A DNA stretch of 37,124 bases from Actinomycetes bacterium (GTDB lineage: Bacteria > Actinomycetota > Acidimicrobiia > Acidimicrobiales > Acidimicrobiaceae): the NCBI GenBank assembly GCA_021777475.1, contig JAJYDM010000014.1, positions 1-37,124 on the forward strand. Reading direction: 5' to 3'. Under the pieces are notes generated by a model that was not told where the DNA came from, ran no database searches, and saw only the letters and a list, made by a program, of their open reading frames with translations. Of this stretch, positions 1 to 37,124 are shown piece by piece (within the stretch, counting starts at the first letter, position 1; each line of letters starts with the position of its first letter). Both the position numbers and the translations under genes were made by a program.

Positions 1-107
1 CGCACAGAAGGTTCCAGAGATTTCAGCCAGTCCCGTGGACGCAGCGACCGCTATGGCGGCGAAGGCCGTCCTCCCCGTGAGCGCACAGAAGGTTCCAGAG
101 ATTTCAG
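1..107 (+). repeat. 81-bp period direct repeat inside the TPR gene
   Basis: Bases 1-26 and 82-107 are identical (starting CGCACAGAAGGTTCC). The period is 81 bp, or 27 codons, so the reading frame is preserved and RTEGSRDF recurs. The second copy diverges after base 107. Because the first copy begins exactly at the window edge, further copies may lie to the left. Confidence 0.85.
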
Positions 108-1005
108 GAAATCAAGAGAGCCTTCAAGAGAGTCTTCGCCAAGGGGAGATAAAGGTCGGTCAGTCCGTATTCCAAAGACGTGGGGAGCTCTTTCGCGTAG
201 GGGAGCTGTCAAGGCCGTTGATTTCAGAGAGGATAGAAATGTAGGTGACTTCTCAAGATCACGCACAACCCAGCCACCTGCGCCATTCGTACCAGAGGGA
301 TTTCTGCAAGTAGATGAGGCCGAGCCTACTGCTAAGGCAGCAGGCTCTAATTCACGCAAAGCTCCAGCGCGCGTACGTGCGGTGAATGAGGTGATTGATA
401 AAGAGATCACTCGCACCATGACGGCTGCAAAAAGGACCAAACTGCAGCGTCTCTTTGCTTCCGCTGTGGAGTCATACGAAAAGGACCGTTACCAAGAGGC
501 TAAACGCATGTTGGAAGAGGTGCTCACCGTCGCTCCTGACTCGTTGTCAACTCAGGAGCTGTATGGGCTGGCCTTATACCGCCTAGGTCAATGGAGTGCC
601 TGCGTCAAGGTACTTGAAAGCTTTAGCGATAAATCTGGCTCGTTTGATCAGTATCCCGTTATCGCAGATTCCTACAGGGCACTTAAACGCTACAAGGATG
701 TCGACCGGATATGGACTGAGCTGGCAGCAGCGTCACCCTCCGCCGAAGTCATGGGCGAGGGCCGGATCGTCATCGCAGGCGCAGCAGCCGATCAAGGAAA
801 TCTGTCCAAAGCTATTTCAATTTTGGAGCGTTCGCTTGCGGTGAGGAGAAAGCCAAGATTTGTTGACCTGCGTCAGTGGTACGTATTGGCAGACCTGTAC
901 GAGCGGGCAGGTGAAATTAGCCATGCAAGATCATTATTTTCTCGAATTATCGAGCATGATGCTGATTTTTTTGATGTGGCGGAGAGACTGTCTGATCTAG
1001 GCTAG
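1..1005 (+). CDS. TPR-like protein with Arg/Ser/Gly-rich N-terminal region (5' end outside window)
   Basis: The reading frame is open from the first base of the window, so only the C-terminal 334 codons are present and the start is outside. The first ~55 residues are a basic low-complexity region (RTEGSRDF appears twice, with RGRSDR and RESSPRGDKG nearby), followed by a Pro/Ala-rich linker to about residue 125. The rest is alpha-helical with tetratricopeptide-like pairs, for example LFASAVESYEKDRYQEAKRM and LYGLALYRLGQWSACVKVLE, then ADLYERAGEISHARSLFSRI near the end. TPR proteins are generally protein-protein scaffolds, but the partner is not visible here. The basic tail could bind nucleic acid or be purely disordered. 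Calling only the later ATG/GTG-started part (from about 382) would miss the tail. The gene is read in the same direction as the aldolase that follows after 82 bases. Confidence 0.8.
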   Translation, partial: RTEGSRDFSQSRGRSDRYGGEGRPPRERTEGSRDFRKSREPSRESSPRGDKGRSVRIPKTWGALSRRGAVKAVDFREDRNVGDFSRSRTTQPPAPFVPEGFLQVDEAEPTAKAAGSNSRKAPARVRAVNEVIDKEITRTMTAAKRTKLQRLFASAVESYEKDRYQEAKRMLEEVLTVAPDSLSTQELYGLALYRLGQWSACVKVLESFSDKSGSFDQYPVIADSYRALKRYKDVDRIWTELAAASPSAEVMGEGRIVIAGAAADQGNLSKAISILERSLAVRRKPRFVDLRQWYVLADLYERAGEISHARSLFSRIIEHDADFFDVAERLSDLG

Positions 1006-1075
1006 GTGCGTCAAACTTGTACGTTCGAGGCCCTGAGGTTGTCGAGCGACCTGCGTATTTTGTGGGTGATTCCAT

Positions 1076-1081
1076 AAGGAG
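1076..1081 (+). promoter_or_regulatory. Ribosome binding site that decides the aldolase start
   Basis: AAGGAG abuts the ATG at 1082 with no spacer but lies 6 bases before the in-frame GTG at 1088. The GTG is therefore the more likely start. Confidence 0.6.
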
Positions 1082-1087
1082 ATGGCA

Positions 1088-2143
1088 GTGGGTATTGATC
1101 TGGAGCAGCTTCTTGGTGATGAGTCGAAGACCCTTTTGTCACACAATTGCGACACGGTTAAGTCAAACGAACTGACTTTACCAGGTCCGGATTTTGTGGA
1201 TAGGGTTTTTCTGGATACGGATCGGCCGATACAAGCCATAAAGTCGCTTGCGCAGCTTTACAACACAGGCAGACTCGCTGGCACGGGATATTTGTCAATC
1301 TTGCCTGTTGACCAGGGAATCGAACATTCCGCAGCAGCCTCTTTTGCCAAGAACCCCACGTATTTTGACCCGAAGAACCTTATTGAACTGGCGCTTGACG
1401 CACAGTGTTCGGCAATTGCGACGACCCTTGGCGGGTTGGGGATTGTCGCCAGGCGTTATGCCCACAGGATTCCCTTTATCGTGAAGATTAATCACAACGA
1501 GCTGCTAACCTATCCCGCCAAGGCGGATCAGATCATGTTCAGTTCTGTTCGGCAGGCCCTGGATCTTGGTGCTTCCGGAATTGGAGCAACCGTATACTTT
1601 GGTTCTGACGGGGCTACCAGGCAGATTCAGGAGGTGTCGGCCGCATTTGCCGAGGCACACCGCCTTGGCATGTTCACCGTTCTCTGGTGCTACCTGAGGA
1701 ATCCTGCATTCAAGACGGATTTGGCGGATTACCACGTTGCCGCAGACCTGACTGGTCAGGCCAATCACCTTGGAGTCACCATCGAGGCGGATCTAATCAA
1801 ACAAAAGCTGCCGGAGACTAACGGCGGATACAATGCCCTGAAATTCGGCCGGACCGATAAGCTCGTCTACGAAAAGTTGACTACCGACCACCCTGTCGAT
1901 CTTACGAGATGGCAGGTGGTGAACTGCTATGCGGGACGTATCGGGCTGATCAACTCTGGTGGCGAGTCAAAGGGCGAATCGGATCTGGCTGAAGTAGTTC
2001 GCACCGCCGTCATCAATAAGCGGGCCGGAGGGCAGGGACTGATAGTTGGTCGCAAGGCGTTTCAGCGTTCGCGTGCCGAAGGAGTGGCTCTCATCCAGGC
2101 AATTCAGGATGTATATCTTGACCAATCGGTCACCATTGCTTAG
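1088..2143 (+). CDS. fbaB: Class I fructose-bisphosphate aldolase (FbaB/DhnA type)
   Basis: Predicted to cleave or form fructose-1,6-bisphosphate through a lysine Schiff base without metal, in cytoplasmic glycolysis/gluconeogenesis. The length (about 351 residues) fits the bacterial FbaB group. Visible family features are [12 protein letters not shown] near residue 72, [12 protein letters not shown] near 130, and the Schiff-base candidate lysine in [11 protein letters not shown] near 235-242. The C-terminal barrel strands are [16 protein letters not shown] and [14 protein letters not shown]. An ATG lies two codons upstream of the chosen GTG but sits directly against the Shine-Dalgarno. The gene converges on the DUF1015 gene with a 56-base gap that holds only a T-run. 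Together with the pentose phosphate genes at 12-16 kb it gives the window a central-carbon theme. The family call is firm; the exact start is less so. Confidence 0.92.
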
Positions 2144-2199
2144 CGATCGAAATGAGATGCTGTGGCCTTAAGTTTTTTTGAGTGAGGACAGTCTGGATT

Positions 2200-3306
2200 T
2201 TAGAGGTGGAGCCGATCTCCGAATATGAGCCCGGGCAGTGGTTTAGGGTAGAACATAGTTGATTTGGGAGGTAGTGGGCTCTTGCTGAGTGCTGCCAGTC
2301 GGATCTGGTCAAGGGTCAGAGGTCGGTTAACCAATCCTATCTTGGTTGGATCGGAATTGACCCGTTCTCTCAGTTTCTCGATGTCGGTGAAGTACTGAGT
2401 TGATCTTGCCCCCACCACCTTGGCGATCGTTTGGGACAATACTGCGTCATTTGTCTGCTTGTCTCCATCGAATTGGTTGACCGTGAAGGCGCTTTTGCGA
2501 AAGAGCACAACCAGCGCATGGGCATCATGAAAGGAGGTATCTGAAGTATTCCCGTACCGCTTGACATTGAAGTTTTGCTGGAGCCTCGTCATGACTTCGT
2601 CATTTTCCAGCTGTGTCTTGAAACACCTGTGGATCGGACGGATTTCAGCTTGCAACGAGTCAAAGTCGGTCACAAAGCAGGGTAGTCGAACGGTGTTTCC
2701 GGTATGTGCCATTGCGAGCCTCTTGTAGGCCCGCGCGATCCTGTGGTGGCCGTCGGCAATGATGAGTTGGGAATGCCCAACGGCGGATTTGATTCTAAGC
2801 TGATCTTCTTTTGCGGTTATCTGCCAAATTTTGTGGGTTGTTCCGGAGCCGTCAATCACCGATGAGAGGCTTTGCCCCCTTTTAATTGTGTCAGCTTTGA
2901 TCAAATTTTGAATTGAGATTCCCCAGACTGGCCCAGTTCCTGGCCGAGAGATTGTCGAGTTGAAGTCGTCAGAGGTCATTTCAGTTCCAGAGGCAATGGT
3001 ATGCTCGTGTGCCAGAAGATGGTCGCTCGAAGATGGGTCCACGTTGTTAGCATAGAAATCCGGAGAATGGTGATCGGAATGGCTCAGCTCAAGTATTCCA
3101 AAGACACCTTCAAACTGCCGTAAATTTCCGCTGAGGTCCCGGAAAACCATCTGATAAAGGTAGAAACCGATGTCCTTATCACGAACCAGTTCTCCGAGTA
3201 CGGGCAGTACTGGGGGCGAAGCGAGCTTTTCGGGGCCCACAATTGTTGTGTCATAGCGGTATGATGCCAGTGGCATGAATCTGTGCAAGGAACTTTGCTT
3301 CCACAT
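2200..3306 (-). CDS. DUF1015 family protein (ParB/SerK-like fold candidate)
   Basis: A 368-residue protein matching the DUF1015 family by two signatures: IIADGHHRIARAYKRL in the middle, and the C-terminal PPKSTMFYPKPLPGLIF. The ADGHHR motif is also found in ParB/sulfiredoxin-fold kinases such as archaeal ADP-dependent serine kinase, so a phosphotransfer or nucleotide-dependent role is conceivable. No function is established for bacterial members to my knowledge. The gene is divergent from the HAD phosphatase, with only about 62 bases between their likely starts. No Shine-Dalgarno precedes the ATG; a TATAAA box lies 9 bases upstream instead, which suggests a leaderless mRNA. The family call is confident, the function is unknown. 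Confidence 0.85.
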   Translation of the reverse strand: MWKQSSLHRFMPLASYRYDTTIVGPEKLASPPVLPVLGELVRDKDIGFYLYQMVFRDLSGNLRQFEGVFGILELSHSDHHSPDFYANNVDPSSSDHLLAHEHTIASGTEMTSDDFNSTISRPGTGPVWGISIQNLIKADTIKRGQSLSSVIDGSGTTHKIWQITAKEDQLRIKSAVGHSQLIIADGHHRIARAYKRLAMAHTGNTVRLPCFVTDFDSLQAEIRPIHRCFKTQLENDEVMTRLQQNFNVKRYGNTSDTSFHDAHALVVLFRKSAFTVNQFDGDKQTNDAVLSQTIAKVVGARSTQYFTDIEKLRERVNSDPTKIGLVNRPLTLDQIRLAALSKSPLPPKSTMFYPKPLPGLIFGDRLHL

Positions 3307-3315
3307 AGTGTTGAA

Positions 3316-3321
3316 TTTATA
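3316..3321 (-). promoter_or_regulatory. Candidate -10 box for a leaderless DUF1015 transcript
   Basis: On the minus strand TATAAA is followed by 9 bases and then the ATG. That would place the transcription start at or next to the start codon. No convincing -35 element or ribosome binding site is visible. Confidence 0.35.
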
Positions 3322-3368
3322 GATGAGAAGTTAGCATCTAGTTGATCGAAAAAGGTAGTGGAGTCGCT

Positions 3369-4154
3369 TTGAATTGGATTTTGGATTTAGATGGTGTCGT
3401 TTGGCGCGGCAATCAGATAATTGAAGGATCTTCTGAGGCGATCCAACGTTTAAACGCACTGGGGCAGAGTGTTTATTTCGTAACAAACAACTCTCTGCTC
3501 ACTCCGTCTGAGTACGTGTTGAAGATGGACTCATTTGGAATAATTGCCGAGGAGAAGCGGATTTTCACTTCGGGGATGGCTGCTGCGTCGATGCTTGAAC
3601 CAAGTGACAAGGTTTATCTGATTGGTGGTGGAAACGGCCTTCGGGAGGCTGTCGAGAGTCGTGGAATTGAGCTGGTTGATGATCCGGATGCGGTCGACGC
3701 AGTGGTTCTCGGATGGGATCCCGGGATCACCTTTGAGAAGATAACTCTGGCGATGAGGGCCATCAGGGGAGGAGCTCGCTACATTGCTACCAACGCCGAT
3801 CCAACCTATCCAAACCCAGATGGGCTTTTGCCTGGTACTGGTTGTCTTGCGGCCGCAGTCTCGATCGCAGCGGGTGTCGAGCCCCTGTACGCAGGAAAAC
3901 CCAATCCAGCAATTGTTTCTCTGATTAAACCTTTTCTTTCCGGAGATGACGTGATGGTTGGAGACCGGCTGACTACTGATGGTAAGTTTGCACGGGTGCT
4001 TGGAGTCCATTTCGGCTTGGTCTTGACTGGCGTGAATGAGCCTTACAGCTCCTCTGACGTCGCGCAATCAACTACCATTTCGAAGAACCTTTTATCCCTA
4101 GTGACGATATTCAAAGAAATGGCTGAGTTGCCTAATGGTGACTTCACCAGGTAG
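3369..4154 (+). CDS. HAD superfamily IIA hydrolase (NagD/phosphoglycolate phosphatase-like)
   Basis: About 262 residues. All four HAD motifs are present: DLDGVVW (motif I, nucleophile Asp and DxD), VTNNS (motif II), the lysine in YAGKPNP (motif III), and GDRLTTDGKFAR (motif IV). The IIA cap lies between motifs II and III. Relatives dephosphorylate small phosphoesters such as 2-phosphoglycolate, nucleotides or 4-nitrophenyl phosphate; the substrate here cannot be read from sequence. The TTG at 3369 is chosen because GGAG ends 5 bases upstream and the HAD motif starts almost immediately. An in-frame TTG at 3342 has no ribosome binding site. The downstream oxidoreductase may be co-transcribed, with about 30 bases between them. 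Confidence 0.88.
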   Translation: MNWILDLDGVVWRGNQIIEGSSEAIQRLNALGQSVYFVTNNSLLTPSEYVLKMDSFGIIAEEKRIFTSGMAAASMLEPSDKVYLIGGGNGLREAVESRGIELVDDPDAVDAVVLGWDPGITFEKITLAMRAIRGGARYIATNADPTYPNPDGLLPGTGCLAAAVSIAAGVEPLYAGKPNPAIVSLIKPFLSGDDVMVGDRLTTDGKFARVLGVHFGLVLTGVNEPYSSSDVAQSTTISKNLLSLVTIFKEMAELPNGDFTR

Positions 4155-4184
4155 CGGGTAGACGTGACTCTGGGAGGGATTCAT

Positions 4185-5189
4185 ATGAAGACTAAAGAGG
4201 TTGTTCTCCTCAAGCGGCCCATCGGAGCACCCGTTCTTACCGATTTTGGAATACGGGAGGCCGATGTGGACGGTCCGGACGATAGCGAAGTTCTTGTCAG
4301 GGTTCTCTGGCTTTCGGTCGATCCTTATATGCGCGGGCGGATGAGCGGGGTTAAGTCCTATATTGCGCCATTCGAAGAGGATAAACCTCTAAACGGTGGC
4401 GGTATCGGGCAGGTAATAGCATCCAGAGTGCCATCGCTCAAGACCGGGGACTTCGTCCTTGGAAATTTCACATGGAGCGAATATGATACGATACCCGGTT
4501 CGCACCTTCAGAAGCTGGACGCCGATCAGGCCCCACTATCTGCGCATCTGGGAGTTTTGGGAATGCCCGGCTTAACCGCATTTGTCGGCCTAAGGAGAAT
4601 CGGCGGACTCAAGCCCTCCGACACGGTGTTCATTTCTGCAGCGGCGGGTGCTGTTGGTTCGGTAGCCGGCCAGATCGCGAAGTTATCGGGTGCAACGGTA
4701 ATTGGTTCGGCTGGTTCCGATGAGAAAGTCGCCTCTATTCTGGCAAAAGGTTTCGATCGCGCCTTCAATTATAAAAAGGTATCGGTTTCCCAGGCTCTCA
4801 GGGAGGCTGCGCCAGACGGGTTGGACCTGTACTTTGACAATGTCGGCGGCGAGCATCTTCATGGGGCTATTGCCCATATGGCCAATTTCGGACGAATAGT
4901 CATGTGTGGTGCAATTTCCCAGTACAACCTTACCAAGCCGGCACCTGGGCCGTCCAACCTGTCGCTGGTGGTATCTCGAAGGTTGACAGTTAAGGGCTTC
5001 ATAGTCTCTGATCACAACGATCTGCAGGAGTCTTTTCTTGCCGAGGCAACCGGTTGGATAAGACATGGCAAGCTGGTTTACGACGAGACAATAAGAAATG
5101 GTCTTGAGTCAGCACCCATGGCCTTCATTGAACTTTTGGAAGGGGCAAATTTAGGGAAGATGCTTGTCAAGGTGGCGGAGCCGGTCTAG
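4185..5189 (+). CDS. NADP-dependent zinc-free MDR oxidoreductase (CurA/leukotriene B4 dehydrogenase-like)
   Basis: A medium-chain dehydrogenase/reductase of about 334 residues. Early markers are VLWLSVDPYMRGRM and GGGIGQV. The Rossmann nucleotide site is FISAAAGAVGSVAGQIAKL, followed by GSAGSDEKV and DLYFDNVGGEHL, and the protein ends in GKMLVKV. There is no Cys/His zinc ligand set, as expected for this subgroup, which reduces double bonds of enals, enones or prostaglandin-like substrates with NADPH. The physiological substrate is not known. The ATG at 4185 is chosen over the in-frame GTG at 4164 because GGGAGGG lies 6 bases before it (4172-4178). Confidence 0.88.
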   Translation: MKTKEVVLLKRPIGAPVLTDFGIREADVDGPDDSEVLVRVLWLSVDPYMRGRMSGVKSYIAPFEEDKPLNGGGIGQVIASRVPSLKTGDFVLGNFTWSEYDTIPGSHLQKLDADQAPLSAHLGVLGMPGLTAFVGLRRIGGLKPSDTVFISAAAGAVGSVAGQIAKLSGATVIGSAGSDEKVASILAKGFDRAFNYKKVSVSQALREAAPDGLDLYFDNVGGEHLHGAIAHMANFGRIVMCGAISQYNLTKPAPGPSNLSLVVSRRLTVKGFIVSDHNDLQESFLAEATGWIRHGKLVYDETIRNGLESAPMAFIELLEGANLGKMLVKVAEPV

Positions 5190-5272
5190 CCGCAGTTAGA
5201 CCTCGCGAATGTGGCGCAGGCGGGTTGGTGCTGGTCCGCAGAAATGCACTTGGATCTGGCTTGATCAGGTGG

Positions 5273-5308
5273 AATCTAAGAGAAATCTAATTGTTGGCTA
5301 ACCTTAGA
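5273..5308. promoter_or_regulatory. Candidate OmpR-type operator upstream of the two-component operon
   Basis: AATCTAA occurs at 5273-5279 and again at 5284-5290, a period of 11 bases as used by OmpR/PhoB-type dimers. CTTAGA at 5303-5308 is the inverted copy of TCTAAG at 5275-5280. The block lies about 50 bases before the Ser/Thr-rich gene that leads into the kinase and regulator, so autoregulation is an inference. Confidence 0.35.
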
Positions 5309-5358
5309 CTTGATGTTGGGTTGTGAGAATAGATCAGTCGAGGGTGCGGGAGATCGCC

Positions 5359-5934
5359 ATGTCCTATAAATCAGTTCTGCCGCTCAGGCTAGTGTGGCTT
5401 GGCGCCGGGTTGATGGCTATGGTAAGTCTCTATATTGCCTTTTCTGGTTATGGAGTACCGGGGGGAACACAGGCTAACTCCGTGGAGCCAAGCGTGGCGA
5501 TATTGTCCAAGCCGGTGACCTCGACCATGTTGTCTTCGTTACCCTCTGGCACCGGTTCAGCTGGTGCTGCTAGCAAGCTCATCGAGATCACGTCGTCTTC
5601 CCCGGTTCTCAATTATGCGGAAGATTCAAGACAGCTAACCGAGGTTAAAACCACTGACAGCGCCGCAGTTTCGGAAGACTCGTCCACTAGTACTACAGCA
5701 GCTTCGGCTTCAGCGACAGCTGGATCTGAGAATAAAAACACTGAGATGAGTCCCGTAACCACCCAAGTCAGTGGAGGCTCCTCAAACGACGTACACTCGG
5801 TGTCGCCGACGCAGCCATCGTCGACCGACCAGACTTCGCCGATAGCATCATCTACAACGACAACCACAACTACAACATCAGCCACTGTGGTTAGAAGCGA
5901 CGGGGGAGCCTCCAAGTCCGGTGATGATAATTAG
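5359..5934 (+). CDS. Ser/Thr-rich membrane-anchored protein of unknown function
   Basis: Not recognised as a family. About 191 residues: a short positive N-terminus (MSYKSVLPLR), one membrane segment (VWLGAGLMAMVSLYIAFSG), then an extracytoplasmic tail of Ser, Thr, Ala and Val with no cysteine and a run of consecutive threonines near the C-terminus. It is either a signal-anchored or secreted low-complexity protein, and possibly glycosylated. The ATG at 5359 is chosen because GGGAG lies 6 bases upstream; an in-frame GTG at 5323 would put extra residues before the positive cluster. The gene lies directly before the sensor kinase (111-base gap) and shares its strand, so it may be an accessory factor of that system. 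That link is inferred from position alone. Confidence 0.65.
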   Translation: MSYKSVLPLRLVWLGAGLMAMVSLYIAFSGYGVPGGTQANSVEPSVAILSKPVTSTMLSSLPSGTGSAGAASKLIEITSSSPVLNYAEDSRQLTEVKTTDSAAVSEDSSTSTTAASASATAGSENKNTEMSPVTTQVSGGSSNDVHSVSPTQPSSTDQTSPIASSTTTTTTTTSATVVRSDGGASKSGDDN

Positions 5935-6045
5935 GTGTCTGCTTTGGTACACGGTACGATACGGCGTTTAGAAGGCAGGCGGATTGACGGTGGCATGCGG
6001 CCGGGCGCGTCTGACACTACTTGCACCTTCGAGTCAGGGTAGCAA

Positions 6046-7464
6046 GTGTTGAAGCGCACACAAATTCGCACCCGTATTCTCTCAACTGTGACCCGGTTGA
6101 TGTTGATCTATGCCGTCATTTCCGCGGTAGCAATGGGTCTTGTTCTAACTCAGGTCATGAGGACATACGCGTCCCATGCCAAAAGCGTGATTATTTCTGA
6201 CCTCGGTGGGGAGGTGCCAGAATTTGCCAGTGCGGCCAATCTGCGGCCAGCCAATGAGGGTCTTTTCACCTTCGCGCGGGCGTATCTGGCCTCTCATATA
6301 GTCACCAATCAGCACATTTTATTCATTGATATATTCGGTAACACTGTGCTGGGATCTGCCAATTCATCTCAGGTTATCGGTCTGAAGGAAGTTTCTGCCT
6401 TCCTGGCCAATCCTCCTAAGTCGACTACCTTCCTTACGGAAAGTCTGAAGTCGACGCCATATCTTGTGATGGGGTCTCCGATCGTGGTCGGAGGAAAAGT
6501 CGTGGGATCGTTGGTTGGAGTGACAAGCCTCTTAGAGCTTCAGAAGCAAGAGGGTCAGGTCCTCCTGCTCGCCGGAATGGAAGCCCTAGTGGCTCTGTTG
6601 TTTTCCATTGCCGCTGGATATTTCCTATTGAGACGCGTCATGCGTGCAGTCGGCAAGGTGACCGAAACAGCCGTTGAAATATCCAGGGGGAACCTCGACA
6701 GGCGCATAGACTTTGGTGGCCAATCTGATGAGGTCGGTCGACTGGCCCTGGCATTCGACGAGATGATATCGCGTATCAGTCAAACCATGGACTCGCAACG
6801 CAGACTACTGGCGGATGTTTCTCATCAGTTGAAGACACCGCTAACCGTAATAAGGGGAAATCTCGAACTCATGAGTCGCAGCAAGGAGTTCGACAAGGCG
6901 GAGTTGGACGAGGTGATAGGGGTAGTCATTTCGGAGACTGATTACATGAAAACCATGATTGATGGTCTGCTGATGCTGGAACGGATGAACGAGGGCGGTT
7001 CGCTGAACGAAACCCAGGTAGATCTTAGGAGCTTCATTTCCGACGTTTTTACTAGCGCTCTTACTCTTGGCAAGAGAGAATGGCATCTTGGAGACGTCCC
7101 GGAGCTGTCAGTATGGATAGACGGACCAAAAGTCAGGGGCGCCTTGTTGAATCTGCTGGACAATGCCGAAAAGGCAACCGACGAAGCCGGCATGATCTCG
7201 CTTGAAGTCGTAATCAGCAACGGTTATTTGGACATGTCTGTGACTGATACCGGAGTTGGAATAGAACCTCAGCAACTTCACATGATTTTTGAGAGGTTTG
7301 AACGCGGAACAAGCCGCGACCAGAGGGGGGCTGGACTTGGTCTCGCAATCGTTGAGGCGGTGGCCAAGGCACACGAGGGTACGGTTAAGGTCGATTCAGT
7401 CCTTGGCGGTGGGAGTACATTCACAATGAGATTTCCGAGTACAAGGATCGTTAAAGGAAATTAG
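6046..7464 (+). CDS. Two-component sensor histidine kinase
   Basis: A 472-residue membrane kinase. TM1 spans about residues 14-36, followed by an extracytoplasmic sensing region of about 135 residues (PAS/Cache-like, with FIDIFGNTVLGS and VGGKVVGSLVG). TM2 spans about 172-195, then HAMP to about 250. The HisKA phosphorylation site is H260 in LLADVSHQLKTPLTVIRG. The HATPase has its N box at NLLDNAEKATD (N373), the G1 box DTGVGI (401-406), the F box IFERFERG, and the G2 box GAGLGLAIVEAV. It is an intact class I kinase that should phosphorylate the regulator 12 bases downstream. The signal is unknown. The start is GTG; a TTG is the next codon. Confidence 0.93.
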   Translation: MLKRTQIRTRILSTVTRLMLIYAVISAVAMGLVLTQVMRTYASHAKSVIISDLGGEVPEFASAANLRPANEGLFTFARAYLASHIVTNQHILFIDIFGNTVLGSANSSQVIGLKEVSAFLANPPKSTTFLTESLKSTPYLVMGSPIVVGGKVVGSLVGVTSLLELQKQEGQVLLLAGMEALVALLFSIAAGYFLLRRVMRAVGKVTETAVEISRGNLDRRIDFGGQSDEVGRLALAFDEMISRISQTMDSQRRLLADVSHQLKTPLTVIRGNLELMSRSKEFDKAELDEVIGVVISETDYMKTMIDGLLMLERMNEGGSLNETQVDLRSFISDVFTSALTLGKREWHLGDVPELSVWIDGPKVRGALLNLLDNAEKATDEAGMISLEVVISNGYLDMSVTDTGVGIEPQQLHMIFERFERGTSRDQRGAGLGLAIVEAVAKAHEGTVKVDSVLGGGSTFTMRFPSTRIVKGN

Positions 7465-7475
7465 GGAGATCGGGT

Positions 7476-8177
7476 ATGAACATCGTAATAGTTGAGGACG
7501 ATGTCAAGATTGCTAGCTTTTTAGCCAAAGGCTTGAAAGCTGAGGGATATGCCACAATGACGATTTCAGATGGTGACGAAGCTCTCAGGGTGGTTCCAGC
7601 CATGGGAAACGACGTTGATTTGGTCCTTTTGGATCTTTCTCTTCCCGGCAAAGATGGGAAGGTGGTACTGACCTCCTGGAGAGCGAAGAAGTTTAACCGC
7701 CCGGTCATCATCTTGACCGCAAGGGACGACACTACGGACAAAATCGATGGACTAGACGCCGGTGCTAACGATTACGTCACAAAACCTTTTTCATTTGCGG
7801 AGTTGCTGGCTCGCATTAGGGCAGCTCTGAGGGGCGCGGACCAGACCTCGGCCACCCTTCTACAGGTGCTGGACCTCAATTTGGACCTCGTGACGAAAGT
7901 TGCCTGGCGTGATGGCACCCGTATAGATCTGGCACCGAAGGAGTGGGCTTTGCTGGAGCTTTTCATGCGTAGCCCGAACCAGGTTCTTTCGAGAATGCAG
8001 ATTCTAAATCACGTGTGGGACTACTCTTTCGATCCTGGCAGCAACATCGTCGATGTTTACGTCGGTTATTTGCGCAAGAAGATAAATTTTTCTGGAAAGA
8101 CTGAACTGCTTCAGACTATCAGAGGAGCCGGTTACCGTTTTCTTCCCCCGCAATATCAGTCAGCGCCCTCGGTTTAA
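7476..8177 (+). CDS. OmpR-family response regulator
   Basis: 233 residues. The receiver domain has acidic residues EDD (7-9), phosphoacceptor D53 in VLLDLSLPG, T81 and K103 in YVTKPF. The C-terminal winged-helix domain (about 125-228) has APKEWALLELFMRSPNQVLS, VDVYVGYLRKKI and the closing IRGAGYRF. The ATG follows GGGAGA at a normal distance. All phosphotransfer residues are present. The gene is the second half of the kinase operon, and the 11-bp repeats at 5273-5290 are a candidate target. Confidence 0.94.
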   Translation: MNIVIVEDDVKIASFLAKGLKAEGYATMTISDGDEALRVVPAMGNDVDLVLLDLSLPGKDGKVVLTSWRAKKFNRPVIILTARDDTTDKIDGLDAGANDYVTKPFSFAELLARIRAALRGADQTSATLLQVLDLNLDLVTKVAWRDGTRIDLAPKEWALLELFMRSPNQVLSRMQILNHVWDYSFDPGSNIVDVYVGYLRKKINFSGKTELLQTIRGAGYRFLPPQYQSAPSV

Positions 8178-8186
8178 TATCGACAA

Positions 8187-8209
8187 GGAGTTGTCTGTAA
8201 ACCAACTCC
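8187..8209 (+). terminator. Possible hairpin after the two-component operon
   Basis: GGAGTTG (8187-8193) pairs with CAACTCC (8203-8209) around a 9-base loop, 10 bases after the regulator stop codon. No uninterrupted T-run follows, so termination is weakly supported. Confidence 0.35.
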
Positions 8210-8399
8210 CTTGTTGGCGGTGTAGATCTCGGTCGGTCCAGCAATCAGGGTCTGTAGACGTTGAAGCTTTCAAGGCTGCAATTCCCTTCCCTACGTAAGT
8301 AGGTCAAGACCGCTTGACATGGGCGGACGACATGGACTGATCGGAGACTGTTGGTTCCCACAATTGGTCTTTCTAATCCCAAGGACTGCTTCTCCTACT

Positions 8400-8415
8400 G
8401 GTACTACGCAGTACC
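8400..8415. repeat. Palindrome GGTACT-N4-AGTACC, copy 1
   Basis: GGTACT ACGC AGTACC, extended by one pair (T and A) to 7-bp arms at 8399-8416. The same arms and spacing recur at 22729-22744. Confidence 0.7.
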
Positions 8416-8688
8416 AAGTCGATCGGAAGTGCCTGGTCCATGATGCCTATATTCCTTCGGCACAGTTTTTGGTTCTCACAACCGCAGGGGAGGTCGTCTT
8501 AGGCGACATTGCGAACTCGGGGCAGCCTCCGATTATTGGAAAGGAGATGAGGAGGTTTGTGATAGGTGGCGCTGCCATTCATCTCAAGTGTGGCGCACCT
8601 AACCCTGGATCGATGGCATTGGTTGCTTAGGCTGGGGGGCCTCCGACATTTCCGGTGGAAGCAGGCCACTAGACGGACGACAGGATCA

Positions 8689-9762
8689 TCACAGGGCGTT
8701 CTTCCCGGTGGTCAGAACTGGGGAAACATTCGCGCTTGGGAGCGCGTTGAGTGCATTGATGAAACTTCTCAGACGTCCCCTCGAGGAATGATTGAATTCC
8801 ATGGCCAATCTGAATAGGTCCAGACTGTCGCCGTCGGCAATCTCTTGAGTCGTTGGATCGGTTTTTTCGATTGCTCCAACCTCGCAGATGTCCGGAAATT
8901 CCTCGTTCAGCTGTTTCAGCTCTTCGTCCGTGACACAGTAGGCGGTGCGTACAAGTAGACGGGTGCCAACAAATCTGAGACTGCGAAAGTTTCGATAGAA
9001 ACTTACAATTTCGTCGACTGCCGCGCCTACGCTTTGGGTAATCAGATAAAGAGCCTGATCTGGTGGAGACACAAGGCCCCTTGACACTACCTCCTGGATT
9101 AGAAATTTTTCCCATTCTTTCCAGTAGCTGCCTCCCTCTGCGTCCAAGAGAACGACCGGTGCAGGCTGTGCCTTGCCGGTCTGGATAAGCGTTAATAGCT
9201 CGAAAGCCTCGTCCAGAGTGCCAAAACCTCCAGGCATGATCACGAATCCATCAGACTGCTTGACCAGCATCACCTTTCGGGTGAAGAAGTACTTCATCTG
9301 CACAAGCTTGGGATCATTGGCAATGACTGGGTTCGGGAACTGCTCATGGGGGAGCTTGATATTGACACCAAAGCTCATTTCGGGTCCAGCACCTTCGAGG
9401 CCTGCCTGCATTATGCCCTGACCGGCGCCTGTGACAGTCATCCAGCCCAAGGCCGCGAGTCTGCGCGCCACTTCCCTCGCAACGGCATAGGCGGGATCAG
9501 ATTGAGTTGTGCGGGCTGATCCGAAGAGTGTGATTTTTCGTTTATGTTGGTATGGCTCAAAAACCTTGTATGCACTCGCGAGTTCACGCAGCGAGTCGGA
9601 TGCAATTTTGAGATCCAGTCGCTGAAAATCTGAACCGGCCATTGCGATGGCGGTCGTGAGCAGGTGTCGGAGAACGTCACGGTTATTCTCGACCTCCAAC
9701 TGGTCAAGGATCTGTACGGCAATGAGTTCGAATGGGTCTGGCTCGAATGACTTCTCGGTCAC
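8689..9762 (-). CDS. LOG-family (TIGR00730-type) Rossmann-fold protein
   Basis: 357 residues. The central LOG/lysine-decarboxylase-like domain (about 75-260) carries LFGSARTTQSDPAY, TGAGQGIMQAGLEGAG and the hallmark PGGFGTLDE (177-185). LOG enzymes hydrolyse nucleoside 5'-monophosphates, releasing the base (cytokinin activation in plants and some actinobacteria); many bacterial members are general nucleotide phosphoribohydrolases. It is longer than the usual ~190-residue LOG, with an ~75-residue helical N-terminal extension and an ~95-residue C-terminal extension of unknown role. The start is GTG preceded by AGGAGA. It is the last gene of the minus-strand run, 74 bases after fbiC. Confidence 0.87.
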   Translation of the reverse strand: MTEKSFEPDPFELIAVQILDQLEVENNRDVLRHLLTTAIAMAGSDFQRLDLKIASDSLRELASAYKVFEPYQHKRKITLFGSARTTQSDPAYAVAREVARRLAALGWMTVTGAGQGIMQAGLEGAGPEMSFGVNIKLPHEQFPNPVIANDPKLVQMKYFFTRKVMLVKQSDGFVIMPGGFGTLDEAFELLTLIQTGKAQPAPVVLLDAEGGSYWKEWEKFLIQEVVSRGLVSPPDQALYLITQSVGAAVDEIVSFYRNFRSLRFVGTRLLVRTAYCVTDEELKQLNEEFPDICEVGAIEKTDPTTQEIADGDSLDLFRLAMEFNHSSRGRLRSFINALNALPSANVSPVLTTGKNAL

Positions 9763-9836
9763 TTCTCTCCTAAATACAAAGATGCTAATTATTTTTAATC
9801 CTATATTTCCCGTTGCGATTTATTGGTTTATGAAGC

Positions 9837-12122
9837 TCACACGGGTTGATAAAGGGTGGTGCGCTGCGCAAGTGGACGGCCAAGCGGTTCGACCAGGGAC
9901 TCGAAGTCCTCCCTAGTGAGTTCTTGCCCATGTATGCCGCCGGCAGCTCTGGAGATGTTCTCACCCATGAGAGTCCCGCCTAAATCGTTCGTCCCCGACT
10001 GAAGCAACTGCCTAGCCCCATCTACGCCCATTTTCACCCAACTCGCCTGAATGTTTGGCACAAGATGCTGATAGCTAATCCGAGCCACAGCGTGCATAAG
10101 AAGAGCCTCGCGAAATGTCGGCCCCTTCCTTGCGCGTTTTTGGAGATAGATAGGCGAGGCCATATGCACAAAGGGCAGCGGAACGAATTCGGTGAATCCG
10201 TGGGTCTCCTGCTGGAGATTTCTGGTGGCGACTATGTGTTTCGCCCACGTTTTTGGGTTCTCAACTGAACCGAACATGATGGTGATATTGGACCTCAGGC
10301 CTACTTCATGGGCGGTCCTGTGGATTTCAAGCCACCTGTCGGTCTTTATCTTGTCCGGGCACAGGATGGCCCGCACGTCGTCGTCAAGTATCTCTGCTGC
10401 CGTTCCGGGCAGCGATTTCAGTCCAGCCTCTTTGCAGCGGGTCAAATAGCTTTTGAGTTCCACGCCAAGTCTTCGTGCGCCTTCATTGATTTCGAGTGCG
10501 GAAAACCCGTGAATGTGGATCATCTCTGAACCCTTTTTGACTGCATCTAAAATCTGCAGGTAGTAGTCACCGTCAAATGAGGGGTGAATGCCGCCCTGCA
10601 GGCATACCTCCGTCGCGCCGGATTCTTCCGCTTCAACCACCTTCTCGGTGACTTCAGACAATTCGAGGAGATAAGGGGTCCCGCGGAGATTCAACGAAAG
10701 CGGCCCCTTGGAAAATGCGCAGAATTTGCACCTGAAGGTGCAGATGTTTGTGTAATTGATGTTTTTGTTTACTACGAAGGTTACGGTTTCGCCTACGATC
10801 TCTTTTCTCAATTGGTCGGCGGTTTCAGTTAGGTACTTTAGGTCGGAACCCCGGGCATTGAAGAGTTTGTAAATCTGGTGCTCGTCCGGAAGAATTCCCT
10901 TGAGAGCCGAGTCGCAAATTTCAGTGACCTCCGATACCCCAGTCTTATTTGAAAGTTCGCGGACCAGAGTCCATGTTGGTGGTTCGGCGGCATGAATGGA
11001 TCCGACTAGAAGGGGAGGTTCGGAGTCGCCGCCAGACACCCAGGAATCCGACCGAGCAAATTTCCAGGAATCACTGTTGGAGATGACTTGAAAGCTGAGG
11101 TCGGGGTGTACCCATTTCGGATCGCTGAATTCGGGATAGACCGGCAACCTTGGCACCAGATAGTTTCCGTCGGTTGAAAGCTGCTGCTCCAGTTCCTTCA
11201 AATGGGGCCAAGGCCTTTCCGGGTTGACGTGGTCGATAGTCACCGGGGATATTCCGCCGAGATCGTCAACACCAGCGGCAACTAGGTCCATCACTGCGTC
11301 ACTGAGGTTGGGTGGTGCCTGGAGATGAATCCAGGGCGGGAGGATCAGTCTCGCGATCGCGATTGCCCGAAGAAACTCGTCTCTAGAGGGCGGCCGATGT
11401 GCAGCCATCATGGTGTGGGGTTTCGGAACGAAATTTTGGATTATCACCTCTTGTATATGACCGAACTCCTGTGCTATGTCGCTGATTATTTGAAGCGCGG
11501 TGACTCTATCGGATTCTGATTCACCGATTCCGACCAGGATTCCTGTCGTGAAGGGCACCATTGCCCTACCAGCAGCAATCAGCGAAGCTACTCTTCGTTC
11601 CGGAGCCTTGTCGGGGGCAATGTGGTGCGCCTCCAGGTCAGGCTTGAGTGACTCTAGCATCATTCCCTGCGAGGCGGACACCTCCTTCAGCAGCGAGAAC
11701 TCCTCGAGCGAAAGAGCACCTGCATTGATATGAGGTATGAGGCCGGTGCTGTTGAGGACCGCTTTAGCCGCGAGGTGCAGATATTGAATAGTTGTTTCCA
11801 GGCCGTGGCTCTGAAGAGACTTTGCCGCCAGCGCGTACCTCTTTTCAGGCTTTTCTCCCAAGGTGAACAGCGCCTCGGTGCAGCCTGAGGTTTCGCCTTT
11901 GGAGGCAATCTCTACGACTTCTTCTAAGGTCATATATGGTTTCGGAAGGTGCGCCGGAGCCTTGGCGAAAGTGCAGTAGCCGCATCTGTCGCGGCAGAGC
12001 ATGGTCAGGGGTATAAACACTTTGGGCGAAAAGGTAATTCTTGCGCCGAACTGTTTTGTCTTGATCTGCTTCGCCCGGGAGAGTAGTTCCGCGGTTGAAA
12101 GATCGGAATAGTTGACTGCCAT
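9837..12122 (-). CDS. fbiC: Bifunctional FO synthase FbiC (CofG + CofH radical SAM fusion)
   Basis: About 761 residues with two radical SAM halves. The N-terminal CofG half has the [4Fe-4S]/SAM motif CRDRCGYC (C43, C47, C50 from the chosen start). The C-terminal CofH half has CTFRCKFC. Together they make FO (8-hydroxy-5-deazaflavin) from tyrosine and 5-amino-6-ribitylaminouracil, the first committed step of coenzyme F420 synthesis. The fused form is the actinobacterial arrangement; archaea use separate proteins. The ATG at 12122 (MAVNYSDLSTAELL) is chosen. An in-frame GTG at 12161 adds 13 residues that do not look conserved. It lies downstream of pgl on the same strand and may be co-expressed with the oxidative pentose phosphate genes. 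Confidence 0.95.
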   Translation of the reverse strand: MAVNYSDLSTAELLSRAKQIKTKQFGARITFSPKVFIPLTMLCRDRCGYCTFAKAPAHLPKPYMTLEEVVEIASKGETSGCTEALFTLGEKPEKRYALAAKSLQSHGLETTIQYLHLAAKAVLNSTGLIPHINAGALSLEEFSLLKEVSASQGMMLESLKPDLEAHHIAPDKAPERRVASLIAAGRAMVPFTTGILVGIGESESDRVTALQIISDIAQEFGHIQEVIIQNFVPKPHTMMAAHRPPSRDEFLRAIAIARLILPPWIHLQAPPNLSDAVMDLVAAGVDDLGGISPVTIDHVNPERPWPHLKELEQQLSTDGNYLVPRLPVYPEFSDPKWVHPDLSFQVISNSDSWKFARSDSWVSGGDSEPPLLVGSIHAAEPPTWTLVRELSNKTGVSEVTEICDSALKGILPDEHQIYKLFNARGSDLKYLTETADQLRKEIVGETVTFVVNKNINYTNICTFRCKFCAFSKGPLSLNLRGTPYLLELSEVTEKVVEAEESGATEVCLQGGIHPSFDGDYYLQILDAVKKGSEMIHIHGFSALEINEGARRLGVELKSYLTRCKEAGLKSLPGTAAEILDDDVRAILCPDKIKTDRWLEIHRTAHEVGLRSNITIMFGSVENPKTWAKHIVATRNLQQETHGFTEFVPLPFVHMASPIYLQKRARKGPTFREALLMHAVARISYQHLVPNIQASWVKMGVDGARQLLQSGTNDLGGTLMGENISRAAGGIHGQELTREDFESLVEPLGRPLAQRTTLYQPV

Positions 12123-12227
12123 GCATCTCACCCTATCAAACCGGGACCCATTGCTGCCCACTTTGGTTGAAGGCCGCCTGGGGTTTTGGAAAAGTGTTTC
12201 TTGCTGTGGCGCTTAAATAAGATGGGG

Positions 12228-12986
12228 TCACGATTTATCGACAAGTGAGGCTGCTTCATAGTCGATTATAAGGTTCACCTTTGCAGCCCTGATTTGAGCC
12301 ACTGGAAGCGGAGAATGGCCATCAAGAAGGCCTTCAATGATTTTAGACTTTCCTTTCCCATTGGCGGTGATTATGACAAGTTCAGCCTGGGAGATCGCCT
12401 CTAGGCTGAGAGTCAGCCGGCAGTAGGGGTTAGTTCTGCTTGGGTCGTAGTTAGCAAGATACAGCTTGTTGGGATCGTTTTCAAAAAGTGCCGGAGAGTT
12501 GGGGAATAGGCTGGCTGTGTGTCCGTCCTGGCCCACTCCGAGGTGGATCAGCCATGGCTTTGGTGCAACCTGTATCATCAAACCATAGTCTTCGGCGGTG
12601 CCCTCGAATATTTTATAGTCAGTTGCCGGATTGCCATGAAGGCGCTGGGACAGCCTACCGAATTCGTTTTTGGTGAACGGAGGGAATTCCTGGGGAATGA
12701 CCCCCATGGATTTCAGCGGTTCCAGGAGCGATTTTCTGAGATTGAACATGTTGGAGGCTTCATCGTCCGGATCAACCACCCGCTCGTCCCCCAGATAGAA
12801 GCCGATTCGTGCGGCCTGGTGCTTGAAAGTGATGTTCGTGGCAAGGTTTTGATAAAGCTTTGGAGCTAGCGATCCTCCGGATGCAAAAAAGCTCCATGGC
12901 CCTTTGGTACGGCGGCCAAAGTCGACCACTCGTTTCGAGAATTCGTTGACGATGTCGTTTGTAACGAATATGTGCAGATTATCCAT
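12228..12986 (-). CDS. pgl: 6-phosphogluconolactonase
   Basis: 252 residues, normal for the DevB-type lactonase that hydrolyses 6-phosphogluconolactone to 6-phosphogluconate. Diagnostic segments are FFASGGSLAPKLY near the N-terminus, FYLGDERVVDPDDEASN, and HLGVGQDGHTASLFPNS. The ATG has GGAG upstream at normal spacing. It follows zwf on the same strand, but 168 non-coding bases separate them, where many actinobacteria carry opcA. Confidence 0.94.
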   Translation of the reverse strand: MDNLHIFVTNDIVNEFSKRVVDFGRRTKGPWSFFASGGSLAPKLYQNLATNITFKHQAARIGFYLGDERVVDPDDEASNMFNLRKSLLEPLKSMGVIPQEFPPFTKNEFGRLSQRLHGNPATDYKIFEGTAEDYGLMIQVAPKPWLIHLGVGQDGHTASLFPNSPALFENDPNKLYLANYDPSRTNPYCRLTLSLEAISQAELVIITANGKGKSKIIEGLLDGHSPLPVAQIRAAKVNLIIDYEAASLVDKS

Positions 12987-13154
12987 TGGTCATCTCCGTT
13001 GGACTGCGCCGGTATATGGCGTTACGGACTCTGGCAGCGTTAGCGTGGTTCGAGGATGAGCAGACTCCGCGCGACGGCTGATTCACGAAAAGGGGGAGCG
13101 ATCTCTTGACCTTGGCGGCGCGAGCAGTGTTTGAGGTCGCAGCCACGGCAGGTG

Positions 13155-14642
13155 TCATGAATTATGCCAGCCGTAGCCGCTGGCTTGAAGCAGTTTGTTC
13201 GACTCCTTGGGACCGTAGGTACCTGCCGAATATGGATACAATGGGAAGTCGGGATCAGCAAATGCCTGTTGAACCGGCTCGACGATTTCCCATGCCTTTA
13301 TGACTTCGTCAGCCCGGAGGAAAAGTGTCCGGTCTCCAAGAAGGGCATCAAGGATCAGCCTTTCGTACGCATCCCAGGAAAGTTCTCTGAAAGTGTTGGC
13401 ATAGGAGAAGTCCATCGCGACCGATCGAATGTTGTAGTCCTGACCAGGTACTTTTGCGCCAAATACCAGTTTTATCTCCTCCTCCGGCTGAATTCGGAGA
13501 ATTAGCCGGTTTGGCCCGAGTTGCCGGGCCGAACTTCCCGTAAAGGGGAGGTGGGGGGCTCTGTTGAACTCCATTACGACCTTAGTTTCGCGCCTTGACA
13601 TGCGTTTACCGGTACGGATGAAAATTGGAACTCCAGCCCAACGCCAGTTGTCCACGGCCAGCCGCATTGCCACAAAGGTTTCGGTCCTGGAGGTTGGGGA
13701 AACGTCCCGCTCCTCATTGTACCCCCTGACTTCGTCGGAGTTGATAACTCCGGAGTGGTACTGGCCCCGTACGGCACGAGTAGCAATGTCGCTTTTCGCG
13801 GGAATTTCGACCGAGGAAAGGACTTTGACCTTTTCGTTCTGGATCGAGTCGGGGGTCATGGTGGCTGGGGCCTCCATAAGTACTAATGAAAGGAGCTGGA
13901 GCATATGGTTCTGGATGATGTCCTTCAACGCTCCCGCATGCTCATAAAAGTTGCCTCTGTGACCAACTCCAATTTGCTCCGCGACGGTGATTTGCACATT
14001 GTTCACGAAATTCCTGTTCCAAATTGGCTCGAAGACCGCGTTTGAGAATCTTAGAGCCAACAGGTTCTGCACTGTCTCTTTGCCCAGGTAGTGGTCTATT
14101 CTGAATATCTGTTCCTCGGAAAAAGAGCGATGCATGTCGCTATTCAGCATCTGGGCGCTGAGAGTGTCGTTGCCGAATGGCTTTTCGATGATTATTCGGG
14201 CAACTCCTGACGGACCGCTTTGGGCCAGTCCGCTTTCGCCGAGCAGCATGCTGATCGGACCAAAAAGATCTGGGATTGTGGCCAGGTAAAAAAGCCGTGA
14301 TTTCCCTGTTTTACGCGACTGCTCGACCGAGTCGAGCAATTTCGTTAGAGATTGGTAGGTGGATATGGATTTGTAGTCACCCTGGAGATAATGGAAGTTT
14401 TCAATATGCGATCCAATTGATTCCCAATCGCTGGCAGATCTCATGACAAGATTGCGGAATCCCTCGGTGCCAAGTGGGGACCGTGCCACTCCAACAACTG
14501 AAAACTCCTCCGGTAGCTGTTCCTGATCCCAGAGTGAGGCAATCGCCGGAAGAATCTTTCGCGAAGTTAGGTCGCCTGAGGCTCCGAAGATCACCAGTGT
14601 TGTTCCCCCGACATTTCGCCGCCTGTGCATTTGAATGCTCAT
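13155..14642 (-). CDS. zwf: Glucose-6-phosphate 1-dehydrogenase
   Basis: 495 residues, full length. The nucleotide-binding segment is TLVIFGASGDLTSRKILPAI at the N-terminus, the substrate-site motif is RIDHYLGKETVQN, and IRTGKRMSRRETKV follows later. It oxidises glucose 6-phosphate and feeds pgl. This is the NAD(P)-dependent family, not the F420-dependent Fgd enzyme, even though fbiC is nearby. The ATG at 14642 has a GAGG upstream. The allosteric/assembly partner opcA is not encoded in this window. Confidence 0.95.
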   Translation of the reverse strand: MSIQMHRRRNVGGTTLVIFGASGDLTSRKILPAIASLWDQEQLPEEFSVVGVARSPLGTEGFRNLVMRSASDWESIGSHIENFHYLQGDYKSISTYQSLTKLLDSVEQSRKTGKSRLFYLATIPDLFGPISMLLGESGLAQSGPSGVARIIIEKPFGNDTLSAQMLNSDMHRSFSEEQIFRIDHYLGKETVQNLLALRFSNAVFEPIWNRNFVNNVQITVAEQIGVGHRGNFYEHAGALKDIIQNHMLQLLSLVLMEAPATMTPDSIQNEKVKVLSSVEIPAKSDIATRAVRGQYHSGVINSDEVRGYNEERDVSPTSRTETFVAMRLAVDNWRWAGVPIFIRTGKRMSRRETKVVMEFNRAPHLPFTGSSARQLGPNRLILRIQPEEEIKLVFGAKVPGQDYNIRSVAMDFSYANTFRELSWDAYERLILDALLGDRTLFLRADEVIKAWEIVEPVQQAFADPDFPLYPYSAGTYGPKESNKLLQASGYGWHNS

Positions 14643-15019
14643 TTCTACCTCTTCTTCAGTTGTGGGCTTTGGGGCAAGAACCGATAATTACTCCCGGGGT
14701 CGTCACGGAGTCCGCGGTAAAAATACATCTCTGGTTGCGTTAGCCATTGTCACATACTTTTGCTGTGAAGTTCAATCATTTGAGTGGGTACGATGGCACT
14801 CTGACGGTCTCTACTATGCTTATGGTTTCGCTGGGAAGACAACTGTTCGGCACCGATGCCAAGCCACTTAGTTCTCATAATGTCGAGGTTAGTTTTGAAT
14901 TTGCCGGTACTGTAGGTCAAGTACCCGGATACGGCCTCGTTTGAGGAATATGGGAAGTTTATGGGCCATCGGATAAATGGGCTTAGAATAGCCTCGCTTT
15001 TCGCACAGGTCGAGCTTCG
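14643..15019. other. 377-base intergenic region between tal and zwf
   Basis: Short plus-strand frames here have no recognisable content. Since the next gene upstream on the minus strand (tal) ends at 15020, this region should hold the zwf promoter, but no convincing hexamer pair was identified. Confidence 0.4.
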
Positions 15020-16111
15020 TTAGGCCAGGCGCCTTTTCTTTTCGAGGGCTTCTAGAAGGTCATGGAATGAAGTAGCGAACGACCTCACCCCTTCCTCCTC
15101 AAGTTCCTGGGTGATCTTATCAAGGTCGATTCCTACCTTGTCAATGGCACCTAGCACCTCATCGGAGTTGCTCTGAAAGCTTGAAGCCGCACTCACGTCG
15201 CCCCCGTGGTCCAGGTAAGCCAAAAGGGTGTTCTCCGGCATCGTGTTCACGGTATTGGGAGCTATCAGGGAGTCGACGTATAAAAGGTCAGGGTAGTTGG
15301 GATTCTTTGTGGATGTCGATGCCCACAGAGGTCTTTGAAGTTTTGCTCCACTGTTGGTCAGGCCGAGCCAGTCGGTCCTGTTGTAGCGTTCCTTATGTGC
15401 CAGGTAGGCCGCTTGGGCTTGTGCCACCGCAGTTCTTCCCATCAAGTTTTGACCGTCCTCGCCGAGAGAGTTGAGGATCGGGTCTAATTTGGTATCCATC
15501 CTGGAGACAAAGAATGAGGCCACCGATGAGATCCTGGTAAGGTCATGTCGAAGTTTCATAGCTTTGCTGATGCCTTCGACATGGGCGTCCATGACCATTA
15601 GGTACCGCGCAAGTCCAAAGATCAGGGTTACATTGACTGATATTCCGCGAGAAAGCACCTCTGATATGGCCGGAATTCCTTCCAACGTCGCGGGGATCTT
15701 GATCATCAGGTTTTCGCGCCCGATAGTATCCCAAAGCCATTGTGCGGCTTCAATTGTTCCTTGCGTGTCGTGGGCGAGTTCCGGGTCGACTTCGATTGAC
15801 ACGAAGCCGTCGTTGCGTTCAGACGCATCGTAGACTTCTTTGAGTATGTCAGCGGCCGCCGCAACGTCCTCGCATGCCATCCTCCAGTATGCTGCCTTTG
15901 AGTCCATTTCCTTGATAAGTGAAAAGTACTCCTTGTCGTAGTCGTCGGAGTTGGATATGGCGTTGGCAAAGATGGTCGGATTGGAGGTGAGGCCTCTTAC
16001 CCCAAGCTCCTTAAGCTCTGCAATTCTGCCGCTGTTGATCCAGGCTCTTGAAAGGTTGTCGATCCAGGGACTCTGTCCGGACTTCTGATATAGCGCTTTG
16101 AGTTGGTTCAA
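15020..16111 (-). CDS. tal: Transaldolase
   Basis: About 363 residues from the chosen TTG, the size of actinobacterial transaldolases. The N-terminal SPWIDNLSR and GVRGLTSNPTIFANAI, the Schiff-base lysine in LMIKIPATLEG (K138), and the WASTSTKNPNYPDLLYVD segment identify the family. It transfers a dihydroxyacetone unit between sugar phosphates in the non-oxidative pentose phosphate pathway. The frame runs upstream to 16216, but that 35-residue extension looks non-homologous. GAGGTG (16118-16123) lies 6 bases before TTG 16111; a GTG at 16120 overlaps that site and is less likely. It lies upstream of zwf and pgl; transketolase is not in the window. Confidence 0.93.
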   Translation of the reverse strand: MNQLKALYQKSGQSPWIDNLSRAWINSGRIAELKELGVRGLTSNPTIFANAISNSDDYDKEYFSLIKEMDSKAAYWRMACEDVAAAADILKEVYDASERNDGFVSIEVDPELAHDTQGTIEAAQWLWDTIGRENLMIKIPATLEGIPAISEVLSRGISVNVTLIFGLARYLMVMDAHVEGISKAMKLRHDLTRISSVASFFVSRMDTKLDPILNSLGEDGQNLMGRTAVAQAQAAYLAHKERYNRTDWLGLTNSGAKLQRPLWASTSTKNPNYPDLLYVDSLIAPNTVNTMPENTLLAYLDHGGDVSAASSFQSNSDEVLGAIDKVGIDLDKITQELEEEGVRSFATSFHDLLEALEKKRRLA

Positions 16112-16117
16112 TGCCGA

Positions 16118-16123
16118 CACCTC
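16118..16123 (-). promoter_or_regulatory. Ribosome binding site that decides the tal start
   Basis: GAGGTG on the minus strand ends 6 bases before TTG 16111. This supports a TTG start instead of the longer frame beginning at 16216. Confidence 0.55.
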
Positions 16124-16395
16124 ACATCTTTTCGATTGGAATACAACAGCGCAATGTCGTTGCCTGAAATTCAAGGACCTTGGGAATCGAATTCCCTCTC
16201 CTTTATTCAGTTTCAAGTTAGCGCGTACGGTTGAACTCTACCATTTTAGTCCAACTCGTCGAATCGGCTCAGAATTATGGACCCTCCTTTGAAAGTTTTG
16301 GATTGCCCTATTCCCAGAATGGCGACTTGCTTGGCCGCCACCTCGCACCCCCAAATTGGGACAGCACAATAGGGTAGGCCACTAGTCAACTCTGC

Positions 16396-16953
16396 TCAGA
16401 AGATGAAGGGCACCAGCATCTTCGTCGATCTCTTGTACACCTGGTAGCTTTCAGGGAACCGCTCATTCATATAGCGTTCCTCAACGGTCGCACTATAGAC
16501 GAAGTAAATCCCGGTCAAAACAACGGCTGTTATCCAAACCCAGCTCAATAAGGCCACTACAGTGCCGACACCAGCGACCAGGATTCCAGAGTAGATAGGG
16601 TGGCGCACAAAACGGTACGGCCCGCTTGTCACGAGCTCCGGGTCATTCCTCTGCGTCATCGGCGTACCCCAGTTGCGCCCGATGTGCACCCTCGCCCAAA
16701 TCGCAAAACCAAGTCCCATTACAAAGAGCACAAGTCCAATGCCAACGCGCAGTGGATCGATGCTGGGACTGAAGCTGTGACCTCTTAAGACTCTGAAGTG
16801 TTCCACCAATATAACCGCGATCACGATGATCGCCCGGAAGCCAAGCGACCTTGACCTTAATACAGGACCCCTCGACGTTGCAAAGGCCACGACCAGCCAA
16901 TACAGCCAGAACGCTACCCACCCGCCGATGAAAACGATATCGATTTCACGCAT
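16396..16953 (-). CDS. Isoprenylcysteine carboxyl methyltransferase (ICMT)-like membrane protein
   Basis: 185 residues with several membrane segments (for example VAFWLYWLVVAFA and GIGLVLFVMGLGFAIWARV). The family core includes VTSGPYRFVRHPIYSGIL, then VEERYMNERFPESYQVYKRS near the C-terminus. The RHP..SG and E(E)R..F...Y..Y patterns mark the SAM-dependent ICMT/PEMT-like superfamily. The bacterial substrate (lipid, quinone side chain or small molecule) is unknown. No Shine-Dalgarno is visible; TAATAT lies 8 bases upstream of the ATG, suggesting a leaderless transcript. The gene sits directly beside the decayed resolvase. Confidence 0.85.
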   Translation of the reverse strand: MREIDIVFIGGWVAFWLYWLVVAFATSRGPVLRSRSLGFRAIIVIAVILVEHFRVLRGHSFSPSIDPLRVGIGLVLFVMGLGFAIWARVHIGRNWGTPMTQRNDPELVTSGPYRFVRHPIYSGILVAGVGTVVALLSWVWITAVVLTGIYFVYSATVEERYMNERFPESYQVYKRSTKMLVPFIF

Positions 16954-16961
16954 CGTGGCTT

Positions 16962-16967
16962 ATATTA
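16962..16967 (-). promoter_or_regulatory. Candidate -10 box for a leaderless ICMT-like transcript
   Basis: TAATAT on the minus strand is followed by 8 bases and then the ATG. No ribosome binding site is visible. Confidence 0.3.
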
Positions 16968-16997
16968 CCATGCCGGAGTGAAGTGGCCTTTTGCAAT

Positions 16998-17545
16998 GAC
17001 CAGCACCTCGAGCAGACTGCAATCAGGCGTGGATTCTTCCTGATCCCACCAGCAAACGAAGGAACCATTCATCTCGCCGTATGTCCTACTGGCGGCTCTG
17101 CACCACGGTAAAAGTGTACAAGGGCGATCGTATATGTGACCCGGCGTCACTTTGCGGAGGGTTGCCATACACAAAATACCCAGTGGACTGCCCGGCGAGA
17201 AACCTGGCATACCTGAGAAAGCTGGTGCAGCAACTCACTCAACGGGGCGTTCGTGTCGAGTTCCTGAAAGAATCCTTGACCATTAGCGGTTAAGACACGC
17301 CAATATCGCAATTCTTGCTCTCGGAGTCTGGGGCCTTTGCTGAGTTCGAGAGGGCACTGATTCGCAAGCGCTAAAGGAGGGTATCGCTCTGGCAAAAAGT
17401 CGAGGGGTCTGTAGAAGAACCACCAAGACCCTGGGCAGCGACCGGATAACCAACCTGAAACAAAGAGCGGAGGCCCGGGAGCCACAGTAGATGCCGGCCA
17501 GCGAGTTTGGCATCAGTCGCGACACATTGGACAGGTATCGCAAGC
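16998..17545 (+). pseudogene. Decayed Tn3-type serine resolvase/recombinase
   Basis: Translation across frames gives consecutive pieces of a TnpR-like serine recombinase. The central piece at 17195-17290 reads ARNLAYLRKLVQQLTQRG followed by VRVEFLKESLT. After a stop at 17291 and a frame change, GAFAEFERALIRKR appears at 17330-17371. After another frameshift near 17372, EGIALAKSRG follows, and past an in-frame TAG at 17488, SEFGISRDTLDRYRK closes the helix-turn-helix. The 5' end keeps only hints (DQHLEQTA near 16998), and the catalytic-serine region is not recognisable. At least two stops and two frameshifts make it non-functional. It marks an old transposon or integron-like insertion; no transposase or terminal repeats were seen. 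Confidence 0.85.
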
Positions 17546-18101
17546 CCCGGCAATTGGATCAGAGAGTGTGAACCAGGCTGTAAAGGTTGGGCCCTATTGA
17601 GCGGCGAAACGAAGGTGGGCAATCATATTTAGCCACGTAAACGCCAGATTTATAAAGCATCCAAAGATGAATTTGTCTCTCAAGATCTCGGACGAAAGAC
17701 AGTCAGAACTACGACGCCGCGTGACGTTTTGGCGGAGTTTAGGAAGAAAAGACCCTAGTTGCGCCACGAACGAAAAAAAGTTTCAATGTAAAAGATTGAG
17801 ACAAACAGGAGATGCTATACGAGAGATGGAGGTTACTCCGGGGCAGCGAAGCATATGCATTGTGTGGGACGGATGCGAGATGAGGCTCCATATACTATCA
17901 GTCGTGACGGAAGGCGCAATGTCGGCTTGGTCGGTTGTTGGTCTGTATTTGACCAGATAACGGCAGTAGACGGCATTAGACTACCGTGGATAGGAGCAGC
18001 AGATCAGGCGCGGTTTCGTGACTTTATTCAGCTGTGGGAGTCCCGGTAAAGGCCCTGAAGCATGTAGCCTTTAGCTATTAGTGGGGGGTTGAAGTTCCCA
18101 G
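17546..18101. other. Degenerate region after the resolvase remnant
   Basis: Two overlapping plus-strand frames exist (17667-17960 and 17855-18049). The second ends with a protein-like stretch (LPWIGAADQARFRDFIQLW) and the two could be halves of one frameshifted gene. I do not recognise the family and neither has a good ribosome binding site. The Lys/Arg-rich A-heavy stretch at 17700-17840 differs in texture from neighbouring genes. It is best read as further debris of the same insertion. Confidence 0.45.
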
Positions 18102-18446
18102 ATGATGTCGAGGAGCGTCGTGTCACTAAATTCCAAGGCAAAAGCCAAAAGCCATGCGTCAGAATTTATTGAGCTACTTATTGGCTACGTTAAACAGGAG
18201 ACGGTTGGGCCAATAAAGCGACTGGGAAGATATGTTCTCTTCGGTGTGGCTGGATCAATTCTAGTTTCCATCGGTGTGGTTCTCCTGGTGGTCGGTCTTT
18301 TGCGTCTGCTTCAAAGTGAGACCGGGACTGCTTTCACCGGCAATTTGAGTTGGCTCCCTTATGTGTTTGCATTACTGTTTGGCCTGATTATCGTTGCGGC
18401 CTCTGTTTTGGGAGTTGTGAAGAAGCGGGATACACGGTCGCTATAG
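18102..18446 (+). CDS. Small two-TM membrane protein (phage-holin-like actinobacterial family)
   Basis: 114 residues: a basic N-terminus, an amphipathic helix with YVKQETVGPIKRLGRYVLFG, TM1 (VLFGVAGSILVSIGVVLLVV), LLRLLQSETGTAFTG, and TM2 (LPYVFALLFGLIIVAASVLG), ending in a basic tail. This layout resembles actinobacterial proteins named phage holin family, a label that does not imply lysis. The start is uncertain: ATG 18102, ATG 18105, or GTG 18120 (AGGAG 4 bases before it). It is the first of three short same-strand genes with almost no spacing that precede trmI. Confidence 0.75.
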   Translation: MMSRSVVSLNSKAKAKSHASEFIELLIGYVKQETVGPIKRLGRYVLFGVAGSILVSIGVVLLVVGLLRLLQSETGTAFTGNLSWLPYVFALLFGLIIVAASVLGVVKKRDTRSL

Positions 18447-18473
18447 CCTGGGTTGTTATCCAGCGTGTTTGCC

Positions 18474-18479
18474 AAGGAG
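18474..18479 (+). promoter_or_regulatory. Ribosome binding site that decides the next start
   Basis: AAGGAG precedes TTG 18486 by 6 bases, favouring it over the earlier in-frame TTG at 18453, which has no such site. Confidence 0.55.
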
Positions 18480-18485
18480 AGAATA

Positions 18486-18701
18486 TTGAGTTCCAAGGAC
18501 TCCAAACAGATAACAAGGGAAGATCTCGAGGCCAAGCTGAGAGAGATCCATGGTGAAGTAAGCAAGGCCGTTGATTCGGCCAAGCCGGCTATTTCCGCTG
18601 TGGTGGTGGCAGCTGGTGTGACTGTACTAGCGGTTTCGTTCCTGATTGGTATGAGAACGGGACGAAAGAAAAATACCATAGTAGAGATCAGGCGAATCTG
18701 A
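18486..18701 (+). CDS. Small single-TM protein of unknown function
   Basis: 71 residues: a charged N-terminal helix (QITREDLEAKLREIHGEV), one membrane segment (AVVVAAGVTVLAVSFLIGM), then a short basic cytoplasmic end (RTGRKKNTIVEIRRI). I do not know a named function. It sits 39 bases after the holin-like gene and 2 bases before the next, so the three are probably one transcript. The layout suggests a membrane-anchored accessory protein. Confidence 0.7.
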   Translation: MSSKDSKQITREDLEAKLREIHGEVSKAVDSAKPAISAVVVAAGVTVLAVSFLIGMRTGRKKNTIVEIRRI

Positions 18702-18703
18702 CC

Positions 18704-18919
18704 GTGGCGGCACGGCTTTTCAAGGGCATTTTTGGATCAGCGAGATCGAGGTTGATTTCAAAGGCAAAGGGCGGCGATCCGTTATCTATTGGCATTGTCG
18801 CCATTTACTTCCTTTTCCGCATTGCAAAGAAGCGCTCCGGTCGCAAACCATTTGTGACGAAACTACTGCCGGGCGAGACGATTACCATTTCGAACATGCC
18901 CAAAGTTACTGAAAAATGA
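18704..18919 (+). CDS. Small basic protein with one hydrophobic helix
   Basis: 71 residues from GTG, starting 2 bases after the previous stop. There is a basic N-terminal helix (FKGIFGSARSRLISKAKGG), a hydrophobic segment (PLSIGIVAIYFLFRIA), then KKRSGRKPF and the ending LLPGETITISNMPKV. No recognised domain. The tight packing supports translation as part of the small-membrane-protein operon. Confidence 0.65.
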   Translation: MAARLFKGIFGSARSRLISKAKGGDPLSIGIVAIYFLFRIAKKRSGRKPFVTKLLPGETITISNMPKVTEK

Positions 18920-19036
18920 AGGGTGACTCCAGAAATCAGGGTCGAGATTCGCCCTGTGGGTGGTAGCGTCATCAGAGTCTTTGGACGGTAGCTGAAATAG
19001 TCGCACCGTTCCGCAACCAAGTCATACGAGGCTGTC

Positions 19037-19939
19037 ATGGAAGAAAGCATCACAGAAACCGTCATCGACGCAACTCAAGACTCTTGTGATTCGGGTCCTT
19101 TGGAGCTACGACTTGAGCAAAGTGAGCTCAGCCAACCCATAGGCAGGTTTGTTCCTGGCGGCAGGGCTCTATTGATAGACGATAAGGGCAAAGAGGCGTT
19201 CGTCAAGCTCCGTGAAGGCGGCCAAAGCCACACCCATGCAGGCTACATTCTCCACGATGAGATTTTGGGTATGCCGGACGGGTATCTCTATACTACAAAT
19301 ACCGGAGCGCATTTCGTTGCTCTGATACCTGGTCTCGATGACACCGTATTGAAAATGCCACGGGGTGCCCAAGTGATTTATCCAAAGGACCTGGGAGCTA
19401 TCTTGATACAAGCTGACATTTTTCCCGGGGCCAAGGTACTTGAGGCCGGGGTCGGATCTGGAGCAATGTCTATGGCGCTAGTTCGTGCGGGAGCGTATGT
19501 GACGGGCTATGAAATCAGGGAAGACTTTGCTGACAGGGCGGTCAAGAATGTGGCCATGCTGGCAAGAAGAGGCAGCCATGGCAGTTACAGAGTCCTAATG
19601 AGAGATATTTATCAGGGAATATCCGAAACGGGTTATGATCGGGTGATTCTTGATCTTCCGGAACCATGGGAGGTTTCGCCCCATCTCCCCGGCGCTCTTG
19701 TTGCCGGTGGACGGGTATGCGCATATCAGACTTCGATTAACCAGGTGGCAGAGTTCAAGCACAGTCTGGTGCGTTTGGGATTCAGTTTTGTGAAGACCGT
19801 CGAGGTGCTCGAAAGGGGCTGGTACATCCAGGGTAGGGCGATGAGGCCTGATCACCGCATGGTGGCGCATACCGGATTCTTGACATCGGCCCGATTTATT
19901 CCCTCCCTAAATGGGCCACCAGAGCGGAAGGACGAGTAG
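19037..19939 (+). CDS. trmI: tRNA (adenine-58-N1)-methyltransferase TrmI
   Basis: 300 residues. An N-terminal beta domain (about 25-110) includes IYPKDLGAILIQADIFPG. The SAM site is VLEAGVGSGAMSMALVRAG, with YEIREDF as the acidic ribose contact, and the catalytic region is DRVILDLPEPWEV (DLPxPW). TrmI makes m1A58 in the T-loop of tRNAs as a tetramer. In actinobacteria this gene is typically found next to the proteasome ATPase gene, as here. The ATG at 19037 has GAGG 5-6 bases upstream. Confidence 0.94.
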   Translation: MEESITETVIDATQDSCDSGPLELRLEQSELSQPIGRFVPGGRALLIDDKGKEAFVKLREGGQSHTHAGYILHDEILGMPDGYLYTTNTGAHFVALIPGLDDTVLKMPRGAQVIYPKDLGAILIQADIFPGAKVLEAGVGSGAMSMALVRAGAYVTGYEIREDFADRAVKNVAMLARRGSHGSYRVLMRDIYQGISETGYDRVILDLPEPWEVSPHLPGALVAGGRVCAYQTSINQVAEFKHSLVRLGFSFVKTVEVLERGWYIQGRAMRPDHRMVAHTGFLTSARFIPSLNGPPERKDE

Positions 19940-19995
19940 TTTGAAATGGGCCAGTCGAAATCTATCAGCTGGTCGTGCTCGGAGCCAACCCAAGT

Positions 19996-20038
19996 TCAAG
20001 AAGCCACCTGCAGCTGGAGCGTGCTGGCGGCTTCTTGA
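19996..20038. terminator. Long inverted repeat between convergent trmI and ferredoxin genes
   Basis: TCAAGAAGCC (19996-20005) pairs perfectly with GGCTTCTTGA (20029-20038) around 23 bases that may pair further. It lies between two convergent stop codons, so a bidirectional terminator is the likely role. T-runs are weak. Confidence 0.5.
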
Positions 20039-20089
20039 CAAATAAATGCTCAAATCTTTGAGCCATGGAAACTAAAGCCGTGGCGGCTG

Positions 20090-20977
<888 letters not shown>

Positions 20978-20983
20978 AGGAGG
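20978..20983 (+). promoter_or_regulatory. Near-perfect Shine-Dalgarno for arc
   Basis: AGGAGG continued by TGAT matches the 16S 3' end over ten bases. It favours ATG 20992 (8-base spacing) over GTG 20983 and ATG 20986, which overlap it. Confidence 0.7.
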
Positions 20984-20991
20984 TGATGGGA

Positions 20992-22749
20992 ATGTCGCAG
21001 AATGAGGATAGGGGAGGCATGAGCTTCGACGAAGAGATGACTTCGGAGGAAAAGTGGAGTGCACTTCAAGCTGAAGTTGTGGATCTGCGTAGAAGACTTC
21101 AAGACGCACCTCTAAGAGTACGTACCCTCGAAGAAAAGTTGCTCGAGGTGAACGGACAGCTGACCCAGGCAATTTCTAGGAATGAGAAGCTTACCTTTAC
21201 GCTGCAACAGGCCAGGGAACACATAGCTACTTTGCGTGAAGAGGTGGAGAAGCTTACTCAGCCACCATCCGCATATGGTATTTATTTGAGGCAGAACGAC
21301 GATGATACCGCGGACATTTATACCTCAGGCAGAAAGATGAGGGTGGCGGTTCACCCTGACATTTCGTTGGACGATCTCAAAACAGGCCAGGAGGTCGCCT
21401 TGAACGAGTCGTTCACCATCATCCAGGTGCGCGACCAGGAGGTCGTGGGTGAAGTGGTGACCGTCAAGGACGTCTTTGAGGGTGAGGGCCGTGCCCTGAT
21501 CGTTGGTCGAGCCGACGAAGAGAGAATTGCGGAGATTGCAGGAGGTCTGACGGGAGTAAAGCTCAGGGTGGGAGACACCGTGCTGTTTGACTCAAGAACG
21601 AGCCTTTTGTTGGAGAAGCTCCCGCGTCCAGAGGTTGAAGAACTGATTCTTGAGGAGGTTCCCGACGTTACTTACGAGGATGTCGGAGGTCTCGACCGTC
21701 AGATTGAGGAGATCATGGATGCCGTCGAATTGCCGTTTCTTCACAGAACCTTGTTCAGCGAGTACAGGCTGCCTGCACCAAAAGGAATACTCCTATACGG
21801 GCCTCCCGGCTGTGGCAAAACGCTGATTGCCAAGGCAGTCGCGAATTCACTTGCAAAGAAAGTGGCTGCCCTGAACGAGAGCTCGAGCGTGAGAAGCTAC
21901 TTCCTTAACATTAAGGGTCCTGAGCTTCTAAACAAGTATGTTGGTGAAACTGAGAGACAACTCAGGCTGGTATTTCAGCGAGCGAGGGAGAAGTCGGAGG
22001 AAGGGGTTCCGGTCATAGTTTTTTTCGATGAGATGGATTCGTTGTTCAGAACCAGAGGAACCGGAATCAGCTCCGACATGGAATCCACCATTGTTCCTCA
22101 GTTGCTGGCCGAGATCGACGGTGTCGAGGCTCTGCGTAATGTCATAGTCATTGGAGCATCTAATCGAGAGGACTTGATCGATCCCGCCATACTGCGTCCA
22201 GGACGGCTTGACGTCAAGATAAAGATTGAGCGGCCGAATGAGACCGGTGCCATTGCAATCTTCTCGAGGTATTTGACCGCGGATCTGCCAATTGATCCAC
22301 ACGAAGTGGCAACAGCCGGCGGGGGAGACCCGGACAAGGCTATTGCGGTGATGATTGAAAAGACCGTCGAGGAGATGTATAGGACGGATGAGGCCAATCG
22401 GTTCCTTGAAGTCACATACCAGAATGGTGATAAAGAGGTCCTGTACTTCAAAGATTTTGCTTCCGGGGCGATGATCGAAAACATAGTCAGACGTGCCAAG
22501 AAGCTAGCAATCAAGCGGGCGATTGTAGGTGACGCCTCAGGTATACGGACCTCGGATCTGATCGAGTCAATTGCCAAAGAGTACAAAGAGCACGAGGACC
22601 TGCCAAACACTACAAATCCCGACGACTGGGCCAAGATTTCCGGAAAGAAGGGCGAGAGGATCGTGTATGTTCGGACCCTGGTATCGAGTACTACGGATTC
22701 GACCGGTGGCAGGGCGATCGAAAAAGTTGGTACTGGCCAGTACCTGTAA
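20992..22749 (+). CDS. arc: Proteasome-associated AAA ATPase (ARC/Mpa)
   Basis: 585 residues. An N-terminal coiled coil (about 25-90) captures Pup, two OB folds follow (about 93-215), then one AAA module. The Walker A is GPPGCGKT (270-277), Walker B is [10 protein letters not shown], and sensor/arginine elements appear in [20 protein letters not shown]. The C-terminus is GTGQYL, the GQYL motif with penultimate Tyr used to dock on the 20S core. The ring unfolds pupylated proteins into PrcAB. It is transcribed alone, with 351 bases before dop. A perfect 16-bp palindrome overlaps the codons for the GQYL tail. Confidence 0.97.
22729..22744. repeat. Palindrome GGTACT-N4-AGTACC, copy 2
   Basis: GGTACTGGCCAGTACC is a perfect 16-bp palindrome covering the last codons of arc. 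The arms match copy 1 at 8400-8415. It may act as a hairpin or binding site, or may simply reflect the GTGQY codons. Confidence 0.7.
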
Positions 22750-23100
22750 CCTGAAGAGCCACAATTGTCCATCTTCGACCGTTGGCTGGTTAATTGTACC
22801 CCTGGGTGGCAGCACTGCTCGTTCGCCGGCCATTGTTATTTTGGCCAATTGGTTTTTGTGTCGAATCGTCTGTCTTGACGGATCATCCCAACTTGTGGGC
22901 CGTGGAGGAAGTCCTGTTGGACCAGATGCCGTTTTTTGGCACTTTTATAATTCACGTCCGATCGGTGAATTGTTCCATAGGGGGAACAAAATGAACTTCC
23001 ACGGCCAGCATTAGGAATTTCGATACTGGAAAATCAGGTGTTATTTGGTTTTCATGCAGAAGTTTTCCCTAAAGGCTTCGGATAGCGATAAGGTGCAAAT
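22750..23100. other. 351-base intergenic region before dop
   Basis: This holds a TATAAT box at 22946-22951 and small inverted repeats. Frames crossing it are shadows of arc or lack coding character. It probably carries the main promoter of the dop-pup-proteasome run. Confidence 0.45.
22946..22951 (+). promoter_or_regulatory. Candidate -10 box of the dop-pup run
   Basis: TATAAT matches the consensus exactly, about 150 bases before the dop ATG. No good -35 hexamer is found 16-18 bases upstream. Confidence 0.3.
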
Positions 23101-24594
23101 ATGGCAGTTGCAAAGGTTTGTGGGATTGAAACCGAATACGGGATATCCGTAAGTGGGGTAAGGGACGCAAATCCGATTACCGCATCGAGCGTTCTCATCA
23201 ATGCGTACATCAATGAGCTGCACGGAATTGTAGGCTGGGATTTTGTGGATGAAACCCCGGGCAATGATGCACGTGGGTTTGCCCGGGAAAGCTTTCCTCA
23301 ATCCGAAGTTGAGAGTCACCTGGTTAACACGGTCTTGACCAACGGAGCGCGTTACTATGTGGATCACGCGCACCCCGAATACTCCTCTCCGGAGTGCATC
23401 TCACCGCGGGAGGCGGTCATTTACGACCGGGCTGGAGAAGAGGTGCTGCGCGCTTCGATGAATGCCGCCCTGCGTTCAATGCCGACGCGACAGGAGATTG
23501 TTGTATACAAGAACAACTCCGACCGAAAAGGCAATTCATATGGGTGCCATGAGAACTATCTCCTTGACCGCGCACTTTCCTTTGGAAAGTTGGTGAAGTT
23601 CATCACTCCATTTTTTGTGACTCGTCAGGTGATTGTTGGGGCTGGAAAGGTCGGGACAGAGTCGTCGTTAGTACCAAAAGGCCACGTGCCTTTTCAGATT
23701 TCTCAACGGGCGGACTTTTTCGAAGAGGAGGTCGGTCTCGAAACGACATTAAAGCGACCAATTGTTAATACCAGGGATGAACCTCATGCGGACGCCTCGA
23801 GGTACCGAAGGCTGCATGTCATTCTTGGAGATGCGAATATGTCAGAGGTTTCGAGCTACCTAAAGGTGGGCACTACGTCCATCGTCCTGTCGATGATCGA
23901 GGACGGCTTCATGGATGATCTTGACCTATCGCTTAATGATCCGGTTGGTTCGCTTCGATCGGTTTCGTACGACATCACCCTTAAACATCAGCTGCGTCTA
24001 AAGTCCGGGAAGAGAATGACCGCCCTCGAAATTCAACACGCAATATATGAAAGGGCGTGTCAATACCGTGACAGTGTCGGTCTTTTATCACTTGGGGCGG
24101 ATGGGGACGGGGGTGCTGTCTTGGAGCTGTGGGGCCAGGTGCTCGATACTTTGAATAGAGATCCGATGCTGTTAGCTGACACACTTGACTGGGTGGCGAA
24201 ATACCGCTTGGTTTCTGGCTACCGTGAACGAAACGCTTTGGACTGGGACGATCCTAGGCTGGCCGCCATCGATCTTCAGTACCACGATATCCGCCCGGCA
24301 AAGTCTCTTTTTTACAGGCTTGGCGTGAAAACTATTGTTGGGGAAGAGGAAGTGAAGGCGGCTGTGACTCAACCGCCGCCAAACACGCGGGCCTATTTCA
24401 GGGGAAAGTGTTTGGAAAGGTTTGGCGATTATATAGCAGCCGCAAACTGGGACTCAATGATTTTTGATCTTGGATCCGACCCGTTGAGGAGAGTGCCGAT
24501 GATGGATCCACTGAAGGGAACGAGAGATCACGTTGAAAAGTTATTTGACGAAAGTGCGAATCCGGCACAATTGCTAGATAGTCTCGGATCATAA
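23101..24594 (+). CDS. dop: Deamidase/depupylase Dop
   Basis: 497 residues, related to glutamine synthetase/gamma-glutamyl-cysteine ligase. It deamidates the C-terminal Gln of Pup to Glu and also removes Pup from substrates. Visible features are GIETEYG at the N-terminus, D88 in YYVDHAHPEYSSPEC (equivalent to the catalytic Asp), [19 protein letters not shown], and [19 protein letters not shown]. Compared with PafA in this window, about 29 extra residues (roughly 20-80) precede the Asp, fitting the Dop-loop. AAGGTG precedes the ATG. Pup begins 11 bases after the stop. Confidence 0.96.
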   Translation: MAVAKVCGIETEYGISVSGVRDANPITASSVLINAYINELHGIVGWDFVDETPGNDARGFARESFPQSEVESHLVNTVLTNGARYYVDHAHPEYSSPECISPREAVIYDRAGEEVLRASMNAALRSMPTRQEIVVYKNNSDRKGNSYGCHENYLLDRALSFGKLVKFITPFFVTRQVIVGAGKVGTESSLVPKGHVPFQISQRADFFEEEVGLETTLKRPIVNTRDEPHADASRYRRLHVILGDANMSEVSSYLKVGTTSIVLSMIEDGFMDDLDLSLNDPVGSLRSVSYDITLKHQLRLKSGKRMTALEIQHAIYERACQYRDSVGLLSLGADGDGGAVLELWGQVLDTLNRDPMLLADTLDWVAKYRLVSGYRERNALDWDDPRLAAIDLQYHDIRPAKSLFYRLGVKTIVGEEEVKAAVTQPPPNTRAYFRGKCLERFGDYIAAANWDSMIFDLGSDPLRRVPMMDPLKGTRDHVEKLFDESANPAQLLDSLGS

Positions 24595-24604
24595 GGAGAT
24601 TTTT

Positions 24605-24805
24605 ATGGTGGAAAGAGAACTAAAAAAGAGGACGTCTTCACAGCGCGCCGAGGACGAAGTAGTTGACACGACTGTTCCGGCGAGTTCGGAGAAGTCAGAA
24701 AAGCTGAAGGCGGAACTTGACGACTTGCTTGACGAAATCGACGAAGTGCTAGAAGACAACGCTGAGGAGTTTGTGCGTAACTATGTCCAAAAAGGCGGAC
24801 AGTAG
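24605..24805 (+). CDS. pup: Prokaryotic ubiquitin-like protein Pup
   Basis: 66 residues, acidic and disordered. The helix EKLKAELDDLLDEIDEVLED binds the ARC coiled coil, and the protein ends in VQKGGQ. The final Gln requires deamidation by Dop before PafA ligates the resulting Glu to substrate lysines, so the dop-pup pair is internally consistent. The Shine-Dalgarno AAGGAG overlaps the end of dop and lies 6 bases before the ATG. Confidence 0.98.
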   Translation: MVERELKKRTSSQRAEDEVVDTTVPASSEKSEKLKAELDDLLDEIDEVLEDNAEEFVRNYVQKGGQ

Positions 24806-24811
24806 AAAAAG

Positions 24812-24839
24812 TTGTAATGGCATAAATTGGCAATATTAA
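24812..24839 (+). promoter_or_regulatory. Possible internal promoter between pup and prcB
   Basis: TTGTAA (24812-24817), a 16-base spacer, and TATTAA (24834-24839), followed by 29 bases to the prcB start. Each hexamer differs from consensus at two positions or fewer. Confidence 0.35.
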
Positions 24840-24868
24840 GTAGATCGTGATTTGAAAGGGTGAACTAA

Positions 24869-25684
24869 GTGACCTTGCCAGTGTTTGATACCAGGGAGGA
24901 TCCAGGCCCAAACTTTGTAAGTTTGCTTGCCAAATCAGGTTTTCCCCCCTTTGAAACCTTTACTGGCGCTACTTCAGAGTTATTAGCCAAAGGCTTTTCG
25001 GTTCCTCATGGAACTACCATTGCCGCTCTAAGGTATGCAGAGGGAGTTGTTATGGCTGGAGACCGCAGAGCCACCGAGGGAAACTTTATTGCTCACAGGC
25101 GAATTGAGAAGGTCTTTGCTGCGGATAAGTATTCTGCGGTCGGTATCGCAGGCGCAGCTGGCCCGGCGGTTGAGATGGTGCGGCTTTTCCAGACTCAGCT
25201 TGAGCATTATGAAAAAGTTGAGGGAGTCAACCTGAGCCTCGAGGGCAAGGCTAATCAGCTGTCTCAAATGATTCGGTCCAATTTGACTATGGCGATGCAG
25301 GGCTTGGTGATTGTTCCCCTTTTTGCAGGTTGGGATCTCAATCGTAAGATTGGGCGAATTTTTACATACGACGTCACCGGCGGGCGTTATGAAGAGGTGG
25401 CATATCACTCGATTGGTTCAGGCGGAAAGGATGCCCGCACGACAATCAAGCTGGGTATCAAAGAGGGAATGAGCAGAGGCGAGGCGGTCGCACTGGCAAT
25501 CTCGGCGCTTTACGAGGCAGCCGACGAAGATAGCGCTACAGGTGGACCTGATCTGATTAGGGGTATCTACCCAATTGTGGCCACCGTAGATCGCAACGGT
25601 TTTTCAAGACTTGAGGATGCCGAGGTTGCGGCGGCATCTCAAGCGGTAATCACATCGAAATCAAGTGCAGGTGGAACTCAGTGA
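24869..25684 (+). CDS. prcB: 20S proteasome beta subunit PrcB
   Basis: 271 residues including a 48-residue propeptide. Self-cleavage in [13 protein letters not shown] exposes the catalytic nucleophile T49. MAGDRRAT and the lysine in HRRIEKVF fit the beta-subunit active site. The beta rings form the inner chamber where pupylated proteins are degraded. GTG start with AAAGGG 8 bases upstream. The last codons overlap prcA by 4 bases, the usual coupling for equimolar subunits. Confidence 0.97.
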
Positions 25685-26355
25685 CGGTCCCGTTTTATGT
25701 AGCGCCAGAACAAGTAATGAAGGACAGGGCGGATTATGCCCGTAAGGGTATCGCTCGTGGTAGGTCCCTGATTGGAACCATATACAAAGACGGGATACTT
25801 TTGGCTGCCGAGAATCCCTCAAAATCGTTGCATAAGATATCTGAGATATATGATCGGATAGCATTTGCTGGCGTCGGTAAGTACAACGAATTCGATCAGC
25901 TGAGAGTGGCCGGCATCAGGCATGCTGACACTAAAGGGTTCACCTATTCGCGTGACGACGTCGATGCTCGTTCTCTTGCCAACGTCTATGCCCAGTATCT
26001 AGGACAGGTTTTTACTCACGAGATGAAGCCGCTTGAAGTTGAGATTCTCGTAGCCGAACTGGGAAGCGAGGAGATTCCAAGCCAGCTGTTTCACATCCTT
26101 TATGATGGCACTGTCATGGATGAGAGCCACTTCACGGTTCTGGGAGGAGACTCAGAAGCGATAGCTGAACGATTCGGGGCAGAGTTTCAACCCGATTGGT
26201 CCCTGAAGATCGCATTGAAGGCCGCTGTGCGTGCGCTGGCGGGTCCTGACAAGAATTTGGCTTCCCGAGACCTCGAGGTTGCGGTCTTGAGCAAGAATAA
26301 TGGTCGAAGGACATTTGATCGACTGGGATCACCAGCTTTGGAGAAGCTGCTTTAG
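25681..26355 (+). CDS. prcA: 20S proteasome alpha subunit PrcA
   Basis: 224 residues, lacking a catalytic Thr. The N-terminal [20 protein letters not shown] forms the gate helix of the outer ring; [21 protein letters not shown] is characteristic of bacterial alpha subunits. The C-terminus is shorter than in mycobacteria. GTG start overlapping the prcB stop (GTGA). It forms the docking ring for the GQYL tail of ARC. Confidence 0.96.
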
Positions 26356-26376
26356 TCTGGCAAAGGATGTGAGTTA

Positions 26377-27741
26377 GTGGGTCTTGAACGCCGTATCTTT
26401 GGTTTGGAAAATGAATACGGCGTTACCTGCACCCTCAGAGGCCAGAGGCGTCTATCTCCAGACGAGGTGGCCCGGTACCTGTTCCGGCGGGTAGTCAGCT
26501 GGGGCAGGTCGAGCAACGTGTTTCTAGAGAACGGCGCCAGGTTGTATCTTGACGTCGGGTCTCACCCTGAGTATGCCACACCTGAATGTGATTCATTGCG
26601 CGATGTAGTGATTCACGACAAGGCCGGCGAGCGGATTCTTGAGAGTCTTGTGGCCTCTGCAGAGGTGAGAATGCGGGAAGAGGGCATAAAGGGATCGATC
26701 TTTCTTTTCAAAAATAACACCGACTCCGCGGGCAACTCCTATGGATGTCACGAGAACTACCTCACGACCCGTACCGACGAGTTTTCTCACTATGCGGAGG
26801 TGCTGATTCCATTTCTGGTTTCACGCCAAATTTATGCCGGGGCGGGCAAGGTACTCCAGACCGCGCGCGGACCCATCTTCTGCATATCACAAAGGGCTGA
26901 GCACATCTGGGAGGGTATATCATCGGCGACGACACGGTCGCGCCCGATAATTAACACCAGGGACGAGCCCCACGCCGATTCGGAGAAGTATCGTAGACTT
27001 CATGTGATCGTGGGTGACTCCAATATGAGTGAATACGCTACCTTCTTGAAGGTTGGCACAACTGCGATCATGCTCAGAATCCTGGAGGATCCCAGTTTTG
27101 TGCTCAGGGATTTGAGTCTGGAGAACTCTATCAGGGCGATACGCGAAATCAGCCACGATATGACTTGTCAACGCAAAGTGAGGCTGGCCAACGGGCGGGA
27201 GCTTTCTGCGCTCGAGATCCAGCAGGAATATTGTGTGAAGGCCAGGAAGTACTGCGACATTAAGGGGCTGCCGCCCGACGAGGAGAAGGCTCTGGAGATG
27301 TGGGAGCATGTCCTCCAGATAATTGATAAGGATCCGCTGTCCCTTGAAACCGAGTGCGACTGGGTTATTAAACACAATCTAATTGAGGCCTACAGGAAAA
27401 AGCACGATCTGTCGTTGGCTCACCCGCAGGTTTCTCTGCTTGATCTGCAATATCACGATGTCAATACCCAGCGCGGAGTTTTTTACAAGATCCAGGGCCG
27501 CTCGATGGTGGAGCGGATCGTGACAGATGACGAGATTGAACATGCGACCTCTAATCCTCCGGCAACCACACGGGCTAAGCTGCGTGGAGAATTCATTGCC
27601 AAGGCCAAGGAGAAGAAACGCGATTTTACAGTTGATTGGGTGCATTTGAAGCTTAACGACCAGGCCCAGCGTACAGTATTGCTCAAAGACCCATTCAAAT
27701 CGGAAGATGAGCGCGTAGATCGGCTTATCGAAAGTCTTTAG
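26377..27741 (+). CDS. pafA: Pup-protein ligase PafA
   Basis: 454 residues. It uses ATP to link deamidated Pup to substrate lysines. [15 protein letters not shown] at the N-terminus, D59 in [35 protein letters not shown] and [19 protein letters not shown] are the active-site segments shared with Dop. It lacks the Dop-loop insert, which separates ligase from deamidase. GTG start with AAAGGA upstream, 21 bases after prcA. Confidence 0.96.
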
Positions 27742-27755
27742 GAAGGTAAAAAATA

Positions 27756-28343
27756 TTGCCAGAGCAGGAATCTCCTGTGAGTTCTGACACGCCGTCTCCA
27801 AAGCGGCTGTCGAAGAACTCCAAGCGAAATATAAGAGATGTCGGGATAATACTTGTCGTCGCGGTGGTATTTGGGATCTTAGTCCGTGCCTTTGTTTTTC
27901 AATCGTTCTTTATTCCTTCCGGTTCAATGATTCCGACCCTCAAGGTTGGCAACCGGGTACTGGTGAATGAGCTAGCATACGATTTCCATCCTGTTCATCG
28001 GGGTGACATTATTGTCTTCAGGACCCCACCAAATGACCGGACTAACCCGGCAATCAAGAACCTTGTAAAGAGAGTGGTAGGGCTTCCGGGGGACACTGTG
28101 TCATCAAAGAATGGCAAGTTATACATCAATGGCAAGCCGGTCCCTGAACCGTATCTCCCGCCTGGTACCGTAACCCAGGGAGTTCCCACTACAAAGATTC
28201 CTCCCGGCGAGTTGTGGGTGATGGGGGATAACCGGACGGACTCCGAAGACTCGAGGTTTTTTGGACCAATTTCAGAGAAGCTGATAGTCGGCAGGGTCTT
28301 TCTGAGATATTGGCCATTGAGTACATTCAAGGTGTTTGGTTGA
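27756..28343 (+). CDS. lepB: Signal peptidase I
   Basis: 195 residues with one membrane helix (IILVVAVVFGILVRAFVFQS). The catalytic serine is S57 in PSGSMIPTL and the general base is K105 in NLVKRVVGLPGD. The GDNRTDSEDSRFFGP box confirms family S26. It removes signal peptides from exported proteins. TTG start 9 bases after GGAAGG, 14 bases after pafA. In mycobacteria pafB and pafC follow pafA; lepB takes that slot here. Confidence 0.95.
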   Translation: MPEQESPVSSDTPSPKRLSKNSKRNIRDVGIILVVAVVFGILVRAFVFQSFFIPSGSMIPTLKVGNRVLVNELAYDFHPVHRGDIIVFRTPPNDRTNPAIKNLVKRVVGLPGDTVSSKNGKLYINGKPVPEPYLPPGTVTQGVPTTKIPPGELWVMGDNRTDSEDSRFFGPISEKLIVGRVFLRYWPLSTFKVFG

Positions 28344-28405
28344 GAGGCATAATTGCTTCGCAGGCGAATGCAAGTATTTCGTATATCGGGGGTACTATCT
28401 AACTT

Positions 28406-28819
28406 GTGGGCAACTTGGATCCGACAAAGATTGCGATTGTACTGATAGTTGCGCTGGTCGTTCTTGGACCAGAGAAGCTTCCGGGTTTCACGAAGCAGAT
28501 TGGTGCCTGGTGGGGTGAGTTTCAAAGGGTTAGGGCGCGGTTGCAGGCCGAAATCAATGGTGCTGTAAACCAGATTAACGATGTTGCCTCGCCACTCACC
28601 GAAACCTTTAGGGCTGCATCTACGGGCATGGGAGGACTGATTCCATCCATTTTCAATGGGGAAATTAGGCAATCTCCACAGACCGCGGTCCCGTCTGATT
28701 CGTTGCAGAATGCCAGTGGTCCGGAAACCCCCGTCGATGTGGAGAGCCCGCGGAATGCAAATTGGGGTTCGAGCGAGGCGGAGAGCGGTTACGGATATGG
28801 CGACCCAAGGCTGAATTGA
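28406..28819 (+). CDS. Twin-arginine translocase TatA/TatB-family subunit
   Basis: 137 residues. An N-terminal membrane helix (KIAIVLIVALVVLG), the hinge GPEKLP (21-26), an amphipathic helix (WWGEFQRVRARLQAEING), and a disordered acidic tail. GPE at the hinge is TatB-like, while TatA usually has FGxKKLP; the two cannot be separated firmly from one sequence. GTG start. Paired with tatC 4 bases downstream, forming the receptor of the Tat export system. Confidence 0.88.
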   Translation: MGNLDPTKIAIVLIVALVVLGPEKLPGFTKQIGAWWGEFQRVRARLQAEINGAVNQINDVASPLTETFRAASTGMGGLIPSIFNGEIRQSPQTAVPSDSLQNASGPETPVDVESPRNANWGSSEAESGYGYGDPRLN

Positions 28820-28823
28820 CTCT

Positions 28824-29606
28824 ATGTTGAAAGTTCTTAGTAGATTCAAGCGGCGATCGAATTCGTCGGAAATGAGCTTGATAGAGCACCTGGCAGAGCT
28901 GAGGCGACGTCTTGCGGTCATTCTTGTGGCTGTCTTTCTAGGCTCAATTGTCGCGTATCTGCTTTACAATCGCATTTTGGATTTCTTCCTTTCTCCTTAT
29001 TGTTCAATTGTTGGCAGCAATCACTGTTCGTTGTACGTGACCGGTCCTCTCGATGGTTTTGCTCTGAGGATCAAGACATCGGCATTTGGTGGAATGGCAC
29101 TGGCACTGCCAGTAATTCTGTGGGAGCTTTGGAGATTCATTACGCCTGGGCTTCGCAGAAATGAAAAAAGATATGCCATACCTTTCGTGTTGGTTTCGAT
29201 TCTGCTTTTTAGTTTCGGAGCATATGTGGCATATCTTACTTTTCCTCACGCACTGAGGTTCCTGTCTGGCGCGGCTGGTCCGCACCTAAAGGAGATATAC
29301 AGCCCGTCCAGCTATCTCAATCTGATTCTTTTGCTAATGGTGGCCTTCGGGGTGGCCTTTGAATTTCCGGTTTTGCTGGTCTCTTTGGAGCTAGCAGGGG
29401 TTGTGACACCAAAGCGATTGAGCGAGTTCAGACGGTGGGCGATCGTGATCATCTTTGCCGTGGACGCGATATTCATACCATCGGCGGATCCGTTCTCCCT
29501 TTTTGCGATGGCACTGCCCATGGTGGTTTTCTACGAGATCGCGATATTGGTTGGAAGGCTTGTACTCAGATCAAAAAATAAGGCGAAGGCATCCGTTTCC
29601 GTTTAG
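28824..29606 (+). CDS. tatC: Sec-independent translocase TatC
   Basis: 260 residues with six membrane helices. The N-terminal signature SLIEHLAELRRRL contains the signal-peptide binding region, with LWELWRFITPGLRRNEKRY in the first cytoplasmic loop and FAVDAIFIPSADPFSLFAMA near the end. It binds twin-arginine signal peptides together with the TatA/B subunit. Transcribed with tatA/B; the helicase follows after 65 bases. Confidence 0.96.
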   Translation: MLKVLSRFKRRSNSSEMSLIEHLAELRRRLAVILVAVFLGSIVAYLLYNRILDFFLSPYCSIVGSNHCSLYVTGPLDGFALRIKTSAFGGMALALPVILWELWRFITPGLRRNEKRYAIPFVLVSILLFSFGAYVAYLTFPHALRFLSGAAGPHLKEIYSPSSYLNLILLLMVAFGVAFEFPVLLVSLELAGVVTPKRLSEFRRWAIVIIFAVDAIFIPSADPFSLFAMALPMVVFYEIAILVGRLVLRSKNKAKASVSV

Positions 29607-29671
29607 CAAAGTGTCTCTATAGGTATTCTGAACTGTACTAGGATGAAGGCGACGTCTACAAGCGGATAATA

Positions 29672-32362
29672 ATGTCAGTCCACAATGACTTTGTCAAGCG
29701 AATCGGTTTCAAGCTTGATGAGTTTCAGAACAAGGCAATTACTGCCCTTGATCAGGGAAAGTCGGTACTGGTCGCAGCTCCCACAGGTTCCGGCAAGACC
29801 GTCGTCGCACGATACGCGATCGAGAGGGCAATCAGCCAAGGCCGCAGAACGTTCTACACGACTCCACTCAAGGCACTCTCGAATCAGAAATATCTGGAGT
29901 TTTGCAACCTTTATGGTGTGGAGCAGGTCGGGCTCTTGACGGGTGACAACGTCATCCGGGCGGATGCCAGAGTGGTCGTGATGACTACAGAGGTTCTGAG
30001 AAACATGATCTACTCAGCATCTTCGGATCTTTACGATTTAGCGTACGTCGTTCTTGATGAGGTCCACTACCTCCAGAATCCTTACCGCGGCGCGGTGTGG
30101 GAGGAGGTGATAATTCACCTTCCACTCGAGGTCGATTTGGTGTGTCTCTCCGCGACGGTTTCAAATGCCGAGGAGTTTGCTGAATGGATTGGTACAGTGA
30201 GGGGCTCCACCGAGGCGATCATTGAAGAAAAGCGTCCAGTCGAGCTGAATCACAACTATGTCATTGGTGAGCGCCGGTCTGATGCATTGTTAATGATTCC
30301 AACGGAGATCAATGGAAAGATCAATCCAGAGGGTTCTCGTTTCGACGGTCCGGGAGTGGAGGATTTTACACGAACACCGAGGAGAAAGGGCAGATTTTCC
30401 ACTCCAAGGCGTGTTGACGTGGTGGAACAGTTCCAGGACTGGGGTCTGCTCCCCGCCATTTATTTCATCTTTTCCAGAAATGGCTGCGACGAGGCGGTTA
30501 GGCAGTGCCTTTACGAGGGAGTTCGTCTGACAAGTCCGACTGAAAGGTCGATGATTCGTGAGATTGCCGAGTCGAAGGTCCAGGCGCTTAGTGACGAGGA
30601 CCTGCGTGCGCTTGGCTACGCGGAGTGGCTTGAGGCGCTTGAGGCCGGCATTGCATCGCACCATGCCGGGATGGTTCCGCCGTTTAAGGAGATCGTAGAG
30701 GCCTGTTTTGAGCGCTCGTTGGCGAAAGTGGTGTTTGCGACCGAGACGCTCTCACTTGGAATTAATATGCCCGCAAAGTCTGTGGTGATCGAAAAGCTCA
30801 CCAAGTTCAACGGCGACCGTCACGAGCCCTTGTCCCCGGGTGAGTACACTCAGCTGGCCGGGCGGGCGGGGAGGCGGGGCATAGATGACGTGGGCTATTG
30901 TGCGGTGCTGTGGTCACCACTGGTGCCGTTTTCACAGGTGGCCGCTTTGGCAACAAACAGGTCTTATCCGCTCACCTCCTCTTTTAGACCCACTTACAAT
31001 ATGGCAGCCAACCTTGTCGAAGGTTTTTCACCGGAGACGGCACACCACCTGCTTAATCTCTCGTTTGCCCAGTACCGTTCTGATGTGGAGATCGTTCACT
31101 TGGAGGCCGAGCTGACCAGGTTGCACTCGCAACAGGCGATCCTTGAGAAAAAGGCAGGTTGTGAAAAGGGCAGCGTTGCCCACTATCTGGACCTTGGCCA
31201 GTTGATAAGAATGGGCGGGGCTATAAAGGCGACAGGGGCTACGAAATCTGGTACTCCCCGCGATGTGCTCGCCTCGCTAGAGCATCTGAGTCCGGGCGAC
31301 ATCATCGCTCTGGACTCGGAAGATCCAGAGCAGTTGACAAGAGCCGCGGTTGCATGGACCTCCCGGAGAAAAAACGGACGGATTGCTGTTGGCCTGGTGG
31401 ACACATTGGGGATGCGACACACCTTCTCTGGCAGCGATTTTGTATACCCGCCTGAGTCTGTGGGTCGCGTTTTGATAAGGACTCCATTCGATCCCCATTC
31501 GCAGGATTTTACAGATTATCTGGCCAAGTCCCTCAAGGAGTTCGACTCGCCAGATCTGGCAATGTCGGAGCCTTTGATGGCCACCGTGCCATCGAGGGCG
31601 ACTCTGCGGGAAGTCACGCTGAAGAGGAGAGAGCGCGAACTCCTGAAAGGAGCGCTCTCCAAGTGTCCCGATTTCCGCGATCACGTCATGGCGCAGAAGC
31701 AGCTGACACGTTTGGAGAGCCAGATTTCCGGGGTAAAGACACGCATTAAGTCGAACTCTGAGTCTCTAGCGCGGCAGTTTGACAGGGTGTTGGCGATTCT
31801 GAGCGGCCGTGGCCTATTGGATGGATGGCATCTTACCAGGTCGGGGAGTAAGCTTGCAAGGCTTTACCACGAAACGGACTTGTTGGTTATTCTGACACTG
31901 GAGGCCGGAATATTCGACGGGCTCTCCGTACCGGAGTTCGCCGCGCTCCTCTCGGTGTTCACATTTGAGGCGCGAGGGCCAGCCAGGTACGTTCCTACCC
32001 TGCCAACTCAAAGGACGGCCAAGCTCTACTCAAGGATTGTTCAGATTTGGGGCGACCTGGTTGCCGAAGAGGCTGCGATGAGTATACCCCTTACGCGTGA
32101 GACAGACCCGGGATTCATGGAGACTGCCTACAAGTGGGCGGAGGGCCGGGGACTTTCTCAAGTCATGCCATTAAGCGTCATGTCCGCGGGAGACTTTGTC
32201 CGAAATGTCAAACAATTGATCGACCTTGCCCGTCAGATCGTTTCCCTGGGTGTGGGCCAGGAGACGGCTGCAACGGCAGCGAGAGTCTTGGACGCCAGTC
32301 TACGTGGAATTGTCGAGGCCTCCTCGATAGTCGGCATTGACCTTGAGGTGAATACTGACTAG
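29672..32362 (+). CDS. helY: HelY-type Ski2-like DExH helicase
   Basis: 896 residues. Motif I APTGSGKT (36-43), motif II DEVH (129-132), motif III SATVSNAEEF, motif V GINMPAKSVV, motif VI QLAGRAGRRGID. The C-terminal half is the helical arch/Mtr4-like region with a DSHCT-like end. Ski2/Mtr4 relatives unwind RNA, but the actinobacterial HelY substrate is not settled. The order tatA-tatC-helY matches mycobacteria. The ATG at 29672 has only a weak upstream purine stretch. Confidence 0.92.
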   Translation: MSVHNDFVKRIGFKLDEFQNKAITALDQGKSVLVAAPTGSGKTVVARYAIERAISQGRRTFYTTPLKALSNQKYLEFCNLYGVEQVGLLTGDNVIRADARVVVMTTEVLRNMIYSASSDLYDLAYVVLDEVHYLQNPYRGAVWEEVIIHLPLEVDLVCLSATVSNAEEFAEWIGTVRGSTEAIIEEKRPVELNHNYVIGERRSDALLMIPTEINGKINPEGSRFDGPGVEDFTRTPRRKGRFSTPRRVDVVEQFQDWGLLPAIYFIFSRNGCDEAVRQCLYEGVRLTSPTERSMIREIAESKVQALSDEDLRALGYAEWLEALEAGIASHHAGMVPPFKEIVEACFERSLAKVVFATETLSLGINMPAKSVVIEKLTKFNGDRHEPLSPGEYTQLAGRAGRRGIDDVGYCAVLWSPLVPFSQVAALATNRSYPLTSSFRPTYNMAANLVEGFSPETAHHLLNLSFAQYRSDVEIVHLEAELTRLHSQQAILEKKAGCEKGSVAHYLDLGQLIRMGGAIKATGATKSGTPRDVLASLEHLSPGDIIALDSEDPEQLTRAAVAWTSRRKNGRIAVGLVDTLGMRHTFSGSDFVYPPESVGRVLIRTPFDPHSQDFTDYLAKSLKEFDSPDLAMSEPLMATVPSRATLREVTLKRRERELLKGALSKCPDFRDHVMAQKQLTRLESQISGVKTRIKSNSESLARQFDRVLAILSGRGLLDGWHLTRSGSKLARLYHETDLLVILTLEAGIFDGLSVPEFAALLSVFTFEARGPARYVPTLPTQRTAKLYSRIVQIWGDLVAEEAAMSIPLTRETDPGFMETAYKWAEGRGLSQVMPLSVMSAGDFVRNVKQLIDLARQIVSLGVGQETAATAARVLDASLRGIVEASSIVGIDLEVNTD

Positions 32363-32487
32363 CCGTCCTTTCTATCCACCACGGTGTAGGTATTGATGAG
32401 ATTACGCCATTGCTGGGAAATATTGGAGAAGTTTTTCTCCAACTAGTGGTTCCGCTTTCGCCAAGTTGGCCTAGGATTTGGGGCGAT

Positions 32488-34104
32488 ATGTGGAATTATA
32501 CACCCGAAGTCTTCAGTGATGACGAACTTGAGGTTCTGTCGAGACACTTCACCAATGCCGACAAGCCGGTCTTTGCCCTAATAAACCTGCCTGAAGTGGT
32601 CAAGGGTGCGCTGTTTGCCCGCTACAGCAGATCACCGAAATCGCTACGAAGATTGTTCCTGGACGAGTTTTACCATGCTGATAACGATGCTTACGAAAGT
32701 GCCTCCGCGGTTGGGGTTGCAAGAGCGGAGGGACTTTATGAGCGCATGCTCGCCGACTACGGAGACGATTCCGTTGCTCAGTTGGGTGGCGTTCATTTGG
32801 CTTGTGAACAGGCTTCGAACATACTGACGAAAGTTCTTGAACGCGGCCGCATCATGGCCTATTTGGAGCAATCGACCCGTTACATTCCCTATAACAAGCC
32901 ATTGGCTGACGGGAACTACAGGTATTTGGTTCCCAATGAAATTGCCGGGGCGGGTCTCGAGCAAGATTATCGAAGTGAAATGGATTCGCTTTTTGCCGGC
33001 TACTTAGAGATTTTCGATGAGGTTGAGGCTCGTCTGCGCGCAACAACTACTAAAGATCCTGATGATTCCGATTCAGTTTTCAACTCTTCTATACGCGCAG
33101 TGGCGCTCGACACGGCACGCGGGATACTTCCGGCGTCAGTTCTCTCAAATGTCGGAATATTTGCCTCTGCACAGGCCTACGAGGCCTTGATTCTTCGAAT
33201 GCGGGCTTCGGAGTTGAATGAGGTACGCCAGTACGGGGAACTTATTAGGGCCGAGTTGGATAAGGTGATACCGGCTTTTCTGACAAGGGTGGACCGGCCA
33301 GATCGTGGAGGTATATGGGTTGATTACCTTGCCTCCAGAAATACTGTGCCAGCAGGTACGCCAAGACCCGTTTCTTCGGGAGGGCGCAGTATCGATGATG
33401 GAGAGGACGTCGCCGTTCGGCTGATTTCATTTGATCCGGCTGGTGAGAGGAAGATAGCTGCTTCGGTGCTTTTTTCGCAGTCTCCCGTTTCAATGGAAGA
33501 GGCCATAGAGACAGCCAATTCGCTTAGCGACGGCGAACTTCGAATGTTGATAGCGAATTACGTTGGAAATCGGCAGAACAGGAGGCACAAACCTGGCCGT
33601 GCATTCGAGGAGACGGGCTACCTTTTCGAGATTGAGTGTGACTACGGCGCCTTCCGGGATCTCCAGCGCCACAGAATGCTAAGCATAGAATGGCAGGTTC
33701 TCGGTACGTCACTAGGATATGTTGTTCCTGAACTTGTTCATGACTTTGGGCTCAAAGAGAGATTTCAGAACATCATGGATAGGTCGAGGGGTTTTCATGA
33801 AAGGCTGCAACAGGCAGTTGGGCCCAAGGTAGGTGCATATGCGGTGCCGATGGCCTATCGCGTTAGATTCACCATGAATTTGAACGCACGGGAGGCCCTG
33901 CACATGATAGAGCTTCGGACGTCCCCACAGGGACATAGTTCATATAGGAAGGTTGCCCAGAGGATGTACAGCTGTATTGACAGCGTGGCGAATCATCGAA
34001 GCGTTGCGGCCGCGATGAGTTTTGTCGACTTCGGCAACTATCGTCTGGGGCGATTGTCGTCTTTGCGTCAGGAAGAAAGCAAGAATCAGAGAATTTCCAG
34101 CTAA
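32488..34104 (+). CDS. Double-domain ThyX-like protein (FAD-dependent thymidylate synthase family)
   Basis: About 538 residues in two ThyX-like halves. Half one has GDDSVAQLGGVHLACEQAS and RGRIMAYLEQSTRY (119-132); half two has QRHRMLSIEWQ (RHRMLS at 394-399) and YRVRFTMNLNAREALHMIEL. Classical ThyX carries RHRxxSxNxxSxR in one chain and makes dTMP using FAD and methylene-THF. Here RHRxxS survives only in half two and SxRY only in half one, so a composite site, a changed activity or a non-catalytic role are all possible. ATG 32488 is preferred because MWNYTPEVF looks like a natural start; the frame opens at TTG 32410. Confidence 0.85.
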   Translation: MWNYTPEVFSDDELEVLSRHFTNADKPVFALINLPEVVKGALFARYSRSPKSLRRLFLDEFYHADNDAYESASAVGVARAEGLYERMLADYGDDSVAQLGGVHLACEQASNILTKVLERGRIMAYLEQSTRYIPYNKPLADGNYRYLVPNEIAGAGLEQDYRSEMDSLFAGYLEIFDEVEARLRATTTKDPDDSDSVFNSSIRAVALDTARGILPASVLSNVGIFASAQAYEALILRMRASELNEVRQYGELIRAELDKVIPAFLTRVDRPDRGGIWVDYLASRNTVPAGTPRPVSSGGRSIDDGEDVAVRLISFDPAGERKIAASVLFSQSPVSMEEAIETANSLSDGELRMLIANYVGNRQNRRHKPGRAFEETGYLFEIECDYGAFRDLQRHRMLSIEWQVLGTSLGYVVPELVHDFGLKERFQNIMDRSRGFHERLQQAVGPKVGAYAVPMAYRVRFTMNLNAREALHMIELRTSPQGHSSYRKVAQRMYSCIDSVANHRSVAAAMSFVDFGNYRLGRLSSLRQEESKNQRISS

Positions 34105-34241
34105 TTTTGTGAAATTTCTTTTGTATCTGGAAATACTTTTGGATGCATAGTGTGTTTTATAAGTCAACTTGGCCGAAACCGCAGTGAAGGTCACTGAAGA
34201 CGGATACAATTCCGCGCCAAAGCACAAATTTTAGGATTGAT

Positions 34242-34814
34242 ATGGCAGACCATTTGGATGAGAAATTTGAAGGTGACGAAGAGCCGTTCGACGACGAAGA
34301 GGCGTTCGACGAGGTTGACTTGGATGTCGAAGATGTCGAAGATGTCGAAGACGTCGAAGATGCTGAAGATGAAGTAGGTCTTGAGTTTGAAGAGTTCCCA
34401 GGCGAGGACTTCGTGGAAGATCTTGACACGGATTTCGATGACGATGACGATATTTTGGTCGACGATCTTGACGTGCATGACGACATAGACGAGATTCTGG
34501 AGGCTGGCGCGATACTGGAGCCCAAGCCTGTAGTGCCTCGCGGCGACGACGAGGACGAGGACGAGGACGACGACGAGGACGAGGACGATGTTGAAGCCAG
34601 TCTTGATGATATTCTCAAGGAGCGGCTGGTAGTTCTAGAGGACGACGACGAGGACGATGACGAGGATTACGAAGACTCTGACTACAGGAACGATATCGCT
34701 CTTCGTGTCCTGCCAAAGCAGCCGGATGAATTCGTATGTCAGAGTTGCTTCTTGGTTAAAAACCGAAGCCAGATTGCAGATAAAGAGAAGATGTTTTGCC
34801 GAGATTGCGTTTAG
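34242..34814 (+). CDS. Extremely acidic DUF4193-type zinc-ribbon-like protein
   Basis: 190 residues. The C-terminal ~40 match DUF4193: LRVLPKQPDEFVCQSCFLV, then FCRDCV, giving two CxxC pairs that could hold zinc. Other DUF4193 proteins are small (about 100 residues) and of unknown function. Here about 140 residues of Asp/Glu-rich low complexity precede the domain, including five consecutive (D)VE/AE units and runs of D and E. The gene is separated from its neighbours by normal intergenic distances. The acidic tail may mimic nucleic acid or bind basic proteins or metals; that is speculation. Confidence 0.85.
   Translation: MADHLDEKFEGDEEPFDDEEAFDEVDLDVEDVEDVEDVEDAEDEVGLEFEEFPGEDFVEDLDTDFDDDDDILVDDLDVHDDIDEILEAGAILEPKPVVPRGDDEDEDEDDDEDEDDVEASLDDILKERLVVLEDDDEDDDEDYEDSDYRNDIALRVLPKQPDEFVCQSCFLVKNRSQIADKEKMFCRDCV
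34323..34367 (+). repeat. Nine-base tandem repeat in the acidic gene
   Basis: Five 9-base units, GATGTCGAA three times, then GACGTCGAA and GATGCTGAA, encode DVE x4 and DAE. A second GAC/GAG run lies at about 34542-34590. Such arrays can change length in frame. Confidence 0.85.
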
Positions 34815-34856
34815 CCGTTCCAGAATCACCATCGACGACGTTTACATAGGAGAACA

Positions 34857-35393
34857 GTGACAAAGCCAACGTTGACCGAAGTGATAGAAGCCAGCCTTTT
34901 TGGGATTGCAGGCGTTGTTGTCGAGCTGCAGGAGTCGTTGCCAAAGATCGTTGCCAAGGGAAAATCCACTCTTGAGCCCAGACTTGGAATGGCTAAATTC
35001 GTAGGTCAGTTTGCCGTGGCCAGGGTTGAGAGCGAATTTCAGAAGCGGGCTGACACAACGATTGGGCAGATCGCAGACATGGTTTCACTCCTTCTTGGTC
35101 AGTCAAAAGACGAGGAGCGATACGAATCAGATCTTGGGTCGACGGGAGATTCCGTTTTCAGCGAGCAAGATATCTCTACAATCGCGGATGTGCAAACGCC
35201 GATTGCCAGGGTGCCAACTGACGCTGGTCACCTCCCAATCACAGGATACAGAACGCTTTCGGCTCAGCAGATTATCGCAAGGCTGGACTCTCTGAACCAA
35301 TCTGAGCTTGAAGAGATCGATCAGTATGAATCGGAGAATCGTAATCGTGCAAGTATCCGGCGAAGTATCGCCGCCAAGCGGGCAAGACTTTGA
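34857..35393 (+). CDS. Unrecognised soluble protein, helical N-terminus
   Basis: 178 residues, no family recognised. A hydrophobic helix (IEASLFGIAGVVVELQESL) starts the protein, basic helices follow to about residue 85, then a Ser/Asp-rich linker and a conserved-looking C-terminal module (LPITGYRTLSAQQIIARLDS, then LEEIDQYESENRNRAS). GTG start with TAGGAGA upstream, 42 bases after the acidic gene. Its stop overlaps the next start (TTGA), so it is translationally coupled to the acetyltransferase. It may be its partner or substrate, which is inference. Confidence 0.75.
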   Translation: MTKPTLTEVIEASLFGIAGVVVELQESLPKIVAKGKSTLEPRLGMAKFVGQFAVARVESEFQKRADTTIGQIADMVSLLLGQSKDEERYESDLGSTGDSVFSEQDISTIADVQTPIARVPTDAGHLPITGYRTLSAQQIIARLDSLNQSELEEIDQYESENRNRASIRRSIAAKRARL

Positions 35394-35875
35394 GCAGACC
35401 TGAACCAATACCAAGACTTGAACCTTTTTCCGGGAAGAAGGCTGAAGAGTTGGAGGAGTTCTTAGCGGAGATTAGTGGTGAGCTGTCTTTGCGCCGTGGA
35501 GGGACCCAACTTCTTGGTGAGCTTGGGCATCCAGCAGAGCTTGCGAAGAAGATTTCGGAGTCATCGGAGGACTCGTTTGCTCTTACGGTTACCCTGAATT
35601 CGACCTTGAGCGGTCTGATATGGGCAAAGATCGTCAGCAACGAGTTCGGGGACCGGGTTTGTCTAGTTCCAGTCTTTGCGGTGTTGAATGATGCCAGAAG
35701 ACACGGGGTCGGCAACGAGCTTTTTAGTGCCCTGGAGACATGGGTGGCATCGCGTAACGTGACTGCTATCGAATTCACCGCTTTGCCGGGAGATCGGCAT
35801 ACGAAGAATTTCTGTGAGTCGAATGGCCTGGTTGCAAGATCGCTAAAGATGTACAAGGCTTTAGGTCCGTCCTGA
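35390..35875 (+). CDS. GNAT-family acetyltransferase
   Basis: 161 residues. Acetyl-CoA binding motif A is visible as VLNDARRHGVGNELFSALE (R/Q-x-x-G-x-G variant), followed by IEFTALPGDRHTKNFCESNG, which matches the motif B region (neighbouring-residue acceptor helix and FYxxxG-like element). The N-terminal 60 residues are helical and variable. Substrate unknown. TTG start overlaps the previous stop by 4 bases. The 14-bp terminator follows about 75 bases after the stop. Confidence 0.82.
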   Translation: MSRPEPIPRLEPFSGKKAEELEEFLAEISGELSLRRGGTQLLGELGHPAELAKKISESSEDSFALTVTLNSTLSGLIWAKIVSNEFGDRVCLVPVFAVLNDARRHGVGNELFSALETWVASRNVTAIEFTALPGDRHTKNFCESNGLVARSLKMYKALGPS

Positions 35876-35950
35876 TCCGCCCCGATGGTTTTGGCTGAAT
35901 TGAATGGCCTGCCGCTAAGGTTCACCGGTTGGTTGATCATCTGTTGACAA

Positions 35951-35982
35951 ATAAATGGGCAGCCACAAGGCTGCCCATTTAT
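35951..35982. terminator. Strong bidirectional terminator
   Basis: ATAAATGGGCAGCC pairs perfectly with GGCTGCCCATTTAT over 14 bp around an ACAA loop. AT-rich stem ends act as the U-tract in both directions. It sits between the convergent GNAT gene and the minus-strand gene at 36008. Confidence 0.9.
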
Positions 35983-36007
35983 CGACGAGCGTTGACGCAG
36001 TAAAGAG

Positions 36008-37124
36008 TTAGTCCTCGTTTGTTTCAGTTGCAGTTGGCACTGCAGTATCGGTATTTGCCGAAGACTCAGCTTCATTTGAGACCGCTTCGGTTGGTCCAGC
36101 CATGGCGGCGGTTTCTGGTGGGGCGCTTTCTTTGGCAGCGGTCGGGCCAGGTGTAATGGGAGGTGCAATCTTTTTGCGGGGACGCGGAGGTGGCGGAATC
36201 GCAATTCCGAGAAGCTGAGCTAGGGCTGGAATTCGCCCCGAACTTTCTTTTGCCAATTCTATGAGCTCAGCGGAGGCATTTTGAGGAAGCCCCTTTGGGT
36301 GGACCTGCCGCCTGATGGGGGATTGTGAAAGCGCATCAAGAAGGGCTGCCCATCGATCTGCGGGAGTCTCCGGCGCGAGCATATCATTAGCTGCGTTGGT
36401 GAGCTCTTCTAACAGGGCTGCCGGAAGCTTTGCAATCGGTTCAGGTGGTCTCGACGAAAGGCGTACCGCGCGTATAACACGCTTTCCATCAAGGTTTTCG
36501 CGAATTTCGGCAAGCCACGCAGCATGCAAAGTTGCTGCTCTTTGTTCTGTCAGCTCCTTCATTTTCTCGAGCATTTCTCGTGTTGTGTCATCGTGACGGA
36601 TTAAATCTGCTGCGCTTATGACGGATCTTAGGTCTCTGAGGGAAGCTTCGTTCGCGATCTCGATTGCCACCTCCGCCCGGTCTTTCCATGTCGCGAGCTT
36701 GAGAAGTGGCAGCATGGGTTCCGCAATTGAAAGCACAACGGATTCGGAAATGGTTGGCTTACCTTCGGCAATCGCCTTCTCGTTCTGGCTCGAGAGCGCC
36801 TGACGGACGGCTGGCAGGCCACCCTTTAGCAGCTGTTCGGCAATTGGATGATGTTCTGGAGCTATGTTTTGCAAGACTTGGGTCCTGTGGGTATTTCTGG
36901 GCGTAAGCCTCTTGAACTTGGAGACTGGTGCCTTCGGCGCCTGGCTTGGCTGACCTGACCTTTCGGGTCGCTTTTGTTGAGGCCGTCTCTCGGCACCATC
37001 AGCTGTCGAAGTTTTGGGGGCTGCGCGCCTACCATCTGAAGTACCCTCTTTTCGTTTGGGTGGTCGGCCTGAAGAGCGTTCAGCACCAGTACCGGTCGGC
37101 TGCTCTATGCGGGGTGACCTTTTG
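36008..37124 (-). CDS. Unrecognised helical protein with basic disordered N-terminal region (5' end outside window)
   Basis: The frame is open to the right edge, so at least 371 codons are present and the start is outside. A short call starting at TTG 36874 would lose the N-terminal part. The edge-side ~75 residues are Arg/Lys/Pro/Ser/Gly-rich (for example RIEQPTGTGAERSSGRPPKR). A globular helical domain follows (HPIAEQLLKGGLPAVRQALS, DLRSVISAADLIRHDDTTRE, AWLAEIRENLDGKRVIRAVR, PADRWAALLDALSQSPIRRQ, then LLGIAIPPPPRPRKK), and an Ala/Pro/Thr/Glu tail ends the protein. I do not recognise a family with known function. The basic tail plus helical core resembles the architecture of the left-edge TPR gene. 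Confidence 0.75.
   Translation of the reverse strand, partial: KRSPRIEQPTGTGAERSSGRPPKRKEGTSDGRRAAPKTSTADGAERRPQQKRPERSGQPSQAPKAPVSKFKRLTPRNTHRTQVLQNIAPEHHPIAEQLLKGGLPAVRQALSSQNEKAIAEGKPTISESVVLSIAEPMLPLLKLATWKDRAEVAIEIANEASLRDLRSVISAADLIRHDDTTREMLEKMKELTEQRAATLHAAWLAEIRENLDGKRVIRAVRLSSRPPEPIAKLPAALLEELTNAANDMLAPETPADRWAALLDALSQSPIRRQVHPKGLPQNASAELIELAKESSGRIPALAQLLGIAIPPPPRPRKKIAPPITPGPTAAKESAPPETAAMAGPTEAVSNEAESSANTDTAVPTATETNED

Follow-up and report, generated by a model that had tools for sequence, protein, structure and literature searches.

A gene at positions 32488-34104 (+) of the window, by which we mean the whole 37,124-nucleotide stretch of DNA analyzed here, encodes a protein with two ThyX domains in one chain. 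This protein is very probably a flavin-dependent thymidylate synthase in which two copies of ThyX were joined and then specialized, so that together they build a composite site and act as the predicted source of dTMP. The reading frame opens with an ATG and encodes 538 amino acids followed by a stop codon; the start Met is supported by relatives of the same genus, which begin at the same Met (MWxY). When the two halves were scanned separately, PF02511 (Thy1) was found twice, with E 1.6e-16 in half 1 and E 1.3e-19 in half 2. Both matches exceeded the cut-off (128.4 bits in all, against 24.8), and the Pfam scan of the 538-residue protein returned nothing else of weight besides Thy1 and no match to PF00303 (ThyA). 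The NCBIfam ThyX equivalog model TIGR02170, which is not built for a double, diverged chain, scored the chain at 66.1 bits, short of its 87.9-bit cut-off. The function of the gene is explained by none of its neighbors, which encode TatC, a Ski2-like helicase with a DSHCT domain, an acidic DUF4193 protein and a GNAT acetyltransferase. In the DUF4193 protein (34242-34814) a long Asp/Glu-rich stretch is followed by a C-terminal CxxC...CxxC pair, and the reverse strand at the same positions holds a 153-residue serine-rich ORF that is probably spurious.

The Thy1 domain of half 1 spans residues 24-270 (32557-33297, +) and was aligned to the M. tuberculosis ThyX (3gwc) across profile positions 81-265. 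It contains the distal part of the ThyX motif at residues 119-135, RGRIMAYLEQSTRYIPY (32842-32892, +), in which S129, R131 and Y132 correspond to S88, R90 and Y91 of T. maritima (Tm) ThyX, and, further along, R211 (33118-33120, +), the equivalent of Tm R147 in the ARxxLP motif. A variable linker at residues 271-305 (33298-33402, +), which has the lowest pLDDT block of the structural model (54), leads into the Thy1 domain of half 2 at residues 306-515 (33403-34032, +), whose predicted fold resembles that of T. maritima ThyX. Half 2 carries the proximal part of the motif, QRHRMLS (residues 393-399; 33664-33684, +), with R394, H395 and R396 equivalent to Tm R78, H79 and R80, and a NARxxxHxxxLR stretch (residues 466-477; 33883-33918, +), in which R477 and R468 are the counterparts of Tm R174 and R165. 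The contiguous RHRxxSxNxxSxR motif is absent from any one domain, its proximal part lying in half 2 and its distal part in half 1.

An alignment of 106 bacterial with 30 viral fusions was used to tabulate the known ThyX residues in T. maritima numbering; hhalign against 11 standard ThyX sequences and HMMER against the M. tuberculosis, H. pylori and T. maritima chains served to check the mapping. Identity between bacterial and phage members of this 136-fusion alignment ranged from 17.7 to 57.7%, with a median of 23.3%. In half 2, R394, H395 and R396 were each present in 136/136 sequences and R477 in 135/136, the remaining one having a gap. Half 1 held E127, S129, R131 and R211 (Tm E86, S88, R90 and R147) each in 136/136, and Y132 in 133/136. 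The RHR position of half 1 is occupied mostly by W/R-G-R in bacteria and mostly by unrelated letters in phages. In half 2, W402 replaces E86 in bacteria and the positions of S88, R90, Y91 and R147 are variable, with an Arg at the R147 position retained in 8 phages. Bacterial half 1 keeps R121 (equivalent to R80) and usually R237 (near R174), so that what has been lost there is R78-H79 and not everything. Once both halves are counted together, R78, R174, E86, S88, R90 and R147 are all present. Kept in 106 bacterial and 30 viral fusions, the split is neither chance nor sequencing error. The initial annotation had described the motif as split between the halves, and this is confirmed across the 136 fusions, with RGRIMAYLEQSTRY (residues 119-132) in half 1 and QRHRMLS in half 2; the parts of the motif that it named were right, and its list was incomplete in that the split extends to R174 and R147, beyond the named motif.

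Standard ThyX is a homotetramer with sites formed between three subunits; this D2 enzyme has four sites, and each of its subunits takes on all the roles. In the complex of M. tuberculosis ThyX with FdUMP, subunit A contributes Arg95 and Arg199, and subunit C contributes Ser105, Arg107 and Tyr108 (PMC6514825). PolB, a UMP/dUMP methylase with the ThyX fold (4p5b), divides its substrate site between subunits in the same way, Arg82 and Arg193 coming from one monomer and Glu94', Ser96', Arg98' and Arg166' from its neighbor (PMC5003785); it differs from the fusion in being a single-domain homotetramer that methylates UMP. Expressed in T. maritima numbering, the subunit partition of R78 and R174 versus E86, S88, R90 and R147 is that of half 2 versus half 1. 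Because the residue sets match the two-subunit division of one dUMP site, each pair of half 1 and half 2 most likely forms a single composite site, which would leave a dimer with two live sites and two dead ones. Had nine residues each been retained in a half at random, the probability of a clean split, whichever way round, would be 2/512, a figure that serves as an illustration and not as a test, since the nine residues are functionally linked.

Direct comparison of the protein with PDB sequences gave weak results (E at least 0.07), and matches were obtained with the profile. A single-chain AlphaFold2 model computed from an 80-sequence alignment reached a pLDDT of 88.8 and a pTM of 0.88; a model from the single sequence (pLDDT 34) was discarded. 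Residues 302-517 of the retained model matched T. maritima ThyX with Z ~16.7 and an rmsd of 2.4-2.5 Å over ~193 residues, and strands and helices follow in the same order in both halves; the rows of the structure alignment (VIA-align) cover half 2 only, and the fold of half 1 is assigned from profiles and the secondary structure of the model. We propose that two fused chains would pair and mimic the four-subunit ThyX, giving a pseudo-tetramer with two complete sites that would catalyze the reaction dUMP + CH2-THF + NADPH -> dTMP. On the half 2 side of a live site, the residues equivalent to R78, H79, R80 and R174 would hold the flavin and the dUMP base, while those equivalent to S88, R90, Y91 and R147 on the half 1 side would hold the phosphate and close the lid. 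The pseudo-tetramer's two remaining sites would have lost catalysis, since they would need the half-1 RHR for the flavin and the half-2 S-x-R for the phosphate, both of which are gone.

T55 and R165 of ThyX are FAD-phosphate contacts contributed by subunit B. Considered as a third criterion for sorting the residues, this pair behaves differently in phages and bacteria: in phages it sorts to half 1 (S in 29/30, R in 26/30), and in bacteria it is divided between the halves, with S95 in half 1 and with R371 and R468 fixed in half 2. R468, the equivalent of Tm R165, occurs in 106/106 bacterial fusions and not in the phages. Half 2 has further fixed residues of its own, R362, R390 and D391. Two conserved stretches were also seen. 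Outside the known ThyX motif, half 1 has FARYSRS at residues 43-49 (32614-32634), in which Y46, S47 and R48 are present in 134-136 of the 136 fusions, phages included. In half 2, YVGxRxNRRHKPGRAFE at residues 358-374 (33559-33609) is near-invariant in bacteria but not in most phages, and both groups share R362 and P369; this stretch is possibly a phosphate or folate contact. The two presumably abandoned sites of the bacterial proteins still hold fixed residues, among them R121, S95 and Q229 in half 1 and R371 and R468 in half 2. It is conceivable, if rather doubtful, that these sites have been repurposed, for example to bind a nucleotide or folate allosterically, in an obligate asymmetric pseudo-tetramer, and that a class built in this way is the sole dTMP source in several phyla.

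In its own genome (2.28 Mb, 96% complete, 139 contigs) ThyA or another Thy1/ThyX was looked for and not found, and neither DHFR nor thymidine kinase was found there. The fusion appears to be the only thymidylate synthase recognizable in this genome, with the qualification that genes are missing from metagenome-assembled genomes and that a non-homologous synthase is conceivable. None of 40 related genomes has ThyA or a separate ThyX, every Thy1 match in them being the fusion or a piece of it; in one relative, G030, the fusion is matched a second time, in part. We also sampled 118 genomes of the phylum with at least 95% completeness. The fusion is present in 34 of these, with a separate ThyX in 0/34 and a ThyA match in one (G177), where it is a 110-residue fragment. 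Among the 84 genomes without the fusion, a separate Thy1 was found in 53, a ThyA match in 34 and both in 6. In 39 fusion genomes from several phyla, reached through the species-genome scan described below, one had a ThyA match, one a strong single ThyX and one more a weak, broken match. FolA is often absent from ThyX users, as ThyX returns THF and not DHF (compare PMC1971073). DHFR was found in 0/25 fusion genomes and thymidine kinase was absent from 16/25, that of the window included, as expected of ThyX users. Judged by this genome content, the fusion would be the cell's source of dTMP, and much of Acidimicrobiia, together with members of other phyla, likely has no other. The initial annotation named a standard synthase at another locus as evidence against the fusion acting as a rebuilt ThyX; such a gene was looked for in the genome and not found, and the reading stands. 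The related suggestion that the fusion rebuilds one asymmetric site is likewise well supported, both by residues that match the ThyX/PolB subunit split and by its being the only recognizable synthase in the genome and its relatives.

The fusion was matched in 39 of the 40 related genomes, which span 17 families of the order, a few of the matches being pieces at contig edges; the sole negative relative is a genome of 82% completeness. When 84,980 species genomes were scanned, at least 562 relatives turned up; the depositors' record titles for the 80 that were kept mention Acidimicrobiia, other Actinomycetota, Chloroflexota/Dehalococcoidia, Acidobacteria, Rokuibacteriota and Deltaproteobacteria. 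Viral contigs contained 28 fusion loci with identity down to ~22% when searched with the alignment; the scan with the single protein as query gave no match. The phages Tunturi_5 and Microcystis MaMV/LMM01 have one fusion each. In Tunturi_5, a 309-kb phage of Tunturiibacter, the split double ThyX lies directly behind a dCMP deaminase gene (L113, 441-3033), and by their predicted functions the two genes would form a small dTMP pathway. A maximum-likelihood tree was built from 26 first and 26 second halves together with 11 standard ThyX sequences. In this tree, which is unrooted and based on short, diverged sequences, all first halves fell behind one branch and all second halves behind another, with support of 100/100 for each and with bacteria and phages together. 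The simplest reading is one duplication and one division of labor that predate the parting of bacterial and viral lineages.

We considered whether the ThyX fold might serve another flavin-dependent methylation, of UMP as in PolB or of a modified nucleotide, with dTMP supplied by an unrecognized enzyme. PolB shows that relatives of ThyX can change substrate (PMC5003785), the chain scores under the equivalog cut-off, and R362, R390 and D391 are fixed in half 2 alone. However, the dUMP-contact residues are collectively all retained, other ThyX is absent from 34/34 and ThyA from 33/34 of the fusion genomes in the phylum sample, and the genome of the window has no thymidine kinase; moreover, the Tunturi_5 gene adjoins one for a dCMP deaminase, which would supply dUMP. 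On this balance we regard a different methylation as unlikely. A new flavin-dependent activity, which the initial annotation had offered as an alternative, need not be invoked, and under it these genomes would have no known dTMP source. Considerably less probable still is that the two domains are half-degenerate and share no site, with one or both of them structural or regulatory after the loss of catalysis. Either half alone does lack essential residues, but the lost sets are complementary and not random, nine residues follow the subunit split, and both sets stay invariant at identities as low as 18%, which requires continued selection on both. An assembly error, or a fusion of two genes confined to this genome, for which the 139 contigs of the source genome might speak, is refuted by full-length fusions in the one-contig genomes G014, G025 and G029 and by the presence of the fusion at several hundred loci in several phyla.

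The reading as a divided ThyX places the protein close to several known systems. It resembles ThyX (PF02511, TIGR02170; TM0449 and M. tuberculosis ThyX) in fold, pooled catalytic residues, genomic role and folA-negative setting. It differs from the standard enzyme in having two domains per chain and a divided catalytic set, each half lacking part of RHRxxSxNxxSxR, and in its score below the equivalog level. In most Chloroflexi the only ThyX is a domain-duplicated form, which has been called uncharacterized (Biol Direct 2009, PMC3224940). Likened by description, both forms are double and both are the only synthase in the genome, and our species-genome scan found Dehalococcoidia and Chloroflexota members of the fusion family; that paper gives no sequence analysis of the duplicated ThyX and does not describe a division of its site. 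A literature search within whose reach most subscription papers did not fall returned that paper as the single mention of a double ThyX, and no description of complementary ThyX halves. The thymidylate synthase of Microcystis phage LMM01/MaMV (phrog_36506) has the same split, with ERSTRY in the first half and RHR and LR in the second, and one such protein, A0A7D4, was a structure-search match over 533 columns. This synthase differs in its length of ~450-490 residues, its ~20% identity and its single Pfam-detected Thy1 stretch. The C. trachomatis ThyX CT632 (Griffin et al. 2005, cited in PMC8316439) may be a long protein of ~530 residues; it was reportedly shown to be active, and it is possibly of the same architecture. 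If CT632 belongs, the activity of the class has already been demonstrated and the novelty lies in the reading of the split only. Liu and Yang are said to have described distinctive ThyX motifs in Trichodesmium in 2004.

Thy1-like proteins of ~300 residues in G087, G112 and G122 were ruled out as separated halves, as they carry a different, complete motif, THRxFSRNxxSSR. These proteins (L168 872-2000, L169 1080-1989 and L170 1104-2010; another occurs in G143) have THRxFSRNxxSSRA where ThyX has RHRxxSxNxxSxR, and each is the only Thy1 match of its genome, with no ThyA match listed for G087, G112, G122 or G143. They are possibly another divergent ThyX.

Most likely, the fusion represents a usual and essential job, as predicted from genome content, performed by an unusual and widespread variant of ThyX. 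Annotation with standard ThyX models would miss such a protein or flag its motif as missing. The site of ThyX, an antibiotic target, is formed between subunits, and the fusion amounts to a natural dissection of that site: it shows which residues each side has to contribute and allows one side to be mutated at a time.
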